Source: Anaerolineae bacterium (GTDB lineage Bacteria; Chloroflexota; Anaerolineae; Aggregatilineales; Phototrophicaceae). Taken from it: a stretch of 64,000 nucleotides of DNA. The position numbers and the translations under genes are program-made. The notes under the pieces are model-generated. The model was given only the letters and a program-made list of their open reading frames with translations. It did no database searches and had not been told where the DNA came from. How positions within the stretch are numbered: position 1 is the stretch's first letter; every line of letters starts with the position of its first letter. Location of the stretch: positions 1-64,000 of the forward strand of contig JAJDZQ010000158.1 of the NCBI GenBank assembly GCA_022824565.1, in the 5' to 3' direction. Of the stretch, positions 1 through 64,000 are shown piece after piece.

Positions 1-928
1 CAGCACGATCGAAGCGCACCGCACTCCCAATGTGCGTCCGCTGCCCGTTGACGACGAGTTGCTGGGCGATCGTGATTATCGGCAGGTCAATGGCTCGCTC
101 GCCATTTATAGCGCGCCCGACAGCCCAGAGCCCGAAAGCTATGGCGAAGGCTATACTTTTGTGACTGTGCAGGAAGATCATGGCGAATGGGCGAAGGTCG
201 GCGAAGATCAATGGGTGCGCACAGACAACCTGGGCGAAGGATTCACGCCGTCTCGATTTGCAGGCGCGTTGCTTCCGTTGGATGGCAATCTGCCCTTCAC
301 TGTCGCCTGGACATTGACGCATCTGCGCGGCTCGAAGTCGCCCGGCGCTCCCGAAGCCGCGGACAATCGCTTTCTATATCGTTACAGCCGCGTCTATATC
401 TATGCCACCGTGCAGGTTGATGGGTATGACTGGTATCAGATTGGGCATGACCAGTGGGTGCATCAGTTCAAAGTAGCGAAGATCTTGCCAGTTGCGCGCC
501 CGGCGACAGTTGATACGCACAAGTGGATCAGCGTCGACCTCTATGAACAGGTGGCGGTCGCCTATGAAGGCGAAACACCCGTATTTGCCACCTTGGTGTC
601 TTCGGGCATGGCCGACTGGCCGACCAACGAAGGCGTCTTCCATGTCTATGTGCGCTTCAAACGGGCGCTAATGAGCGGCGCGCACAACCAGCCCGATTTC
701 TATTATCTGCAAGAAGTGCCCTGGACGATGTATTACGATGACCAGATCGCGCTGCATGGCGCATATTGGCACGATGGCTTTGGCTTTCGGCGCAGTCACG
801 GCTGTGTCAACTTGGCCATCACCGATGCGCATTGGCTCTTCCAGTGGTCGGAAAGCGAATATGACTATCGGGCCGCCGACTACACGGGTCCGGCCGTATA
901 TGTCTATTCCAGCGGCGATTATGACTGA
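1..928 (+). CDS. L,D-transpeptidase (YkuD fold), 5' end outside the window
   Basis: C-terminal part of a secreted or wall-bound L,D-transpeptidase, an enzyme family that makes 3-3 cross-links in peptidoglycan or attaches proteins to it. The reading frame is open to the first base, so the N-terminus, including any signal peptide, lies outside the window; a GTG at 32 is in frame but is not needed as a start. Two SH3-like beta segments, each ending in a QWV motif, precede the catalytic domain. The catalytic domain shows HGAYW followed by SHGCVNL, the YkuD His/Cys signature. The stop at 928 lies 6 bp from the stop of the convergent asd gene. Confidence 0.88.
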   Translation, partial: STIEAHRTPNVRPLPVDDELLGDRDYRQVNGSLAIYSAPDSPEPESYGEGYTFVTVQEDHGEWAKVGEDQWVRTDNLGEGFTPSRFAGALLPLDGNLPFTVAWTLTHLRGSKSPGAPEAADNRFLYRYSRVYIYATVQVDGYDWYQIGHDQWVHQFKVAKILPVARPATVDTHKWISVDLYEQVAVAYEGETPVFATLVSSGMADWPTNEGVFHVYVRFKRALMSGAHNQPDFYYLQEVPWTMYYDDQIALHGAYWHDGFGFRRSHGCVNLAITDAHWLFQWSESEYDYRAADYTGPAVYVYSSGDYD

Positions 929-934
929 GGCTCG

Positions 935-2017
935 CTAGACAGCCAGCGCTTCGTCCGCCAGACGAAATGGCTCGATATAGCCCTGCGCCGCCAGCAATTC
1001 GGCATTGAGGATGCTGCAGCCGGCCGCCCCGCGGATGGTATTGTGCGAAAGCGAAGCGAACTTGTAACCCAGTATGGGGCATTCGCGCAGCCGGCCGATG
1101 CTGGTGGTCATGCCTGCGCCTGCCTCGCGGTCGCGGCGGGGTTGCGGACGGTCGATCTGCGTTAGATATTGCAGCGGGAAGCGCGGCGCACTGGGCAGAT
1201 CGGGCACGGGCGGCAGGGCTTGGCAGGTTTCCCAATCGTCGATGATGTCGGCAAATGCGGGTTGCTGCTCCAGCTCGACCGAGATATTGACCAGGTGGGC
1301 GTCAACCACGGGCACACGCGTGCAAGTCGCGCTGACAAGCATGTCCAGCTCAGCTATGCCAGCGCCGGTGAATGCGCCCAGCATCTTGCGCGACTCGGTT
1401 TCCATCTTTTGTTCGTCGCCGGGCACCCAGGGGATGACATTGTCGATGATATCCATGGACGACACGCCGGGGTAGCCCGCGCCGCTGATGGCTTGCTCGC
1501 TGACCAGGTGCAAGCGGCGAATGCCATATTTTACAAGTGGCTTCAGCGCCATGACGACGGGCATCACCGTGCAATTGGAATTGGCAATCAATGCGCCAGT
1601 CGTCCAGCCGCGCTGCCGACGTTGCCAGCCGATCAAGCCTGTGTGCCCGGCATTGACCTCGGGCAGCAGCAGCGGCACATCGGGCAGCATCCGATTGGCA
1701 GAAGCGTTGCTGCAAACGACATGCCCCGCAGCTGCCAGCGCCAGTTCTCGCATTTGCGCCGCTTCTTTGGGCAGAGCCGAAAAAACCAGTGGCGAACCCA
1801 GCGGCTCATCCAGCGCTTTGACCACCAGCGTGGCGACATCGGCTGGCGGATTGCCATTCAGCACCCAGTGCGCCGCATCGGCATAGCGTCGACCAGCGCT
1901 GCGGGAAGAGCCGACGACTTCGCGCACCTGGAACCAGGGGTGGCCTTCTAGCAGTTGGATGAAGCGCTGCCCCACGGCACCAGTCGCGCCCAATATCGCT
2001 ACATCAAGTTTATGCAT
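935..2017 (-). CDS. asd: Aspartate-semialdehyde dehydrogenase
   Basis: Converts L-4-aspartyl phosphate to aspartate semialdehyde with NADPH, the branch-point step towards lysine/diaminopimelate, threonine and methionine. 360 aa, full length. The N-terminal nucleotide-binding loop reads GATGAVG near residues 10-16. The catalytic Cys is about residue 149 in SNCTVMP, and the conserved EQAISGAGYPG and SHNTIRGAAG segments follow. Extended sequence character suggests the archaeal/fungal-type subfamily rather than the E. coli type. It lies 16 bp downstream of pheA on the same strand, so the two are probably co-transcribed. Confidence 0.93.
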   Translation of the reverse strand: MHKLDVAILGATGAVGQRFIQLLEGHPWFQVREVVGSSRSAGRRYADAAHWVLNGNPPADVATLVVKALDEPLGSPLVFSALPKEAAQMRELALAAAGHVVCSNASANRMLPDVPLLLPEVNAGHTGLIGWQRRQRGWTTGALIANSNCTVMPVVMALKPLVKYGIRRLHLVSEQAISGAGYPGVSSMDIIDNVIPWVPGDEQKMETESRKMLGAFTGAGIAELDMLVSATCTRVPVVDAHLVNISVELEQQPAFADIIDDWETCQALPPVPDLPSAPRFPLQYLTQIDRPQPRRDREAGAGMTTSIGRLRECPILGYKFASLSHNTIRGAAGCSILNAELLAAQGYIEPFRLADEALAV

Positions 2018-2033
2018 CTTCTTGGCACCTGCC

Positions 2034-2867
2034 TTACATGCCGACCGTGCCCGAGCGTACAGCCGGATACGATCCCAACATCTTCACAAACGAGGTCAAT
2101 TGTAGCAACTGCATCAGCAGCTCTTGGCAGCGCTGTTCTTGCCAATGTCCTTCAAAGTCCAGATAAAACAGCGGCTCCCAAGGGCGGTTGCGGCGCGGTC
2201 TAGATTCGAGCTTGGTCAGGTTCAGATCGCGCTTGGCGAATTCGCCCAGGCATTCATAGAGCGCGGCGGGACGATTGCGCGTGGCAAATACGATAGACGT
2301 CTTGTTGTATTCACCGGGCGGCGGGTCGCCATGCCCCAGCAGCAAGAAGCGCGTGTAATTGAAGGGTTCGTCTTCGATTTCGCTGGCCAGCACATCCAGC
2401 TCGTACATGTCAGCCGCCAGCAGCGATGCGATTACCGCGACGCCCGGCTCGGGCGACTTCGCCAGGTCTTGCGCCGCGCCAGCTGTGTCGTACCAGCCAA
2501 AAGGCTCATAGCCATTGCGCTTCAAGAATCGCTCGCATTGCATCAGCGCCTGCGGATGACTGCGCACCTGCTGGATCGCGGCCATGGACGTGCCCGGGCT
2601 GGCCAGCAGGTTGTGATGCACATGCAAGATCACTTCCGCCTGGATGCGCACATCGCGGTCGAGCAGCATCTCGTATGCGCCGGCCACCGAACCAGCCAGC
2701 GCATTTTCCACCGGCAGCAGACTGTAGTCGGCCATGCCTGTTTGCAGCGCGTCAAAGAGCTGGTTGAGATCCTGGCAGGGAATGGGCTGTACCTCATCGC
2801 CAAAGTGCTGGCGTACAGCGATTTCGGAATTTGCGCCAGGAATCCCCTGATAGGCAACTTTCGACAT
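2034..2867 (-). CDS. pheA: Prephenate dehydratase
   Basis: Converts prephenate to phenylpyruvate in phenylalanine synthesis. 277 aa: a periplasmic-binding-like catalytic domain (roughly 1-180, with PVENALAGSV and the catalytic TRF motif in NYTRFLLLG) followed by a regulatory ACT domain containing LESRP, the phenylalanine-binding signature. No chorismate mutase domain is fused. The start is taken at 2867 because AAGGTGG lies just upstream; the frame stays open to an upstream ATG at 2906, but that reading adds residues not seen in the family. First gene of a probable pheA-asd unit. Feedback inhibition by Phe is inferred from the ACT domain. Confidence 0.92.
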   Translation of the reverse strand: MSKVAYQGIPGANSEIAVRQHFGDEVQPIPCQDLNQLFDALQTGMADYSLLPVENALAGSVAGAYEMLLDRDVRIQAEVILHVHHNLLASPGTSMAAIQQVRSHPQALMQCERFLKRNGYEPFGWYDTAGAAQDLAKSPEPGVAVIASLLAADMYELDVLASEIEDEPFNYTRFLLLGHGDPPPGEYNKTSIVFATRNRPAALYECLGEFAKRDLNLTKLESRPRRNRPWEPLFYLDFEGHWQEQRCQELLMQLLQLTSFVKMLGSYPAVRSGTVGM

Positions 2868-2935
2868 GTCCACCTTGTTTCGTTCTTCGTGCAGGCCACG
2901 CATCATAACCGAAAGCTGGCACGCAGAAAAGTGTT

Positions 2936-3096
2936 AGCCCACCCCCAATCCCCTTCCCCGAAGCATCAGGGAGGGGCAGCGCCTGCAGAGAAAATGAGAT
3001 CTGCTGCTCCATTTCTTGCAGCTTGGCAAGGTTTGCACTGGTTTCTCGACGAGTCTCCCTTCTCCATTGAGTTGGGGAAGGGCCGGGGGTGGGGTA
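2936..3096. repeat. Dispersed inverted-repeat element, copy 1 (MITE-like)
   Basis: Non-coding stretch between pheA and hsp20. It begins with a C-rich end (CCCACCCCCAATCCCC) and finishes with a G-rich end (GGGCCGGGGGTGGGG) that are roughly inverted copies. Internally it has a hairpin built on CCCCGAAGCATCAGGGAGGGG. The reverse complement of 61222-61380 matches it over most of its length, including GAAGCATCAGGGAGGGG, GCAGAGAAAATGA, ATTTCTTGCAG, CTCGACGAGTC and GAAGGGCCGGGG. No reading frame is evident. This copy lacks the outer about 50 bp seen on one side of the second copy. Confidence 0.75.
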
Positions 3097-3134
3097 GCAA
3101 ATGCTGGTCCATCCAAGATTCTCACCACTCCTGC

Positions 3135-3165
3135 TTGCAACACATTTTTGGCGCGCGCGTATACT
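3135..3165 (+). promoter_or_regulatory. Possible promoter of the small heat-shock gene
   Basis: TTGCAA (3135-3140) and TATACT (3160-3165) separated by 19 bp, slightly long for a housekeeping promoter. AAGGAG follows about 22 bp downstream, just before the ATG at 3198. No CIRCE element is visible. Confidence 0.35.
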
Positions 3166-3197
3166 GGAGTGAAGGAGCCAGCCTATAAGGAGCGATC

Positions 3198-3635
3198 ATG
3201 ACAAACGAACCGCGCTTTGATCCGCTGCGCGATATTCAGCATATCGGCGAGCAAATCACGCGCCAGGTAGAAAAAGGCATCCGCGCCGTAACCAGCAATC
3301 CCGAGCAGTTGCAAGTGGATATGTACGAGGCGGAAGGGCATCTTTATATCAGCACGCAAAGCATAGACGGGCTGGTAAAAGAGAGCATCGATATCAGCCT
3401 GGAGTCCAACATCTTGACGATCAGCGTGCAAACCGAGCCAGAGCCGACTCCCACCTCGGCGCGATTCCTGCTGCAAGAGCGGCGCTTTGGTCCCATCTCG
3501 CGCGAGATTGAGCTGTCTGTCCCGGTCAAAGCCCAAGAAGCGCGCGCAAAGGTCGAAGGCGGCGGACGTCTGCTCATCAGTCTGCCGATTGACGAAGGCG
3601 TTTATGGCAATATCGCCGTGACGCCGGTGGACTAG
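3198..3635 (+). CDS. Hsp20/alpha-crystallin family small heat-shock protein
   Basis: 145 aa cytoplasmic holdase-type chaperone, an ATP-independent binder of unfolding proteins. An N-terminal segment of about 30 residues is followed by an alpha-crystallin beta-sandwich (about 35-130). Visible family features are the LYISTQSIDGLVKESIDISLE strand pair, the FLLQERRFGPISREIELSVPV segment and a final LLISLP strand. A C-terminal IxI/V tail motif is not obvious. The start is supported by AAGGAG 5 bp upstream. Monocistronic; the stop faces pyrG 9 bp away. Confidence 0.85.
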   Translation: MTNEPRFDPLRDIQHIGEQITRQVEKGIRAVTSNPEQLQVDMYEAEGHLYISTQSIDGLVKESIDISLESNILTISVQTEPEPTPTSARFLLQERRFGPISREIELSVPVKAQEARAKVEGGGRLLISLPIDEGVYGNIAVTPVD

Positions 3636-3644
3636 CTTTTGCGC

Positions 3645-5279
3645 TTAGGCCAGCCGTTGATGAAGATGACCCATCTCGGCGCGGTATTCTGCCGCTGCGC
3701 CGATGAAGGCATCAAAAAGCGGGTGCGGGCGATTGGGGCGACTAAGAAACTCGGGATGGAATTGGCAGCCCAGCATAAAGGGGTGGTCTTGCAACTCGGC
3801 GATCTCGACCAAAATGCCATCGGGGCTTAGACCGCTAAAAGCCACGCCAGCCTGCAGAAATGCTTCGCGGTAGGCGTTGTTGAATTCAAAGCGATGGCGG
3901 TGCCGTTCCATGACTTGCGGTCTGCCATACGCAGCAGACGCCAATGAATTGCTTTGCAAGACGCATGGATATTCGCCCAGCCGCATCGTACCGCCCATAT
4001 CGGTGATGGCGCGCTGCTCTAGCATCAGGTCGATGACCGGGTGTGGCGTGCTGACATCAAACTCGGAGCTGTTGGCGTCATCCAGGCCGAGCACATTGCG
4101 CGCGTATTCGATGCACATCACCTGCATGCCCAGGCACAAGCCCAGATAGGGCACATTGTTCTCGCGCGCGTGGGCGGCTGCGCTGATCTTGCCTTCGATG
4201 CCACGATAGCCGAACCCGCCCGGCACGACGATGCCATCCAGCGCTGCCAGTTCGTCCAGACGCTTGCCTTTTTCCAGCTCGCCCGAGTGAATCCAGCAGA
4301 TTTCGACAGCTTGTCCGCGCTGTATCGCGGCATGTGCGAGCGATTCCTTGACCGACATATAGGCATCATGCAATTCGACATATTTGCCAACAATGCCGAT
4401 GCGCAGACACCCCGAGGCTTGGCGGCCGCGCCTCAAGATGGCGCGCCAGCCGTTCAGATCGGGCGGCTGGCACTGCAAGCGGAATCGTTCGCAGATGAAA
4501 TCGCCCAAGCCGCTGGCTTCGATCATCAGTGGCACGGCATAAATGCTGTCGGTGGTCTCGAGTGGGATGACGGCATTTTCGTCTACATCGCAGAATAGCG
4601 CGATTTTGTTGATGATCTCTTGATTCACCGGGTGGTCGGTGCGAGCGATAATCACATTGGGCTGGATGCCGATTCCGCGCAGCTCGCGGGCGCTGTGCTG
4701 GGTTGGCTTGGTCTTGAGCTCGCCTGTCGCGCCGATGTGCGGCAAGAAGGTCACATGCACATTGAGCGTATCGCGGCGGCCAAACTCGGTGCGCAACTGA
4801 CGAAGCGCCTCCAAGAAGGGCAGGCTTTCGATATCGCCAGCTGTGCCACCCACCTCGACAATGACGACATCCGCATGGGTGCGCTGTCCCAGCAGCTTGA
4901 TGCAGCGCTTGATTTCGTTGGTGATATGCGGCACGACCTGGATCGTGCCACCCAGGTAATCGCCCTTGCGCTCTTTTTCTATGACAGTCAGATAAACCTG
5001 CCCGGCCGTTACATTGGACAAGCGACTGACTGGCTCGTCCACGAAACGTTCATAATGCCCCAGGTCGAGGTCGGTCTCTGCGCCATCTGAGGTGACGAAG
5101 ACTTCGCCATGCTGATAGGGATTCATCGTGCCGGGGTCGACATTGAGATAGGGGTCCAGCTTTTGGATGGCGACTTTCAATCCGCGAGCCTTCAAGATGC
5201 GCCCGATAGACGCGACAGTCAGGCCTTTGCCAACCGAGCTGACGACGCCCCCCGTGCAGAAGATGTATTTCGGTTTCAC
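3645..5279 (-). CDS. pyrG: CTP synthase
   Basis: Makes CTP from UTP, ATP and glutamine. 544 aa, the usual length. The N-terminal synthetase domain opens with the P-loop segment GGVVSSVGKGL, followed by LDPYLNVDPGTMNP. The C-terminal class I glutamine amidotransferase domain has the nucleophile Cys in GLCLGMQ and the His-Glu pair in QFHPEF. It begins 19 bp downstream of the roadblock gene and is probably transcribed with it. Confidence 0.96.
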   Translation of the reverse strand: MKPKYIFCTGGVVSSVGKGLTVASIGRILKARGLKVAIQKLDPYLNVDPGTMNPYQHGEVFVTSDGAETDLDLGHYERFVDEPVSRLSNVTAGQVYLTVIEKERKGDYLGGTIQVVPHITNEIKRCIKLLGQRTHADVVIVEVGGTAGDIESLPFLEALRQLRTEFGRRDTLNVHVTFLPHIGATGELKTKPTQHSARELRGIGIQPNVIIARTDHPVNQEIINKIALFCDVDENAVIPLETTDSIYAVPLMIEASGLGDFICERFRLQCQPPDLNGWRAILRRGRQASGCLRIGIVGKYVELHDAYMSVKESLAHAAIQRGQAVEICWIHSGELEKGKRLDELAALDGIVVPGGFGYRGIEGKISAAAHARENNVPYLGLCLGMQVMCIEYARNVLGLDDANSSEFDVSTPHPVIDLMLEQRAITDMGGTMRLGEYPCVLQSNSLASAAYGRPQVMERHRHRFEFNNAYREAFLQAGVAFSGLSPDGILVEIAELQDHPFMLGCQFHPEFLSRPNRPHPLFDAFIGAAAEYRAEMGHLHQRLA

Positions 5280-5298
5280 AAGCCCATCCCCTCGCTCA

Positions 5299-5673
5299 TC
5301 AAGTCAACAGCTTGCGCAAGTCTTCTTGGGCAGCGCGCATATCCAAGAAGAGCAGGCCAAGATTGGCATCGGCGCTTGCCAGCACGGTGAGCAGGCAATT
5401 CTCGTCCAGCCCCTGCAGCAACACATAACCCGCTCGCCCTTCGATGAAAACCTGCTCCAGCTCGCCACGCCCCAGCTCATCCGCGATGCGTTCGCCCAGA
5501 GCCAGCATGGCCGCGCTCATCGCAGAGATACGTTCCGCGCCTATTTCTTCGGGCAGCGAGGCAGCGATCATCAACCCTTCCACGCCGACCAGCGCCGCCG
5601 CTTCTGCGCCGGGAGTCGTTGCGCGCAGGCTGTTCAAGCGCTCTGTAAGTAGCTCGGCATTGGCGGCTGGCAC
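5299..5673 (-). CDS. Roadblock/LC7 domain protein
   Basis: 124 aa single-domain protein of the roadblock/LC7 (MglB-like) superfamily, small dimeric regulators that often act on Ras-like GTPases. Supporting features are the central segment TPGAEAAALVGVEGLMIAAS, a long amphipathic helix ending in ELGRGELEQVFIEG, and a C-terminal helix rich in Leu and Lys. No GTPase gene of the MglA type lies nearby. It sits directly upstream of pyrG on the same strand; whether the two have a functional link or only share a promoter cannot be told from sequence. Confidence 0.75.
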   Translation of the reverse strand: MPAANAELLTERLNSLRATTPGAEAAALVGVEGLMIAASLPEEIGAERISAMSAAMLALGERIADELGRGELEQVFIEGRAGYVLLQGLDENCLLTVLASADANLGLLFLDMRAAQEDLRKLLT

Positions 5674-5747
5674 GGCATTTCACCTGTCGTTTTGCTGGCA
5701 ATTGCGCTGCATGGTGGCTGGACAAATCTGCGCCGCGCATCATGCAT

Positions 5748-5775
5748 AGTATAGTTTCTCGGCCACGCAAAACAA
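5748..5775 (-). promoter_or_regulatory. Promoter for roadblock-pyrG
   Basis: On the minus strand TTGTTT (5770-5775) and TATACT (5748-5753) are separated by 16 bp, about 75 bp upstream of the roadblock start. On the plus strand a TATACT at 5836-5841 is a weak candidate for the divergent moxR gene. Confidence 0.5.
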
Positions 5776-5874
5776 GACGCAGGGCGGGCAATGTTATTCG
5801 GCAGCTGCAGCCGATACAAACAATCCAGATTTCGCTATACTGGACGCAGTCACGCGAAAATCGGACTGTTTTGC

Positions 5875-6873
5875 ATGAGCGAAAATCCCAGAACAGCGAC
5901 GCGTACGCCGCGCGCGCAGCCCACCGCCAGCTCAGTTCAAGAGCTCGCCGAGCGCATTGTGAGCGCGGTCAGCCAGGTGATCTTGGGCAAGCGCAACGAG
6001 ATCCGCCTTACGACACTGGGCTTGCTGTGCCGCGGGCATCTGTTGCTCGAAGATATCCCCGGCGTTGGCAAGACCATGATGGCGAAGTCGCTGGCGAAGG
6101 CGGTAGGCTGCAGCTTCAGCCGCATTCAGTTCACGCCGGACATGCTGCCTTCGGATATCACGGGCGTTTCGATATTTAATCCGAAGTCGCGCGAATTTGA
6201 GTTCCGCGCGGGGCCAATCATGGCGCAGATTGTGCTGGCCGACGAGATCAACCGCGCCACCCCCAAGACGCAATCGGCGCTGCTGGAAGCCATGGAAGAG
6301 GGGCAGATGACAGTCGATGGCGTCACCTACCGCCTCAGCAACCCGTTCCTGATCTTGGCTACACAAAACCCGATCGAATACGAAGGCACCTTCCCCTTGC
6401 CCGAGGCGCAACTGGACCGCTTTTTGATCCGAATCAAGATGGGCTATCCCCAGCCGCAGGACGAGTTGCGCATCCTCGCCTCGCAGCAATATCAGCATCC
6501 CCTGCAAAATCTGCAGCAGGTTGTCAGCTTGCAAGAACTGCTCTCTGTGCAGCAAGCCATCAAGGATGTATATGTGGCGAAAGAGGTCCAGCAGTACATT
6601 ATCAACTTGATAACGGCTTCGCGGCGGCACAGCGATGTCTATCTGGGCAGCAGTCCGCGTGGATCGCTGGCGCTATTCCGGACGGCGCAGGCGCGGGCAG
6701 CCATGAGCGGGCGCGACTTCGTCATCCCCGATGATGTCAAGGCGCTGGCCGAGGTCACGCTGGCGCACCGCATTATCGTGGGTCCGGCGGCGCGCATCAA
6801 AAATATCACCACGCGCACGATCGTCCAGGACATCCTGCAAGCTACGCCGGTGCCGGGCGCATCGGTTCGCTGA
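5875..6873 (+). CDS. MoxR family AAA+ ATPase
   Basis: 332 aa AAA+ ATPase of the MoxR type, chaperone-like ATPases that commonly act with a VWA or DUF58 partner to mature or insert protein complexes. Walker A is GVGKTMMAK in [13 protein letters not shown]; Walker B is VLADEINRA, followed by [12 protein letters not shown]. Sensor-type ATQNP and a C-terminal lid domain complete the family profile. The start is taken at the ATG at 5875 (MSENP); the frame is open further upstream, but those residues are not family-like. It is followed after 5 bp by the DUF58 gene. Confidence 0.9.
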
Positions 6874-6878
6874 TCCCC

Positions 6879-8135
6879 ATGCCGGTCGATCGCCGCCGCG
6901 CGCTCTATTTGCTGGCCGCGTTCAGCCTTTTCATTGCGCTCTTCACTGGGCGCGCCCACATTTTTATCATCGCCTGGCTGGTGGGGGCTTTGCTGCTGCT
7001 TTCGCGCCTGTGGACCTGGCAGTCACTGCACGGGATCGCCCTGCGCCGCCGCACGCGCAGCCGCCGCTCGCAAGTTGGGCGGGTTTTTCGGGAAAGCTTC
7101 AGCCTGCGCGCCACCAACTGGCTGCCCAAGCTCTGGATGGAGATTCACGACCATTCCACGCTGCCCGGGCACCGCGCCAGCCATATCGTGCCGAGCCTGC
7201 TGGGCCAGCGCGAATACCGCTGGACAGCCGAGACGGTTTGTTCGCTGCGTGGCGAATTTCTGCTGGGTCCGCTGACTGTCATCAGCAGCGACCCATTTGG
7301 CTTGTTCCAGTCGCCCAGGCGTTTGGGCGCGACCGAACGGCTCATCGTCTATCCGCGAGTTGTCGATATCCGGCGCGTGCTGCTGCCAGTCGGCTATCTT
7401 TCCGGCGGCGAAGCCCAGCGGCGGCTCACGCATCATGTCACCACCAATGCGAGCAGCATCCGCGAATATGTGCCCGGCGACAGCATGAATCGCATTCACT
7501 GGCGTTCCACCGCGCGCAGCGGGGAATTGATGGTCAAGGAATTCGAGCTGGACCCGCTGGTGGATATCTGGCTTTTCAGTGACTTTTCCGCGAAATCTGC
7601 CTACGATGATGGCAGCATTCGTCGCGTCAGTCCGGGCGGCGTCATCCTGCCGACTTCATCACAAATTCCACCCGCCACAGAAGAATATGGCGTGGTTATC
7701 GCGGCGTCGCTCGCCAAGCACTTTATCGATGACGAGCGCGTGGTTGGCTTCGGCGCATACACGCCAAACCGGCATTTTGTGTTGCCCGACCGCGGCGACC
7801 GGCAGTTGGCGATGATCTGGTCGGCGCTGGCGGTTGCCCATTGCACATCGGAAATGAGCCTGCGCGAGATGCTGTCGCTGGAGGCGATGCAATTCACGCG
7901 CGGCACAACATTGATGATCATCACAAGTTCGCTGGATGCAAGCTGGATCGCCGAAGCGCAAGTCTTGCAGCGGCGCGGAATCCGCCCATTTTGTGTTTTC
8001 ATCGACCCAGCGACATTCAACCCACAATTGGATTCCAGCGAAGTGCGCGGCCTGTTGCAATTGGCGAAGATCGCCTCGCTGATTGTGGGTAAAGATGACG
8101 ACATCGGCCTGGCGCTCGAGCAACGGCCGATTTGA
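6879..8135 (+). CDS. DUF58 domain protein, MoxR partner
   Basis: 418 aa. Two hydrophobic segments lie near the N-terminus (about 8-45), then a beta-rich region, then the DUF58 core with the diagnostic REYVPGDSMNRIHWRSTARS motif, followed by a VWA-like region ending near the C-terminus. DUF58 proteins occur next to MoxR ATPases across bacteria, and this pair has that arrangement with a 5 bp gap. The usual third partner, a transglutaminase-like membrane protein, is not present downstream. Probably anchored in the cytoplasmic membrane; the substrate is unknown. Confidence 0.88.
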   Translation: MPVDRRRALYLLAAFSLFIALFTGRAHIFIIAWLVGALLLLSRLWTWQSLHGIALRRRTRSRRSQVGRVFRESFSLRATNWLPKLWMEIHDHSTLPGHRASHIVPSLLGQREYRWTAETVCSLRGEFLLGPLTVISSDPFGLFQSPRRLGATERLIVYPRVVDIRRVLLPVGYLSGGEAQRRLTHHVTTNASSIREYVPGDSMNRIHWRSTARSGELMVKEFELDPLVDIWLFSDFSAKSAYDDGSIRRVSPGGVILPTSSQIPPATEEYGVVIAASLAKHFIDDERVVGFGAYTPNRHFVLPDRGDRQLAMIWSALAVAHCTSEMSLREMLSLEAMQFTRGTTLMIITSSLDASWIAEAQVLQRRGIRPFCVFIDPATFNPQLDSSEVRGLLQLAKIASLIVGKDDDIGLALEQRPI

Positions 8136-8138
8136 GCT

Positions 8139-9308
8139 ATGGGCAAAGGGGGGGAGAAGCACCTGACAAAAACATACGATGCCATTGTGATCGGCGCGGG
8201 CGCCATGGGCAGCGCAGCCGCCTATTATCTCAGCCGGCGCGGGCAGCGCGTCTTGCTGCTGGAACAATTTGCGATTGATCACCAACGTGGCAGCTCCTAT
8301 GGTTTCTCGCGCATCATTCGTTATTCCTACGACAATCCTGAATATGTCGACCTGGCGAAAGATACCTACCCGCTCTGGTTTGCGCTGGAAGACGAACTTG
8401 GCGAGCAACTGGTGACGAAGACGGGCGGCATCGACTTTGGACCGGCAAGCGACCCGACGCTGCAAGCGACAATCGCATCGGTGCGCGGTAGCCGCCTCGC
8501 CCATCAACTGCTTTCGCCCCTTGAGGCGCAGGCACACTTCCCGCAATTTCGCTTCGCAGACAACTTCGCGGTGCTCTACCAGCCAGACAGCGGATTTGTG
8601 GCGGCTTCGCGGGCTGTCCGCGGGCATGTTCGGTTGGCGCGCGCCAATGGGGCAGAAGCGCTGGAAAATACCGCAGTAACCGGCATTCGCATCGAAAAGG
8701 ACAGCGTCGAGCTTGCTACTAGCCGTGGCGATTTCTCTGCGGCCAGGTTGGTCGTTACGGCTGGCTCCTGGGCAAAATCGCTGCTGGCGCAAACCGGCAT
8801 CGACCTGCCGCTGCGAATCTTGCGCTGCCAGCTCAATTTTCTCGCGCCGGCCGATCTGCCCATGCACAGCGCCGAGAATTGCCCGGTGTATATCGCGCAT
8901 TTGCGAGAACGAGACGGCCATTCAATCTATGGCATCCCGGCGCAGGCTGGTTCGGGATTCAAAGTGGCCTTCCATGCGGGACCGGCTGTGGCGCATCATG
9001 GCGAAGTCGACTATACGCCTACAGCTGCGGATGTCGAGAAACTGCGGACCTTCTTGCGCGCGCACATCCCGGGTGTCGCCGCTGCGCCCGTCCAAAGCAG
9101 CCGCATCTGCCTGTATACGCAGACGCCAGATGAACACTTCATCATCGACAAACATCCCGAACATGCCCATGTTGTGGTCGGCGCGGGCTTCAGCGGGCAC
9201 GGCTTCAAGTTCAGCACAACCATCGGCAAAATGCTCAGCGATATCGCGCTGGATGGCAGCACGCAGCACAATGACAGCCTGTTCAAGCTGGCGCGCTTTA
9301 TAGCTTGA
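8139..9308 (+). CDS. FAD-dependent sarcosine oxidase-like amine oxidase
   Basis: 389 aa flavoprotein of the monomeric sarcosine oxidase/N-methyltryptophan oxidase family (DAO superfamily). The dinucleotide-binding motif is AIVIGAGAMGSAAAYYLSRRG. The SSYGFSRIIRYSY segment and the C-terminal GFSGHGFKFSTTIG loop, typical of the covalent-flavin region, are present, although the usual Cys of that region is not evident. The substrate is unassigned: secondary amines such as N-methyl amino acids are likely. The annotated ATG at 8139 lacks a ribosome-binding site; a CTG at 8163, preceded by GGGGGGGAGAAG, matches the usual family N-terminus better. The 3' end overlaps the convergent GNAT gene by 11 bp. 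Confidence 0.85.
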   Translation: MGKGGEKHLTKTYDAIVIGAGAMGSAAAYYLSRRGQRVLLLEQFAIDHQRGSSYGFSRIIRYSYDNPEYVDLAKDTYPLWFALEDELGEQLVTKTGGIDFGPASDPTLQATIASVRGSRLAHQLLSPLEAQAHFPQFRFADNFAVLYQPDSGFVAASRAVRGHVRLARANGAEALENTAVTGIRIEKDSVELATSRGDFSAARLVVTAGSWAKSLLAQTGIDLPLRILRCQLNFLAPADLPMHSAENCPVYIAHLRERDGHSIYGIPAQAGSGFKVAFHAGPAVAHHGEVDYTPTAADVEKLRTFLRAHIPGVAAAPVQSSRICLYTQTPDEHFIIDKHPEHAHVVVGAGFSGHGFKFSTTIGKMLSDIALDGSTQHNDSLFKLARFIA

Positions 9309-9966
9309 GCGACCACCAAAAGAACGCGCCGACCGAAACAAAGCCGTTCCTGGTCAATAGCGCGGCAACCTGCTCGTCCTCTGCTGCAATCAGCGCTCCG
9401 ATGCGCGACCGCTGCTCAGTCTGTGCGCGAAGCTGCGCCTGGTCGATCGCCGCCTGGCTTATGTCGCCTTCCAGCCAGATGCCTCGATATGTCAATGTGT
9501 CGACCGGCACCAGATGCGCCGCGTGAGCAGCCGATGCCCAAGCAGACACTGGCTTGGCCGCGGCAATAAACAAGGCATACGGGCCAGCCGAACGCAGCAG
9601 CCGCGCGCGCGAGCAGATGCGACCCATAGCGAGATTGTCTGCCCGCACCAAAGCTCGCAGCGAATCAGCGCCGCTTGCCGATGCTGACTGGATGCAGCTG
9701 GCCACCAGGGCAAAGCCGACTCCCCTGCCCCGCGCAACCGAGTCCACAGCCAGCAAGTCCAGCTCAAAGCGCGCCTCTCCACTGGCCGAGCGCGTCGGAA
9801 AGTTGGCCGCAAAGCCGATTACCGCGCCATCCAGCTCTGCAACCAGGACAAGATTGCATTGCAGGTGCTTGACTTGCGGCTCTTTGCGCTCGCCGAATGC
9901 GGAGGCGATGATGCGCGCGATGGCAGCGAGGTCGGCTTGCGCAGCCTGGCGGATCGCGAGCATCAT
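9298..9966 (-). CDS. GNAT family N-acetyltransferase
   Basis: 222 aa. An N-terminal GNAT fold is visible, with the acetyl-CoA-binding region RFELDLLAVDSVARGRGVG (about 65-85), where the R/Q-x-x-G-x-G/A loop is RGRGVG. The C-terminal half is less conserved and ends in a GFVSVGAFFWW strand. The acceptor cannot be predicted. Two ATGs are adjacent at the start; neither has a strong ribosome-binding site. Divergent from the spermidine-synthase-like gene across 72 bp. Confidence 0.8.
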   Translation of the reverse strand: MMLAIRQAAQADLAAIARIIASAFGERKEPQVKHLQCNLVLVAELDGAVIGFAANFPTRSASGEARFELDLLAVDSVARGRGVGFALVASCIQSASASGADSLRALVRADNLAMGRICSRARLLRSAGPYALFIAAAKPVSAWASAAHAAHLVPVDTLTYRGIWLEGDISQAAIDQAQLRAQTEQRSRIGALIAAEDEQVAALLTRNGFVSVGAFFWWSLKL

Positions 9967-10038
9967 TGATTTTTTGCCATTGGGAGCGCATACTGGTGCG
10001 CAGACAAATGCCAGCCGCCTGCATCGCCTGGACCCGCC

Positions 10039-11640
10039 TTGTTAAACGCGCCCGCCAACATCATCAGCAAGCCGGTTTTGTATCTGATCGCTTTCGTCAG
10101 CGGCATGACGACCTTGGCCATCGAGCTTTCGGCTTCGCGCCTGCTGGGCAGCGTATTCGGCAACAGCAATCTGGTGTGGGCGAATGTCATCGGCTTGATG
10201 CTGCTGTACCTGACAATAGGCTACTTTCTTGGTGGACGGCTGGCCGACCGCAAGCCATCCGCGACAGTATTGCTGCAGCTGATCCTTTGGGCGGCTTTCC
10301 TGGCTGCTTTGATCCCGCTGCTCGCCCGTCCCATCATATCACGCGCGGCGCAGGCTGTCTTTGGCGCAGAGGCGGCGCTGGCGCTGGGTTCCTTTCTCGT
10401 CATTCTGGTGCTGTTTGCGCTGCCGGTCACGCTGCTGGGCATGGTTTCGCCATTTGTCATCCGCCTCGCCGTGGCAGATATAGCGCAGGCGGGCAAGGTC
10501 GCCGGGCAAGTTTATGCCATCAGCACACTGGGCAGCCTGCTGGGCACATTCCTGCCTGTGCTGGTGACGATCCCCCAACTGGGCACGACGCGCACCTTCC
10601 TGCTCTTTTCGGGCATTTTGTTCCTCGCCGCGTGCCTGCCCTTGCTGCGCATCGAGCCACGGCGGGGCCTGCGCTATTTGCTGCTGCCGCTTGTCATCGC
10701 GCTGCTGGCACAGACGACTTTGGCAGCGCCGCTTCGTCCGCCAGCCGCGGGCACCAGGTTGCTTTATGATGGCGAAAGCGAATACAACTACATCCAAGTG
10801 CAAGAAGACAGCGCTGGTTTTCGCTACCTTTATCTGAACGAGGGGCAAGGCGTGCACAGTCTGTGGCACCCGAGCGAGCTGCTCTATGGCGGCACCTGGC
10901 AATACTTCTTGGCCGCGCCCTATTTCAATAATCCGCCCTTTCGCGCCGACCGGGTGGAGTCCTTGTTGCTGATCGGCCTGGCAGCTGGAACATCGGCTCG
11001 TCAATATCAAGCGGTTTATGGAGATATCGACATCGTAGGCATCGAGCTGGATGCCGAGATCATCCAGGTTGGCGCGGAGTTCTTCGACATGAACAGGGCG
11101 CAAATGCCCTCACTCCAGGTCATCGTCGGCGATGGGCGCTACGAGCTGCGAAAACTGGAGCGCAAGTTCACTGTAATTGGCATCGATGCCTATCGCCCGC
11201 CGTATATCCCCTGGCACCTGACGACGGTCGAATTCTTCGGCGAGGTCAAAATGCGGCTGGCTGACGATGGCGCGCTGGCCATCAATGTCGGGCGAACCGA
11301 TACCGACCGGCGGCTGGTCGATGCGCTTGCCAACACCTTGCAACAGGTCTTCCCCAACGTGCATGCCCTGGATGTGCCGCAATCATTCAATACCATCCTG
11401 GTGGCGACTGTTCAGCCTACGCAAGCCCAGGCCCTGCGCGACAATATCGCCCACCGCGTGGCCACAATTGATTCGCGGCTTTATACGGTCCTGGGGCAGG
11501 CTGCGGACGCGCTTGTGCCATTGGGCAATAGCGACATCGTCTTCACCGATGACCGAGCGCCTGTCGAGAGTCTGGTCGATTCCATCGTGCTGGACTTTTT
11601 GCTGGCTGGCCGCGCAGACGAGTTTCGGCAGCGTGAGTAG
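10039..11640 (+). CDS. Membrane-fused spermidine synthase-like protein
   Basis: 533 aa. The N-terminal about 215 residues form six or seven membrane segments (for example VLYLIAFVSGMTTLAIEL and the helix starting FLVILVLFALPVTLLG). After this comes a cytosolic Rossmann-fold domain related to spermidine/spermine synthases (about 235-520), with LLLIGLAAGTSARQY, VGIELDAEII and VIVGDGRYEL as the SAM/decarboxy-SAM-binding loops. The aminopropyltransferase Asp-containing gate is recognisable as GIDAYRPPYIPWHL, so activity as a true spermidine synthase is uncertain. The start codon is TTG. Its last 8 bases overlap the next gene. Confidence 0.82.
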   Translation: MLNAPANIISKPVLYLIAFVSGMTTLAIELSASRLLGSVFGNSNLVWANVIGLMLLYLTIGYFLGGRLADRKPSATVLLQLILWAAFLAALIPLLARPIISRAAQAVFGAEAALALGSFLVILVLFALPVTLLGMVSPFVIRLAVADIAQAGKVAGQVYAISTLGSLLGTFLPVLVTIPQLGTTRTFLLFSGILFLAACLPLLRIEPRRGLRYLLLPLVIALLAQTTLAAPLRPPAAGTRLLYDGESEYNYIQVQEDSAGFRYLYLNEGQGVHSLWHPSELLYGGTWQYFLAAPYFNNPPFRADRVESLLLIGLAAGTSARQYQAVYGDIDIVGIELDAEIIQVGAEFFDMNRAQMPSLQVIVGDGRYELRKLERKFTVIGIDAYRPPYIPWHLTTVEFFGEVKMRLADDGALAINVGRTDTDRRLVDALANTLQQVFPNVHALDVPQSFNTILVATVQPTQAQALRDNIAHRVATIDSRLYTVLGQAADALVPLGNSDIVFTDDRAPVESLVDSIVLDFLLAGRADEFRQRE

Positions 11641-12322
11641 CTCCCTCGCGCAGAAGCTGCTGCTGGCGCTGGCGTTGGTCTGCCTGCTGATGATGACGGC
11701 TGTGCGCTTGCTGCTGAGCCACGAATTTCTGCGCATTGAATACTTCCGCACTGGCTTTCCAGCCGATAGCTACGGATTCAACGCCGACGATCGCCTGCGC
11801 TACGGGCGCAATACAATCGACTACTTGTTCAATGACGAGCCGGTCGCCTTCTTGGAAAAGCTGCGCCTGCCGTTGAGCTTGTGCTTCTTGCCACCAGCCG
11901 CTGCGCAAGATTGTCCGCTGTTCAAGCAATCCGAGCTGCGGCACATGCGGGATGTCAAACAGGTCTTGCAATTCGCTTTTGCGCTGGCTGTTGTCTGCGC
12001 ATCGATCGTGCTGGTTGCGCTGTTGCTGGATTGGCGGGCTGGGCTGGCGGGGATGCACTTGGGCGCGTGGCTGACTATGCTGCTGATTGGCGGGCTGGGC
12101 GTGCTGGCTTTGGCGGCCTGGGACAGCGCATTCGACCGCTTTCATGCCTTGTTCTTCGCGGCTGGCAGTTGGCGCTTCCCACATTCCGACAGCTTGATTC
12201 GCCTGTTTCCCGAGCAGATTTTCCTGGATGCGACGCTGTTTATCGCGGGGTTCTGCGTTGTCGGCGCGTGCCTCGTCCTGGCGCTGTGTCGGCGGGCGCT
12301 GCCGGCTCGCAGTGGCATTTGA
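11633..12322 (+). CDS. DUF1461/TIGR01906 family integral membrane protein
   Basis: 229 aa starting at a GTG (GTGAGTAG) that overlaps the stop of the preceding gene by 8 bp, so translation is probably coupled. Four membrane helices: one near the N-terminus (about 7-25), then about 110-130, 140-160 and 205-225. The extracytoplasmic loops carry the family features [19 protein letters not shown], and a conserved [14 protein letters not shown] followed by a second aromatic/acid-rich stretch. The family is widespread in Gram-positives and Chloroflexota with no settled function. A long frame-open extension upstream inside the previous gene is not coding. Confidence 0.78.
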
Positions 12323-12405
12323 GCATACTCACTCGCGCCGCTTTGTACTATGCTAGGCAGACAACCGAGCCTGACGCTCACCAAGTAGCAAAGGAGACGA
12401 AGAAA

Positions 12406-13413
12406 ATGGCGATTCGCGTTGGCATTAACGGATTTGGACGCATCGGCCGGCAGGTGCTGAAGGCGATGCGCGAGCGTTACGCGGACGATATAGACATTGT
12501 GGCTTTCAACGACCTGGGCGACCTCGACACCATGGCGCACCTGTTTCGCTACGATTCAAATTATGGCGTCTATCCTGGCACAGTAGAGGTCGCGGACGGC
12601 GCATTGATTGTAGATGGCGATCGTGTCGCCGCCTTGTCCCAGCGCGACCCGGCCCAGCTGCCCTGGGGCGATCTGGGCGTGGATGTGGTTATCGAAAGCA
12701 CTGGCATCTTCCGCGACAAAGCCAGCGCTTCCAAACACATAAGCGCCGGCGCGCAAAAGGTCATCATATCCGCGCCAGCCAAAGGCGAAGATATCACGAT
12801 CGTGCTGGGCGTCAACCAGGACAAATATGACCCGGCCGCGCACCATGTCGTTTCCAACGCCTCTTGTACGACCAATTGCCTGGCACCAGCCGCCAAAGTG
12901 GTCAATGACGCCTTTGGCATCCAGCAGGGCTTCATGACCACCATCCACAGCTACACCAACGACCAGCAGATTCTCGATCTGCCGCACAGTGACTTGCGCC
13001 GCGCCCGCGCCGCCGCTGTCAACATGATCCCCACCAGCACCGGGGCTGCGCAAGCTGTCGCGCTGGTCGTGCCCGAGCTGAAAGGCAAGTTTGATGGCAT
13101 GGCTGTGCGCGTGCCCACACCCACCGGCTCGCTGGTGGACTTTGTGGCGACTGTGGACAAAGCGCCCGGCAAAGCTGAATTGATCGCCGCGTTTGAAGAA
13201 GCCGCCGCCGGCGCCATGAATGGCTATCTGGCTGTCTCGCACGAGCCGCTGGTCAGCAGCGATTATGTGGGCAATCCCTATTCCAGCATCATTGATGCGC
13301 TTTCCACCGATGTCGCGGGCAATCTTGTCAAAGTGATCACCTGGTATGATAACGAATGGGGCTATTCGTGCCGCACGGCGGACTTGACCAAGTTCGTTGG
13401 CGACCGCCTCTAG
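12406..13413 (+). CDS. gap: Glyceraldehyde-3-phosphate dehydrogenase, type I
   Basis: Oxidises glyceraldehyde 3-phosphate to 1,3-bisphosphoglycerate. 335 aa. NAD-binding [14 protein letters not shown] at the N-terminus; catalytic Cys in [12 protein letters not shown]; the C-terminal WYDNEWGYS motif is intact. The start at 12406 is fixed by AAGGAG at 12391-12396. First gene of a gap-pgk-tpiA glycolytic cluster, 14 bp before pgk. The frame is open for another 500 bp upstream, but that region encodes the DUF1461 protein in another frame. Confidence 0.97.
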
Positions 13414-13427
13414 CGCCAGGCAAGAGC

Positions 13428-14630
13428 ATGAACAAGCTGACGATTGGCGATCTCGAGCTGGGTGGGAAGCGCGTTCTCGTCCGCGTCGATTTCAATGTGC
13501 CGCTGGCTGGCGCGCGCATCACGGACGATACGCGGATCCGCGCCGCGATCCCCACTTTGCAAAAGATAATAAGCGAAGAGCCTCGCGCGGTCATTTTGCT
13601 TTCGCACTTGGGCCGCCCCAAAGGCCAACGCCGCGAGGACATGTCGCTCGCGCCTGTTGCGCCGGCGCTGGCTGCGGCTCTGGGATGTGATGTCGCTTTC
13701 GCAGACGACTGCATCGGTCCCGTGGCGCAGCAGGCTGTGAATGCGCTGCCCGCGGCGGGTGTGCTGCTGCTGGAAAATACCCGTTTTCATGCGGGCGAGA
13801 CAGCCAACGACCCGCGCTTCGCAGAAGAATTGGCGCTGCTGGGCGATGTCTTCGTCAACGATGCCTTTGGCACAGCCCATCGCGCGCATGCCTCCAATGT
13901 CGGCGTGGCGGGACATCTGGGCGCGGCCGCGGGCACCCTGCTGGAAAAAGAAATCGACTATCTGGCCACCGCGTTGGAAGAGCCACGACGTCCCTTTGTC
14001 GCCATCATCGGCGGCGCAAAGGTTTCGGGCAAGATCGATGTCATCGAGGCGCTGCTGGGCAAAGTGGACAAGTTGCTGGTCGGCGGCGGCATGGCGAATA
14101 CATTTTTCGCCGCGCAAGGCCGCGACATGGCCGATTCGCTGGTCGAGCGGGATGCGCTGGCACTGGCACGCGATTTGCTGTTGAAAGCTGGCGACAAATT
14201 GATGCTGCCGATTGATCAGCGCATCGCCGATGACTTTGCCAATAGCGCAACCCAGCGAGTCCTGAGCGCGGATGAAGATGTGCCGGCCGGCTGGCAGTCC
14301 CTGGATATCGGGCCGGCGACTGTTGCCGCATTTGGCGCGGAAGTGGCTGGGGCGGGCAGCATCGTATGGAATGGGCCCATGGGCGTTTTTGAGATGCCGG
14401 CTTTTGCGCTGGGCACAACTGGCGTGGCGCGCGCGCTGGCAGCGGTGACCGCGACCGGCGCAACCAGCATCATCGGCGGTGGCGATTCGGCGGCGGCCGT
14501 GGCCCAAGCTGGCTTGACGGCTGCCATGTCGCATATATCCACGGGCGGCGGCGCAAGCCTCGAGCTGCTGGAAGGCAAGACCCTGCCCGGCATCGCGGCG
14601 CTTTCCGAACGCGCAGCAAGCCAAAGCTAG
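13428..14630 (+). CDS. pgk: Phosphoglycerate kinase
   Basis: Transfers phosphate from 1,3-bisphosphoglycerate to ADP. 400 aa, typical length. N-terminal domain signature [10 protein letters not shown], then [10 protein letters not shown]; the C-terminal nucleotide-binding GGGDSAAAV and WNGPMGVFE motifs are intact. Starts 14 bp after gap and ends 24 bp before tpiA, consistent with one operon. The ATG at 13428 begins [10 protein letters not shown], as in the family. Confidence 0.97.
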
Positions 14631-14654
14631 GCGATATGTATGGAGGAGCGCGAC

Positions 14655-15428
14655 ATGCACAGAAAGCCGATCGTGGTGGGCAACTGGAAGATGAACAAGC
14701 ATCCGCGCGAAGCTATCGACTTTGTCAAACAGCTAGAAGCGCGCGTCAGCGACTTCGACTCGGTTGACAAAGCGGTTGCGCCGACCAACCTGGCGCTGCC
14801 CGGCGTTTCCGCTGCCTTGCAAGGCACGCAGCTCTTGGTCGCGGCGCAAAATGCCCACTGGGAAGCCGGCGGCGCCTTCACCGGGCAAGTATCGGCAGAC
14901 ATGCTGCGCGGGTTGGCGCAATTCGTCATCCTCGGGCATTCAGAAGTGCGCGCCTACCTGGCAGAGACCGACGCCCATGTCAACCGCAAAGCCAAAGCTG
15001 CCCTGGCGGCGGGTTTGCAGCCGATCATCGCGGTGGGCGAAAGCCTGGCGCAGAATGAAGCCGGCGAGACGATCGACTTTGTGCGCGGGCAAGTGAGCTC
15101 GGCGCTGGCTGGGATCCCGGCGGAGGACATGGCGCGCGTGGTCATCGCCTACGAGCCGCTTTGGGCGATCGGCACCGGCAAGAGCGCCACCAGCCCACAA
15201 GCCGACAGCATCATTGGCGCGGCTATCCGAGAACCGCTGCGCGAGCTGTACAATGACCGTGTCGCGGACAATACACGGATTCAATATGGCGGCAGCGTCA
15301 AACCGGGTAATATGGCCGAGTTCATGGCCCAGCCAAATATCGATGGCGCATTGGTCGGCGGCGCATCGCTGCATGTCGACGACTTCGCCACATTGGTAGC
15401 AATCGCTGCGCGTGTGAAAGGGTCTTGA
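14655..15428 (+). CDS. tpiA: Triosephosphate isomerase
   Basis: Interconverts dihydroxyacetone phosphate and glyceraldehyde 3-phosphate. 257 aa. The substrate Lys lies in GNWKMNKH, catalytic His in ILGHSEVR and catalytic Glu in AYEPLWAIGTGKSA; the phosphate-binding QYGGSVKPGN and VGGASL loops are present. The start is chosen at 14655 because GGAGG (14642-14646) lies inside the alternative upstream start at 14640, making that region a ribosome-binding site rather than coding sequence. Third gene of the glycolytic cluster. Confidence 0.96.
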   Translation: MHRKPIVVGNWKMNKHPREAIDFVKQLEARVSDFDSVDKAVAPTNLALPGVSAALQGTQLLVAAQNAHWEAGGAFTGQVSADMLRGLAQFVILGHSEVRAYLAETDAHVNRKAKAALAAGLQPIIAVGESLAQNEAGETIDFVRGQVSSALAGIPAEDMARVVIAYEPLWAIGTGKSATSPQADSIIGAAIREPLRELYNDRVADNTRIQYGGSVKPGNMAEFMAQPNIDGALVGGASLHVDDFATLVAIAARVKGS

Positions 15429-15456
15429 GCTGCGCGAGCTTGACTTTCTGGCGCAA

Positions 15457-16767
15457 TTGGTCGCGCTGGGATTGCTGTTTGTCGCATTCCGGCGAGCAGA
15501 GCGCTGGCTGCATCAGCATATCTTCAAAGTCGGCTGGCTGTTGACCAACAATTTTCAGATCACAACCATCCTCTATTACAGCTTCTTCCTGCCCGGCATC
15601 GTGCTGCACGAGTTGTGCGTTTGGCTGCTGGCGGGATTGCTGCGCGTGCGGGCCGAGCGCGCAATCGCTTTCCCGGCTGCGCAAGAAATCGGCGAGTTGC
15701 GCCTGAACTTCATTCGCTTGTCGCCACAAGCTGGTCGCATCCGCACATTCATCATCTCTTTGGCGCCCCTGGCAGCTGGCATCGTCGCGCTGTGGCTGCT
15801 CGCGGAGGGCGTTTTTCGCTGGGGGACGGCGCTGGCGCCACTGGATGCGGGCGGCGTTGATGCGTTGGCCAGAGCGCTGCAAACCGTTATGAGAACGGCC
15901 GACTTTTGGCTGTGGTTTTATTTGGCGTTTGTCATCGCCAACACGATGTTCCCGGCGCTGCCCCTTCTGCAAAGGCGGCGGCACAAGGCTTTCGCGGCGC
16001 TCGCGCTGCTCTTGCTGGCGCGCCTGGCCTGGGCTTTCGACAGCGAATCCAGCCTCGCGCTGTTGGCCAGCCTGGGCATGGCGCTGCTGCAAGTGCTGGC
16101 ATTTAATTTGCTGGTCGTGGCCGGCTTGGGCACAGCCGAGTCGCTTATTGAGCGCGTGACAGGCAAGAGCGCCAGCTTCGTCGATGGCAAGATGATCGCC
16201 ATGTCACGAGAAGAAGCGCGTGCCTGGCGTGCCGAGCAGCGTAGAGCCGCATCTGCCAGCCAGACGCGCCCCAAAGCCAAGACCTTCCGAACGATTTATG
16301 ACTTTCCCCTGCCGATTCCAGGACCGCCGGGCAGAGAGCCGGTCAGTCGCAGAGCCGTCACAGTGGTGATGCCGGCCGCTCCCGAAGAACCCTCGCCGCC
16401 AGCAGCGCCGCCGCAGCCACCCACGCAGCCGCCTTCGCTAGAAGCCATCCGCGCCAGCCAAGCAGTGCCGTTCAGCCGTCCTTTCGTACCCGGCGAGTTG
16501 CCAATTGAAGGCGAAAACTGGCAGGCTGAGCCGGACGCCCCAAACGATGCCGCTGGATTCGCGCGTCCTTTTACGAGCGCAGACGCGCCGGATGCGTCAA
16601 CAGAACCGCCACGCGAGCCAAGTAAGCTGGCTGCTCAGAAAAAAACGCCACGCCCAGCCCCAGCGCACAAGCCAGAACCGGACAACGATGAACTCATCTA
16701 TGAGCCTCTGGACGATATCGACAGCGAATTCGATGATGATGGTCGTTATTATGAAGACGAGTCGTAA
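15457..16767 (+). CDS. Polytopic membrane protein, possible degenerate site-2 protease relative
   Basis: 436 aa (TTG start; a CTG at 15430 is an alternative). The first about 230 residues contain about six hydrophobic helices. One holds LPGIVLHELCVW, at the position and context of the HExxH helix of M50 site-2 proteases but lacking the second His. A later helix holds NTMFPALPLLQRR, resembling the N-x2-P-x2-P-x2-DG motif without the Asp. The C-terminal about 160 residues are Pro/Ala-rich and end in a strongly acidic tail, probably disordered and cytosolic. Reads directly on from tpiA and overlaps the convergent phosphotransferase gene by 19 bp. The relationship to M50 is inference; the function is unknown. 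Confidence 0.6.
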   Translation: MVALGLLFVAFRRAERWLHQHIFKVGWLLTNNFQITTILYYSFFLPGIVLHELCVWLLAGLLRVRAERAIAFPAAQEIGELRLNFIRLSPQAGRIRTFIISLAPLAAGIVALWLLAEGVFRWGTALAPLDAGGVDALARALQTVMRTADFWLWFYLAFVIANTMFPALPLLQRRRHKAFAALALLLLARLAWAFDSESSLALLASLGMALLQVLAFNLLVVAGLGTAESLIERVTGKSASFVDGKMIAMSREEARAWRAEQRRAASASQTRPKAKTFRTIYDFPLPIPGPPGREPVSRRAVTVVMPAAPEEPSPPAAPPQPPTQPPSLEAIRASQAVPFSRPFVPGELPIEGENWQAEPDAPNDAAGFARPFTSADAPDASTEPPREPSKLAAQKKTPRPAPAHKPEPDNDELIYEPLDDIDSEFDDDGRYYEDES

Positions 16768-17816
16768 TCATCGCGCAGCACGGAGAAGCGGCCGACGATG
16801 ATGAAGCCAATGGCGATGCACACAAGCATGATGGCGAACGCGATAAACTTGAACATCTGGCTGGATGTAACCAACGTGAGAAAGCCGAATACGGCGCAGA
16901 TGGCATAATATCCCAAAGCAATCTGGCGGGGCGTGAACAAGCCACTATCTTGCAGGCGAAAATGCAGATGCCCGCGGTCGCCACGAAAAGGGTTGTGCCC
17001 GTTGACCAGGCGATTGACCATCTGCCAGCCCAGATCCATCAGCGGCAAGCCCATCACCAGCAGAATAGTCGCCATTTTCGCGCCGCCAATGATGCTCAGC
17101 GCGCCCAGGGCAAAACCCAGAAACCAGGCGCTGCCACCCAGGTAGACGCGGGCTGGATAGAAGTTGTGCAGCAAGAAGCCCAGCGATGCCCCGCACAAAG
17201 CCAGCGGCAGCAGCGACACGCTGGTTTGCGGCGGCAGCTGGCGGACAGCGCTGTTGAGAAACAAGATTGCGCTGGCGATGACCGCGACGCCAGCCGCCAA
17301 GCCATCCGAGCCATCCAGCAGGTTGACCGTATTCATCATCAGCACCAGCCAAAACATCGTCAGCGCGACAGTGACGAGCGGCGGCCAGGGGTCGGTCTGT
17401 GCGCCAGTCAAGGGATTGTTGAAGAATTCGATGAAGATCTGAAAAGAGATCGCGATGGCGGCGGTGGCAATCTGCGCCAGAAAGCTCTGCAGCCAACTCA
17501 TATCCCAGATATCATCAACCACGCCAAACATGGCGATCAGCGAGCTGCCCAGCAACAAGCCCGCCACGCGCACGATCTCGTTGGGGTCGGTGCGCTCTAC
17601 AGGCAGCAACTGCGCCAACAGCACGCCGATGATGAAAGCGGCGAAGAGCGCCAAGCCGCCCAGCTTGGGCATGGCGACAGGTTCTTGCCGCCGCCCGCCC
17701 GGCAGCGAAATGATGCGGAAGCGAAAGCTGAGCAGGCGCGCCAGGGGAATCAACGCCAGCGCCGACGCCAGCGACACATTGAAGACCAGGACAAACGCCA
17801 GCAGGTCGCGGGTCAT
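16749..17816 (-). CDS. WecA/MraY-type undecaprenyl-phosphate phosphosugar transferase
   Basis: 355 aa, about ten membrane helices. Glycosyltransferase family 4 transfers a UDP-sugar phosphate (often GlcNAc-1-P) to undecaprenyl phosphate, releasing UMP, to start wall polymer or O-glycan synthesis. Hallmarks: GVVDDIWDM, NTVNLLDGSDGLAAG, and the HLHFRLQDSG loop in the place of the family HIHHRL. The start at 17816 overlaps the upp stop as ATGA; the open frame further upstream is upp in another frame. Which sugar is carried cannot be told, but it looks closer to WecA/TagO than to MraY. Confidence 0.88.
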   Translation of the reverse strand: MTRDLLAFVLVFNVSLASALALIPLARLLSFRFRIISLPGGRRQEPVAMPKLGGLALFAAFIIGVLLAQLLPVERTDPNEIVRVAGLLLGSSLIAMFGVVDDIWDMSWLQSFLAQIATAAIAISFQIFIEFFNNPLTGAQTDPWPPLVTVALTMFWLVLMMNTVNLLDGSDGLAAGVAVIASAILFLNSAVRQLPPQTSVSLLPLALCGASLGFLLHNFYPARVYLGGSAWFLGFALGALSIIGGAKMATILLVMGLPLMDLGWQMVNRLVNGHNPFRGDRGHLHFRLQDSGLFTPRQIALGYYAICAVFGFLTLVTSSQMFKFIAFAIMLVCIAIGFIIVGRFSVLRDDYDSSS

Positions 17817-18439
17817 GTGCCAAACATGCGGTCGCCGGCATCGCCCAAGCCCGGCACGATGAAACCGATATCGTTCAGCCGCTCGTCCAGCTCGGCGATA
17901 TGCATGGGCACATCGGGATGGGCTTTGGAAAGCGCGTCGACGCCTTCGGGAGCGGCCAGGATGCCCAGGTATTTGATGCGTGGCGCGCCCCACCGTTTCA
18001 AAATATCAATCGTCGCGATAGCCGAGCCGCCAGTCGCCAGCATGGGATCGAGCACCAGGCAGACTTGCACCGTCGGCGCTTCGGGCAGCTTGTTATAATA
18101 CTCGACTGGGCGCAAGGTCGCTTCGTCGCGATACAGGCCGATATGCCAGACTTGCACAGCCGGCAGCAGTTCCTGGATGCCATCGACCAGCCCCAAGCCC
18201 GCGCGCAGCACCGGCACCAGCCCGATGATTTCGCTGCTTTGCCAGCCACTCGCCTGCCCCATGGGCGTGTTGACGATGCTGGGTTGTAGCGCCAGATCGA
18301 CCGTCGCCTCGTAACACAGCAGCAGCGCCAACTCGCGCACCAGCTCGCGAAACAGGCGATGGTCGGTGGCCACATCGCGCAGCAATGTCAATTTGTGCTT
18401 GACCAGCGGATGTGGCGAAATGTGCAAGTTGCTGGACAT
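17813..18439 (-). CDS. upp: Uracil phosphoribosyltransferase
   Basis: Salvages uracil with PRPP to UMP. 208 aa. The PRPP-binding motif is VLDPMLATGGSA, and the uracil-binding C-terminal GLGDAGDRMFGT is intact. The start at 18439 (MSSNLHISPHPL) has GAAGGAGG upstream; open frame beyond it is not family sequence. The stop overlaps the start of the phosphosugar transferase by 4 bp (ATGA), suggesting translational coupling. Confidence 0.95.
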   Translation of the reverse strand: MSSNLHISPHPLVKHKLTLLRDVATDHRLFRELVRELALLLCYEATVDLALQPSIVNTPMGQASGWQSSEIIGLVPVLRAGLGLVDGIQELLPAVQVWHIGLYRDEATLRPVEYYNKLPEAPTVQVCLVLDPMLATGGSAIATIDILKRWGAPRIKYLGILAAPEGVDALSKAHPDVPMHIAELDERLNDIGFIVPGLGDAGDRMFGT

Positions 18440-18536
18440 GCCAGCCTCCTTCGGGTACAGCGGCTTTCGTCTACCCAATTCTAGCTGCAGACCGCCCAGA
18501 TTTACAGCGCCGCCGCGCCAGCCAATAAAGCTAGCA

Positions 18537-18564
18537 TTGCAAGCCAATGCCTGTAGTCTATACT
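18537..18564 (+). promoter_or_regulatory. Promoter for ruvB-queA
   Basis: TTGCAA (18537-18542) and TATACT (18559-18564) separated by 16 bp, about 90 bp upstream of ruvB in the upp/ruvB divergent spacer. A weaker minus-strand TAGAAT lies nearer upp. Confidence 0.5.
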
Positions 18565-18654
18565 TTGGGTTCGCGGCGAGGCTGGGCGCAGGCATTTTGC
18601 CAGCTTTGCTTGTGCGCACATCCCGCCAGTCATACAGCCTAGGGAAGCGCGATT

Positions 18655-19689
18655 ATGTCAGCCGAAAAGCGCGTCGTCAGTGGCAGCCAGCGGAAGAGCG
18701 ACCGCGACAATATCGCCCTGCGCCCGCGACGTCTGGCCGACATGCTGGGGCAAGACCGCGTGCGCGAAAACCTGAGCATCTTGATTGAAGCAGCGACGGC
18801 TCGCAGCGAGCCTATCGACCATGTGCTCTTTTATGGTCCGCCCGGCCTGGGCAAGACTTCGCTGGCGTATGTTATCGCCAACGAGGTGGCAGGCAATATC
18901 CGCGTCACAGCGGGACCAGCCATCGAGCGCGCCGGCGACCTGGCAGCGGTTTTGACGCATCTAAAGAAGGGCGACATCCTGTTCATCGACGAAGTGCACA
19001 GGCTTGGCAAAGCGGTGGAAGAGATCTTGTATCCGGCGATGGAAGACTTTGTGCTGGATATCGTCATCGGCAAGGGTCCCGCCGCGAAGACCTTGCGTCT
19101 GAATCTGCCGCGTTTCACTGTCATCGGCGCGACGACGCGGCTGGCGCTGCTGGCGGCACCATTGCGTGATCGCTTCGGAGCCCGTTTTCGCCTGGACTTT
19201 TATAAAATGCAGGCCATGCAACAAATCGTGCTGCGGGCGGCGCATCTGCTGGATGTCGAGATTAGCGATGAGGGCGCGCGGGAGATCGCCAGGCGGGCGC
19301 GCGGCACACCTCGCGTCGGCTTGCGTCTGCTGCGGCGCGTGCGCGATTATGCCGAGGCGCGAGCGGATGGCGTCATTACGTTGGCTGTCACCCAAGATGC
19401 GCTGGCGCTTATGGAGATTGACGCGCTGGGTTTGGACGATATCGACCGCCGCATTCTGCGCATCATCATCGAGAAGTACAGCGGCGGACCGGTCGGGCTG
19501 GATACCATCGCCGCCGCCATCAGCGAAGACAGCGCCACCATCATGGATGTGTATGAGCCCTATTTAATCCAGCTTGGTTTTATCGATCGCACGCCGCGCG
19601 GACGCACCTGCACCCGTCACGCCTACCAACATCTGGGCCTGCCCTTCCCCGAAGCAGCCGATGACGATTCACAGCCGGCGCTGCTATGA
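18655..19689 (+). CDS. ruvB: Holliday junction branch-migration ATPase RuvB
   Basis: Hexameric motor that drives branch migration with RuvA. 344 aa. Walker [10 protein letters not shown], Walker [10 protein letters not shown], arginine-finger region GATTR, and the C-terminal winged-helix with [12 protein letters not shown] and FIDRTPRGR. The ruvA and ruvC genes are 22 kb away at 41.4-42.4 kb. The stop overlaps the queA start by 4 bp (ATGA). Confidence 0.97.
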
Positions 19690-20708
19690 ATGTCGCAGAT
19701 TTCGATTACGACTTGCCGGCGAGCTTTATCGCGCAGACACCCGCAGAACCACGCGATGCCGCCAGATTGCTGCGCATGGGACGCAGCAGCGGCGCGATTA
19801 CGCATCATTGTTTTGCCGATATCGCCGATATGCTGCGGCCTGGCGATGTGCTGGTGCTCAATGACACGCGCGTTATCCCGGCGCGGCTGGCTGCGACCAA
19901 AGCAGAAAGCGGTGGCCAGGTCGAGATCCTGCTGCTGCGGCAATGGGCCGATCGCCGCTGGCTGGCGCTGGTCGGCGGGCGCAATATTCGCGCTGGCCTG
20001 CGGCTGCTGTTGGCGGATGGCGTTGGCTGCACTGTCGTCGCCTGCCTCGAAAAAAGCCAGCGAGTCCTTGAATTCGACCGGAACATCGCCGAGCGCTTGC
20101 CCGAGCTGGGTAAAATGCCGCTGCCACCCTATATTCATGCCGAACTGCCAGACAGCGAGCGCTACCAAACGGTCTACAGCCACAGCGAAGGCTCTGCAGC
20201 CGCGCCAACAGCAGGCTTGCATTTTACGCCGGCGCTGCTCGAGCAGATCGCTGCGCAGGGCGTGCAACTCGCGCGCTGTACCTTGCATATCGGGCTGGAC
20301 ACATTTCAGCCAGTCACAGCCGAGCGCGTGGCAGAGCATAAAATTCACAGTGAATTCGCGCGGCTGCAGCCAGAACAGGCGCAGGTTATCAACAGCGCCA
20401 AGCGTGCTGGTGGGCGGGTCATCGCGGTGGGCACGACATCTGCGCGCACGCTGGAAACGGCGGCGGCCCGCGCGGCAGACCAGCGCTGTGTGCAGCCATT
20501 CACGGCCGATACATCGCTATTCATCTATCCGGGTTATCGCTGGCGGGTGGTCGATGCGCTTATCACTAATTTTCACTTGCCCCGCTCCAGCTTGCTGATG
20601 ATGCTCAGCGCTTTTGTCGGACGCGAGCGGCTCTTGGAAGCCTATGAAGTAGCCAAAAGCCTGGGCTATCGCTTCTATTCATTTGGCGATGCCATGTTTA
20701 TTGGGTGA
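19686..20708 (+). CDS. queA: tRNA preQ1(34) S-adenosylmethionine ribosyltransferase-isomerase
   Basis: Converts preQ1 at the wobble position of GUN-anticodon tRNAs to epoxyqueuosine. 340 aa, usual length. Family signatures: [14 protein letters not shown] at the N-terminus, [26 protein letters not shown] and the C-terminal [13 protein letters not shown] plus SFGDAMFI. Translationally coupled to ruvB by a 4 bp overlap. The tRNA-His in this window (anticodon GTG) is one of its expected substrates. No tgt gene is adjacent. Confidence 0.95.
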
Positions 20709-20725
20709 GCGCGGCAAATTCAGGC

Positions 20726-20753
20726 TTGACTGCCAGCAGTTTTCGGCTACCAT
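20726..20753 (+). promoter_or_regulatory. Promoter of the L21-L27-L31 group, with structured leader
   Basis: TTGACT (20726-20731) and TACCAT (20748-20753), 16 bp apart. The leader of about 105 nt before rplU contains a UUCG-loop hairpin (GCGGC-TTCG-GCTGC, 20820-20833). Bacterial L21 leaders can be autoregulatory, but a match to that RNA family is not shown here. Confidence 0.5.
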
Positions 20754-20864
20754 GCACGGCTGTCCCGCAGAAACCGGCGTGGCAGCACGAATCCGATTTT
20801 CCCCGTGAGTTGAGCCCTGGCGGCTTCGGCTGCGGAGAAAGCAAGCGAAAGTTGGAGACAGCCC

Positions 20865-21176
20865 ATGTACGCAATCATCCGCAGCGGCGGAAAACAATAT
20901 CGAGCGGAAGTCGGCGCGACTATCGATGTCGACCGGCTGCCCAATGAAGTCGGCGATCAGCTTGAGATCGACGATGTGCTATTGGTTGCCGATGGCGACG
21001 CAGCGAAGATCGGCGCGCCCAGGCTGGAGGGCGCAGCCGTGGCAGCCACGGTGGTCGAGCAATTCCGCGGCAAAAAGATCATCGTATACAAATATCGTCA
21101 GCGCACGAATTATCGGCGCAAGCAAGGACATCGGCAATACTACACGCGGTTGCGCATAGACGAGATCCGCGTATAG
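20865..21176 (+). CDS. rplU: 50S ribosomal protein bL21
   Basis: 103 aa. Starts [17 protein letters not shown], the family N-terminus; the C-terminal [19 protein letters not shown] matches the bL21 signature. Binds 23S rRNA near bL20. Preceded by a GGAG site and followed after 23 bp by rpmA, the standard order. Confidence 0.96.
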
Positions 21177-21199
21177 ACAGGCGCGAAGGAGCAAGTGCA

Positions 21200-21487
21200 A
21201 TGGCACACAAAAAAGGTGGCGGTTCTTCCAGCAATGGGCGCGACAGCAATGCCAAACGGCTTGGCGTCAAGAATTATGGCGGGCAGTATGTGATCCCCGG
21301 CAACATTATCGTGCGCCAGCGCGGCAGCAAATTTCACCCAGGCGAAGGCGTCGGCATGGGCAAGGATTATACGATCTTTGCCACGCGCGAAGGTTTTGTG
21401 CACTTCGAGAAAATGCGCGGACGCAACGGTCAAAAGCGGATTTCTGTGCATGCCCAGCACGCAAAGACCGGGCAATCTTTGAACTAA
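21200..21487 (+). CDS. rpmA: 50S ribosomal protein bL27
   Basis: 95 aa. Starts [16 protein letters not shown], with the family [12 protein letters not shown] and [14 protein letters not shown] segments. The N-terminal tail that reaches the peptidyl transferase centre begins directly at AHKKGG, with no cleavable extension of the Firmicutes kind. GAAGGAG precedes the ATG. Confidence 0.96.
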
Positions 21488-21544
21488 TTTTCCCAACATC
21501 AGTCGTTTGCGCCACTCGCAGCAGCCGCAAGCGCGGAGGATAAT

Positions 21545-22003
21545 ATGAAACAAGGCATTCACCCGGCCTGGCATGCCACGCCTGTGCGTTGCATGACCTG
21601 CGGCACAACCTGGACGACCGGCTCGACAGTCGAATCGCTCACTGTCGAGATCTGCTCCAATTGTCATCCTTTCTACACAGGCGAACAGCGCATTGTCGAT
21701 ACCGAAGGCCGCGTCGACAAGTTCATGAAACGTTTGCAGCAGCGCGACCAAATTCGCTCGCAGCAGGTCGAGCGCGAAGAAGAACGTACGCCGCTCGACT
21801 TGCCGCTGACCGATTTGAAACTCGGCGAACGTTACACAACGATCTTGCAAGAGCACGGAATCGCTGTCGTCTCGGATGTGTTGGATCGGCTGGGCGAAGA
21901 AGACGATGACAACAGCATCCTGGCAATCCAGGGCATTGGGCGCAAGGTCGTCAGCGATATGAAGAAGTCGCTGCGCGCGCGCGGTTACGAGCTTAGCAAC
22001 TGA
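21545..22003 (+). CDS. rpmE: Ribosomal protein bL31 fused to an RpoA-CTD-like helix-hairpin-helix domain
   Basis: 152 aa, about twice the normal bL31 length. Residues 1 to about 65 are bL31: [10 protein letters not shown] start, zinc ligands Cys16, Cys19, Cys37 and Cys40, then [22 protein letters not shown] charged linker (about 66-84) follows. Residues about 85-150 resemble the RNA polymerase alpha C-terminal domain and other tandem HhH modules: [14 protein letters not shown], a second helix with VVSDVLDRL, and [16 protein letters not shown], where GIGRK occupies the hairpin position. GGAGG precedes the ATG. The bL31 part is certain; the relation of the extra domain to RpoA-CTD is by eye. 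Likely a ribosomal protein with an added RNA- or protein-binding tail. Confidence 0.88.
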
Positions 22004-22020
22004 CTCCCGCCAACACGCGC

Positions 22021-22602
22021 ATGAAGCCCGAAGCTGGCAGCATAGAAGTCATCTGCGGCAGCATGTTCAGCGGCAAATCGGAGGAGTTGATTCGCCGGGT
22101 GCGGCGCGCCATCATCGCCCGCCAAAAAGTCGCCGTATTCAAACCCCAGATTGACGACCGCTACGGCATCCAGCATATCACCAGCCACGACGGCCAGACT
22201 GTGGCGGCCATCGCCGTGGCTTCTGCGACAGAAATCTTCGAGCGCGCCAATGGCTCGAGCACCGTGGTTGCGATAGACGAAGCGCAATTCTTTGACAGCG
22301 CGATTGTGCCGGTGGTGCAGCGGCTGGTGGACGAGCACGACATCCGCGTAATCATCGCGGGGCTGGATACCGATTTTCGCGGCGAGCCCTTTGGCGCCAT
22401 GCCAGACTTGCTGTGCATCGCCGAGAAGGTGAACAAGCTACACGCGATCTGTGTGGTTTGTGGTGGCGATGCCAGCCGCACCCAGCGCTTGGTCGATGGG
22501 GCGCCAGCCGCTTATGATGATCCTATCATCCTGGTCGGCGCGCAGGAGTCTTACGAAGCCCGCTGCCGGTTCTGCCATCAGGTCGGGAGCCCGCAGAACT
22601 AG
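22021..22602 (+). CDS. tdk: Thymidine kinase
   Basis: Phosphorylates thymidine to dTMP for salvage. 193 aa, type II family. Walker [12 protein letters not shown], Walker [11 protein letters not shown]; structural zinc ligands in CVVCGG and CRFCHQ. Begins 17 bp after the bL31 gene and may be read with it. Its TAG stop and the sucD stop on the other strand share one CTAG (22599-22602). It complements thyX at 42.5 kb. Confidence 0.94.
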
Positions 22603-23456
22603 GCAAGCAGGTTGGGGATCGCTTCGGGGTTGTTGGCGACGCGCGCGCCAGCCGCTTCTAGCGCTTGGATTTTCTCGTCTGCGCTGCCTTCTCCACCATC
22701 GACGATTGCGCCAGCATGCCCCATCCGTTTGCCGGGCGGGGCGCTCTTGCCCGCGATGAACGCCGCGACAGGCTTCGTCATGGCATTCTTGATATAGTCC
22801 GCCGCCACGATCTCGGCGCTGCCACCAATCTCGCCCAACAGCGCGACTTTTTCTGTTTCGGGGTCGTTCTCAAACATGGCCAACACATCCACAAATGTCG
22901 TGCCGATGACTGGATCGCCACCGATTCCCACGATAGTCGAGATGCCGATGCCCGCGTTCTTCATTGCGAAGCCGACCTCGTAAGTCAGTGTGCCGCTCTT
23001 GGACACGACGCCGACATTGCCTGGCTCGGCAACCATGGCCGGGATAATGCCCACCTTGGCTTGGCCGGGCGTCATAACTCCTGGGCAGTTCGGCCCGATG
23101 AGGCGGCTGCCAAGGCGCTTGCAGAATGTGACTACTTTCATCATATCGGCGACGGGGATGTGCTCGGTCAGGCAGATAATCAACTGAATTCCGGCGTCGG
23201 CCGCTTCCATGATGGCATCTGGGGCAAAGCGCGCTGGCACTGTCACCAGGCTGGTATCGGCATTGGTTGTGCGCACAGCCGCGCGCATGGTATCAAAGAC
23301 CGGCACGCCCTCGAACCATTCTCCGCCCTTGCCCGGCGTGACTCCGCCCACTACTTGTGTGCCATAAGCCATCATCAGCCGAGCATGGAAAGCGCCTTGT
23401 CGGCCGGTGATGCCCTGAACCAAGACCAGGGAATTGCGGTCGATGAGAATAGACAT
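22599..23456 (-). CDS. sucD: Succinyl-CoA synthetase subunit alpha
   Basis: TCA-cycle enzyme interconverting succinyl-CoA and succinate with nucleotide phosphorylation. 285 aa. CoA-binding N-terminus with [18 protein letters not shown]-type loop [10 protein letters not shown]; the phosphorylated His lies in MGHAGAIV. Directly follows sucC (2 bp gap). The C-terminal codons overlap tdk by the shared CTAG. Confidence 0.95.
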
Positions 23457-23458
23457 GT

Positions 23459-24619
23459 TCAGGCTCGCTCCTTTACTGCCGCAACCGCCAGTTTCGCAGC
23501 TTGTGTCAAGGTCTGGGCGCTAATGATATTGGGGATTTGCGCCTGACTGATGATGGCATTGCCTTCGCTGGCGTTGGTGCCCTGCAGGCGAATGACCATG
23601 GGCACATTGGGTTGGACTTCGTTGTAGGCGGTCAATATGCCGTCCGCGACCTCGTCACAACGGGTGATACCGCCAAAGATATTGATGAGCACGCACTGCA
23701 CTTTGGCGTCCGACAAGATGATGCGCAATGCCGCCGCAACCTGCTGGGGCGATGCGCCGCCGCCGATATCAAGAAAGTTGGCTGGACCAATGTGATCGGC
23801 ATCGCCATAGAGCTTGGTCATGTCCATCGTGGTCATGGCCAAGCCGGCGCCATTGACCATGCAGCCAATCTGCCCATCCAGCTTGATGTAGCTGATGCCG
23901 GCTGCGCGCGCGAGACTTTCCGACTCGGGTTCGCCGCTGTCATCGCGCTGGGCAGCGAGTTTTGGCTGCCGGAAGAGCGCATTGTCGTCGATGATGACTT
24001 TGCCATCGACCGCCAGCAGCTCGCCTTCGCCGGTGATGACCAGGGGATTGATCTCGGCCAATTCGGCATCGCTTTCGATATAGCAGCGGTAAAGGCTCCA
24101 CAAGATCTGGCCAAAGCTGCGCCAGTGCGCGCGTGGCAAGCCCATGGCGCTGGCGATGTGTGTCGTCTGGAAGCCGTTCAAGCCGAGGGTGGGGTCGATG
24201 TGCTCGCGGATAATCGCAGCGGGTCGCGAGCGGTTGAGCTCTTCAATATCCATGCCGCCTTCCAGCGAGCTCATTATCAGTGGGCAGCCAGCGCCGCGGT
24301 CGTTGGTGATGGCCAAATAGATTTCTTGCTGAATATCCGCGCCGGGGTCTACAAGCACTTGCTGCACGACCAAGCCTTTGATATCCATTCCCAAAATGTC
24401 GGCGGCATACCGGCGGGCTTCATCGGCATCGCGCGCCAGCTTGACACCGCCAGCCTTGCCGCGACCACCGACATGCACCTGCGCCTTGACAACCACAGGC
24501 ACGCCCAGCTGACTGGCAATGGCCGCCGCTGCTTCTGGTGTCTGGGCCACCTGCCCGTTCGGGATGGGGATGCCAAATTCGCGAAACAAGAATTTCGACT
24601 GATATTCATGCAGTTTCAA
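23459..24619 (-). CDS. sucC: Succinyl-CoA synthetase subunit beta
   Basis: 386 aa ATP-grasp subunit. The natural family N-terminus (M)[11 protein letters not shown] begins at a TTG at 24617-24619, preceded by GGAGGA with 8 bp spacing; the upstream ATG at 24664 gives a poor extension. Key segments: [26 protein letters not shown], and [13 protein letters not shown]. Forms the complex with sucD, which follows after 2 bp. Confidence 0.94.
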
Positions 24620-24718
24620 GGCGGCTGTCCTCCGCTGCTTGGCCGTGCGGCGCGCAAAACGCAAGGTTACGCCAAAGCCGGCGCTTTCTCAAGCCACACT
24701 TCGCGGGCGCGAAATGCG

Positions 24719-24746
24719 ACTATATGCTTTTGTACAGATCGCTCAA
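24719..24746 (-). promoter_or_regulatory. Promoter for sucCD
   Basis: Minus-strand TTGAGC (24741-24746) and TATAGT (24719-24724) with a 16 bp spacer, about 100 bp upstream of sucC. A plus-strand pair, TTGTAC (24730-24735) and TAGACT (24753-24758) with a 17 bp spacer, overlaps it and could serve the LysM gene, so the two promoters may interfere. Confidence 0.4.
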
Positions 24747-24793
24747 TGCTTGTAGACTATTGTAGCGTGGGTCGCTATGGAGGGGGAGTTGGG

Positions 24794-26440
24794 ATGAACA
24801 AGCGACTATCTTTCATACTATTGATATCTTGGGCGGTTCTGCTGAGCATCGCCCTGGGGCAAGAGACAGAAGAAGCTGTTGAGCTGCTCATCAATGGCAA
24901 TTTTGACGGGGAGTTCACATCCCGCGAAGGCGCAGCCCCGCGCCAGGTGGCGGCAGGCTGGATGCCGTGGTATATCCCGCCCAGCGAAGCCAGTCCTTCC
25001 TTCGCCAACCACGACCCCAATTATGACCGAGAAAGCGACCGTGTGCGCACGAGTGGCGGCACGGCGCAGAAATATTTCACGCTCTTCGCGACGCATCAGG
25101 GCGGGTTATATCAACATGTCGAAGAAGTCAAAAGCGGCACCACCTATCGCTTCAGCCTATATGGCTATGTGTGGTCGTCCAGCTTTGAAGATGCCGACGC
25201 CAGCGAAGACCCGGGCGATGTTGTGCTGCGCGTGGGTATCGACCCAACTGGCGGCACAGACGGCACCAGCCCAGATATCATCTGGTCGACTTCCGCCACA
25301 TTTTATTATGACGCCTACCGCCAGTATGCGGTCATCGCCACCGCCGAAAATGACGCGATCACCGTCTTCATCGAAGCGACAGTCGGTGGCCCACGCGCCA
25401 ACAATTATATCTATGTCGATGATGCCGTCCTGGATGTCGCCAGCGAGACCATCTTCTTGGTCGACGCGACGCCAACACCAGAGACCTTGAATTCGCCAAC
25501 GCCCGCGCCCACTCTGGATACAACAGCGACAGATGAAAGCGACCCCGAGCCTTCTGCCACAAGTTCGCCCACACCAGAGCCTTCCCCCACACCCGTCCGT
25601 GTGACGCATGTTGTGCAAGAAGGCGATACAGTGAGTTCGCTGGCTTTTCAATATGACACGACGATCGCGGCCATACGCGAAGCCAATCAGTTGAGCCCGA
25701 GAAATGTCATCTATATCGGACAACGGCTGATCATGCCCATTGACGACGACCTAGAAGCGCAGTTTGCCGAAGTGGCGTCGGCATCGGCCACACCCACGCC
25801 CACGCCCACGGCAACAGCAACCGCTACGCCCACGCCCACCAATACGCCGACTCCGACATTGACGCCCACGCCCACCGATACGCCAACACCTACGCCAACA
25901 CCATTTACCTATCAAATTCTGCCGCGCGATACCTTGTCGTCAATTGGGCAACGGTATGGCATGACAGTCGCCGAAATCGTCCAGCTGAATGGCATAATCA
26001 ACCAGCACAACATTGATGTCGGGCAGATTCTGGTTCTCGCCACGCGCACGCCGACTCCCACGGCAACGCCCCTGCCCACCAACACGCCAACAGCCGACCA
26101 AAACGGCACCACCAGCTATATTGTGCAAGCGGGCGAAACTTTGAGCGATATCGCGGTCAGGTTCGATACAACTGTGGCAATCCTGGCGGACTTGAACGAA
26201 CTGGATAATCCTGGCCGCATCTATGTCGGCCAAGTGCTGCAGGTGCTGCGCAGAGGCGAGGCGAGCCAGCCGACGCCTACCCCAACCCCAACGCCCGTCC
26301 TGCACACGGTCCGCTTCGGCGATACGCTCTATGCCATTGCGCTGAGCTATGGCGTCAATGTGTATGCCATCGCCGAGCTGAACAATTTGGTCAATGTGCA
26401 TGATCTGGCTATCGGACAAGTGCTCATCATCCCTGGCTAA
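24794..26440 (+). CDS. Secreted four-LysM protein with Thr-Pro linkers
   Basis: 548 aa. Signal peptide (about 1-22), then a beta-rich jelly-roll-like domain opening ELLINGNFDGEF (about 30-220) that resembles carbohydrate-binding modules. Four LysM repeats follow, near 271-315, 371-416, 441-485 and 503-548, each with a GDTL/GETL-type start and an IGQ/VGQ-type end. They are joined by low-complexity Thr-Pro linkers. LysM binds peptidoglycan GlcNAc, so the protein is probably wall-attached. The start at 24794 has GGAGGGGGAG upstream. The open frame extends 1.3 kb further upstream but is antisense to sucC there. No catalytic domain seen. Confidence 0.88.
   Translation: MNKRLSFILLISWAVLLSIALGQETEEAVELLINGNFDGEFTSREGAAPRQVAAGWMPWYIPPSEASPSFANHDPNYDRESDRVRTSGGTAQKYFTLFATHQGGLYQHVEEVKSGTTYRFSLYGYVWSSSFEDADASEDPGDVVLRVGIDPTGGTDGTSPDIIWSTSATFYYDAYRQYAVIATAENDAITVFIEATVGGPRANNYIYVDDAVLDVASETIFLVDATPTPETLNSPTPAPTLDTTATDESDPEPSATSSPTPEPSPTPVRVTHVVQEGDTVSSLAFQYDTTIAAIREANQLSPRNVIYIGQRLIMPIDDDLEAQFAEVASASATPTPTPTATATATPTPTNTPTPTLTPTPTDTPTPTPTPFTYQILPRDTLSSIGQRYGMTVAEIVQLNGIINQHNIDVGQILVLATRTPTPTATPLPTNTPTADQNGTTSYIVQAGETLSDIAVRFDTTVAILADLNELDNPGRIYVGQVLQVLRRGEASQPTPTPTPTPVLHTVRFGDTLYAIALSYGVNVYAIAELNNLVNVHDLAIGQVLIIPG
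25785..25903 (+). repeat. Low-complexity ACGCCCACG/ACGCCAACA tract coding Thr-Pro linkers
   Basis: Imperfect hexamer repeats of the type ACGCCC/ACGCCA inside the LysM gene encode alternating Thr-Pro (with Ala, Asn and Asp). Shorter tracts of the same composition recur near 26045-26095 and 26270-26300. Such tracts can change length by slippage, altering the distance between LysM domains. Confidence 0.8.
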
Positions 26441-26610
26441 ACCGGGCCTGCGCAACAAAAAAGGGGAGTGTCGATTTCTGTGTGCATAGGCGCCCTCCCC
26501 CCAACACCCGCTGCGCTGCGCTTTCTCCTGCGCTGTAACGGGAGCGAGGCGGCAGCTGTTTGCCGTGCCGCGCAAAGACCGCTGATCGCTAGCCATTGAA
26601 GAGGCGCTGC
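26441..26610. other. Non-coding spacer between the two LysM genes
   Basis: 170 bp without a gene. It holds an A6-GGGGAG stretch matched 27 nt later by CTCCCCCC, giving on the minus strand a weak hairpin ending in T6, and a GC-rich block (26490-26560) with GCTGCGCTGCGC. This could be a remnant of a short dispersed element, but no second copy was found in the window. No clear promoter; the M23 gene may be read through from the LysM gene. Confidence 0.4.
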
Positions 26611-27960
26611 TTGAAACACCAAATCCGCTGGGTGATGTGCTGTCTGTTGGCTTGGCTCGTGGCTGCGCAGGCTTTGGCGCAGGCGCAGAACACTGCCTCG
26701 TTGACCTTGCATGTGGTGCAACGGGGTGAAAACCTGTTCCGCATCGCCTTGCAGTATGACCTCTTCGCCGAGCAGGTTGCTGAAGCCAATGGCCTGCTTG
26801 TCACCGATAGTTTGCTGCCTGGCCAGCGACTGCTCATCCCCCTGGGCACAGCCGCTGCAACAGCAACGCCCCTGCCCACCGCGACCGCCGCAGCCCTTGC
26901 CGCGCCGACATGGTCGACAGACCAGCCGACACAGACAAGCGCGCTGGATGCGCCGCATTCTTTCTCGCAGGACGGCGCAATGCCCGAAGCCTATCTGCAT
27001 ACCGTGGCCGCTGGCGAAACATTATTTGTCATCGGCTTGCAATACAACCTGACTGTCGACACCATCGCTCAAGCCAACAACATGGCAAACCCCAACCTGC
27101 TGCGCATCGGCCAGCAGCTGGCGGTGCCTGGCATAGAGCTGCCGAGTTTGACGCGCGCCCTGCCCGATGCTGTGCTGGCATTCACCATTGATCCGCTGGT
27201 GTTCAAAGAAGGCCAAACTGCCCGTATTGAACTCTGGACGGATTCGGCCATGACCGTTGCGGGAACCTTCATCGAGCAAGATTTGCAGGTTATCACGCGC
27301 GAGGCGGGCAAGCGACACAATATGCTGGTGGGTGTGCCCATGTTCACGCCGACCGCGCTTTATCCACTGGAATTGCAGCTTGCGGACGCGAGCGGACAAA
27401 CGCAGCTGGTCTCCGCCAATATTCAGGTCATCAGCGGCGGCTATTTTCGGCAGAGTCTGACCATAAATGACAGCGAACTGCTGGCGCGGGAAGTGGAAGA
27501 AGCGGAGATCGCGCAGTTGGCGGAAATCGCAGCGACATTCAAGCCTCAACGCGCTTGGGAAGGCGCATTGCGCTTGCCGGCATCCGCCAACATGAATGCC
27601 TATTTTGGCACGTTGCGCTCGTACAACGGCAGTCCCTTTAATCGCTATCACAGCGGCGTCGACTTCGCTGGGGCGATCGGCACATCGGTGCGGGCGACTG
27701 CGGCTGGCGAAGTCAAAATGGTCGAGCGGCTGCAGATCCGCGGCAACACTGTCATGCTCGATCATGGCTGGGGCGTCTATAGCCTGTATGCGCATTTGAA
27801 CGAGGCGCATGTGCAAGTTGGCGCGCAGGTGGCGGCTGGCGAAGTCATCGGCGCGATCGGCTCGACCGGGCGCAGCACGGGTCCACACCTGCATTGGGAA
27901 GTCTGGGTGAACGGCGTCAATGTCGACCCACTGCAATGGGTCAACGAGATTTTCCCCTAG
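26611..27960 (+). CDS. Secreted LysM-M23 peptidoglycan endopeptidase
   Basis: 449 aa from a TTG at 26611 (GAAGAGG five bases upstream); an in-frame TTG at 26596 is possible. Signal peptide ends near AQALAQAQ. Two LysM domains (about 30-77 and 128-175), a beta domain, then an M23 LytM-type metallopeptidase (about 325-445) with the zinc ligands in YHSGVDFAG and HLHWEVWV. M23 enzymes cut peptide cross-bridges of peptidoglycan or, when inactive, activate amidases; the ligands here look intact. Same strand as and similar to the preceding LysM protein, suggesting a cell-wall locus. The stop shares CTAG with the convergent gene. Confidence 0.9.
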   Translation: MKHQIRWVMCCLLAWLVAAQALAQAQNTASLTLHVVQRGENLFRIALQYDLFAEQVAEANGLLVTDSLLPGQRLLIPLGTAAATATPLPTATAAALAAPTWSTDQPTQTSALDAPHSFSQDGAMPEAYLHTVAAGETLFVIGLQYNLTVDTIAQANNMANPNLLRIGQQLAVPGIELPSLTRALPDAVLAFTIDPLVFKEGQTARIELWTDSAMTVAGTFIEQDLQVITREAGKRHNMLVGVPMFTPTALYPLELQLADASGQTQLVSANIQVISGGYFRQSLTINDSELLAREVEEAEIAQLAEIAATFKPQRAWEGALRLPASANMNAYFGTLRSYNGSPFNRYHSGVDFAGAIGTSVRATAAGEVKMVERLQIRGNTVMLDHGWGVYSLYAHLNEAHVQVGAQVAAGEVIGAIGSTGRSTGPHLHWEVWVNGVNVDPLQWVNEIFP

Positions 27961-29105
27961 CTAAATGCGCCGTCCAGCGCCTCGAAGTCGGTGAACAAGA
28001 AGTGGTCGTGATAATAATGAATCCACAAGAATGACAATATCGCCGTGTAATAGGCGATATCGAAGTGGCTGTTCCCATCGATGCCCGGCTTGACGATGCC
28101 CGCCAGCGCATAGACCAGCGCGAATATCACCGCAGAGCCAACCAGCAGCAAGGCGCTGAAGCCATACAGCGCGCGCGAATCGACTGTCTTGCGGCTGAAG
28201 CGAGCCACCAGCGGCGCGTTGTCATCCAGGTCGCCCATCAGTTGCCGAATCTTGATGATATAGAAAGTGATCGCCAAATACTGGAACGAATGCCAGGTAT
28301 TCAACCCTTGAAAAGCCGTATCGAGATTGGGCAACAGCGGCGTGAAGAAAGCGACCAGCACCGTCAACGTGATGAAGATGAATTTGGGCTTATTGAGAAT
28401 GCCCTGCCGCGCTTCATAGATCGACTTGCCGATATAAGCGACCAAAGCCGCGCAAAAGACCAACGTAACCAGGATGAAAAACCAGGGGTTATCGGGCTGT
28501 TGGAAAAGATCGGGGATGGCTTCGCCCAGGTCGTTTTGCCCGATTTCGAACAGGCCCTGGCTAATCTTCCACATGGCGATCGGGAAGAGGCTGGTCAGCA
28601 CGATGGCATAGTCAATCAAGCGCGCCAGCGGGTTCAAGGCGCTGCGGCGGACGAACTTGGCTTCTTTGTGATTATAAAGCTCGACGATATAGGTAACTTG
28701 ATGCAATACATGCAGGGACGCCCAGAAAAAGAAAAAGGTCAACATCAAGCTGAGGTTGAGAAATGCCAGCGAAATCACGATGATGGGAATGATGATGGAA
28801 GAGCGGATCAGTGTCGGATACCGTTCTTTGAAACGTTCGTCCAAGCCCGTGCGCAGGAAAGTCGACATCATGTGCGGACCGCCGATAGCCACCGCGACAA
28901 AGGCATTGACCAGGTTGCGGCTGATATCGTCATCCAGCCCGAATTGCACGCCCAGCAGGTACATCACATAAGGCATCGGCACGACAACCACACTGAGCGT
29001 GATGAAGAACAGGTCCCAGCGGCGGTTGCGCAGCCACAAACTGCCTTTGTCGATCTCGGCATAATAGGCTTGTGAGCGATCCAGCGAAATTGCGGTCGAT
29101 GCCAT
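27957..29105 (-). CDS. Polytopic membrane protein with conserved histidines, unknown function
   Basis: 382 aa with about nine hydrophobic helices. Histidines sit in or next to several helices: GGPHMMSTFLRT, SLHVLHQVTYIVELYNH, TWHSFQYLAITFY and WIHYYHDHFLF near the C-terminus. This pattern, with intramembrane His pairs, is reminiscent of membrane di-iron or haem proteins (for instance the Brp/Blh carotenoid oxygenase group), but no family signature is convincing. Strong minus-strand promoter and GGAGG site upstream. Monocistronic. The function is unknown. Confidence 0.7.
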   Translation of the reverse strand: MASTAISLDRSQAYYAEIDKGSLWLRNRRWDLFFITLSVVVVPMPYVMYLLGVQFGLDDDISRNLVNAFVAVAIGGPHMMSTFLRTGLDERFKERYPTLIRSSIIIPIIVISLAFLNLSLMLTFFFFWASLHVLHQVTYIVELYNHKEAKFVRRSALNPLARLIDYAIVLTSLFPIAMWKISQGLFEIGQNDLGEAIPDLFQQPDNPWFFILVTLVFCAALVAYIGKSIYEARQGILNKPKFIFITLTVLVAFFTPLLPNLDTAFQGLNTWHSFQYLAITFYIIKIRQLMGDLDDNAPLVARFSRKTVDSRALYGFSALLLVGSAVIFALVYALAGIVKPGIDGNSHFDIAYYTAILSFLWIHYYHDHFLFTDFEALDGAFS

Positions 29106-29135
29106 GCCTTGCCTCCAGCTAGGGATGCTGATTGC

Positions 29136-29163
29136 ATTGTAGCAAAAATACTTAGCATTGCAA
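29136..29163 (-). promoter_or_regulatory. Promoter of the His-containing membrane protein gene
   Basis: Minus strand TTGCAA (29158-29163), 16 bp spacer, TACAAT (29136-29141), about 30 bp before the start codon at 29105, with GGAGGCAAGGC directly ahead of the ATG. Confidence 0.65.
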
Positions 29164-29206
29164 AGTAGTCTACTGCCTGCGCCGCCAACTGGGGTGGCTG
29201 CTGCGG

Positions 29207-29518
29207 CTAGGGAATAAAACCGAGCCAGCGACAGAAGTTGGTCGGGTGCGCGGCGCAGCTATTGGGCGCGTCAATCAACAAGAAGGCGATTCCAGCGCAG
29301 GCTGCCAGTGTGATGATGGCCAGAGCGCAGCCCAGCCAGGTGCCCGGACCGCCCTGTAGCAAGTCCACCAACGCGCCGAGAATCCCCAGCAGCAGGTCAA
29401 TGACACCGCTGAGCGCTTGCAGCACAAAGCCGATAACCAGCAGCGCCACACACAACAAAGCACAACCCACGGCGATAAAGGGCAGATGCGCCGGGTCGAT
29501 CATCTGCAGCAAGTCCAT
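29207..29518 (-). CDS. Small membrane protein, unknown
   Basis: 103 aa. Two or three hydrophobic helices (about 10-35, 35-55 and 62-85), Gly/Leu-rich; the C-terminal tail has two Cys (SCAAHPTNFC). Begins at ATGATG overlapping the stop of the preceding gene (TGATG), with GGAG upstream. Third gene of a Nudix-led trio. No family recognised. Confidence 0.6.
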   Translation of the reverse strand: MDLLQMIDPAHLPFIAVGCALLCVALLVIGFVLQALSGVIDLLLGILGALVDLLQGGPGTWLGCALAIITLAACAGIAFLLIDAPNSCAAHPTNFCRWLGFIP

Positions 29519-29931
29519 CATTGTTCTCCACGCGGCTGGCAAGCGCCGGCGCTGGTATCGTTCAATATCCAGTTGTCATCTGCGCCACGAGAATAACAAT
29601 CGCAATAGCTTGCATCTTGGTCGCCGCCGCTGGAATGCCACAATACAAAGCGCACCGTCGTCTCCACGCACAGCAGCGGGGTTTTCGCAACGGTGGCTGA
29701 CGATTCGATGCGCAGTCCGCGTTCGTTCTGTTCGCTGACCAGCGATATCAGCAAGAGCGGATGGGCGTGCGGCTGGGGGATCTCGCCATGTTGCAGGCGG
29801 ATTTCTCCATTGGCAGCCAGATAAAACAAACCGCAAGGCAGCAACAGCAGCGCGAACCACAGCATCAACAGCAGCAGACAGCCCAGCCGCTTTAGCGGGT
29901 TGCGGCGCACTGGCGCGCTAGCCTTCGCCAT
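29518..29931 (-). CDS. Single-pass membrane protein, unknown
   Basis: 137 aa. Positively charged N-terminus (PVRRNPLKRLG), one membrane helix (about 15-38), and an extracytoplasmic beta-rich domain with four Cys (CVETT, YCDCYSRG, GACQP) that may form disulfides. The start at 29931 (MAKASAPVRRN) overlaps the Nudix gene by 14 bp; an upstream ATG inside that gene is less likely. No family recognised. Confidence 0.6.
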   Translation of the reverse strand: MAKASAPVRRNPLKRLGCLLLLMLWFALLLLPCGLFYLAANGEIRLQHGEIPQPHAHPLLLISLVSEQNERGLRIESSATVAKTPLLCVETTVRFVLWHSSGGDQDASYCDCYSRGADDNWILNDTSAGACQPRGEQ

Positions 29932-30436
29932 GGAATCGCAGCACCAGGCTGTCGGCCTCATCATAGCTGACATGGGCGCTCAGCGGTGGGTCGTCAGCGC
30001 GCATCGCCAGGATGCGTGGCAACAGCTGTGGCAAGTCTTCCACGAGGTCAAGCTCTCCCAATCGCTCGCGGGGGATCCATTCCAGTTCGCCTTCTGCCCC
30101 ATCGTTCTGCACAGCGCGCCCCTCGCTGATGGCAGTATACACAAAGAGTATAATGCCCGTTTGTCCGCCAGCGTCGATATTGTGAATGCTGCGCAGACGC
30201 AGGGAATGCACACGCAAGCCGCTTTCTTCGGTTACTTCTCGCAGCGCCCCGGCCGCCGGGTCTTCGCCAGGTTCAATATGCCCGCCCAGCCCATTGTATC
30301 GGTTGGGGAAAACCCGTCTGTGTGGCGCCCGCTTCATCATCAGCACAGCATCGTCATGCTGCACAAAGACCAACGTGCGCGGAATGACCAACCAACGATC
30401 GCCAACCGCATCTGCGCCTTGCTCTTGCGCCCCCAT
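29918..30436 (-). CDS. Nudix hydrolase
   Basis: 172 aa. Complete Nudix box with the pattern G-x5-E-x7-REU-xEE-xGU in GHIEPGEDPAAGALREVTEE. Upstream strand VFVQHDDAVLMMKRAPH and the downstream IILFVYTA fit the MutT-like subgroup. The substrate (a nucleoside diphosphate-X compound) is not predictable. First of three overlapping genes on this strand; the two downstream are membrane proteins. Confidence 0.88.
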   Translation of the reverse strand: MGAQEQGADAVGDRWLVIPRTLVFVQHDDAVLMMKRAPHRRVFPNRYNGLGGHIEPGEDPAAGALREVTEESGLRVHSLRLRSIHNIDAGGQTGIILFVYTAISEGRAVQNDGAEGELEWIPRERLGELDLVEDLPQLLPRILAMRADDPPLSAHVSYDEADSLVLRFHGEG

Positions 30437-30524
30437 TGACGTCTCCTCGCCGACAGTTGAGATTGCCGCTTCGCCCGCTTCGTGCTAGGCTAGGCGCTTC
30501 TATGTCATTCTACTGGTTCATGCC

Positions 30525-31343
30525 GTGTTTGCGAATCCACACAGCGCCCCGCCGCCCGATTTACGCATTGTTGATATCGACGCCGTGCTGCCCCACGAAA
30601 CCAGCGATATCCAACGTTCCGGTCCTTTGATAGCGCGCCTGCAAGAGGCAGAGCACTTCACCAACCCGCCCCTGGTCGCGCCGGCAGAGGCTGGCAAGTT
30701 CGTGCTGATGGATGGCTCCAACCGCCATGTTTCTTTGAAAGCGCTGGGCTTCCCACATATTCTGGTGCAAGTGGTCGCCTACGAGAGCGGCACAGTCGGG
30801 CTGGGCGTGTGGCAGCATATCGTGGCGGACTGGGATGCGGCCAGCCTGCGGCGTGGGCTTGCGAACTTGCCCGACATCGCCATAACCGCTGGCGAAGACA
30901 CACGCGCGATCGCCTCGCTCTGCCTGCGCGATGGCTCTTCGTTCGGCATCTGCGTCCAAGTCGACAGCTTGCACGAGCGAAATGCCGCCTTGCGCGCGGT
31001 GGTGGCTGCCTATCACAGCAGCGCCACGCTATATCGAACTGCATTGACCGATGCAACACAGGTCTGGACGCATTTTCCAACCGGGGTGGCGCTGGTCACC
31101 TTCCCGATTTATCAGCCGCAGGATATCATTGCCGCGGCCCTGCAACGCGCCTACCTGCCGCCGGGCATCAGCCGCCACATCATCCACGGGCGGGCATTGA
31201 ACCTGCGTTATCCTATGCGGCAACTGCGCGCCGACCTGCCACTGAAAAAGAAAAACCAGCAGCTCACCGACTGGCTGCAAGCGCAATTTGCCCGGCGCAT
31301 GGTGCGTTATTATGCCGAAGCGACTTACCAGTTTGATGAGTGA
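30525..31343 (+). CDS. ParB/sulfiredoxin-fold protein, possible free-serine kinase (SerK/SbnI-like)
   Basis: 272 aa from a GTG. Residues about 10-80 form a ParB N-terminal/sulfiredoxin-type fold: VDIDAVLPHE, then PPLVAPAEAGKFVLMDGSNR and HVSLKALGF, where the DGxNRH motif is the nucleotide-binding element. There is no ParB helix-turn-helix; the rest is a separate alpha/beta domain, as in the archaeal serine kinase SerK and staphylococcal SbnI, which phosphorylate free L-serine. That function is inferred from architecture only. First gene of a five-gene run; the next begins 6 bp later. Confidence 0.6.
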   Translation: MFANPHSAPPPDLRIVDIDAVLPHETSDIQRSGPLIARLQEAEHFTNPPLVAPAEAGKFVLMDGSNRHVSLKALGFPHILVQVVAYESGTVGLGVWQHIVADWDAASLRRGLANLPDIAITAGEDTRAIASLCLRDGSSFGICVQVDSLHERNAALRAVVAAYHSSATLYRTALTDATQVWTHFPTGVALVTFPIYQPQDIIAAALQRAYLPPGISRHIIHGRALNLRYPMRQLRADLPLKKKNQQLTDWLQAQFARRMVRYYAEATYQFDE

Positions 31344-31349
31344 GGCGAT

Positions 31350-31793
31350 ATGACGCAGGCTGCCAAACTGGCGCTGCGCGAGGCGGAACTGTATAGCGAC
31401 GGTTGCGTCTATCGCCTGTTGCAGCTGCCGCCCAACGCGCTTGTGCTGGCTGCTGGCGTTGTGGCCGAAGCCGCCACGCCGTTCAGCGCGCTGCTTGCCG
31501 ACAAAGACGAGCTTACTTTGCTGCTGCCCGATGATGTTTGCCAGGAATTTGCGCGCCGCTTGCGACATGCGACCAGTAGCGACGCGGCCTATCGCCTGAT
31601 TACATTCGATATTGAGTTGGATTCGACGCTGGTTGGATTTATGGCGCTGGTTAGCGGAGCCTTGGCGGCGGCTGGCATCCCCATCTTGACCTATGCCGCT
31701 TTCTCGCGCGATCATGTTGTGGTGCGCGCCGACGATTTTGACAAAGCCCTGCGCACGCTCAAGCAACTGCAGCAAACAGCGCAAGGAACCTGA
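31350..31793 (+). CDS. ACT domain protein (CASTOR/ACT_7-like)
   Basis: 147 aa. Two ACT-like halves; the C-terminal one is clear (FDIELDSTLVGFMALVSGAL, AAAGIPILTYAAFSRDHVVV, then DFDKALRTLKQL), typical of small stand-alone amino-acid-sensing proteins of the ACT_7 type. Probably a ligand-binding regulator. Starts 6 bp after the ParB-fold gene and ends 3 bp before the next; if the upstream protein handles serine, an amino-acid sensor next to it would make sense. Confidence 0.78.
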   Translation: MTQAAKLALREAELYSDGCVYRLLQLPPNALVLAAGVVAEAATPFSALLADKDELTLLLPDDVCQEFARRLRHATSSDAAYRLITFDIELDSTLVGFMALVSGALAAAGIPILTYAAFSRDHVVVRADDFDKALRTLKQLQQTAQGT

Positions 31794-31796
31794 GGC

Positions 31797-32159
31797 ATGG
31801 AAATCAACCTGTTCAACGATCCCAGCCAGGTGCCACAGCCGCGCCACAAACTCAAGATCGAGAGCTTTCGCGCCAGCCCCTATGCCGACCGCTTTCGTGT
31901 CAAGGTCAATCTTTCGCTGACGCCTTTTCAGGAACGTCCCAACCTGGTCATCACGGCGCGCCGCAGCGATGGCTTGCTGGTCAGCGACCTGGATATCATC
32001 GCCACCATGCACTTCCACAACGAATTCACCATGCACATCCGCGGGCTGGACGACCCGACCGGCGAATATACATTGCGGGCAGAATTGTACTACGAGACGC
32101 GCAATCCGCCGCAGGACGCGCTGGAAATCAACTTCCGCATCCTGCCCGAAGAGAACTAG
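31797..32159 (+). CDS. Small beta-rich protein, unknown
   Basis: 120 aa, soluble, no Cys. Alternating strands predicted throughout (for example DRFRVKVNLSLTPF, NLVITARRSDGLLV, TMHFHNEFTMHIRG, EYTLRAELYYETR), consistent with an immunoglobulin-like beta sandwich. No ubiquitin-like GG tail and no E2 catalytic Cys. Sits 3 bp after the ACT gene and 8 bp before the JAMM protease gene, so it is likely co-expressed with both. Not recognised. Confidence 0.65.
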   Translation: MEINLFNDPSQVPQPRHKLKIESFRASPYADRFRVKVNLSLTPFQERPNLVITARRSDGLLVSDLDIIATMHFHNEFTMHIRGLDDPTGEYTLRAELYYETRNPPQDALEINFRILPEEN

Positions 32160-32167
32160 GCGCTCTT

Positions 32168-32692
32168 GTGCGCATCACCTACCCGACCGCGCGAGATATC
32201 GTCGAGCATGCCAGCGCCCAGTCGCCACGAGAAGCCTGTGGCTTGCTGGCGGGCAAAGGCGCGCTCATTTCGCTGGCTCTGCCGGTCGCCAATGCCGCAG
32301 CCGTGCCCGAGCAGGCCTTCGAGCTGGCACCAGATGAGCAACTGCGCCGATTAAAACAGATTGACGCGGCTGGTCTGGATTGGCTGGGCATGTATCACTC
32401 GCATCCGGGCTCGCCGCCCATTCCCTCACCATCCGACATAGCTGGCGCAGTAGACCATGCCCTGCTGCAATTGATCGTTTCGCTTGCAGACCCCAAGCCG
32501 CGTTTGAAATTGTGGCGGATTGACGGGGCGATTGCGCTGCCGCTGGAACTGGACTTTGCAGACGCGCCCAGCTCCCAGCATGACATCGGCGAGCTGACGC
32601 GCAAGCAGCGATTGGGCATGCTGGCGGCCGGCGTACTATCTGTGCTGGCGCTATTGGTCATCGCCATGGCGCTGCTGCCACCGGCGTCATGA
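32168..32692 (+). CDS. Membrane-anchored JAMM (M67) metalloprotease
   Basis: 174 aa from a GTG. JAB/MPN domain with the full zinc-site set: Glu22 in REACGLL, His77 and His79 in MYHSHPGSPP, and Asp90 in PSPSD. These enzymes cut isopeptide or peptide bonds after ubiquitin-like or sulfur-carrier tails. A C-terminal membrane helix (about 149-170) follows a charged KQR stretch, so the catalytic domain faces the cytosol. Its stop overlaps the prepilin peptidase start by 4 bp. No ubiquitin-like, E1 or E2 gene is nearby, so the substrate is open. Confidence 0.85.
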   Translation: MRITYPTARDIVEHASAQSPREACGLLAGKGALISLALPVANAAAVPEQAFELAPDEQLRRLKQIDAAGLDWLGMYHSHPGSPPIPSPSDIAGAVDHALLQLIVSLADPKPRLKLWRIDGAIALPLELDFADAPSSQHDIGELTRKQRLGMLAAGVLSVLALLVIAMALLPPAS

Positions 32693-33210
32693 GCATGTCC
32701 GGCGTCATGTTGGGCATCACAGTCGTGCAAGTGGCGCTGTTGGCGGGCATTTCAATCTTTGATTTGCAGCATCGCAGCATCCATCCCGGCGCCCTGCTGG
32801 CTTTGGCAGCCGCTTCTCTATTGCGTACTTTCGCCAGCCAGTCCCCCTTGCTGCAATCGGCTTTGGTCGGCGCGCTCTTCGCCGGGGGCGCATTTGGCCT
32901 GGCTTACCTGGGCGGGCGGGCATTCTGCAGACAATTTGACCTGCCGCCAACAACAGTCGTCTTTGGGCTGGGAGATGTCTGGCTGGGGGCGGTGTGTGGG
33001 CTGGCTTGCGGATTTCCTGGCGCGCTGGCCGTGGTGTTGCTGGCTATGCTGTTCGGCGGCTTTTGCGCTGGCATCTTTGTGGCGGTTGCCAGTTGGCGGG
33101 GCGGAGACTATCGACCCATGACCGCGCTGCCTTATGGACAGAATATCGCGGCTGCCACTGGCTTCGCGCTGCTTTTTCCCGCAGAAGTCGCGCAGGTATT
33201 CGCCGGCTAG
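32689..33210 (+). CDS. Type IV prepilin peptidase, A24 family (short, peptidase-only)
   Basis: 173 aa, about six membrane helices, no N-terminal methylase domain. The two catalytic aspartates of the family are Asp25 in IFDLQHRSIHP and Asp96 in the GLGD motif (93-96) of VFGLGDVWLG. Similar to the short TadV/CpaA type. Cleaves class III leader peptides of pilins or pseudopilins. Translationally coupled to the JAMM gene. No pilin or pilus assembly gene occurs in the window, so its substrates are elsewhere. Confidence 0.85.
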   Translation: MSMSGVMLGITVVQVALLAGISIFDLQHRSIHPGALLALAAASLLRTFASQSPLLQSALVGALFAGGAFGLAYLGGRAFCRQFDLPPTTVVFGLGDVWLGAVCGLACGFPGALAVVLLAMLFGGFCAGIFVAVASWRGGDYRPMTALPYGQNIAAATGFALLFPAEVAQVFAG

Positions 33211-33213
33211 CGG

Positions 33214-34302
33214 CTAGGAAAACTTGGCGATGATGCCGCCACCGAGACAAGTATCGCCAACATAGACGACAGCTGCCTGGCCGGGCGTGATATCGCGCTG
33301 AGGTTCATCAAAGCGCACCTCGAAGCTGTCGGCGCTGGGTACGACCACTTCGGCCGGCTGGGGCTGTGCGCGGTAACGAATCTTGACCTGGGCGCGGAAC
33401 TGCGGGTCGGGTGGCGCGCCGCCGATCCAGTTGACGGACTCGGCTCTTAGCCAATCGCGTCCCAGTTGGTCGCGTGTGCCCACGATCAAGGCGTTGCGAA
33501 GCGGGTTGGTCGCCAGCACATACAGTGGCTCGCGATACGACAGGCCCAAGCCCTTGCGTTGTCCGATTGTGTAATTTGCCAGCCCGTTGTGCTCGCCCAG
33601 TACCTCGCCGCTGGTGGCAACAATGGGTCCCGCCTGCATGACATCCGGCGCATGCAGCCGCAAAAAATCACGGTAATCGCCTTTGCCCAAGAAACACAAA
33701 TCTTGGCTGTCCTGCCGGCCCGCCACATCCAAGCCCAATTCCGCTGCCAACTGCCGCACCCGCGCTTTGGGATAATCGCCCACCGGGAACATGGCGCGCG
33801 AAAGTTGCGCTTGCCCGAGCACACTGAGCACATAGCTTTGGTCTTTGTTTTGGTCAACACCGCGACGCAGCCGCCAGCCGCCAGCCGCATCAGCCGTCAG
33901 GCGGGCGTAATGACCGGTCGCCAGGTAGTCGGCATCCAGCGCCAGCGCATGATTCAGCAGCCACTCAAAGCGAATGCGCCGATTGCATTCCAGGCAGGGG
34001 TTTGGCGTATGGCCATTGCGATGGCCGTCGATGAAAAACTGCACAACCTCGCCACGAAAGACCTCTTGCGTATCCAGCACATAAAAGGGGATGCCGAGCT
34101 GGTCGGCGATTCGGCGGGCATCGCTCATCTGCGTCGGCGTACAACAGCGATTGTGCGCCGCGCCGCCCATGGCCGGGTCTGACCACAGACGCATCATCAT
34201 GCCAACCACATCAAAGCCAGCGCGCAGCAATAGCGCCGCTGCCACAGAACTATCCACACCGCCACTCATGGCGACGACAACGCGCTTGGCTCGCTGTTTC
34301 AT
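33214..34302 (-). CDS. mnmA: tRNA-specific 2-thiouridylase MnmA
   Basis: Adds sulfur to U34 of Lys, Glu and Gln tRNAs. 362 aa. PP-loop AMSGGVDSSVAA; catalytic Cys pair in NPCLECNRR and QDLCFLGKGDY; tRNA-binding segments DYLATGHYARL and KDQSYVLSVL. The start overlaps the cysteine desulfurase stop by 4 bp, so sulfur donor and thiolase are made together. The TAG stop lies 3 bp from the prepilin peptidase stop. Confidence 0.95.
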   Translation of the reverse strand: MKQRAKRVVVAMSGGVDSSVAAALLLRAGFDVVGMMMRLWSDPAMGGAAHNRCCTPTQMSDARRIADQLGIPFYVLDTQEVFRGEVVQFFIDGHRNGHTPNPCLECNRRIRFEWLLNHALALDADYLATGHYARLTADAAGGWRLRRGVDQNKDQSYVLSVLGQAQLSRAMFPVGDYPKARVRQLAAELGLDVAGRQDSQDLCFLGKGDYRDFLRLHAPDVMQAGPIVATSGEVLGEHNGLANYTIGQRKGLGLSYREPLYVLATNPLRNALIVGTRDQLGRDWLRAESVNWIGGAPPDPQFRAQVKIRYRAQPQPAEVVVPSADSFEVRFDEPQRDITPGQAAVVYVGDTCLGGGIIAKFS

Positions 34303-35489
34303 TCCATTTCTCGGACAGGCTCTTGGCTATACAGGTTGCGCAGCTTCTTGGCTGCATCCGCCAAGACGTCTACCACATAGTCGATATCGCTGGTTGTCGT
34401 GCCTGTGCCGACAGACAGCCGCAAACCGCACTTGGCCGCTGCTGGCGAGTAACCCACCGCCAGCAAAATCTCGGATGGCGCGGGGTCGCCAACTTTGCAG
34501 GCAGAGCCGCTGCTGGCAGCGATGCCCCACATATCCAGGTGCATCAGCAAGCCGTTGGCGTCGATGCCAGGCAGCACAAAACTGGCATGAGACGGCAGCC
34601 GCCGCTCTGGGTGTCCGCTGAGTTCTGCCCCGGAGATGCCCTGCAAAACGCCAGCCACCAGCCGGTCGCGCAGGCTGGAAAAATGCCTTGACCGTTCGGC
34701 ATTTTCGTCATGCGCCAATTCCAGCGCTTTCGCCAAGCCAACGATGCCCGCCGTATTGTGCGTGCCAGCGCGCTGCCCCTGCTCGTGCCCGCCGCCGGTT
34801 ATGGCGCTGGCCAGGTCGATGCCGTCGCGGATATACAAAATGCCCACGCCTTTGGGACCATAGAATTTGTGCGCCGACAAGCTGAGCATGTCCACACCCA
34901 GCGCATCCACATCCAGGGTCAATTGGCCGCCCGCCTGGACAGCATCACTATGAAAAGGAATCCCCTGTCGCCGCGCGATACGAGACAAACGCGCCAGATC
35001 GTTGATGCTGCCCAGCTCGTTGTTGGCATAAATCAGGCTGGCGACCGCCCCGCCCCGCTGGCAAGCCTGCTCGAAAGCCGCTGCGTCCACCAAGCCCGAG
35101 CGACCGACAGGCACAAACTCCGCCTCGAAGCCCATCAGCGAATCCATCTGGCGGATTGTTTGCGTTACGGCGCTGTGCTCGACCGGTGAAGTGATCAAGC
35201 GGTTCGACCCGCCAAGCTGACGAGAGCGCCAACCCGCGCCACGAATGGCCAGGTTGTCGCTTTCGCTGCCACCACCCGTGAAGACGACCTCCGCCGCCCG
35301 GCAATGCAGGATGGCAGCTACCCGTTCGCGGGCTCCTTCGACAGCGCGCTCGGCAGCGCCGCCAACTTGATGCGCCGATGACGAATTGCCATATACATCG
35401 CCGAAATAGGGCAGCATCGCCTGCAACACCCGGGCGTCAACCGGCGTGCTGGCAGAGTAATCCAGGTAGACCTGTCGCCGTTCGCGCAT
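34299..35489 (-). CDS. iscS: Cysteine desulfurase (IscS/NifS type)
   Basis: PLP enzyme that takes sulfur from cysteine. 396 aa. YLDYSASTP N-terminus, PLP Lys in SAHKFYGPKGVG, RAGTHNTAGIVG, and the active-site Cys in SSGSACKVG. Group I (IscS/NifS) features: a long Cys loop. It is the only cysteine desulfurase in the window, sits with mnmA, and could also serve the suf operon at 56-61 kb, which has no sufS. Promoter TTGAAT-18-TAGAAT upstream. Confidence 0.93.
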   Translation of the reverse strand: MRERRQVYLDYSASTPVDARVLQAMLPYFGDVYGNSSSAHQVGGAAERAVEGARERVAAILHCRAAEVVFTGGGSESDNLAIRGAGWRSRQLGGSNRLITSPVEHSAVTQTIRQMDSLMGFEAEFVPVGRSGLVDAAAFEQACQRGGAVASLIYANNELGSINDLARLSRIARRQGIPFHSDAVQAGGQLTLDVDALGVDMLSLSAHKFYGPKGVGILYIRDGIDLASAITGGGHEQGQRAGTHNTAGIVGLAKALELAHDENAERSRHFSSLRDRLVAGVLQGISGAELSGHPERRLPSHASFVLPGIDANGLLMHLDMWGIAASSGSACKVGDPAPSEILLAVGYSPAAAKCGLRLSVGTGTTTSDIDYVVDVLADAAKKLRNLYSQEPVREME

Positions 35490-35535
35490 GACATATTTTC
35501 GCTGAAAGTTAATCGTGCCTTGGCTTTGCGCTGTT

Positions 35536-35565
35536 ATTCTACTAGATAGCTGCGCGGCAATTCAA
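35536..35565 (-). promoter_or_regulatory. Promoter for iscS-mnmA
   Basis: Minus strand TTGAAT (35560-35565), 18 bp spacer, TAGAAT (35536-35541), about 45 bp upstream of the iscS start. Confidence 0.5.
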
Positions 35566-35586
35566 CCGGGAAGCCTGCCGCTGTCT

Positions 35587-35617
35587 GATTAAGCGAAGAG
35601 CGCTTCAGGGTTTAATC
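35587..35617. repeat. Inverted repeat in the iscS/eno divergent spacer
   Basis: Outer arms GATTAA (35587-35592) and TTAATC (35612-35617) enclose inner arms GAAG (35595-35598) and CTTC (35603-35606). It lies upstream of a possible eno -10 (TATAGT, 35636-35641). Could be an operator or an RNA hairpin; no other copy noted. Confidence 0.4.
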
Positions 35618-35704
35618 CATGCGCTTTTGCATTATTATAGTGAGCTTAGGCGATCTTGACGACATGGATGCTCGGCAGCTTGTACAGCGAGCAGGGAGAT
35701 GTGA

Positions 35705-37003
<1,299 letters not shown>

Positions 37004-37039
37004 AATCGTTACTTGCATCACAAGGGAGACGGGACGAGC

Positions 37040-38509
37040 GTGCGACTAAGTCTGTATAGCAAACATACCAAGATCGTCGCCACGATCGGACCTGCTTCTT
37101 GCGAGCCAGGCACCTTGCGCGCCATGATCCGCGCCGGCATGAATGTTGCGCGCATCAACTTCTCGCATGGCGACCACCAGACTCACGGACGAACAATCGA
37201 CCATGTTCGCCGCATCGCAGCCGAAGAAGGCACTGTCGTCGCTGTGCTCTGCGATATCCAAGGACCGAAGATCCGCATAGGCGCGCTGCAGAAAGAACCC
37301 ATGCTGCTGGAGATTGGCGATAGCGTGACCTTGACAGTCGACGATGTCATCGGCGCGAACGGGCTAATCTCGTTGCCCCATCCAGAATTCGTGCGCGATA
37401 TCGAGGCTGGCACCACGTTGCTGCTGGACGATGGCAACCTGCAATTTGCTGTCAAAGAAACCGATGGCAAGAATCTCTTCTGCGAAGTTGTGGTGGGCGG
37501 TCCGTTGAAATCGCGCAAAGGTGTGTCTGCGCCCAATGCCCGTTTGACGCTTTCCGCCATCACCGAAAAAGACCGCAAAGACATTGAATTTGCCTTGTCG
37601 AAAGACTGCGACTACATCGCGATGTCTTTTGTGCGCAGCGCCAACGACATTCACGAGCTAAACAGCTTGGCGAAGCGGCTGGGCGCGCAGGTTTCTGTCA
37701 TCGCCAAGATCGAAATGGGCGAGGCGCTGGAGAATATTGAAGGCATCATCGCCGTCTGCGATGGCATCATGGTGGCGCGTGGCGATCTGGGCATCGAGAC
37801 GCCCGCAGAAGAAGTGCCCTTCCATCAGAAGCGCATCATCAACCTGTGCAATGCAGCCGCCAAACCTGTCATCACGGCGACGCAAATGCTCGAGTCCATG
37901 ACAGAGAATCCCCGCCCGACCCGCGCCGAAGCCAGTGATGTCTACAATGCGATTTTGGACGGCACAGACGCCATCATGCTCAGCGCCGAAAGCGCCAGCG
38001 GCAAGTATCCCGTGCGCGCTGTGGAAGTCATGAGCGAGATCGCCACCATTGCCGAGAAGAACCTGCCCTATCAAGGCGACGGATCACCACAGACGCAGGC
38101 CTGGCGGCAGCCCGGCAGCGAACCTCGTGAAGAAATGTCCGATGCCATCAGCAAAGCCACCTCGGATATATCGGAAGTAATCAAACCCACCGCTATCGTC
38201 ACAACGACCATGTCGGGTTATACAACGCGGCGAGTCGCCAAAGAACGGCCGCGCACGCCGATATTGTGCATGACGCCCAACACAACCACACAACGGCTGA
38301 TGGCGCTGGTCTGGGGCGTGACTGCGCTGCAAATCCCCGAGTTCACCACCATTGACGAGATGATCCGCAATATCATCCGCGCGGCGCACAACCAGCATCT
38401 GGTGGCAGAAGGCGACCGGCTGGTGATTATTGCTGGCGTGCCTTTTGGCGTCGATGGCCAGACCAATCTCATCAAGATTCATACAGTCGGCGAAGCTGGC
38501 GAAATCTAG
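37040..38509 (+). CDS. pyk: Pyruvate kinase
   Basis: Transfers phosphate from phosphoenolpyruvate to ADP. 489 aa. TKIVATIGPAS N-terminus, catalytic Lys in VIAKIEMGEALENI, VARGDLGIE, and TATQMLESM. The C-terminal regulatory domain (GYTTRRVAKERPRTPILCMT and beyond) is present. The start is GTG at 37040 (MRLSLYSKHTK), with AAGGGAG at 37022-37028; the upstream frame to 37013 is not family-like. Adjacent stop with the convergent zinc-ribbon gene. Confidence 0.95.
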   Translation: MRLSLYSKHTKIVATIGPASCEPGTLRAMIRAGMNVARINFSHGDHQTHGRTIDHVRRIAAEEGTVVAVLCDIQGPKIRIGALQKEPMLLEIGDSVTLTVDDVIGANGLISLPHPEFVRDIEAGTTLLLDDGNLQFAVKETDGKNLFCEVVVGGPLKSRKGVSAPNARLTLSAITEKDRKDIEFALSKDCDYIAMSFVRSANDIHELNSLAKRLGAQVSVIAKIEMGEALENIEGIIAVCDGIMVARGDLGIETPAEEVPFHQKRIINLCNAAAKPVITATQMLESMTENPRPTRAEASDVYNAILDGTDAIMLSAESASGKYPVRAVEVMSEIATIAEKNLPYQGDGSPQTQAWRQPGSEPREEMSDAISKATSDISEVIKPTAIVTTTMSGYTTRRVAKERPRTPILCMTPNTTTQRLMALVWGVTALQIPEFTTIDEMIRNIIRAAHNQHLVAEGDRLVIIAGVPFGVDGQTNLIKIHTVGEAGEI

Positions 38510-39040
38510 CTAGTCCAGCTCTTGCGAGGCAACCCAGCGGGCGTCTATCGGCGCGGGCTCGGCTGGCTGGACATGCCGCGAACTCGTGGGGATGCTGCCA
38601 TCGGATGTCGGATTGATCTGGCTGCTGGCACAGTGCGGGCAGATATTCCAAGGCAGCTCCAGCAAGTAGCCGCAATGGGCGCAAGCTTTCTTCAGCCGAT
38701 GATGGCAATGCGGGCAGGCTTGCCAATCGCGCTGAACCCGTTGGCTGCAGCCCGGGCAGCTCGGGCGCTCTTCGATCTCTTGCAGCAGCGCTTCTTCTTC
38801 CAGCGAGCGTTCGTAGATTTCTGACAAAGTTTCGCGGGGGCGCAGCAGCACATAGATGAGCAAGCCCGGCAGGTTCAAGAGGAAAACCAGGATGCCAACC
38901 AGGATAGGCACCAACGGATCGCGCGAACGCATGCGCATATCGCGGGATGCCCAGATGACAATAGCCAGCCAGAATGCCGCTATCACCACTGCCATAAACA
39001 CAAAAGCGACCAGGAAAATGTCATTGAGGCTTTCAGCCAT
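38510..39040 (-). CDS. Membrane protein with double zinc ribbon
   Basis: 176 aa. Two membrane helices (about 8-30 and 45-65), a charged EEEALLQEIEE linker, then a double zinc ribbon made from four CxxC pairs: CPGC, CPHC, CAHC and CPHC (about 93-137). Pro/Ser-rich tail. Zinc-ribbon membrane proteins of this kind are common in Chloroflexota without a known function. It ends exactly next to pyk. The next gene upstream on the same strand starts 39 bp before it. Confidence 0.7.
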   Translation of the reverse strand: MAESLNDIFLVAFVFMAVVIAAFWLAIVIWASRDMRMRSRDPLVPILVGILVFLLNLPGLLIYVLLRPRETLSEIYERSLEEEALLQEIEERPSCPGCSQRVQRDWQACPHCHHRLKKACAHCGYLLELPWNICPHCASSQINPTSDGSIPTSSRHVQPAEPAPIDARWVASQELD

Positions 39041-39079
39041 GCACTACTCTCCTGCCGGCGTCATGCCGTGTCATTTGCA

Positions 39080-40477
39080 TCAGCTGCCATTCCCGCCATT
39101 GTTCGTTGCATTGCCGACCAGCAAGATGACCTCGCCAACGACGACATCGAATTGATGCCCCGATGCATAAAAGGTGACCGAATCGATGAGAAACGGGTGA
39201 TTTTCTTCGGCGATCAAATTCAGCAGATTGTCCGAGTCGAATGTGTACCAGACCGCTTGCCGGGTGTGAATATGATCCTGGATGCAGCTGGCGCAAGTCT
39301 TTCTGGCCGCGCCGGTCACATCTTCGGCATAATAAAAGCCGCGCAGCCACGAGCCATGATTGTTATAGATATCACGATAATCGATGCGCAGCATCAAAAT
39401 ACACTCGCTGGCCAAAGAACCGCAAACGCTGAGCGACTGGTTTTCGGGGCTGAAAGTGGTGAGGATGCGCAGGGTATCAAAGCCGCTGACATCCAGGCCG
39501 TCCGGGAAGACCTGGGTACAACGCACTTCTCCGTTGGTGCGCGCATGGTTGACCCGCCGCAAGCGCATGCTCGGCCGCCCTTCGAATTCAACCAGGCTGT
39601 AGCTGCCTTGCGGAGTCTGGTCGGGCGGCACGTCGCACTCCCAACCGGCTGGCACTTCTGCCGAAGCAGCGCCTCCCCCAATCGGCTCGATCAAGCTGAA
39701 GGTTGGGTTGTTCAAGACGTTTTGCATGCGCTCTTGTTGGGTGACGCTGCGGCTGCCCAAGCGCATGACCAGTTCTTGCCCGGCTCGGACGCTATTGGGC
39801 GAGCCCGTCTCATCTACGAAGCGGGCTGTCCCCCGCCCAGACAGGCTCAACAAGCGGACTTCGTCTGCGCTGGCGCTCAAGCGGTATCTTCCCTTGGAAA
39901 GCAACTGCACTTGCACGCCGCCACCCGGCTCGTCGATGTAGATATCCATCTGCAGGCTGCGTTCGCCAGCGCCGGTAACCAGAATATCCAGCGCGCCTTG
40001 CAATGAAGTGAACTGGATGCGCTGTGGCAGCTGGCTCCAGTCAAAGCGCGGCGTGTTGGCATAATCGAAAGTGAGGACGGTGTTGCCCTGCAGCGTGACC
40101 GCAACCAACAAGGCTGATTGCGCAACGTCGTTATTGTCAGCGGCCAAGCTATGAATTTGCAAGGTCGCCTGCGAGAGCGCATCGGTACTGATGCTGGTTC
40201 CCGTATCGGTGAGGTTGCGCTGGTCGCGTTCGACCGCTTCAATCATATCTGCGCCGGTGATGCCGACAGTGCCTATGGCGACTTCCAGCGATACGGGCAA
40301 GGCGACTGTCGACTGGAACAGGAATTGATAAACGCCGAAGACGATGCCGATCGTCAGCACGCAGAAACAGGCAAATGCGACCAGCAACACCATCCAGGCG
40401 ATGCGTTCTGGGTGCGCCGCGCCGATTTCTGTCGCTGGCGCAGTTTCGGCAGCTGTGGCCGGGCTGTGGTCTGTCAA
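39080..40477 (-). CDS. Single-pass membrane protein with FecR-like and jelly-roll-like domains
   Basis: 465 aa from a TTG at 40477 (GAGG upstream); an in-frame TTG at 40510 is less likely. An N-terminal cytosolic about 25 residues, one membrane helix (about 28-52), then a large external region. About 130-245 resembles the FecR beta domain (VQLLSKGRYRL, VRLLSLSGRGTARFVD, VRAGQELVMRLG), and about 260-465 a Cys-containing beta domain starting NPTFSLIEPIGGG that recalls carbohydrate-binding modules. No sigma factor or TonB receptor nearby. Function unknown; probably an envelope protein. Confidence 0.62.
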   Translation of the reverse strand: MTDHSPATAAETAPATEIGAAHPERIAWMVLLVAFACFCVLTIGIVFGVYQFLFQSTVALPVSLEVAIGTVGITGADMIEAVERDQRNLTDTGTSISTDALSQATLQIHSLAADNNDVAQSALLVAVTLQGNTVLTFDYANTPRFDWSQLPQRIQFTSLQGALDILVTGAGERSLQMDIYIDEPGGGVQVQLLSKGRYRLSASADEVRLLSLSGRGTARFVDETGSPNSVRAGQELVMRLGSRSVTQQERMQNVLNNPTFSLIEPIGGGAASAEVPAGWECDVPPDQTPQGSYSLVEFEGRPSMRLRRVNHARTNGEVRCTQVFPDGLDVSGFDTLRILTTFSPENQSLSVCGSLASECILMLRIDYRDIYNNHGSWLRGFYYAEDVTGAARKTCASCIQDHIHTRQAVWYTFDSDNLLNLIAEENHPFLIDSVTFYASGHQFDVVVGEVILLVGNATNNGGNGS

Positions 40478-40518
40478 GTGCTGGCCTCGTTGAGAACCAC
40501 TTGCATACAAGCACGGTT

Positions 40519-40565
40519 ATTATAGCATTGCAGGCTGTAATGACCCCGCGACAATGCGCTATAAT
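40519..40565. promoter_or_regulatory. Divergent promoter region with two TATAAT boxes
   Basis: Minus-strand TATAAT at 40519-40524 points to the FecR-like gene and plus-strand TATAAT at 40560-40565 points to yebC. Both -10 boxes are perfect but the -35 regions are poor, which may mean weak or activated promoters. They are about 41 bp apart centre to centre. Confidence 0.45.
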
Positions 40566-40605
40566 TGAAGCGCTTTGCAAGTCCGATGCAGAAAGGGCGC
40601 GGTCC

Positions 40606-41352
40606 ATGTCTGGTCATAGCAAGTGGTCGACCATCAAGCGCAAGAAAGGGGCAGAAGACGCCAAGCGCGCCAAGATATTTACACGGCTGGGGCGCGATAT
40701 CATGGTCGCGGCACGCGAAGGCGGTGGCGACGAAAGCGCCAACCCGCGGCTCAAACTGGCCATTTCCAAAGCCCGCGCCGCCAACATGCCCAAAGACAAT
40801 ATCGAACGCGCCATAAAAAAAGGCACGGGCGAAATCGCCGGCGGAGAAGTGGTCGAGATCGTCTATGAAGGCTATGGACCAGAAGGCGTGGCCTATATTG
40901 TGGAGATCTTGACCGACAACAAAAATCGCGCGCTGGCCGAGATCAAACACACATTCAGCAAGCACGAGGGCAGCCTGGCGACCAATGGCGCTGTTGTTTG
41001 GCAATTTGACCAAAAAGGCTATATCACGCTGGCTGGCGATGTCGACTTTGACGAGGTGTTCATGGAAGCGGCTGAGGCTGGCGCGGAAGATGTCGTGGAA
41101 GAAGACGAGCTGGTCATCGTCTATACGCCACGAGACGAATTCTCGGCTGTTGAACAGGCTTTGACCCAGGCCGGCTATCAGCTAGAAGACAGCGAGTTGC
41201 GCTGGTTCCCGCAAAACGAACTGGATATTTCCAAGAGCAAGGCGCTGCAAAACATGCGCTTGATGGAGCAGCTGGAAGAGTCGGACGATGTGCAGACGGT
41301 CGCCTCGAACCTCAGCATCAGCGACGAAGTGCTGGCCGCCTACGAGTCCTAA
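40606..41352 (+). CDS. yebC: YebC/PmpR family protein
   Basis: 248 aa. Family N-terminus MSGHSKWSTIKRKKGAED; central NPRLKLAISKARAANMPKDN and ALAEIKHTFSKHEGSLA. YebC proteins bind DNA and also aid translation of difficult peptides; which applies here is not known. First gene of yebC-ruvC-ruvA-thyX, with 3 bp to ruvC, the usual neighbour. Confidence 0.94.
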   Translation: MSGHSKWSTIKRKKGAEDAKRAKIFTRLGRDIMVAAREGGGDESANPRLKLAISKARAANMPKDNIERAIKKGTGEIAGGEVVEIVYEGYGPEGVAYIVEILTDNKNRALAEIKHTFSKHEGSLATNGAVVWQFDQKGYITLAGDVDFDEVFMEAAEAGAEDVVEEDELVIVYTPRDEFSAVEQALTQAGYQLEDSELRWFPQNELDISKSKALQNMRLMEQLEESDDVQTVASNLSISDEVLAAYES

Positions 41353-41355
41353 CAT

Positions 41356-41850
41356 ATGATCTCGCTGGGCATTGATCCGGGCACTGCAGCGCTGGGCTAT
41401 GGCTTGGTGCGAGAATTGCCCGATGGCGCATTGCAACTGGTAGATTATGGCGTGATTCGTACAACAGCCAGCAAGCCCATGGCGGCGCGTTTGCAGAAAA
41501 TCTACACAGAATTGTGCGATATCATCGCGGCGCATCGCCCCGACCGCGCTGGAGTCGAGGAGTTGTTCTTCGCGCGCAATGTCAGCACAGCGATCAGCGT
41601 GGCACAGGCGCGCGGCGTGGTGTTGCTGGCGCTGCAGAGCGCTGGCTTGCCTATCGCCGAGCACAAACCCAATGCCGTCAAGTTGGCTGTCTGCGGTTAT
41701 GGCGGGGCAGACAAAGCGCAGATGCAAGAGATGGTGCGGCTGTTGCTGGGGCTGGCAGAACCGCCGCGCCCCGATGATGCCGCCGACGCCCTGGCTGTCG
41801 CTATCGCCGATCTGCACAGCTATCGCCTGCGCAGCCTGGAACTGGCCTAG
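41356..41850 (+). CDS. ruvC: Crossover junction endodeoxyribonuclease RuvC
   Basis: Resolves Holliday junctions. 164 aa. Catalytic acids: Asp7 in GIDPGTAALGYG, Glu in VEELFFARN, and the C-terminal acidic pair in PDDAADALAVA. Works with RuvA (next gene) and RuvB at 18.7 kb. 3 bp from yebC and 9 bp before ruvA. Confidence 0.94.
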   Translation: MISLGIDPGTAALGYGLVRELPDGALQLVDYGVIRTTASKPMAARLQKIYTELCDIIAAHRPDRAGVEELFFARNVSTAISVAQARGVVLLALQSAGLPIAEHKPNAVKLAVCGYGGADKAQMQEMVRLLLGLAEPPRPDDAADALAVAIADLHSYRLRSLELA

Positions 41851-41859
41851 GCAGCGACG

Positions 41860-42435
41860 ATGATCGCTACGCTGGAAGGGCAGCTTGCACAGGCAACAGC
41901 CGATAGCCTGATCGTTGTTGTTGGCGGGGTCGGAATTGAGGTGATCGCGCCCTACAGCACCACCGAGAAACTGGGCGCTGGTCGTGTATATTTGTATACG
42001 CGGCTGGTCGTGCGCGAAGATTCGCTGACTCTCTATGGGTTTGGCACGGTGGCCGAGCGCGACTTGTTCGACGCCGTGCTCAAGATTAGCGGCATCGGGC
42101 CAAAAATCGCCATCGCCATGCTGAGCACACTATCCGTCGACCATATTCGCAGCGCTGTGCTCAACGATCGCCCGGAAATCATCAGCCGCGTGCCGGGCAT
42201 CGGCAAAAAGACCGCGCAGAAAGTCGTGCTGGAGCTTCAAGACAAGTTCGCCCGCCACCTGGACGCCCTGCCAGCCGACCCCGAAGATGACACCAGTGGC
42301 GAATTGATTGATGCGTTGACCGCGCTGGGCTACAGCGTTGTCGAGGCGCAAACAGCCATTCAGCAGATCCCGCTGGATGCGCCGTCCGATCTGGAAGAAC
42401 GACTGCGGCTGGCGCTGCAATCGCTGGGCGGGTGA
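41860..42435 (+). CDS. ruvA: Holliday junction DNA helicase subunit RuvA
   Basis: 191 aa. OB-fold N-terminal domain (MIATLEGQLAQA), two helix-hairpin-helix motifs (LKISGIGPKIAIAML and VPGIGKKTAQKVVLE), and a C-terminal UBA-like domain that contacts RuvB (LIDALTALGYSVVEA). Binds the four-way junction as a tetramer. Confidence 0.94.
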   Translation: MIATLEGQLAQATADSLIVVVGGVGIEVIAPYSTTEKLGAGRVYLYTRLVVREDSLTLYGFGTVAERDLFDAVLKISGIGPKIAIAMLSTLSVDHIRSAVLNDRPEIISRVPGIGKKTAQKVVLELQDKFARHLDALPADPEDDTSGELIDALTALGYSVVEAQTAIQQIPLDAPSDLEERLRLALQSLGG

Positions 42436-42468
42436 GAGGATAATCTTGCGCAATTTGGGAGAGTGCCC

Positions 42469-43194
42469 ATGACAGACGAGCTGATCGGCAAGCGCGTCAA
42501 AGTGCTGGACAAGGGTTGGATCGAGCTGATTGATCTGATGCCGCACCCGGCCTCGGCGGTCAGTGGCGATCTCGCGATTGTCAATGCGGCGCGCGTCAGC
42601 TTCCTTGGCGAAAGCAAAGGCGCCCAGCGAGACAAACGGCTGCTATTTTATCTGCTGCGCCACCGACATACCTCGCCATTTGAGATGGTCGAATTCAAAT
42701 TTCGGGTGCGCGCGCCGCTGGTGACCTGGTGGCAATGGGTGCGCCACCGCACCTGGAATATGAATGCGCAGTCGGGCCGCTACACGCCTTTCCAAGAAAA
42801 CGACTTTTATGTGCCCGCTATCTGGCGCAGACAGAGCGCGGACAACAAGCAAGCCAGCGAAGGCCGCCTGGCAGAGCAGCCCAGTGGCGAACTGACGCAA
42901 ATGCTGCTGGCGCATTATGAAGAAGGCTATCGCTTGTATTCCCAAGCCCTGGAGCGCGGCGTATCAAAAGAAATGGCGCGCCTCTTCTTGCCTGGCTTCA
43001 GCGTATATTACACCTGGGTGGCCAAGGTCGACGCCCACAACCTGATGCAATTCTTGCGCCTGCGCATGGCGGACGACGCACAGTACGAAATTCGCGTCTA
43101 TGCCGATGCCATCTACCAGCACTTCTTCGCACCCGCGTTGCCTTGGACAGCCGAGGCCTTCCAACAATTCGCGTTCCCTGCGGACGAAGCCTAG
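42469..43194 (+). CDS. thyX: Flavin-dependent thymidylate synthase
   Basis: Makes dTMP from dUMP with methylene-tetrahydrofolate and FAD. 241 aa. The RHRx7S core of ThyX is intact (RHRTWNMNAQSGRYTPF), though two positions of the longer motif differ: N for S and A for E. Other features: HTSPFEMVEFKF and the C-terminal RLRMADDAQYEIR. The start at 42469 follows GGGAGAG; an in-frame GTG two codons upstream is possible. Last of yebC-ruvC-ruvA-thyX. The stop shares CTAG with the globin gene. Confidence 0.93.
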   Translation: MTDELIGKRVKVLDKGWIELIDLMPHPASAVSGDLAIVNAARVSFLGESKGAQRDKRLLFYLLRHRHTSPFEMVEFKFRVRAPLVTWWQWVRHRTWNMNAQSGRYTPFQENDFYVPAIWRRQSADNKQASEGRLAEQPSGELTQMLLAHYEEGYRLYSQALERGVSKEMARLFLPGFSVYYTWVAKVDAHNLMQFLRLRMADDAQYEIRVYADAIYQHFFAPALPWTAEAFQQFAFPADEA

Positions 43195-43571
43195 TCGCGG
43201 CTGTTGATGAGGAATTCTGAACTGCGCTCGAAGTAGTCACGCATTTGGCTGCGAGCGGGCTCGGCGATGCCGACACTGTCGATAGCCGCCCACATGTGCT
43301 GCAGCCAATGATCGCGCGCCCGCTGGTCGATTTCAAAAGGAAAGTGGCGCATGCGCAAACGTGGATGCCCGCGCTCGGTGGAATAATCGCGCGGACCGCC
43401 GAAGAATTGCACAAGAAACAGCTGCAAATGTCGGCGCGGCTGGGTCAAATCATCGGGATACATGCTCCGCAGGACAGGGTCTTCTTCGACCCCGGCATAA
43501 AAGGCATCGGTCAACCGTTGGATAGCCTCTGCGCCAATGAGGTCATAGATGCTTTTGGGTCGGTAGGTCAT
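43191..43571 (-). CDS. Group II truncated haemoglobin
   Basis: 126 aa, the short 2-on-2 globin fold. IYDLIGAEAIQRLTDAFY start, VQFFGGPRDYS, and the proximal haem His in RLRMRHFPFEI. Family members bind O2 or NO; the role here is not evident. Only 11 bp separates its start region from the upstream end of the next annotated block. Its 3' end overlaps thyX by the CTAG palindrome. Confidence 0.88.
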   Translation of the reverse strand: MTYRPKSIYDLIGAEAIQRLTDAFYAGVEEDPVLRSMYPDDLTQPRRHLQLFLVQFFGGPRDYSTERGHPRLRMRHFPFEIDQRARDHWLQHMWAAIDSVGIAEPARSQMRDYFERSSEFLINSRD

Positions 43572-43642
43572 GCTTCTCTGCGTTGAGACTGCCTGGCGAA
43601 AGATTTTGCCTGGTTCGCGCGACTACAACAAAGTTGCCGCGC

Positions 43643-43697
43643 GCGTCAATCATAGCGTCAAACTATGACTTTACAATCCTTGCCCTGTCGCTACAAT
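43643..43697 (+). promoter_or_regulatory. Promoter with direct repeats and dyad upstream of the tandem PstS-like gene
   Basis: Exact 7 bp direct repeats GCGTCAA (43643-43649 and 43655-43661, period 12) overlap a dyad TCATAG-N7-CTATGA (43650-43668). Immediately after come TTTACA (43670-43675), a 16 bp spacer and TACAAT (43692-43697). This is the layout of an activator site such as a PHO box, although the PHO period is 11. A phosphate regulon role is inference. Confidence 0.5.
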
Positions 43698-43738
43698 CCA
43701 GTTCACCCATCGGGCAGACAGCAGGGACGGCTGAATAC

Positions 43739-45601
43739 ATGGCAATCATCACAAAAAAAGCTCTATTGTTGTTGGCGTTGTTGGTCGCGAGCAGCAGCCT
43801 CGGCCTGGCGCAGGCAAGCGCGACAATCACTGTCATCGGCTCGGGCATCACCAACTCGCTGTTGCGGCAACTTGCGGATTCCAGCGCTATCGAGCTGGAC
43901 GCCCATGATGCTGGCAGCGCGCGCGGCATCGACCTGTTCTGCGCTGGCAACTACGATCTGGCGACCAGCACGCGGCCGATGACTGACGCCGAAGCGGCTA
44001 GCTGCGATTCCAACGAAGTGACTTACAGCCAGTTGCTGGTCGGGCATCAAATTGTTGCTTTTTCCGCCCATCCCGGAGCGCCCGATGCCTGCTTGTCCGC
44101 CAGCAGCCTGGACGATTTGTTCAAGCCGACAGCCAGCCATCAGCTAACAGATTGGTCATTTGCAAGCGACGAGCAGGCCGACCTGGCTTTGACGTTGATC
44201 TTGCCGGCGCAGGACCACATTGCCTACGCCATTTTGGACAACCTGGTGCTTGGCGACGGCTTGCGGCTGGACGGCGCGGACGCCTCGCTTTTTGCTGTTG
44301 GGGAGACGCCCGGCGCGCTGGCGGTTGTGCAATGGTCGCAAGGGCAAGCGGCAGACAACACAGTCAAGCTGCTGAGTCTGCAAGACGCGAACTCTGGGCA
44401 GTGCCTGTCACCTGCGGTCGAAGCAGTGGAAAATGGACAATATACAGCGGCGCAATCGCTTTATGTTTATTTGAATCGGGCGCGTCTGGAAGCGAGCGAG
44501 GCTTTGCTGCGCTTTTTGGAATTCGTTGTTGCGCCTGCCCAGTCCGGGCTGATCGAAGCAGCAGGCGTCACACCGCCCAGCGAGGCCATCTACGAGCTGA
44601 ATGCCGACTTGTTGGCGGATGCCGAAGCCATGCCGCTATTCAGTGGCGATGAAAGCGCATTCAGAATCCCGCCGGCGTTGCAAGGGACTGTGCGAATTGT
44701 CGGCGCAGCCAATGCCCACCGACCGCTCAATAGCCTGGGCGAGCAGCTGACGCGCAATCATCCGCAGCTGCAAATTGAGTTCGATCTGGCTGGCAGCAGC
44801 GCTGGCCTCGCAGCATTGTGCGCAGAAGCAGCCGATATCGCGGCGCTGGATGCCCCGCAGGCGAGTGACGGCTGCGCAGACACTGATGTGCTTGCCCTGC
44901 CCTTCCCCATGGGCGCGCAGGCTACAGTCCTGGTGGGCAATGCCAGCGACGATTTTTCCACTTGTTTGACCAGCGAGCAGATCGTGCAAATCTGGCGGGC
45001 AGAATCGGCTGGGGTGGTTGAGCAGTGGGCAGATCTTGGCGAAGGCTTCCCGCAGGCGCCGTTGCTGCTCTTCGGCTTGAGCTTGCTGGATGCGCATACG
45101 GACATCCTGCTGGGCGCGGCTGGTGATGTGATCTCGCCGGTGCGCCGTGATACCGAACAAGATTTTGACCCCAATTACCGCGCAGCCGCCGTTGCCAATG
45201 TGCCCGGGGCGCTCACCTATATGACATGGGCAGCGTATGAAGAGGTGCTCGCGAATGAACAGGCGAATGTCCGCGCGCTAGCGGTCGATGAAGGCGCTGG
45301 CTGTATCGCGCCCACAGCCGCCAGCATCAGCGATGGTGCCTATGCGCTTTCACGCGGGACCAGCCTGTTGGTGCGCGAGGCGGCGCTGGCGGATATCAAT
45401 GTTCAGTCATTTCTGTGGACTTTGTATGGCGATGACAGCTGGTCGCAAGTGACGCGCGCGGGATTCATTGGCATCTCTGCGCTGGAATTGCCGGTGCTGC
45501 GCCGCGAATTGCAAATGGCCTTCCAGACAGCCGAAGCAGCCTATCCACCGCCAGCTGATTCAGACGGGACCGAACCTGCTGACGAAGCCAACTCCGAATG
45601 A
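43739..45601 (+). CDS. Secreted protein with two tandem PstS-like substrate-binding domains
   Basis: 620 aa. Signal peptide (about 1-26, ending GLAQASA). Two periplasmic-binding-like halves: about 27-300 starting ITVIGSGITNSLLRQL, and about 325-600 starting VRIVGAANAHRPLNSLGEQL. Each begins with a PstS-like strand-turn-helix (the second has DLAGSSAGLAALCAEAADIA and continues like the SxxG anion site) and contains an insertion with Cys. The halves are clearly duplicates, though diverged. No lipobox Cys and no transporter genes follow. Probably an exported binding protein; the ligand (phosphate or another anion) is unproven. Confidence 0.7.
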   Translation: MAIITKKALLLLALLVASSSLGLAQASATITVIGSGITNSLLRQLADSSAIELDAHDAGSARGIDLFCAGNYDLATSTRPMTDAEAASCDSNEVTYSQLLVGHQIVAFSAHPGAPDACLSASSLDDLFKPTASHQLTDWSFASDEQADLALTLILPAQDHIAYAILDNLVLGDGLRLDGADASLFAVGETPGALAVVQWSQGQAADNTVKLLSLQDANSGQCLSPAVEAVENGQYTAAQSLYVYLNRARLEASEALLRFLEFVVAPAQSGLIEAAGVTPPSEAIYELNADLLADAEAMPLFSGDESAFRIPPALQGTVRIVGAANAHRPLNSLGEQLTRNHPQLQIEFDLAGSSAGLAALCAEAADIAALDAPQASDGCADTDVLALPFPMGAQATVLVGNASDDFSTCLTSEQIVQIWRAESAGVVEQWADLGEGFPQAPLLLFGLSLLDAHTDILLGAAGDVISPVRRDTEQDFDPNYRAAAVANVPGALTYMTWAAYEEVLANEQANVRALAVDEGAGCIAPTAASISDGAYALSRGTSLLVREAALADINVQSFLWTLYGDDSWSQVTRAGFIGISALELPVLRRELQMAFQTAEAAYPPPADSDGTEPADEANSE

Positions 45602-45672
45602 GCCTGGCTGGGATGCGCCGAACCCAGGATCGTTCTCGCCTGCCCGGCCCGAGCGCTTGAACGGAGTCGCGC

Positions 45673-48453
45673 ATGCACGGCGAATACATCGCCTTTGATT
45701 TGGAAACGACAGGGCTCAGCGCCGACCGCGATGAGATCATTGAGATCGGCGCAGCCCGTTTTCGTCGGGGCGAGATCGTCGAGCGTTATCAAACATTGGT
45801 CAATCCCGGCAAGCCAATCCCGTCCGAGATCACGCATTTGACTGGCATAGACGATGACGATGTCGTCGATGCGCCGCGCATGCACACACTGCTGCCCAGG
45901 CTGCGCGCATTTTTTGGCGAGAGCACGGTCATCTGTCACAATGTCGGCTTTGATGTCGGCTTCATGCAAAAGCACGGTCTGCTTGCGGATAATGCCGCGC
46001 TGGATACATTTGATTTGGCGTCAATTTTGTTGCCGGCCGCCTCGCGTTATAACCTCGGCAGCTTGGCCGCGCAGATGGGAATCAACCTGCAAAACGCCCA
46101 CCGCGCTTATGACGATGCCGAAGCGACCGGGCGGCTGTATTGGCAGTTGTGGCTGAAGTTGCGCAGCCTGCCCAGCGGCTTGCTAGCCGAAATCATCCAA
46201 CTTGGCAGCGGCATTGATTGGGCTTTGCGCGGCGTATTCCAGCAGGCGCTGCAAGAAGCGCTGCGCGCTGCCGAAGCAAATCCCGCTGGGCAACAGTCCT
46301 TCGCAGCAGAGTCAATTTTTGGCGAACCGGCAGCGAACTCTCACCACCCGCTGGATATTGCCGATGCCAGCCGAAGCCCGCTGTCATTGCCAGAAGTCTC
46401 GCAAGCGTTTGGCGAAACCGGGGCCTTGGCGGCGCAGCATGACAGCTTCGAGCTGCGACCACAGCAGATTACTATGGCGCGCGAGGTCGCAGACGCGCTA
46501 AATCGCGGACAGCAATTGTTGATCGAAGCGGGCACCGGTACGGGCAAGTCGCTGGCTTATTTGATACCGGCGGCGGGCTGGGCGCTGCAAAACAGCAATC
46601 GAGTCACAATCGCCACCAACACCATCAATCTGCAAGAGCAGCTGTTACAAAAAGATATTCCGCTAACCCGGCAGGTGGTCGGCGAAGAGCTGCGCGCAGC
46701 CTTGATGAAGGGCCGCAACAATTATCTGTGCCCGCGGCGCTTGGCGACCCTGCGGCGGCGCAAACCGACCAGCAGCGATGGATTGCGCACCCTGGCGAAG
46801 ATTCTGGTTTGGCTGCACGAAGGCGGCGCGGGCGATCGAGGCGGGATCAGCCTGCGCGGTCGGGACTGGCAGCTGTGGTCGCGATTGAGCGCCCAGGACG
46901 AAGGCTGCACTTCGACGCGCTGCGCGACCGAAATGGCTGGCATTTGTCCTTTTCATCGCGCGCGCAAACGGGCAGAAGCCGCCCATATCGTCATCACCAA
47001 CCACGCCCTGCTGGTAGCGGACGCGGCGGTAGAAAATCGCGCCTTGCCCGCCTATCACAACCTGATCGTGGACGAGGCGCATCACCTCGAAGAGGCCATC
47101 ACCAGCGGGATGAGCCGCCACATCGACCAACGCAAATTGATGGGGCGCTTGAACGACACCGGCAAGTGCCTGAACCTCTTCCTCAACGAGGCGCGCAGGA
47201 GCTTCCCGCCCATCGCCGCCAGCAAACTGGACGACTTTGTGCAGACGATCAGCCAAGCCATCGCCGAGATGCGGCTTACCATCCGCTTATATTTCCGCGC
47301 GCTATTTGACTTTGTTCTGAGCCAAAAGAGCGACCGCCACTACGGCATGCGGCTGCTGCAAAAGCATCGTGATTCGGGCAGCTTCGTCAGTGTGCAAAGC
47401 GCCTGGCAGCAGTTGGCTTCGTATTTGCTCGCCCTGACCGACGCGCTGGAGCGCCTGGTCGCTGCGCTGCCCCGCTACGCCCAATATGCCCTGCCCGACT
47501 TCGCCGAATACCGCAGCGAGATCCGCGGGCACTGGCGCTTCATCGCCGAACTGCACGAACAGCTGGAGCGCTTCACCAGCGACCCCGACAGCAACGCCGT
47601 GTACAGCCTGAAGCCGGGTGAACGCGCCGAACTGCTGCAAATAACGATCTCGCCCTTGCATGTTGGGCCTATGATGGACGAATACCTCAGCCAGCGCCTG
47701 GAGAGCATCGTGCTGACCAGCGCCACACTGCGCACGCAAGAACACTTCGAGCATATAAAAGAGCGACTCTATGTCGAAGACTATCGCGAGCTGGCGCTGG
47801 GCTCGCCCTTTGATTATCGTTCGTCCACTTTGCTTTTCGTCCCGGATGATCTGCCCGAGCCGGGCAAGCGCACAGGCTATCAACGCCTGGTCGAGCGCGG
47901 CATCATCGAGCTGGCGACAGCGCTGAACGGGCGTGTGATGGTGCTGTTCACCAGTTATGCCCAACTGCGCGAAACAGCGCTGCATATCTCGCCGCGGCTG
48001 AAGCTGGGTGATATTGAGGTCTTCGACCAGAGCTTTGGCGGGGGGCGCGAGGTCTTGCTGGAGAATTTTAAGCGCGCCGATCGAGCTGTGCTGATGGGCG
48101 TGCGCAGCTTTTGGGAGGGCATTGATATCCCCGGCGACGACCTGAGCGCCCTGGTCATAGCGCGTTTGCCTTTCGCCGTGCCCAGCGAACCGATCTTTGC
48201 CGCGCGCGCCGAGACCTATAGCCATTCTTTTCAGCAATTTGCCGTGCCCGACGCGATTCTGCGCTTTCGGCAAGGCTTTGGACGGCTAATCCGCAGCCGC
48301 AGCGACCGCGGCATCGTCGCTATTTTCGACAGCCGTGTCATCAGCAAAAATTATGGTGCCAGCTTTCTTGAGTCGCTGCCCGATTGCAATGTACAATTTG
48401 GCGCGCTGGACAAATTACCGAGCCTCGCCAAAGCTTGGGTCGAACGCCGATGA
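45673..48453 (+). CDS. dinG: DEDDh exonuclease-DinG family helicase
   Basis: 926 aa. The N-terminal about 165 residues are a DnaQ-like 3'-5' exonuclease: FDLETTGLSADRDEIIEIGA, with HNVGFDVGFM and HRAYDDAEAT. Next, an XPD-like SF2 helicase: Walker A GTGTGKSLAY (about 284), DEAHHLEE (about 467), and late motifs including GSPFDYRSS and the C-terminal QGFGRLIRSRSDRG. Cysteines at about 351, 412, 417 and 424 fit the DinG/XPD iron-sulfur domain. This architecture is the usual Gram-positive type DinG. The stop overlaps the next gene as ATGA. Confidence 0.93.
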   Translation: MHGEYIAFDLETTGLSADRDEIIEIGAARFRRGEIVERYQTLVNPGKPIPSEITHLTGIDDDDVVDAPRMHTLLPRLRAFFGESTVICHNVGFDVGFMQKHGLLADNAALDTFDLASILLPAASRYNLGSLAAQMGINLQNAHRAYDDAEATGRLYWQLWLKLRSLPSGLLAEIIQLGSGIDWALRGVFQQALQEALRAAEANPAGQQSFAAESIFGEPAANSHHPLDIADASRSPLSLPEVSQAFGETGALAAQHDSFELRPQQITMAREVADALNRGQQLLIEAGTGTGKSLAYLIPAAGWALQNSNRVTIATNTINLQEQLLQKDIPLTRQVVGEELRAALMKGRNNYLCPRRLATLRRRKPTSSDGLRTLAKILVWLHEGGAGDRGGISLRGRDWQLWSRLSAQDEGCTSTRCATEMAGICPFHRARKRAEAAHIVITNHALLVADAAVENRALPAYHNLIVDEAHHLEEAITSGMSRHIDQRKLMGRLNDTGKCLNLFLNEARRSFPPIAASKLDDFVQTISQAIAEMRLTIRLYFRALFDFVLSQKSDRHYGMRLLQKHRDSGSFVSVQSAWQQLASYLLALTDALERLVAALPRYAQYALPDFAEYRSEIRGHWRFIAELHEQLERFTSDPDSNAVYSLKPGERAELLQITISPLHVGPMMDEYLSQRLESIVLTSATLRTQEHFEHIKERLYVEDYRELALGSPFDYRSSTLLFVPDDLPEPGKRTGYQRLVERGIIELATALNGRVMVLFTSYAQLRETALHISPRLKLGDIEVFDQSFGGGREVLLENFKRADRAVLMGVRSFWEGIDIPGDDLSALVIARLPFAVPSEPIFAARAETYSHSFQQFAVPDAILRFRQGFGRLIRSRSDRGIVAIFDSRVISKNYGASFLESLPDCNVQFGALDKLPSLAKAWVERR

Positions 48454-48800
48454 GAACGCCAGCCGGGCGCGAATGCCCGCATTATTACGCCGACTTCAAC
48501 CGCCACACGCGCGATGTAGAAGAATGCCGCCTCGCCAAAGCCAACCCAGACTCGCTGCCTTGGCATGCCCGCGACTGCGCCAAGTGCCCGGTGCCCGATA
48601 TCGCGCTCGCCAACGCCAGCCAGGATACGCAACTCCTGCTCACCATCAAGAGCGGCATGTTCGGTTTGCTGCGCCGGGTGCAGGTCGAAGCCATCTGCCT
48701 AAAAACAGGCGAGAAGGTAGACCCCTATGTCGGCTGCCCAGACGATCACCCGGGCTTGGAAATCTTCCGCCAGGCGCTGGAAGAAGGCCGCGATGATTAA
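48450..48800 (+). CDS. Small cysteine-rich protein, unknown
   Basis: 116 aa. Six Cys and several His: ECPHYYADFNRH, EECRLA, CAKCPVPDI, AICLKTG and VGCPDDH. The pattern suggests a zinc or iron-sulfur site. Begins ATGA over the DinG stop, so it is translationally coupled to a helicase that itself carries Fe-S; its end overlaps the HAD gene by 8 bp. No family recognised. Related short proteins may be Chloroflexota-specific. Confidence 0.7.
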   Translation: MRTPAGRECPHYYADFNRHTRDVEECRLAKANPDSLPWHARDCAKCPVPDIALANASQDTQLLLTIKSGMFGLLRRVQVEAICLKTGEKVDPYVGCPDDHPGLEIFRQALEEGRDD

Positions 48801-49971
48801 AGCCGTGCTGCTGGACATGGACAATACCCTGCTGCACAACCCGGATGCGCGGTTCGCCAACGCTTTTCGCCAGCTTTTTGACGATTTCTTTCGGGACGAA
48901 TTTGGCATTGACAACAGCATTCACGCGCTGCGAGCCGGCTTCGCCAACATGGGCAGAGATCTGGCCAATTGCCCTGCCAATGCCGAAGCGATGGTTGATT
49001 GCCTGGCGCACTGGCTGTCTCTCTCGCATGATGACGCCGCCCAGGCTCTGCGCCGATTTTATGCCGAGGTGTATGGCGAATTGCAGCCGCTGGTCTCACC
49101 GGTCGGCAGCGCGGCCGCCTTGGTCGAGAGTCTGCTGGAACAAGGGCTGCTGGTAGCGGTCGCGACCAATCCGCTTTATCCCGAATCGGCGATCTTGCAG
49201 CGCCTGGCATGGGCGGGCTTGGGCGGGCTGGTCGGTGAATTTGCGCTTGTCACGCACAGTGAGAATATGCACTTCGCCAAACCCCAACCCGAATATATGG
49301 CCGAGGTTGTGGCGCGCGTGGGCATCGAACCAGACGAAGCGCTGATGGTCGGGGATAGCGCAGTCAACGATATCCAATCTGCCCGCGCCATCGGTTGCCC
49401 GACCTGGCATGTGCCCACAGACGGCAGCCTGGCAGAACTGGCGCAACACATCCAGAGCGAACCCTGGCGCGAGGTCGTCCAGCCGCTCGCCTTGCAGCCC
49501 GCGATGATCGCGCCGCAGTATCGAGGCAATTTGGGCGCGCTGCGGGGTCTGCTGGCAGAAACAGCGCCGAGCCAATGGCAGGAACATCCTGACCCCGAAG
49601 AGTGGTCGATATTGCAGATCGTTTGCCACTTGTGGACGACCGAGACAGCCGTGCATCAGGCGCGCTTGCAGAGCATCCTGGCGGAAGACAATCCCTTCCT
49701 GGCTGCCCTGCCGCCGCCGGGACCGCATGTGCCGCCCTGCCACGACAATGCCGATGCGATTTGGCAACGGTTCAACCGCGACCGGCAAACGACTCTATCG
49801 ATGCTGGGCGGTTTGACGCAGGCGCAATGGCTGCGACCAGCGCGTCACAGCATATTTGGCTTGACCACCTTGTTGGAAATGGCCTATTTTACGGCGCAGC
49901 ACGACCGACTGCATATCACACAATTTTGCCAGACGCTTGGCAAGTGCCTGGACGAAGCGGCTTTGAGTTGA
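48793..49971 (+). CDS. HAD hydrolase fused to a DinB-like domain
   Basis: 392 aa. Residues 1-about 215 are a HAD phosphatase: LLDMDNTLL (motif I), VATNPLYP (II), and KPQPEYM with VGDSAVNDI (III/IV). Residues about 235-390 match a DinB_2-type four-helix domain: HPDPEEWSILQIVCHLW, a NADAIWQRFNRDRQTTLS helix, and HDRLHITQF, giving the three His typical of DinB metal sites. Start at the ATG at 48793 (MIKAVLLDMDN), overlapping the Cys-rich gene by 8 bp. The frame further upstream is not coding. Substrates unknown. Confidence 0.8.
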   Translation: MIKAVLLDMDNTLLHNPDARFANAFRQLFDDFFRDEFGIDNSIHALRAGFANMGRDLANCPANAEAMVDCLAHWLSLSHDDAAQALRRFYAEVYGELQPLVSPVGSAAALVESLLEQGLLVAVATNPLYPESAILQRLAWAGLGGLVGEFALVTHSENMHFAKPQPEYMAEVVARVGIEPDEALMVGDSAVNDIQSARAIGCPTWHVPTDGSLAELAQHIQSEPWREVVQPLALQPAMIAPQYRGNLGALRGLLAETAPSQWQEHPDPEEWSILQIVCHLWTTETAVHQARLQSILAEDNPFLAALPPPGPHVPPCHDNADAIWQRFNRDRQTTLSMLGGLTQAQWLRPARHSIFGLTTLLEMAYFTAQHDRLHITQFCQTLGKCLDEAALS

Positions 49972-49995
49972 CTATGCCCGCGCCAACTGTACAAT
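49968..49995 (+). promoter_or_regulatory. Promoter of the polyprenyl diphosphate synthase gene
   Basis: TTGACT (49968-49973), 16 bp, TACAAT (49990-49995). The -35 overlaps the stop codon of the HAD gene; GGAG and an ATG follow at 50033-50043. Confidence 0.65.
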
Positions 49996-50042
49996 ATGTG
50001 TAGAAAGTTCTGAACATCACGACTTATGAATTGGAGCACGCG

Positions 50043-50990
50043 ATGACCAGCGCAGCGCCGCCCCAACTAGCGCTAAGCCAAGCGGTCGACGAGGGACTCA
50101 CAGCTGTGGAAGCGGCCATGCGCGAGGTTACCGCCAGCCAGGTCGATGTCCTGCGCGATGCCAGCCGGCATATCCTCAGCGCTGGCGGCAAACGGATCCG
50201 TCCACGGCTGATGTTGCTGAGTTATCTGGCGCTGGGCGGCACGGATATGCTGCATGTTGCCAAGCCCGCCGCGGCCGTCGAGTTGATGCACACTGCCAGC
50301 GTCGTGCACGATGACATCAACGACCATGGCGTGCTGAGGCGTGGCAAGCCGGCTGTCAATGCCATCTGGGGGCGGACATTCGCGCTGTTGACTGGCGACT
50401 TCCTGTTCACCGCGGTGTATGAATTGATGGCACCTTATGGCGATTTGAATATCGACCTGGCACAAGCCGCAACCGCTCTTGTCGAAGGCGAAACCCTGCA
50501 AGCCAGCGCCGTCAAGAATAATCGCTTCAATCGCGAAGTCTATGGGCGCATCATCGCCTTGAAGACAGCCGCGCTCTTCCGCGCCGCCAGTGGCATCGGC
50601 GCAAAATTGGCGGGAGCGGCACAGCAAGAAATCAGCGCGCTGGCCGATTTCGGCTTCAACCTGGGGCTGGCTTTTCAAATCGTTGACGACATCCTCGATC
50701 TGGTTGCCGACGAAGCAGAATTGGGCAAGACCAGTGGCGTCGACATCGTGCAGGGCCGGGGTGTCGCTGTCGCTCTCGGCGAAGGCAACAGCAACGGCAA
50801 TGCGCCAACGAATGATCCACTGGACTTTATCAAGCGAAAAATGCTGGAAGGCGACACAATCGACAAGGCGAGGGCACGCGCAGAGCTCTTGGTGCGCAGC
50901 GCCATTGCCAGCCTGGACGTGCTGCCGCATTCGCCCGCCAAAGATGCGCTTGTCGAGCTCGCGCAGCAGGTCATCTCCCGCGAAAATTGA
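50043..50990 (+). CDS. Polyprenyl diphosphate synthase
   Basis: 315 aa trans-isoprenyl synthase adding isopentenyl units to an allylic diphosphate. GGKRIRPRLMLL, first Asp-rich motif VHDDINDHGVLRRGKP (DDxxD), second Asp-rich motif FQIVDDILDL. Fits the octaprenyl/heptaprenyl class supplying quinone tails (ispB/hepT-like); exact chain length unknown. The start at 50043 follows GGAG; an earlier in-frame ATG at 50031 is less likely. The gene ends about 80 bp before the NAD(P)HX repair gene. Confidence 0.93.
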   Translation: MTSAAPPQLALSQAVDEGLTAVEAAMREVTASQVDVLRDASRHILSAGGKRIRPRLMLLSYLALGGTDMLHVAKPAAAVELMHTASVVHDDINDHGVLRRGKPAVNAIWGRTFALLTGDFLFTAVYELMAPYGDLNIDLAQAATALVEGETLQASAVKNNRFNREVYGRIIALKTAALFRAASGIGAKLAGAAQQEISALADFGFNLGLAFQIVDDILDLVADEAELGKTSGVDIVQGRGVAVALGEGNSNGNAPTNDPLDFIKRKMLEGDTIDKARARAELLVRSAIASLDVLPHSPAKDALVELAQQVISREN

Positions 50991-51072
50991 ACCTGTCACA
51001 GGCAGCCAGGAGCAAGCCGAGTAGCACAGCGGCGCGGACCCGCTCTTGCAATAGAAGCGACAGGCAAGCCTC

Positions 51073-52632
51073 ATGGCGACCAAAGTAGCCAGCGTAGAAC
51101 AAGTGCGGCAGATTGAAGCGGCGGCGGACCGGCGGGGCCTCAGCTATGCGCAATTGATGCAAAATGCCGGCGTGGCCGCCTGCCAATTGCTGCTGGAGCG
51201 CGTGGCTGTCGACGCATCGACCCGCGTGCTCTTTTTGATCGGCAAAGGCAACAATGGCGGCGATGGACTCGTCATGGCGCGGCAGTTGGCGCAAACCAGC
51301 CAAGCGTCTGTTCACTTGTACCTGCTGGGAGCGCGAGCAGCCGAAGACGAAATCTTCTGCGCAGCGACTGCGGCCGGACTGCCTTGGACAGTGGCTGCGG
51401 ACGACCAGGACGACTCGGTCCTGCGCGAGCTGGCGGAAAAAGCTGATGTGATCGTCGATGCGCTGCTGGGCATTGGCGGGCGACCACCCCTGCGCGCCAG
51501 GCTGGCAGAACTGCTATCCTGCGTGCGCGCAGCAGCGAGCGCAACAAAGCCTTTCGTGCTGGCGATCGACTGCCCCAGCGGCTGCGACTGCGACAGCGGC
51601 GCAATCGACAACCTTGCGCTGCCGGCCCAGGCCACCATCAGTTTTATCGCCGCCAAACCAGGCTTGCTCACTTTTCCGGCTGCCGCGGCTGTGGGCGATT
51701 TGCTCGTGTCGCAGATTGGCATCTCCGCTGAGCTGACCGAATTGCAGCGGCTTTCCAGCACGTTCATGGATGCGCCGCTGGCCAGATCGCTGCTGCCGGC
51801 GCGCCCACTGAATGGGCACAAAGGCACGTTTGGCAAAGCCATGTTGGTGGCTGGTTGCGCGCAGTATATCGGCGCGGTTGCTCTGGCTGGCGAGGCGGCC
51901 TGCCGTTCTGGCGCGGGCTTGGTGACCGTGGCGACTACTCGCCCACTGGTTGAACTTGTCGCCAGCAGCCTGCGCGAACCAACCTGGTTGCCACTGGCGT
52001 CTGTTGACGGCTGCATTGCCGAAGAGGCTGCGCAAACCGTGTTTGCAAGCGCGCCCGCCTACCAGTCGCTGCTGGTGGGCTGTGGCCTGGGTCTGCATGC
52101 CAGCACGCAAGCCTTCGTGAGAAGCCTGCTGGATAATGACCTGCCGCCGCTGTTGCTGGATGCGGACGCGCTGAACTGCCTGAGTCGACTGCGCGAATTT
52201 TGGAAGCGCCTGCCCGCCGACACGATAATCACGCCGCATATCGGCGAAATGGCGCGATTGACACAACAGTCGCCAGCGGAGATCGATGCCGATCGCTGGA
52301 CTTTCGCCCGGCGCTATGCAGAAAGCTGGCAGGTGGTGCTGCTGCTAAAAGGCGCGCACACGCTCATCGCCGCTCCAGATGGACGCATTAGCGTGATTCC
52401 CTATAAAACTGATGCGCTGGGAACAGCCGGCACGGGCGATGTGCTGGCGGGTTTAATCGCAGGCTTGCGCGCTCAGGGACTCACAGCTTTTGATAGCGCG
52501 CGTCTGGGAGCCTACATCCATGCGCTGGCGGGCACCATCGCTGAGCAGACAGTGGGCAGCAGCCGCAGTGTGATCGCCAGCGATGTGTTGGGGGCGCTGG
52601 GACCGGCCTTCGCAGCTACCGAAGTCGGCTAG
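51073..52632 (+). CDS. nnr: Bifunctional NAD(P)HX epimerase/dehydratase
   Basis: 519 aa. N-terminal YjeF epimerase domain (about 1-215) with FLIGKGNNGGDGLVMA; C-terminal ADP/ATP-dependent dehydratase domain (about 235-515) with the signatures NGHKGTFGKAMLVAG, AACRSGAGLVTVAT, DADALNCL and GTAGTGDVLAG. Repairs hydrated NAD(P)H. Shares CTAG with the convergent small membrane protein at its 3' end. Confidence 0.95.
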   Translation: MATKVASVEQVRQIEAAADRRGLSYAQLMQNAGVAACQLLLERVAVDASTRVLFLIGKGNNGGDGLVMARQLAQTSQASVHLYLLGARAAEDEIFCAATAAGLPWTVAADDQDDSVLRELAEKADVIVDALLGIGGRPPLRARLAELLSCVRAAASATKPFVLAIDCPSGCDCDSGAIDNLALPAQATISFIAAKPGLLTFPAAAAVGDLLVSQIGISAELTELQRLSSTFMDAPLARSLLPARPLNGHKGTFGKAMLVAGCAQYIGAVALAGEAACRSGAGLVTVATTRPLVELVASSLREPTWLPLASVDGCIAEEAAQTVFASAPAYQSLLVGCGLGLHASTQAFVRSLLDNDLPPLLLDADALNCLSRLREFWKRLPADTIITPHIGEMARLTQQSPAEIDADRWTFARRYAESWQVVLLLKGAHTLIAAPDGRISVIPYKTDALGTAGTGDVLAGLIAGLRAQGLTAFDSARLGAYIHALAGTIAEQTVGSSRSVIASDVLGALGPAFAATEVG

Positions 52633-52853
52633 CTGTCGGCATATTTCCGGGAGCGCGCCTGGCGTTTGGCCGCTTGCAGCTCGGCTTCCATCTCCAGCTC
52701 GCCACTGGCACCGCCAAATTCCAGCAGGTCGCGCCTTCGCACCACTCCGCGGCGATTGATGCGCAGTTGGGCATAGATGCCGCCCAGCAAGATGCCCAGC
52801 AGGATGCCGACAAAAACAGCCCCGTCATCCAGTTTAGGGCGCGTCCGCTTCAT
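52629..52853 (-). CDS. Small single-pass membrane protein, unknown
   Basis: 74 aa. One Gly/Leu-rich helix (about 12-28), then a highly charged tail with many Arg, Lys and Glu (RINRRGVVRRRDLL, LEMEAELQAAKRQ) likely cytosolic coiled coil. Its 3' end shares CTAG with the repair enzyme gene and its start overlaps the next gene by 20 bp, so it is likely real. No family recognised. Confidence 0.6.
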   Translation of the reverse strand: MKRTRPKLDDGAVFVGILLGILLGGIYAQLRINRRGVVRRRDLLEFGGASGELEMEAELQAAKRQARSRKYADS

Positions 52854-53349
52854 CGGCAGCCTCGTCGTTGGTTTCGTCAGGGACCAGCAGTCCGCGGATG
52901 CGCAGCAACTCGCGCAAGAATGCCAGCAGCCCGGCCAGAAAACTCTTCAACTGGATCAGCGGGTCGACGGCGTTGTCGTTCATGAAAGTGGCCGTCGCTT
53001 TGCCGAGTCGCGCTGTTTCACGGGCGCTGGCGAGGATAGGTTTGATTTCTGCGCGCAGCATGACAAAGAATCCCGCCACTTGCAGCAGCAGGATGGCTAG
53101 GGCCGCAATCAACAGCACCGACTCCAGCAGCAGGATGAGCAGCATGATATCGCGGAATATGCGGATGATCGGCACCCAGGTTTCGGCTGCTGTGAGCGCC
53201 GCCACGACCGCCGCAGCCAGCAGCCCCAGAATGAGCAGAATGCCGATTGCGGCACCCAGCTTGATGATGCGTGCGAGATTGCCCGCGCCACGAGCGGTCT
53301 GGCTTGGTTCGGGCGCTGGCTCGCTGGCAGATGCCTCGCTGCTTTGCAT
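52834..53349 (-). CDS. Membrane protein, unknown
   Basis: 171 aa. Acidic disordered N-terminus, two or three strong hydrophobic helices (about 28-50, 62-95), then an amphipathic region ending in an acidic tail (ETNDEAADEADAP). Contains a segment (SARETARLGKATATFMNDNAV) predicted as an amphipathic helix. Arranged with two other small membrane-protein genes on the same strand. Not recognised. Confidence 0.6.
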   Translation of the reverse strand: MQSSEASASEPAPEPSQTARGAGNLARIIKLGAAIGILLILGLLAAAVVAALTAAETWVPIIRIFRDIMLLILLLESVLLIAALAILLLQVAGFFVMLRAEIKPILASARETARLGKATATFMNDNAVDPLIQLKSFLAGLLAFLRELLRIRGLLVPDETNDEAADEADAP

Positions 53350-53352
53350 GGC

Positions 53353-53631
53353 TCAGCGTCGCGTCACCGGCGTTGAGGGCCGCGAGGTTACCATGTGCGC
53401 GAAGCCTAGCAGCGCGAAGGCGGCCACAGTCGCCGGCAACAGGTGGATGGTGCCGATGCGCAGGTTGTCAAGTGAGAAGCTGTCGCCGATATATTGTCCC
53501 AGCAAAAAACCAACCCAACTGGTGACAACAAAGAGCACCAGCCGGCGCGCATCGCCGCCCGTCAAGACATAGAAGGCCAGCCCATACATGGTGGCGATGA
53601 TGCAAGCAAATGCGAATACGGGGTTGGGCAT
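53353..53631 (-). CDS. Small membrane protein, unknown
   Basis: 92 aa with about three hydrophobic helices, Gly- and aromatic-containing, ending in a charged tail. Located 3 bp upstream of the previous gene; the three together (53631 to 52629) probably form one unit. No family recognised. Confidence 0.6.
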   Translation of the reverse strand: MPNPVFAFACIIATMYGLAFYVLTGGDARRLVLFVVTSWVGFLLGQYIGDSFSLDNLRIGTIHLLPATVAAFALLGFAHMVTSRPSTPVTRR

Positions 53632-53718
53632 GCTGGTTGCACTTCGCGCGTCAATTGGTAAAATCGTAAATAGTGTAGCATAGAATCAAGTGATCGTCAT
53701 ACTGCAGCGGCTCTGCCC

Positions 53719-54858
53719 ATGAACCTCATCGATCTGGAGATTTTGATCCCGGCTTCGCCCGAGTTTATCTGGCGCTTCCTGGGTGATTTGCAGCAGATCC
53801 CCCGTTGGCAAAAAGGCGCGGAGACCATCACCTTCTTGTCGACGCAACATGAAGGACGGGGCACGCGTTGGCGCCAGTCGATGAGCAGCGGGCCCGACCA
53901 GGTTGTCGAGGTGAGCGCCTGGTACGAAACCCTCGGTTATACCTACCAGGTGGTCGCTGGCGCGGCGTATAACAAGAACCAGGGCCAGATCAAGCTGCGC
54001 GAAGTGCCCGAAGGCACCCTGGTTCGTTGGACCTTCCATTACGAGCCGGGCGGCGTGCTGGGCGGATTGCGCAATGCAGTCGGATTGAAAGGCAATGTGA
54101 GCAGCCAGATCCAAACCAGCCTGCGCAACCTGCATCAGTTGATCAGTCAGCAGTCGGGCGGCATCTCCACGCACGAAGCCAAAGCGACCATGCAAGAAGC
54201 GCCCGATGTCAGCGCGCGTTCCAGTTATGAGCCGCGACATCCCTCAGCCTATCGCGAGTCTGCGCATGACGACGCGTCTACCGAAGTCTATAGCGTCGAT
54301 GGCGATGCGAATCCCTTTGCTTTTGATTACGATATGGTGCCTATCCCAGCCAGTGAAGATGGCGATACGAAGCCGAACCCGGTCGCGCTGTCGGGTTTCA
54401 GCAGTTTGGCCGACGAGGTGAAGCTGGACGATACGCAGCCGATGGATATCGCTGTGCCAGCCACCGATCCTAAGCCGATTGTCGCCGAAGAAGCGCCACG
54501 CCAACCTGCGCAAGAGCCACGCCCGGCAAAGCCCGCGCCTCGCCAGCCCGTTCAAGAGCCGCCACTGGCAGCCCGGCCAACACGCCGCAAAGATATCGAT
54601 GCCGCCAGCATGAGCGTCTTCGAAATCTTCGGCTTGCAGAGGCCCAGCAAAGCGCTGCTGGGCAGCGAGCCGACAGCTAAATCCGCAGAAAACGCTGGTC
54701 AGCGCAGAGATGAGGAAGCGTCGCAACTTCCTGTTGATGAAATCGCTGCCAAACCCCCACTTGCCGCGCCGCAGCAGGAATCTGAGAGCAACTTGCGCGC
54801 TGTGACTGGCGCCCGCCGAGCCGCCCGCCGCCGCGCTATCCGTATGCGCCCACAATAA
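53719..54858 (+). CDS. SRPBCC domain protein with a long disordered tail
   Basis: 379 aa. N-terminal START-like (SRPBCC) domain of about 145 residues: EILIPASPEFIWRFLGDLQQ, VVEVSAWYETLGYTYQV, LVRWTFHYEPGG, ending in the long helix QIQTSLRNLHQLI. These domains hold hydrophobic ligands or lipids. The remaining about 230 residues are low complexity (Pro, Ala, Glu, Asp) with several short motifs repeated in spirit (for example QEPRPAKPAPRQP) and finish in a basic ARRAARRRAIRMRPQ tail. Probably a scaffold or membrane-adjacent protein. Monocistronic; tRNA-His lies downstream on the other strand. Confidence 0.72.
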   Translation: MNLIDLEILIPASPEFIWRFLGDLQQIPRWQKGAETITFLSTQHEGRGTRWRQSMSSGPDQVVEVSAWYETLGYTYQVVAGAAYNKNQGQIKLREVPEGTLVRWTFHYEPGGVLGGLRNAVGLKGNVSSQIQTSLRNLHQLISQQSGGISTHEAKATMQEAPDVSARSSYEPRHPSAYRESAHDDASTEVYSVDGDANPFAFDYDMVPIPASEDGDTKPNPVALSGFSSLADEVKLDDTQPMDIAVPATDPKPIVAEEAPRQPAQEPRPAKPAPRQPVQEPPLAARPTRRKDIDAASMSVFEIFGLQRPSKALLGSEPTAKSAENAGQRRDEEASQLPVDEIAAKPPLAAPQQESESNLRAVTGARRAARRRAIRMRPQ

Positions 54859-54872
54859 GCCGCGCCGCCCGC

Positions 54873-54900
54873 AAAGAAAAACGCCCACACGCGGCGGACG
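54873..54900 (-). terminator. Rho-independent terminator after tRNA-His
   Basis: Minus-strand hairpin with a 7 bp stem (CGTCCGC/GTGGGCG, two G-U pairs) and a short loop, followed by TTTTTCTTT. Directly downstream of tRNA-His. Confidence 0.75.
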
Positions 54901-54906
54901 TTGCTG

Positions 54907-54979
54907 GGTGGATGAAGGGACTTGAACCCTCAACCGCCTGAACCACAATCAGGTGCTCTGCCGTTGAGCTACATCCACC
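54907..54979 (-). tRNA. trnH: tRNA-His (anticodon GTG)
   Basis: Cloverleaf on the minus strand: acceptor stem GTGGATG/CATCCAC, anticodon arm CCTGATTGTGGTTCAGG with GTG at the anticodon, T-arm GGGTTCAAGTCCC. The extra G-1 of tRNA-His is present and pairs with a C73 discriminator. CCA is not encoded. A terminator follows at once. A substrate for queuosine modification (queA in this window). Confidence 0.95.
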
Positions 54980-54997
54980 ACATTCGCTGCTAGCCTA

Positions 54998-55672
54998 TCA
55001 GCTTTGCGGCGCAATTTCCAGTATGGGCTTGTGCGGTTTTGTCAAAATGAGCAGTTGCGCCGAACTGCCAGCCAACTGCACGACAGGCGCTTCTGCCATC
55101 AGCCCTGCTTCGCCGAAGTAGCCGCGCAAATCGCTGTGCTTGGGGAGTTGACGAGCCTGCCCGGTCAACCGATACAAGGAACGAATCAGGCTGCGCAGCG
55201 GTCCGCGGCCGTGCAATTCTCCAGCCAGGACGATACACACAGGCGCACCGGGCTGCAAGACGCGCTGCAACTCGTCCAGCGTCTGGCGATGGAAGATGAA
55301 GGCGGTGGGAAAAGTGCACACAACTGCCGCTATTTTTTCGGCTGGCAGAGGCAAGCGGTGGGCATGGCCACGAACAAACTTGCCGCTCAAGCCGGCGCGC
55401 CGCAGTTTTTTCTGCGCCAGCCTGCCCATAGTTGGCGACAAATCCAGCGCCAGGCTGCTATAGCCAGCAGCGTGCAAGTCGATTTGCAAATCGCCTGTGC
55501 CATGCGCCAACTCCAGCACCAGACCAGCAGCGGGCGGCGGCAAATATCGCATCGAGCTGCGCTGCCAAGCCCGCCAGCGCCCCAGCGAAACTGCCCGGCT
55601 GACAGCATCGTAGCTGAAAGCGCATTGGTTGTAGAGCAAGTGAAAGCCGCAGCGCCAAAGCCTGTTCAGCAT
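54998..55672 (-). CDS. Class I SAM-dependent methyltransferase
   Basis: 224 aa. Rossmann-fold motif I LVLELAHGTGDLQ (about 53-65), motif II region SLALDLSPTM, post motif PAEKIAAVVCTFPTAF. Ends in a beta-rich C-terminal part. Start at 55672 (MLNRLWRCGFHLLYN) overlaps the upstream GDPD gene by 7 bp. Substrate unknown; it looks like a lipid- or small-molecule-methyltransferase of the UbiE type. Confidence 0.8.
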   Translation of the reverse strand: MLNRLWRCGFHLLYNQCAFSYDAVSRAVSLGRWRAWQRSSMRYLPPPAAGLVLELAHGTGDLQIDLHAAGYSSLALDLSPTMGRLAQKKLRRAGLSGKFVRGHAHRLPLPAEKIAAVVCTFPTAFIFHRQTLDELQRVLQPGAPVCIVLAGELHGRGPLRSLIRSLYRLTGQARQLPKHSDLRGYFGEAGLMAEAPVVQLAGSSAQLLILTKPHKPILEIAPQS

Positions 55673-56412
55673 GACTCCAGCGCTGTCAAGACCGCCGCGG
55701 GATGATCGGTGATGAGGCTGTTGACGCCCAGCGCCCGCAACTGGCAGGCGCGCAGGGGATCGTTGACTGTCCAGACATTGACCAGGCAGCCGGCTGCGCG
55801 CGCTTGCTGCAGTAAATCCGCATCGACTCGTTCGTGCCACGGGTGCAGGGCAGCGCAGAAGTTCGCCATATCAGCGAGCTGCGACTGGCTTGCAATGCCA
55901 AATAAGTAGCCCAGCGGCACATCCGTACATGCTCGCAGGCGGCGCAGAACATCCGCGTCAAAAGATGAAACCAGCACGCGCGATTCCAGCTGGTGCTGGC
56001 GGATGCAGTCGGCGACCGCGTTTTCTATGCCCGGCGCGGCGGACTTGACTTCCACATTCACAAACAACCTGTCCCCGACAGCTGCGAAGACTTCGTCCAG
56101 TGTGGGGATGCGCTCGTTGGCGAATTGTGGCGAAAACCAGGCGCCGGCATCCAGTTTTTTCAGTTGTGCCAGGCGCATCTGTGCCACAGCGCCCTGTCCA
56201 TCCGTGGTGGTATCGACAGTCGCGTCATGAATCACCACCAACTGATGATCGCGCGTCAAATGCACATCCAGCTCGATGCCGTGCGCGCCTTGCTGCGCCG
56301 CCAATTCAAATGCCGCCAAGGTGTTTTGTGGCGCAAAAGCAGACGCGCCGCGATGCGCAAACACGGCTGTCTCGTTCGTTTGCAGCGCGTCCAGCAGGTT
56401 GTCAACGGGCAT
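55666..56412 (-). CDS. Glycerophosphodiester phosphodiesterase
   Basis: 248 aa, GDPD family. Catalytic motifs: FAHRGASAFAPQNTLAAF, ELDVHLTRDHQLVVIHDATVDTTTDG, and the later Glu/Lys positions VNVEVKS and the C-terminal VNVWTVNDPLRAC. Cuts glycerophosphodiesters to glycerol 3-phosphate and an alcohol; no signal peptide, so probably cytosolic (UgpQ-like). It follows the suf operon after 9 bp and may be read with it. Confidence 0.9.
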   Translation of the reverse strand: MPVDNLLDALQTNETAVFAHRGASAFAPQNTLAAFELAAQQGAHGIELDVHLTRDHQLVVIHDATVDTTTDGQGAVAQMRLAQLKKLDAGAWFSPQFANERIPTLDEVFAAVGDRLFVNVEVKSAAPGIENAVADCIRQHQLESRVLVSSFDADVLRRLRACTDVPLGYLFGIASQSQLADMANFCAALHPWHERVDADLLQQARAAGCLVNVWTVNDPLRACQLRALGVNSLITDHPAAVLTALESC

Positions 56413-56421
56413 GGCTGTCCC

Positions 56422-56748
56422 TTAGACCAAAATCTCTATGTTGGCGTCGTTTATGCGCGCTTCGTACCAAGGCACATCAATCTCGGCGGGGCTGCGCGTG
56501 GCGGCTCCACTGCGAATGTCAAAGCGACCGCCATGCCTTGGGCATTCAATTTCGTAGCCGGCCAGTTTGCTGGGCTGGTCGGCTTGGTCAAAAGCGAGCG
56601 CATTGCCATCGTGCGTGCACAAGTCTTCGATGGCATAGATCTTGCCGCCGACATTGAATACGGCTATCCAACGATTGTCGACGCCGAATACCTCGCGTTG
56701 GCCCGGGGCAATCTCGCTTGCTGCGCAAAGTGTAATCCATTTCTTCAT
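56422..56748 (-). CDS. Rieske-type [2Fe-2S] ferredoxin
   Basis: 108 aa. Rieske domain with CTHDGNAL and CPRHGGRFDIRSG, giving the CxH and CxxH ligands. No membrane helix, so a soluble ferredoxin. Starts TGATG over the sufU stop. Rieske ferredoxins occur inside suf operons of several Gram-positive lineages, where they may act in electron supply to assembly. Confidence 0.9.
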   Translation of the reverse strand: MKKWITLCAASEIAPGQREVFGVDNRWIAVFNVGGKIYAIEDLCTHDGNALAFDQADQPSKLAGYEIECPRHGGRFDIRSGAATRSPAEIDVPWYEARINDANIEILV

Positions 56749-57152
56749 CAGCCGACCTCGGTCAACGCCCAATCTTCCCTGGCGGCCGGACCATGCGCGC
56801 CCACCACCAGCACCTTCAGCGGCAGCAAAGCGCACTTGACCCGGTTGATGCTCAAGGGCAAGCCAATCATGTCCAGCAGCAGCTGTTTGTCTATGCGCCG
56901 CGCCTCGTCCAGCGGCATACCCAGCAATTCCTCGCCAAACATGGAGGCGGCTGCCAGGCAGATCGCGCAGCCTTCGCCATCCCAGCCGACCGCCGTGATG
57001 CAACCCGACTCGTCCACCGTCAATGTCAGACGCAGCCGGTCGCCACATAGCGGGTTTGCTTCTTCGTGGTCGAAGTCGTTGGGCTGCAGCAGCCCCCAGT
57101 TGCGCTGGTTGCGGGCGTGGTCGAGGATGAGTTCGCGAGCCAGGTCGTTCAC
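56748..57152 (-). CDS. sufU: SufU-type Fe-S scaffold/sulfur transfer protein
   Basis: 134 aa. NifU N-terminal family with the three conserved Cys in NPLCGDR, EGCAICL and VKCALLPLKVL, plus the SufU-like Asp. In related bacteria SufU takes sulfur from SufS; no SufS is encoded here. 5 bp before it ends sufD; the stop overlaps the ferredoxin start. Confidence 0.92.
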   Translation of the reverse strand: MNDLARELILDHARNQRNWGLLQPNDFDHEEANPLCGDRLRLTLTVDESGCITAVGWDGEGCAICLAAASMFGEELLGMPLDEARRIDKQLLLDMIGLPLSINRVKCALLPLKVLVVGAHGPAAREDWALTEVG

Positions 57153-57157
57153 AGCGC

Positions 57158-58492
57158 TCAGCCGATGATTTTGGCTTCTATCTCATCCATCAGTCGTTGG
57201 CGAACGCGCTCGAAGGGCACGCGCTGCAGCAATTCGTCGAAGAAGCCCTCGATGATCATCAGTTGGGCTTGTGGACGGGTGATGCCGCGGCTCATCAGAT
57301 AATAGATGGGCTCAGCTTCCAATGTGCCAAAGGTGGCGGCATGCGAACAAGCCACATCATCGGCTTCAATCTCCAGGCCCGGGATGCTGTCCATGCGCGC
57401 GCTGTCGCTGAGCATCAGGTTGCGACAGACTTGATAACCATCGATGCGCTGCATCTGCGGCAGCGACTTGATCATGCCTTGCCACAGGGTGCGAGCCTGG
57501 TCGCGGGCTGCGCCTTTGAAAAGCAAATCGGTATTCGTCAGCGGCGCATTGTGATTCTGCTGCGTGTCCAGATCGAAGAATTGATCGTGATCGGCGAAGA
57601 AGAAACCGCTGACCCGGGCATTCGCGCCCGCGCCCACCGCATCCACCTCGATGAAGGCTTTGGTCAGGCGGCTGCCCATGACGCCATTCACCCAATCCAA
57701 CTGGGCATCGCGCCCAACTATGCCGCGCTGATGGCTGAATTCGAACGTTTCCCGATTCCAGTCTTGCAGCGAAACATAACGCAAATTGCCGGCGGCGCCG
57801 ACGATGAGCTCGGTCGCGCCGATATAGGCTGATTGACGCGCTTGGTCAGCCGATGCATATTCGACTTGCATGGTGGCCTGGGCATTTTCTTCCAGCACGA
57901 CCAGCACATGACCCAGCGCCGTGCCCGCTTTGGTATTGAAGCAGACCACATGCAGCGGCAGCTCGGCGCTGATGTTGCGCGGCACATGCACAAAGACGCC
58001 ATAATCCCATAGCGCCGCGTGCAATGCCGCGAACTTGCCATCGGTTGGCTGCACCGCCTGTGTCATCAGGTGCTGCCTGACCAAGGCTTCATGGTCGCTT
58101 ATCGCGCTGCGCAAGTCTGTGAAGACCACGCCTTGCCGCGCCAAATCGTCCGCCAGCTGATAATGCACCACCTGCCCATCGACAAAGACCAGCAAACCGC
58201 CTTGTTCAGCGCCAGTCAGCGGCTCGAGGTTTTTGGCGGGCACGGCAGTGGCTGTCGCGCCATTGGCGTCTATCATGCGCTCGGCTTCATCCCACCGTAT
58301 GTGTCGATAATCTGTGCGCCGCCACTCTTCTTCCAGGTAGGGCATGGGCGTCGATTCATACATCCGCCAGGCTTGCATGCGCCGATCGCGCAGCCAGGCC
58401 GGTTCCGCGTTGGCTTTGCTGAGCGCTGCGACCTGCTCGCGCGTGTAATTTGGCGCTTGTGGGGTGGACGAACGCCTGCGTACAACTGCCAC
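57158..58492 (-). CDS. sufD: Fe-S assembly protein SufD
   Basis: 444 aa from a GTG with AGGAGAACCATA upstream. SufBD core family: EVDAVGAGANARVSGFFFAD, DTQQNHNAPLTNTDLLFKGA and the C-terminal SHAATFGTLEAEPIYYLMSRGI. Forms the SufBC2D complex. 34 bp after sufB. Confidence 0.93.
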   Translation of the reverse strand: MAVVRRRSSTPQAPNYTREQVAALSKANAEPAWLRDRRMQAWRMYESTPMPYLEEEWRRTDYRHIRWDEAERMIDANGATATAVPAKNLEPLTGAEQGGLLVFVDGQVVHYQLADDLARQGVVFTDLRSAISDHEALVRQHLMTQAVQPTDGKFAALHAALWDYGVFVHVPRNISAELPLHVVCFNTKAGTALGHVLVVLEENAQATMQVEYASADQARQSAYIGATELIVGAAGNLRYVSLQDWNRETFEFSHQRGIVGRDAQLDWVNGVMGSRLTKAFIEVDAVGAGANARVSGFFFADHDQFFDLDTQQNHNAPLTNTDLLFKGAARDQARTLWQGMIKSLPQMQRIDGYQVCRNLMLSDSARMDSIPGLEIEADDVACSHAATFGTLEAEPIYYLMSRGITRPQAQLMIIEGFFDELLQRVPFERVRQRLMDEIEAKIIG

Positions 58493-58526
58493 TATGGTTC
58501 TCCTGTGTTTGCGTTGCCGATGCCGA

Positions 58527-59975
58527 CTAACCGATCGAGCCTTCCAGCTGGATCTGGATCAAGCGATTTAACTCCAGCGCGTATTCCATGGGCAACTCTT
58601 TGACGAGCGGCTCCAGGAAGCCATTGACGATCATGGCATTGGCTTCGTCTTCGCCCATACCGCGGCTCATCAGATAAAATAGCTGGTCTTCGCCGACCTT
58701 GCTGACAGATGCTTCGTGCCCCATGGTGACATCTTTGGCATCAATTTCGATGGTCGGGTAGGTATCAGAGCGGCTGAAATCGTCCAGCAGCAGGGCATCG
58801 CAAACGACATTGCTTTTGCTGCTGCTCGCGGCTTCATCAATTTTCAGCAACCCACGATAGCTGGCGCGTCCACCATCTTTGCTGATGGATTTGCTGATGA
58901 TTTGGCTGGTTGTGTTGGGCGCGAGGTGCGTGATCTTTGCGCCGGCATCTTGGTGCTGCCCATGGCCGGCAAAGGCGATCGAGAGCACTTCGCCATGCGC
59001 GCCTTCGCCACGCAAGACCACAGCCGGGTATTTCATGGTCAGGCGGCTGCCCAAATTGCCATCGACCCACTCCATGGTGGCGTCTTCTTCGGCGACAGCG
59101 CGCTTGGTGACCAGGTTGTAGACATTGTTCGACCAATTCTGAATGGTGGTGTAGCGACACCGTCCGCCCTTCTTGACGATGATTTCGACCACGGCGCTGT
59201 GCAAGCTGTCGCTGCTGTAGATGGGCGCGGTGCAGCCTTCGACATAGTGCACATAAGCGCCTTCGTCCACGATGATCAATGTGCGCTCAAATTGCCCCAT
59301 ATTCTGCGTATTGATGCGGAAGTAGGCTTGCAGCGGCATCTCGACCTGGACGCCAGGCGGGACATAAATGAAGCTGCCGCCAGACCACACCGCTGTATTC
59401 AACGCGGCAAACTTGTTGTCGTTGGAGGGGATGACCTTGCCAAAATACTCCTGGACGATGTCTGGATATTCGCGCAAGCCCGTATCCATATCCAGGAAGA
59501 TGACGCCCTGCTCCTCCAGATTTTCCTGGATTTTGTGGTAGACCGATTCGCTGTCGTACTGCGCGCTGACCCCATGCAGAAATTTTTGTTCCGCCTCGGG
59601 GATGCCCAGCTTGTCGAAGGTTTCCTTGATTTCGGCGGGAACTTCGTCCCAGTCCTGCTCGGTCTTGTCGGTGGCGCGGACATAATAATAGATGTCGTCA
59701 TAGTCGATCTGGTTGAGATCGCCACCCCATTGCGGCGTCGGCTTGTCCAAGAAGATATGGTAGGCCTCGACGCGCCGGTCGGTCATCCATTGCGGCTCGT
59801 CTTTCATCGCGCTGATTTGCCTGACGATCGTTTCGTTCACGCCTTTTTGGCTCTTGAAAGCGTAATCGACATCGTCATCATGGAAGCCGTATTTTTCGGC
59901 ATAGCTCAAGCCGACATTTTTGAGGGCTTCTTCTTCGTGCGTTAGCTGTTTCTCGCTCTGGACTACATCTATCAT
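58527..59975 (-). CDS. sufB: Fe-S assembly protein SufB
   Basis: 482 aa scaffold subunit. Family signatures: [54 protein letters not shown], and [18 protein letters not shown]. The start at 59975 ([10 protein letters not shown]) has CGGAGAGCGAC before it; the in-frame TTG at 59996 is less likely. Confidence 0.95.
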
Positions 59976-60000
59976 GTCGCTCTCCGTTGCAGGCAAGATG

Positions 60001-60216
60001 TCACTGCATTAGGTGGACTAGAAGCGCCGCCATTGCCAATTGCGTACTGAGCAAAAACCCGATGACGGCCAACTGCGTGGCGACCAAGCACTTGATTAGG
60101 CGCGTCTCCAGCTGGGCAAGGTCGGTTCTGGATGTCAAGTTTTCCTGCTGGGCCTCGACCGCTGTGAGTCGTCTGTCCAGCGCCAGCATGGCAGGGTTAT
60201 CCATGTTGGTTTCCAT
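60001..60216 (-). CDS. Small coiled-coil/membrane protein inside the suf operon
   Basis: 71 aa between sufC and sufB. About 1-40 is a predicted coiled coil ([31 protein letters not shown]), about 46-68 a membrane helix. Spaced 11 bp from sufC and 25 bp from sufB, so co-transcribed. No family recognised. Whether it tethers the Suf complex or is incidental is unknown. Confidence 0.6.
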
Positions 60217-60227
60217 CGACTCCTCTC

Positions 60228-61019
60228 TTAGGCAGGTGTCTGCTCAAGCGCGCCATGCTCCTCGCGGATCCACTCGTAGCCCTTTTCTTCGAGCGTCAGC
60301 GCCAGCTCGGGTCCGCCACTTTGCACGATGCGCCCGGCGAACATCACATGCACACGATCTGGCTTGATGTAATTGAGCATGCGTTGATAGTGGGTGATCA
60401 CCAGCGCGCCCATGTCGGGACCCGTCAGCGAGTTGACGCCATCGGCCACGATGCGCAGGGCGTCGATATCCAGCCCGGAGTCGGTTTCGTCCAGCACGGC
60501 GATGCGCGGCTCTAGCACAGCCATTTGCAAGACCTCGGCCCGTTTCTTTTCGCCGCCGCTGAAACCTTCGTTCAAATAGCGGCCGGCGAAGGCATGGTCG
60601 ATTTGCAGCTGCGACATCTTCTGGCGCATCATGCGGGCGAAGCGCGGGATGGGGATGCCTTTGCTTTCGGGGTCATCGGCTTTCATGCGAGCGTTGATGG
60701 CATGGCGCAAGAAATTGCCCAAGGTTACGCCGGGGATGGCCACAGGATATTGGAATGCCAAAAACAAGCCAGCCCGACTGCGTTCGTCCGGCTCCATCTC
60801 CAGCACATCTTCGCCATTCAACAGCACCTCGCCAGCAGTAACTTCGTAGGCAGGGTTGCCCATCAGCACATTCGCCAATGTGCTCTTGCCTGATCCGTTG
60901 GGACCCATCAACGCGTGGATCTCGCCCTGACGCACAAGCAGATTCACGCCACGCAGAATCGGGCTTTCGTCGCCATCCACGCAGGCATGCAAGTCGCGTA
61001 TCTCTAGTGTTACACCCAT
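60228..61019 (-). CDS. sufC: Fe-S assembly ATPase SufC
   Basis: 263 aa ABC-type ATPase of the SufBC2D complex. Walker A GPNGSGKST, signature FSGGEKKRAEVLQM, Walker B AVLDETDSGLDIDAL; QYPVAIPGVTL Q-loop. First gene of the operon; AGAGGAGAAC upstream. Preceded by a dyad and a TTGACA-17-TACACT promoter. Confidence 0.96.
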   Translation of the reverse strand: MGVTLEIRDLHACVDGDESPILRGVNLLVRQGEIHALMGPNGSGKSTLANVLMGNPAYEVTAGEVLLNGEDVLEMEPDERSRAGLFLAFQYPVAIPGVTLGNFLRHAINARMKADDPESKGIPIPRFARMMRQKMSQLQIDHAFAGRYLNEGFSGGEKKRAEVLQMAVLEPRIAVLDETDSGLDIDALRIVADGVNSLTGPDMGALVITHYQRMLNYIKPDRVHVMFAGRIVQSGGPELALTLEEKGYEWIREEHGALEQTPA

Positions 61020-61054
61020 TCGCGGCAGTTCTCCTCTCGCAAGGGGGGTTTAAT

Positions 61055-61081
61055 GTCGGTTAAATTGATTTTGTAACCGAC
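61055..61081 (-). promoter_or_regulatory. Candidate suf operator (dyad GTCGGTTA-N11-TAACCGAC)
   Basis: Perfect 8 bp inverted arms (61055-61062 and 61074-61081), 19 bp centre to centre. They lie about 15 bp downstream of the -10 of the suf promoter and 36 bp before sufC, a position where a bound repressor would block early elongation. Could equally be an RNA hairpin. The identity of a regulator (Rrf2/SufR-like or other) is not known. Confidence 0.6.
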
Positions 61082-61095
61082 CACAATTCTCATGC

Positions 61096-61124
61096 AGTGT
61101 AGCAGTGGATCTACAACTTGTCAA
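61096..61124 (-). promoter_or_regulatory. Promoter of the suf operon
   Basis: TTGACA (61119-61124) and TACACT (61096-61101) on the minus strand with a 17 bp spacer, a near-consensus housekeeping promoter, with transcription start expected around 61089. Confidence 0.75.
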
Positions 61125-61170
61125 TACAAGGGCGCGGGCAGTCCCAAGTTGCCTGACAGCCCGCGCTATG

Positions 61171-61381
61171 CCACCCACCCCAAACCCCTCCCCCAGAACG
61201 AACTGAGGATTGGACAGGTTTTTCTACCCTATCCCCGGCCCTTCTCCATATCCATAGGGAAGGAAGACTCGTCGAGCAACCTGTGCGATACTTGCTACTC
61301 TGCAAGAAATGATCATCAGATTTCATTTTCTCTGCATGCCCCCCTCCCTGATGCTTCGGGGAGGGGTGTGGGGTGGGGGTG
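61171..61381. repeat. Dispersed inverted-repeat element, copy 2 (full-length, MITE-like)
   Basis: In the 470 bp spacer between suf and opp. Ends are terminal inverted repeats: CACCCCAAACCCCTCCCC on the left (within 61171-61196) and, as reverse complement, CACCCCACACCCCTCCCC on the right (within 61357-61380), one mismatch in 18. Internal hairpin CCCTCCCTGATGCTTCGGGGAGGG (61342-61365). 61222-61380 matches the reverse complement of copy 1 at 2936-3096. No transposase and no coding potential, so a non-autonomous element or REP-like structure. The rest of the spacer holds the suf and opp promoters. Confidence 0.75.
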
Positions 61382-61428
61382 TAGCAGTGCAAATCTACAA
61401 AATTCGCTACTCCCAAAGTTTGCCTTGC

Positions 61429-61457
61429 TTGACGCAATTTTGTAAATTGTCTACAAT
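61429..61457 (+). promoter_or_regulatory. opp promoter with a palindrome in the spacer
   Basis: TTGACG (61429-61434), 17 bp, TACAAT (61452-61457). The spacer holds a perfect palindrome CAATTT-TGT-AAATTG (61435-61449), a likely repressor site. Because transcription starts near 61464, an in-frame ATG at 61458 is unlikely to be the oppD start. Confidence 0.7.
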
Positions 61458-61490
61458 ATGACAATATCAATAGGAAGAGTGTCTGCCCAG

Positions 61491-62513
61491 ATGAGTTCCG
61501 ACGCCAACACCATCCTGGAAGTCCGCGACCTGCGCACCTATTTCAAACTGACAGAGGGCACGCTCAAGGCGGTCGATGGCGTGGATTTTGCGATTGCCCC
61601 GCGTCAGACTGTTGGCATCATCGGCGAGTCGGGCTCTGGCAAGAGCGTAACAGCGCAGTCTATCTTGCAGATCGTGCCCACGCCCGGCTATATCCAGTCA
61701 GGACAGATACTGCTTTCTCGCCCGGACGGCAGCACAACCGACCTGTGCCAGTTGGACGCGCGCAGCCGCAAAATCCGCGAGATACGCGGCGCAGAAATCT
61801 CCATGGTGTTCCAGGAGCCAATGACCAGTCTGTCGCCGGTACACACGATCGGGGCGCAGATTGTCGAGGCGATCCGCCTGCACATCACCCGCGACAAAAA
61901 CAAGGCGAAAAACTTGGCGCTGGACATGATCAATCGCGTCGGCATTTCCAACCCCCGCCAGCGCTTTGACGAATACCCACACCAACTTTCGGGCGGCATG
62001 CGGCAGCGGGCGATGATCGCCATGGCGCTTTCTTGCAGTCCTTCGTTGTTGATCGCCGATGAGCCCACAACCGCCCTGGATGTCACTGTGCAGGCGCAGA
62101 TTTTGGAGCTGATGAAAGAGCTGCAAGACGAATTTGGCATGGCGATTATGTATATCACGCACGACCTGGGCGTCATTGCCGAGATCGCCGACGAGGTCAA
62201 TGTGATGTACCTGGGGCGGGTGGTAGAGCGCGCTTCGACCCGCGAACTATTCAAGAATCCCTTGCATCCGTATACCCAGCGCCTGCTGAAGTCTATCCCT
62301 CGTCTGGGCGGCCGCGGACGCCGGTTGGAAGCCATCCGCGGCAATGTGCCGGTGCCTCTCAATCCACCCGCGCAGTGTGGTTTCTGCTCGCGCTGCGACG
62401 ACTTCATGGCGGGCGCTTGTGATGCGGCTGTGCCAGCGCTTGTCGACATGGGGGGGCATCACCATGTGCGCTGCTATTTGCACAGCCAGGAAAGTGAGCC
62501 TGCTCATGCCTGA
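61491..62513 (+). CDS. oppD: Oligopeptide/dipeptide ABC transporter ATPase (OppD/DppD type)
   Basis: 340 aa. Walker [13 protein letters not shown]-loop [10 protein letters not shown], signature [10 protein letters not shown], Walker [13 protein letters not shown], and H-loop THDLGV. The C-terminal OppD/F-type Cys-containing tail is present ([18 protein letters not shown]). Start at 61491 ([11 protein letters not shown]). Overlaps oppF by 8 bp. Permeases and binding protein are not in the window. Confidence 0.9.
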
Positions 62514-63558
62514 GATTCCTGCCTCATCCTCCCGACAAGTTGGCAATGTATTGCTGGAAGTGCGCGACCTAAAGAAGCACTTCCCAATCGAAAAAGGCTT
62601 CTTTCGCTCTGTAAAAGGGCATGTCAAGGCAGTGGACGGCGTCAGCTTTATCATCCGCGAGGGCGAGACATTCGGGCTGGTCGGCGAATCGGGCAGTGGC
62701 AAGACGACGTTGGGGCGTTGTGTTGTGCGCGCTATCGAGCCGACAGATGGGCAGGTCTTCTTTCGTCTGCCAGAAGGCGAGACAGTCGATGTCGCCGCGC
62801 TGGACAAGCAGGACTTGCGCGATATTCGCAAATATTTTCACATGATCTTCCAAGATCCCTATTCTTCGCTGGATCCGCGCATGTCGGTGCTCGATATCAT
62901 CGCTGAGCCGATCCGCAACAACAAGCTGCTCGCCGATGCGCGCGCTATACAAAATCGTGTGCGCGAACTGATGGAAGTAGTGGGCCTGGACATCCAACAT
63001 CTCAACCGCTATCCACACGCTTTTTCGGGCGGGCAACGTCAACGTATCGGCATCGCGCGCTCGCTTGCGCCCAACCCGCGGCTGATTGTCTGCGATGAGG
63101 CCGTCTCGGCGCTGGATGTATCGATTCAGGCGCAGATCCTCAACTTGTTGGAAGACTTGCAAGAAGAATTCAACCTGACCTTCTTGTTCATCGCGCACGA
63201 TTTGTCTGTGGTTGAACATATATCCGACCGCGTCGGCGTGATGTATGTCGGCAAACTGGTGGAAATGGCGGATACCGAGTCGTTGTTCACCCAGCCCAAA
63301 CACCCCTACACCGAAGCGTTGCTTTCGGCAGTGCCCACCACCGACCCCGAAATTAAAATGGACCGCATCATTTTGCCCGGCGAGGTCGCCAATCCAGCCG
63401 ATCCGCCCAGTGGCTGCTACTTCCATCCGCGCTGCCGCTATGCTCAAGACATCTGCATGACCGACGAGCCGCAATGGAGCGAAGTCGCGCCTCAACATTT
63501 CGCTGCTTGTCACTTCGCGGAAGAGCTGGCGCTGCGCGGCGTGGACGAAAGCAGCTGA
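62506..63558 (+). CDS. oppF: Oligopeptide/dipeptide ABC transporter ATPase (OppF/DppF type)
   Basis: 350 aa. Walker [12 protein letters not shown], signature [15 protein letters not shown], Walker [15 protein letters not shown]-loop AHDLSV, and the family tail [15 protein letters not shown]. Overlaps the oppD stop by 8 bp; an in-frame GTG at 62494 is an alternative start. Partner of oppD; transport subunits are elsewhere. Confidence 0.9.
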
Positions 63559-63872
63559 TGGAGCTGCTGGTTTTTTTCGCGCTGGCATCGGCGCTGGGCG
63601 CGGCGGGCGTGGCCGGCGTCATTGTCTGGGTGACCAATCGCGCAGCCGCCTCTGCCATAACGCGCCACTTCAAAGCCAGCGAGCATATTCTGGATACGGG
63701 CGAGCCGCCAAAAAACTGGCGCAACCAACGAAAAAGCCCGCTGGCGAATCTGGACGAGCTGATTCTGTTCTTCGAAGACTGCAGCTTCTTTGAAGACGAA
63801 TTTGCCAGAGAACAACTGCTGGCGCAACTGGCGGAAGTGCGCGAAGACTGGGCGCGCCGCTACCTGGCCTGA
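63558..63872 (+). CDS. Small single-pass membrane protein, unknown
   Basis: 104 aa. One N-terminal membrane helix (about 2-24, LLVFFALASALGAAGVAGVI), then a charged cytosolic part with an acidic region (NLDELILFFEDCSFFEDEF). Start overlaps the oppF stop (TGATG). No family recognised. Confidence 0.6.
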   Translation: MELLVFFALASALGAAGVAGVIVWVTNRAAASAITRHFKASEHILDTGEPPKNWRNQRKSPLANLDELILFFEDCSFFEDEFAREQLLAQLAEVREDWARRYLA

Positions 63873-63875
63873 GCT

Positions 63876-64000
63876 TTATACCAACTGCACAATTGCCCAC
63901 ATGTCCAGTTCGGGCACACGGATGGTCGTCATCTGCTGGTCGGCCTGGCAGGCGATTTCACGCGGCTCTACGCCTGGCGCAAACAGACGCGCATTCGTGA
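63876..64000 (-). CDS. C-terminal fragment of a protein continuing beyond the window
   Basis: Open to the right edge; ends at TAA (63876-63878). The last about 41 residues include IRVPELDMWAIVQLV, a strand pattern seen at the end of beta-sandwich domains that close some glycoside hydrolases, but the fragment is too short to name. Convergent with the small membrane protein, 3 bp apart. Confidence 0.55.
   Translation of the reverse strand, partial: TNARLFAPGVEPREIACQADQQMTTIRVPELDMWAIVQLV

Follow-up and report, generated by a model that had tools for sequence, protein, structure and literature searches.

A ribosomal protein bL31 of Anaerolineae with a C-terminal domain homologous to that of RNA polymerase alpha

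Introduction

Ribosomal protein bL31 is normally a one-copy component of the ribosome. The C-terminal domain of the RNA polymerase (RNAP) alpha subunit (aCTD, PF03118) is a promoter-DNA reader, whose UP-element contact residues we take to be R265, N268, N294, G296, K298, S299 and E302 in E. coli numbering. AR1 and AR2 of E. coli NusA are the familiar counterparts of a C-terminal module of Anaerolineae NusA that is compared with the bL31 domain below.

On the ribosome, the N-terminal part of bL31 contacts 5S rRNA and uL5, while its C-terminal part contacts uS13, uS14 and uS19 together with helix 42 of 16S rRNA in the 30S head (PMC7530986, in the portion cited here), and the last eight residues of E. 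coli bL31 matter for subunit association (a portion of PMC9966373). Current structural models of coupling are called rather controversial in a passage of the review PMC10931766. A polymerase domain that ends a universal bacterial ribosomal protein would be a natural probe of the linkage between ribosome and RNA polymerase. bL31 and the aCTD are each known, but we have not found their combination described: a search by title and abstract among open-access papers returned none on a fusion of the bL31-aCTD type.

Results

An intact bL31 gene with a C-terminal extension

The window, a 64,000-nucleotide stretch of DNA from an Anaerolineae bacterium, contains a ribosomal protein gene group on its plus strand. 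Directly upstream of rpmE lie rplU (20865-21176), encoding a bL21 of 103 residues with no added domain in this genome (PF00829, E 9.9e-40, residues 1-101), and rpmA (21200-21487), encoding a bL27 of 95 residues (PF01016, E 6.3e-37). Both genes are ordinary and adjoin that of bL31, confirming the L21-L27-L31 group recognised in the first-pass annotation. As delimited by its open reading frame and by genome search, rpmE occupies 21545-22003 and encodes an extended bL31 of 152 residues, starting with ATG at 21545 and ending with the stop codon at 22001-22003. A GGAGG at 21535-21539, read from the sequence as its likely ribosome-binding site, ends five bases upstream of the start, and a thymidine-kinase-like gene, an open reading frame named by eye, follows on the same strand (22021-22602).

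The bL31 core comprises residues 1-66 (21545-21742). PF01197 (Ribosomal_L31) matched residues 1-64 with E 6.3e-29 and 100.4 bits against a cut-off of 27, and the zinc cysteines C16, C19, C37 and C40, as in the type-A zinc form, were invariant across 34 aligned orthologues, in agreement with the earlier description of the N-terminal half as a zinc-binding bL31. The protein was the single match in its own genome at E<=0.001 (assembly about 95% complete). It is thus like type-A bL31 (PF01197, TIGR00105) in its first 66 residues, its four cysteines, its operon setting and its single copy. Beyond the core, a charged linker (residues 67-82, 21743-21790) leads into a module of residues 83-152 (21791-22000), recognised by profile, structure and residue comparisons. 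In a PDB search, the bL31 chains listed were mostly shorter than 100 residues, with some longer chloroplast or construct chains; unlike these, the window protein bears a folded addition of about 70 residues.

Relatives share the extension. A bL31 match was found in 58 of 61 relatives, and in all 58 it reached at least residue 149 with no internal stop, one of them starting at a contig end. Since the same frame is open through the domain in every matched relative, a frameshift or gene-joining artefact, which the first-pass annotation had considered, is ruled out. One genome of a wider class sample (G298) has a stop inside bL31. Among 31 sequences of the genus, median pairwise dN/dS was lowest in the core (0.029), intermediate in the module (0.118) and highest in the linker (0.230), indicating that the module is under purifying selection.

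Identity of the second domain

Sequence comparisons showed that the second domain of bL31 is homologous to the aCTD. In the window protein itself, PF03118 (RNA_pol_A_CTD) matched residues 76-143 with E 0.0022 and 18.1 bits, the NCBIfam rpoA models matched residues 60-151 with a best E of 1.8e-6, and phmmer matched the Thermus aCTD structure 1doq (E 0.0026). The orthologues show that this similarity exceeds chance: all 34 that were aligned match PF01197, and 30 of them match PF03118 at E<=0.01 (best 4e-14); the bL31 domain of several relatives exceeds the PF03118 cut-off, with up to 41.6 bits, and the bL31 loci of others, for example G038, G042, G043 and G006, lie below it. A profile built from the bL31 alignment found aCTD chains in the PDB (best 3gfk, E 1.8e-9). 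By hhalign, the 87 bL31 modules of the main group, to which the window's module belongs, scored 99.59% against 13 RpoA-CTDs of the class (E 4.4e-24) and 99.73% against 17 NusA modules of the class (E 1e-26), the best among the profiles compared, while a control with bL31 cores scored 0.28%.

AlphaFold modelled the full-length protein with middling confidence (pLDDT 72, pTM 0.36), including a helix of residues 54-80 that extends from the bL31 core into the linker, and the domain alone with a pLDDT of 80.4. In Foldseek searches the whole model matched bL31s at ranks 1-45 and RNAP alpha at ranks 46 and 50. With the domain alone, ranks 1-49 among the best 50 listed were, going by their titles and lengths, RNAP alpha chains or CTDs, with RAD51 at rank 50; TMq ranged from 0.59 to 0.74 with a best E of 2.5e-3, and none of the matches listed reached E 0.001. 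VIA-align of the domain gave Z scores up to 9.4, against 8.5 and 8.2 for the helix-hairpin-helix (HhH) lobes of Dmc1 and RAD51, and because these lobes score nearly as high, we base the family assignment chiefly on sequence and less on fold. The aCTD-like fold of the model and the RpoA-CTD profile matches agree on the C-terminal part, and a disordered tail is ruled out by the domain model and by purifying selection.

The first-pass annotation had proposed an RpoA-CTD-like HhH domain, a reading borne out by hhalign, by the orthologues and by Foldseek but not by the window protein's own PF03118 score, which falls below the Pfam cut-off of 23.8 bits; we therefore name the domain aCTD-homologous and do not call it an annotated PF03118 member. 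The HHH_5 family (PF14520) reached 12.7-15.1 bits against a cut-off of 27 and, weaker than PF03118 in the Pfam scan, was rejected as the domain's identity. The window protein has no alpha N-terminal assembly domain, residues 1-64 being bL31, and at another locus (G000:C31) the genome has an RpoA-length frame that includes a CTD, so that RpoA keeps its own; in 21 of 21 relatives there is such a frame whose CTD exceeds the Pfam cut-off. A third, weak PF03118 match in the genome (C183, E 0.031) falls in a ComM-like ATPase and was judged by eye to be due to chance. Taken together, 21545-22003 is a genuine, intact bL31 gene with an aCTD-homologous domain joined at the C-terminus of its product.

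Distribution among Anaerolineae

In the class sample 292 of 298 genomes gave a match, which in some was to RpoA alone and otherwise to bL31, and at least 92 of these matches, one of them G298, extended to residue 136 or beyond by hand count, a lower bound since the listing runs down to E 2.3e-24. In the phylum sample 291 of 301 genomes gave a match. Among the matches listed there, 28 spanned the domain, all of them from the window's own class (38 genomes in this sample), and those listed from other Chloroflexota classes all ended by residue 97. The lineage-specific character that had been suggested for the extension thus holds in this survey, with the domain-spanning bL31 matches listed all in Anaerolineae. 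Reading the bL31 proteins of a chosen, non-random set of genomes, we found the module in 93 and its absence in 48; it was present in 18 of the 57 Anaerolineae families read and absent from 39, with family f31 mixed. Named carriers are metagenome-assembled genomes (MAGs) of Anaerolineae, Anaerolineales and Anaerolineaceae, along with others whose titles say no more than Chloroflexi or Chloroflexota. By contrast, Chloroflexia, for example Chloroploca and Viridilinea, have a 99-residue bL31 without the module, and no module was detected by HMM in bL31s of other phyla among the best 80 of 574 relatives.

Some other Chloroflexota bL31s (L168, L169, L108, L180, L188, L190) have long Pro/Glu/Lys/Ala-rich or repetitive low-complexity tails in proteins of 144-312 residues. 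In adding C-terminal mass to a conserved ribosomal protein, the bL31 module resembles such lineage-specific extensions; unlike them, it is folded, has an identifiable origin and is common to the polymerase. The zinc cysteines have been lost in the bL31s read from two families, f42 (L228, L236, L238, L240-L245, L250, L251), which keep the aCTD-like domain, and f11 (L191-L193), which are without it.

Residues and charge of the modules

The window module can be aligned with the aCTD residue by residue: R96 corresponds to R265, T99 to N268, G130 to N294, G132 to G296, K134 to K298, V135 to S299 and D138 to E302, and K140, K141 and R144 to positions 304, 305 and 308. Whereas all 13 RpoA-CTDs of the class retain R265, N268, N294, G296, K298, S299 and E302, this full set of UP-element contact residues is absent from the main-group bL31 modules. 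Among the 87 main-group modules, R265 is retained in 89%, G296 in 98% and K298 in 83%; N294 is replaced by G in 98%, giving a canonical GxG hairpin, and E302 by D in 80%, while N268 and S299 are retained in 43% and 29%. Their last helix is basic, with K304 in 91%, K305 in 84% and R308 in 97%, and the hairpin and last helix together carry on average +4.1, compared with +0.3 in RpoA. The bL31 module is therefore like the aCTD in sequence profile, fold and the equivalents of R265, G296 and K298, and unlike it in being carried by a ribosomal protein, in having GxG for NxG and a basic last helix, and in the partial loss of N268 and S299. Over the whole module, mean net charge is -1.4 in the main group and -4 in the window protein.

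A second bL31 group of 12 modules (families f23, f48 and f52) is without the basic helix, with a mean hairpin and last-helix charge of 0.0. The same measure is +0.2 in bS16 modules, again with no basic helix, and +2.5 in two bL21 modules. Anaerolineae NusA modules, by hhalign the closest to the main group among the profiles compared, differ from it in the same respect, with no basic last helix and a mean of +0.4. The R265 equivalent is present in 17 of 17 NusA, 4 of 4 bS16, 2 of 2 bL21 and 2 of 2 RpoC modules and in 88 of 100 bL31 modules. The residue pattern of the main group leans towards nucleic acid as a ligand, and it could partly reflect structure instead of binding.

The same module on other proteins

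A PF03118 search of 75 genomes of the class, from which 30 loci were fetched and read and their proteins named by eye, gave a match above the cut-off in every genome. The C-terminal part of NusA bears the module in 16 genomes read, in two tandem copies in G084 and in G147. Two RpoC loci that were read (L274, L285) contain an internal aCTD-like insert, and ten of the 75 genomes have a PF03118 match in a frame of 1477-1560 residues. Among ribosomal proteins other than bL31, loci read showed a module on bL21 in G134, on bS16 in G134, G102 and G097, and on both in G065; bL21 and bS16 with an aCTD-like C-terminal domain lie at L187 1996-2592 and L194 1492-2079, both on the minus strand. In searches of 20 chosen genomes with the whole G065 proteins as queries, bL21 with the module was found in four (G065, G160, G231, G134) and bS16 with the module in ten (G065, G215, G231, G160, G244, G179, G197, G102, G134, G097), the latter counted where a match ran end to end or both parts lay in one frame. 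The arrangement is thus repeated in independent MAGs and extends over several Anaerolineae families. The four genomes among the 75 that have the module on bS16 or bL21 (G065, G134, G102, G097) have a bL31 without it. The bL21 and bS16 modules of G065 group together in the module tree (support 93 with the bS16 of G102), which suggests copying between ribosomal genes.

A search for the module in 111 genomes, 98 of them from other classes, gave a match in 109, with many extra matches in RpoA-length frames. Ten of the other or doubtful matches were read: a second RpoA, a contig-end fragment, a DNA-ligase-like protein and seven more, of which none looked ribosomal. The spread of an aCTD-type module among Anaerolineae proteins, comprising bL31, bL21, bS16, NusA, RpoC and a few unrelated proteins, is described here as new.

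Origin of the bL31 module

One genome, G147, captures a local copy. On a single 34.5-kb contig, a nusA with its tandem modules (L339 1616-3637, minus strand) stands divergently beside rplU-rpmA-rpmE on the plus strand, with rplU at 3873 and rpmE at 4502-4993 (whole arrangement L339 1616-4993). In DNA, the bL31 module of G147 and the second nusA module, which lie about 2.6 kb apart, are 86.2% identical over 188 bp; with the first nusA module the identity is 83.6% over 183 bp. For comparison, the longer NusA-RpoA module matches in this and neighbouring families are mostly 67-71% identical. In a blastn set of 16 module copies without bL31 and bL21 modules, the NusA tandem pair of G084 is 85% identical over 211 bp and the NusA of G084 about 77-81% identical to that of its family member G119; apart from the NusA-RpoA matches, the others are short pieces, and one piece of 100% identity comes from overlapping flanks. 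In G119, the sister genome of G147 (branch support 98), bL31 is 96 residues long and has no module. Because the sister bL31 is short and the nusA of relatives has modules, we infer the direction nusA to rpmE, and the case indicates that copying from nusA can bring the module to rpmE. The case shows one route by which ribosomal proteins acquire folded domains.

In a module tree of low resolution (66 columns), the G147 bL31 module falls with the NusA modules of its own family, the main-group bL31 modules lie on one side of a branch with support 79, and the f23/f48/f52 group lies on another (support 91). A tree of bL21, bL27 and the bL31 core (138 rows, 85 with the module) requires at least seven changes, three of them forced by starred branches, and in the AU test on this tree a single module clade stays compatible (p 0.238). 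On these sequence comparisons a separate gain in G147 is likely, and one in the second bL31 group is possible. The older main group of the window may go back to an early copy from nusA or rpoA in part of Anaerolineae.

Function of the bL31 module

The first-pass annotation had named rRNA and RNA polymerase as candidate partners of the extended protein. With the bL31 core on the 50S central protuberance and the tail on the 30S head, the linker of about 16 residues would place the module at the head. There it may act as a helix-hairpin-helix grip on the 16S rRNA of the head, or on nearby RNA, through R96, G132 and K134 together with the conserved basic helix of K140, K141 and R144, and would strengthen or tune the intersubunit bridge formed by bL31. 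We tentatively favour a nucleic-acid grip at the 30S head, with rRNA near the bridge as its likeliest target, because the main group combines a basic helix with a GxG hairpin. Any such grip would be confined to one face, since the whole modules are slightly acidic, and a grip on rRNA cannot account for every carrier because the second bL31 group and bS16 lack the basic helix. The bL31 module has probably stopped reading promoter DNA, and if it does grip rRNA, it would be a clear example of how a reader of promoter DNA can be adapted to the ribosome.

The main rival reading, possible though we lean against it, is that the module docks bL31 to the transcription machinery by imitating or meeting the partners of the aCTD (NusA, sigma region 4, RNAP or nucleoid DNA); such docking, on the same footing, would promote transcription-translation coupling or co-transcriptional ribosome assembly. 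It gains from the range of carriers within one class, where RpoA, NusA and RpoC belong to transcription and bL31, bL21 and bS16 to the ribosome, a pattern that hints at a physical connection of a new kind between ribosome and polymerase. The R265 equivalent, found in all compared NusA, bS16, bL21 and RpoC modules and in most of those of bL31, also speaks for it. The deoxynucleoside-kinase-like, glycosyltransferase-like and XRE-like carriers, however, have no evident place in coupling, and the main bL31 group has diverged from RpoA at several of the positions that contact DNA. Because bL21, bS16 and bL31 are located at distant sites on the ribosome, one shared docking geometry is unlikely. On the side of docking, E. 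coli NusA-AR2 binds the aCTD (PMC4650657), the bL31 tail is on the 30S head (PMC7530986), and NusG forms a bridge from RNAP to the 30S close to uS10 (PMC12820379). A broader version, in which the aCTD is a copyable tag moved separately from transcription genes onto bL31 (perhaps three times), bL21 and bS16, so that ribosomes would display polymerase docking domains and be tethered, independently of NusG, to the transcription complex or the nucleoid, we regard as rather doubtful; the pattern of repeated transfer would mean more if a shared function were shown.

The tandem and scattered copies (the NusA pairs of G084 and G147, three in one open reading frame of G179, one in a kinase-like frame of G084), the local nusA-rpmE copy in G147 and the 39 of 57 families that do without the module on bL31 would all fit a stable domain that is duplicated by chance and tolerated anywhere, harmless or slightly stabilising on bL31 and of little function. 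We consider this unlikely, given that the module is old, is kept in all 58 matched relatives with a dN/dS of 0.12, and has in the main group a basic motif 84-97% conserved over many families. Very improbable is a role off the ribosome in which the module of spare bL31 binds the promoter DNA of ribosomal genes and regulates their transcription: N268, N294 and S299 have each disappeared from most main-group modules and bL31 is normally present in one copy per ribosome, against which stand the mostly retained R265, G296 and K298 equivalents and the repression by E. coli bL31 of its own mRNA (reported in a passage of PMC10931766).

Further aCTD-like proteins

Several proteins outside the ribosome and the polymerase were seen to carry the module. 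In G084 (L262), a single MAG of 79% completeness, an aCTD-like module lies in the middle of a deoxynucleoside-kinase-like open reading frame, and in G179 (L340) a glycosyltransferase-like frame of 1057 residues or more has three aCTD-like modules in tandem. An XRE-like regulator of G064 bears the module, and proteins of G072, G120 and G073 have several each, together with a sigma-4-like region. Multi-repeat aCTD-like proteins were read at L263, L264, L265 and L293, in some of which the repeats are followed by a helix-turn-helix resembling sigma region 4.

Follow-up and report, generated by a model that had tools for sequence, protein, structure and literature searches.

A conserved dyad-containing element in the suf leader of an Anaerolineae bacterium as a candidate operator of an iron- or Fe-S-sensing repressor

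Introduction

SufR controls the suf genes in Synechocystis and in M. tuberculosis (PMC6034842), while in C. diphtheriae the control of suf has been predicted for DtxR (PMC524172). SloR, which is also a member of the DtxR family, binds sites with a 6-6-6 layout, such as the SRE1 site of mntH, TTTTAA-GCATAC-TTAACA (PMC12096823). Nothing about suf control in Chloroflexota was found in the literature searched.

The window analysed here, a stretch of 64,000 nucleotides from an Anaerolineae bacterium, contains a suf operon whose leader carries a dyad and, partly overlapping it, a core palindrome. The SufR systems place a repressor at the suf promoter, as is proposed for this locus, and genera that are sisters to the window's genus hold a SufR-like gene together with a putative AT-rich dyad; the window's genus, in contrast, is without both, and its dyad lies elsewhere and has another sequence. 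IscR, of the Rrf2 family, has a palindromic operator at a suf promoter, as the element described here would be, but no Rrf2 gene is over cut-off in the host genome. The SloR/MntR-type operators share with the core AT-rich hexamer arms, a 6-bp spacer and a place near the promoter, sometimes in tandem. They differ from it in that the main targets here would be suf and ferredoxin genes and not metal uptake, in that an extra GGTTA half-site makes a longer dyad here, and in that the present site is a predicted one. The actinobacterial control of suf by DtxR is alike in that an iron-dependent repressor family is proposed for suf and for Fe-S protein genes, whereas the phylum is different and the classic DtxR box, of 19 bp, has a half-site arrangement other than that of the suf core.

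The host genome is 94.6% complete and falls within a family of uncultured Anaerolineae. SufC was detected in 85 of the 98 genomes of this family, and suf leaders were gathered from most of these. The genomes are mostly incomplete MAGs, so that absence of a gene means absence from the assembly, and the relatives in the comparison share ancestry and are not independent samples.

Results and Discussion

The suf promoter, the operon and the dyad

The suf promoter on the minus strand is formed by TTGACA (61124-61119), a spacer of 17 nt and TACACT (61101-61096), which match the consensus at 10 of 12 positions, and it has an extended -10 region, as TG precedes TACACT (TTGACA-17-TGcTACACT). The first-pass annotation had described a perfect dyad between this promoter and sufC, and both the arrangement and the dyad itself were recovered: the plus strand at 61055-61081 reads GTCGGTTA-AATTGATTTTG-TAACCGAC, an exact pattern match with zero mismatches. 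The dyad occupies about +9 to +35 relative to the inferred start. The coordinates of these features are collected in Table 1.

Table 1. Features of the suf leader and operon in the window
Feature	Position	Strand	Remarks
suf promoter, TTGACA-17-TACACT, extended -10 (TG)	61096..61124	-	start inferred near 61089; kept in relatives
Reported dyad, GTCGGTTA-N11-TAACCGAC	61055..61081	-	perfect form of the element, confined to the genus among the leaders compared; exact match, 32/32 genus leaders
Core palindrome, TTTAACCGACATTAAA	61049..61064	-	13/13 to TTTAACC-N3-RTTAAA; common to ferredoxin promoters in relatives
Probable ribosome-binding site, CGAGAGGAGA	61030..61039	-	read from the sequence
sufC	60228..61019	-	TIGR01978, E 2e-103; start 61019
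71-aa ORF between sufC and sufB	60001..60216	-	hydrophobic C-terminus
sufB	58527..59996	-	TIGR01980, E 8e-220
sufD	57158..58492	-	TIGR01981, over cut-off
sufU-like gene	56748..57152	-	TIGR01994, E 3e-21, below its cut-off

The operon is extended at 56422-57152 on the minus strand by the sufU-like gene and then by a Rieske-type ferredoxin, the latter assigned by reading. The 71-aa ORF has no Pfam match. A sufS gene is absent next to the suf operon of the window; in the relative L046 a sufS-like gene follows sufD. A divergent sufT is found near suf in 75 of the 80 loci of relatives, the remaining five stretches being short or cut, and in the family no regulator gene adjoining suf was recognised, the divergent neighbour being sufT. 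The window has no sufT anywhere and holds oppD/oppF-like transporter ATPase genes. Synteny with the closest relative, L035, ends at 61136, which is 12 bp upstream of the -35 region, and within the new flank (61125-61460) there is a repeat that shares about 80% identity with positions 3111-2938 of the window.

The dyad alone is weak evidence, because perfect 8-bp dyads with spacers of 3-20 nt are common in the window (17 against approximately 26 expected) and the chance of finding one in an 80-nt leader of the local composition is about 1.2%. The exact pattern is the sole match in the window at up to 3 mismatches, and in the whole genome only the suf site matches it with 0 or 1 mismatch; among loose genome matches, the backward control pattern gives more than the real dyad pattern. 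It is the conservation of the dyad, and not the dyad itself, that marks it as functional.

Conservation in the genus and in the family

The alignment of suf upstream regions, which the first-pass annotation had proposed as a check, with loss of the dyad in close relatives as the refuting outcome, shows the dyad element in all close relatives examined, that is in 32 of 32 leaders of the window's genus. The 26 distinct versions of the genus leader align without a gap, and the spacer is 1 nt shorter in one further leader, L009. Leaders of other genera have a looser element, with the consensus TTTTnACCnnnGGGTACAnAnnAAATTTAACCnnCnTTAAA, so the perfect GTCGGTTA and TAACCGAC arms are, among the leaders compared, specific to the window's genus. 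Of the 34 genus genomes, 32 are matched at the suf leader by a genus model built from sequence only, the remaining two being those without detected sufC; the model finds one strong site per genome, at suf, and no second convincing one. The family model, R2, matches 84 of 98 family genomes at E<=0.5; elsewhere in the order, outside the family, it has a single weak match. Judged by these alignments and models, the element is kept throughout the genus and in most of the family. Spacing within the element hardly varies, but from the -10 region to TTAAC the distance ranges from 31 to 37 nt, as one would expect if the element bound a protein in its own right and was not a part of the promoter.

The symmetry of the column frequencies peaks at one and the same centre in genus leaders (reached by 0 of 300 column shuffles) and in non-genus leaders (p 0.03), so that this centre is not peculiar to the genus; nor is a GGKTA half-site, which other genera have as well. 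The best-conserved part of the element is the palindrome ATTTAA-CCGACA-TTAAAc, which overlaps only the right arm of the reported dyad. Read in a 6-6-6 layout, the arms of this core pair at 5 of 6 positions in the window and at 6 of 6 in the sister L006. At suf, all 32 genus leaders carry the core with a score of at least 12/13 (null 0), and 46 of 51 non-genus leaders carry it with at least 10/13 (null 8%).

The core at other iron genes

In most related genera the core also precedes a 4Fe-4S ferredoxin gene: 38 of 47 non-genus genomes have it there with a score of at least 11/13 (null 3%); inside the window's genus this holds for only 5 of 22. On these counts, the ferredoxin site is mostly lost in the window's genus and only the suf site is clearly kept. 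Since no second strong site is found there either, the host genome itself gives no sign of a broad iron regulon.

Weak secondary R2 matches had been found before the 4Fe-4S ferredoxin (read in G005, G025 and G029) and before the divergent sufT (G004), and these sites have in common the right-hand part of the element, TTTAACC-N3-RTTAAA. The pattern AATTTAACNNNNRTTAAA, which was picked after the first ferredoxin matches had been seen, has 34 matches across the 98 genomes, and its reversed control has 3. Nineteen of the matches fall in suf leaders, five before ferredoxin, two before sufT, and one each before dps and a P1B metal ATPase; the other six, of which five were examined, are without an evident iron link, and one of the six is part of a CRISPR array. 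The wider count at ferredoxin is a more independent test, since the majority of its promoters were new to the analysis. By its core, the regulon would include ferredoxin widely, and sufT, dps and the P1B ATPase in one or two sister genomes each; in the host genome, suf alone is visible. Given this recurrence of the core at Fe-S and iron genes, the operator is most readily understood as a site at which a trans-acting factor linked to such genes would bind.

Several non-genus ferredoxin promoters (among them L284, L294, L273 and L280) share CCAACAAAAGTTCCAGA and then GGTTA downstream of the core. Weak R2 matches at ribokinase, at malic enzyme and inside ORFs were read as chance. The weak R2 match before a siderophore-binding protein in L282 has half of the core, TTAACCGCAG, and is not counted as a core site because the second arm is missing. 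When both strands were scored, G095 was the sole genome without both the suf element and the ferredoxin site (G042 is not a low scorer), and this co-loss, being a single case, is too thin to use.

A composite operator and its candidate regulator

The element is probably a composite operator for a trans-acting repressor that senses iron or Fe-S, and the DtxR family appears the most plausible source of that repressor. The dyad would be part of an operator that covers about 40 bp near the 5' end of the suf transcript, where a dimeric repressor would bind the core and a second GGTTA half-site, and contact with this half-site would account for the longer dyad. With sufficient iron, the bound repressor would keep RNA polymerase from leaving the promoter (blocked promoter clearance), and it would let go when iron or Fe-S is short. 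We infer the mode of repression, the dependence on iron or Fe-S and the DtxR-family identity alike.

The first-pass annotation had proposed the dyad as a strong candidate for the site of an iron or Fe-S sensor and had named Rrf2/SufR-like regulators as candidates. The sensor is a good reading, given the operator-like place and geometry of the element, its retention upstream of suf and the presence of its core at ferredoxin and other iron or metal genes; the regulators named are not supported, and the core overlaps only one arm of the dyad.

DtxR-family proteins are nearly universal in the family: PF02742 is found in 97 of 98 genomes and has three matches in the host genome. Two of these three proteins were read fully, and both consist of Fe_dep_repress, Fe_dep_repr_C and FeoA, that is of DNA-binding, metal/dimerisation and FeoA domains. 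The core is an inverted repeat in a 6-6-6 layout near a promoter, as in operators of the SloR/MntR type. This layout, the near-universal genes and the prediction for C. diphtheriae make a DtxR-family metalloregulator the leading candidate, which is put forward with some reserve. The core was found at none of the promoters of DtxR-family genes looked at in the genus; genes of this family need not be self-regulated.

The same operator might, as a real possibility, serve a repressor of another family, such as Fur, CRP/FNR or an unrecognised one. Read as TTTAA-N6-TTAAA, in a 5-6-5 layout, the core fits the half-site geometry of CRP/FNR, the link to DtxR consists of similarity of layout and presence of the genes, and the DtxR genes examined in the genus are without the core. 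DtxR is, however, the only one of the families compared (DtxR, Rrf2 and SufR) that occurs in nearly all genomes of the family.

It is unlikely that the leader holds two overlapping sites, in which the core would serve a family-wide regulator and the perfect GTCGGTTA dyad would be a second operator, born in the genus, for another protein. The perfect arms are indeed genus-specific, and the SufR-like gene was lost in the same genus, but the GGKTA half-site and the symmetry centre are found in other genera too, and the genome has no other copy of the dyad.

SufR, Rrf2 and a possible RNA hairpin

Regulators of the SufR and Rrf2 (IscR-type) families control suf in other bacteria (PMC6034842; PMC11475020), and SufR-like genes exist in sister genera, yet the reported site very improbably belongs to either of them: the host genome and 33 of 34 genus genomes yielded no detected member of either family, and the site is intact in them all the same. 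For Rrf2 (PF02082), no protein is over cut-off in the host genome and one of the 34 genus genomes has one that is; the two weak PF02082 matches followed up in the host genome are DtxR-family proteins. The SufR-like profile A3 has no match in the host genome (G000) or in 32 other genus genomes, and the best TIGR02702 match in the host genome has an E of 0.13.

SufR-like genes are divergent to suf in other Anaerolineae; most sister genera have them at a genomic position away from suf. Also in most sister genera (L142, L146 and L149, for example), an AT-rich dyad, GTCAATTTTTATAAT..ATCATAAATATTGAC, is found upstream of the suf -35 region or overlapping it. Its mean score is 19.3 in genomes with a SufR-like gene against 10.5 in those without, and no genome in which it scores 10 or less has such a gene; the p of 8e-10 for this association treats the genomes as independent, which they are not. 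Several genomes retain the AT-rich dyad without a detected SufR-like gene. Within the genus, G063 alone has a SufR-like gene, and it alone retains an AT-rich half-dyad; the extra genes of G063 need care because the genome is unusually large (8.5 Mb) and has 6% contamination. By presence and score, SufR-like genes track the AT-rich upstream dyad, which the window's genus appears to have lost, and not the reported dyad, which persists in genomes without SufR-like or Rrf2 genes. As both regulators are undetected, an iron-sensing repressor other than SufR and Rrf2/IscR is probably in control of suf here.

A cis-acting RNA hairpin, in which the 8-bp stem would govern mRNA stability or translation, is just as improbable: the stem does lie within the inferred 5' UTR, the leader is more stably folded than its shuffled versions (z -2.6) and G-U pairs occur at three stem positions. 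Compensatory changes, however, show no excess over shuffles in the genus or outside it and so lend an RNA stem no support. In 42 of 45 non-genus sequences one stem pair fails, while position and spacing stay fixed, the core recurs in trans at ferredoxin, and an Rfam search of the leader returned nothing meaningful.

Implications

The comparison yields a testable candidate operator and a candidate regulon of suf, ferredoxin and perhaps sufT, dps and metal export, and it argues against the two default regulators, SufR and Rrf2/IscR. It also offers a clean natural contrast: some relatives possess the AT-rich dyad as well as a SufR-like gene, and the window's genus has lost both and still has the reported site. 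A possible, though rather unlikely, history would be that the genus lost a SufR-like repressor together with its AT-rich operator and that suf may now be under a metal sensor of DtxR or another type, acting through the operator downstream of the start. If true, the control of suf in this genus would have been swapped from sensing of Fe-S clusters to sensing of metal.
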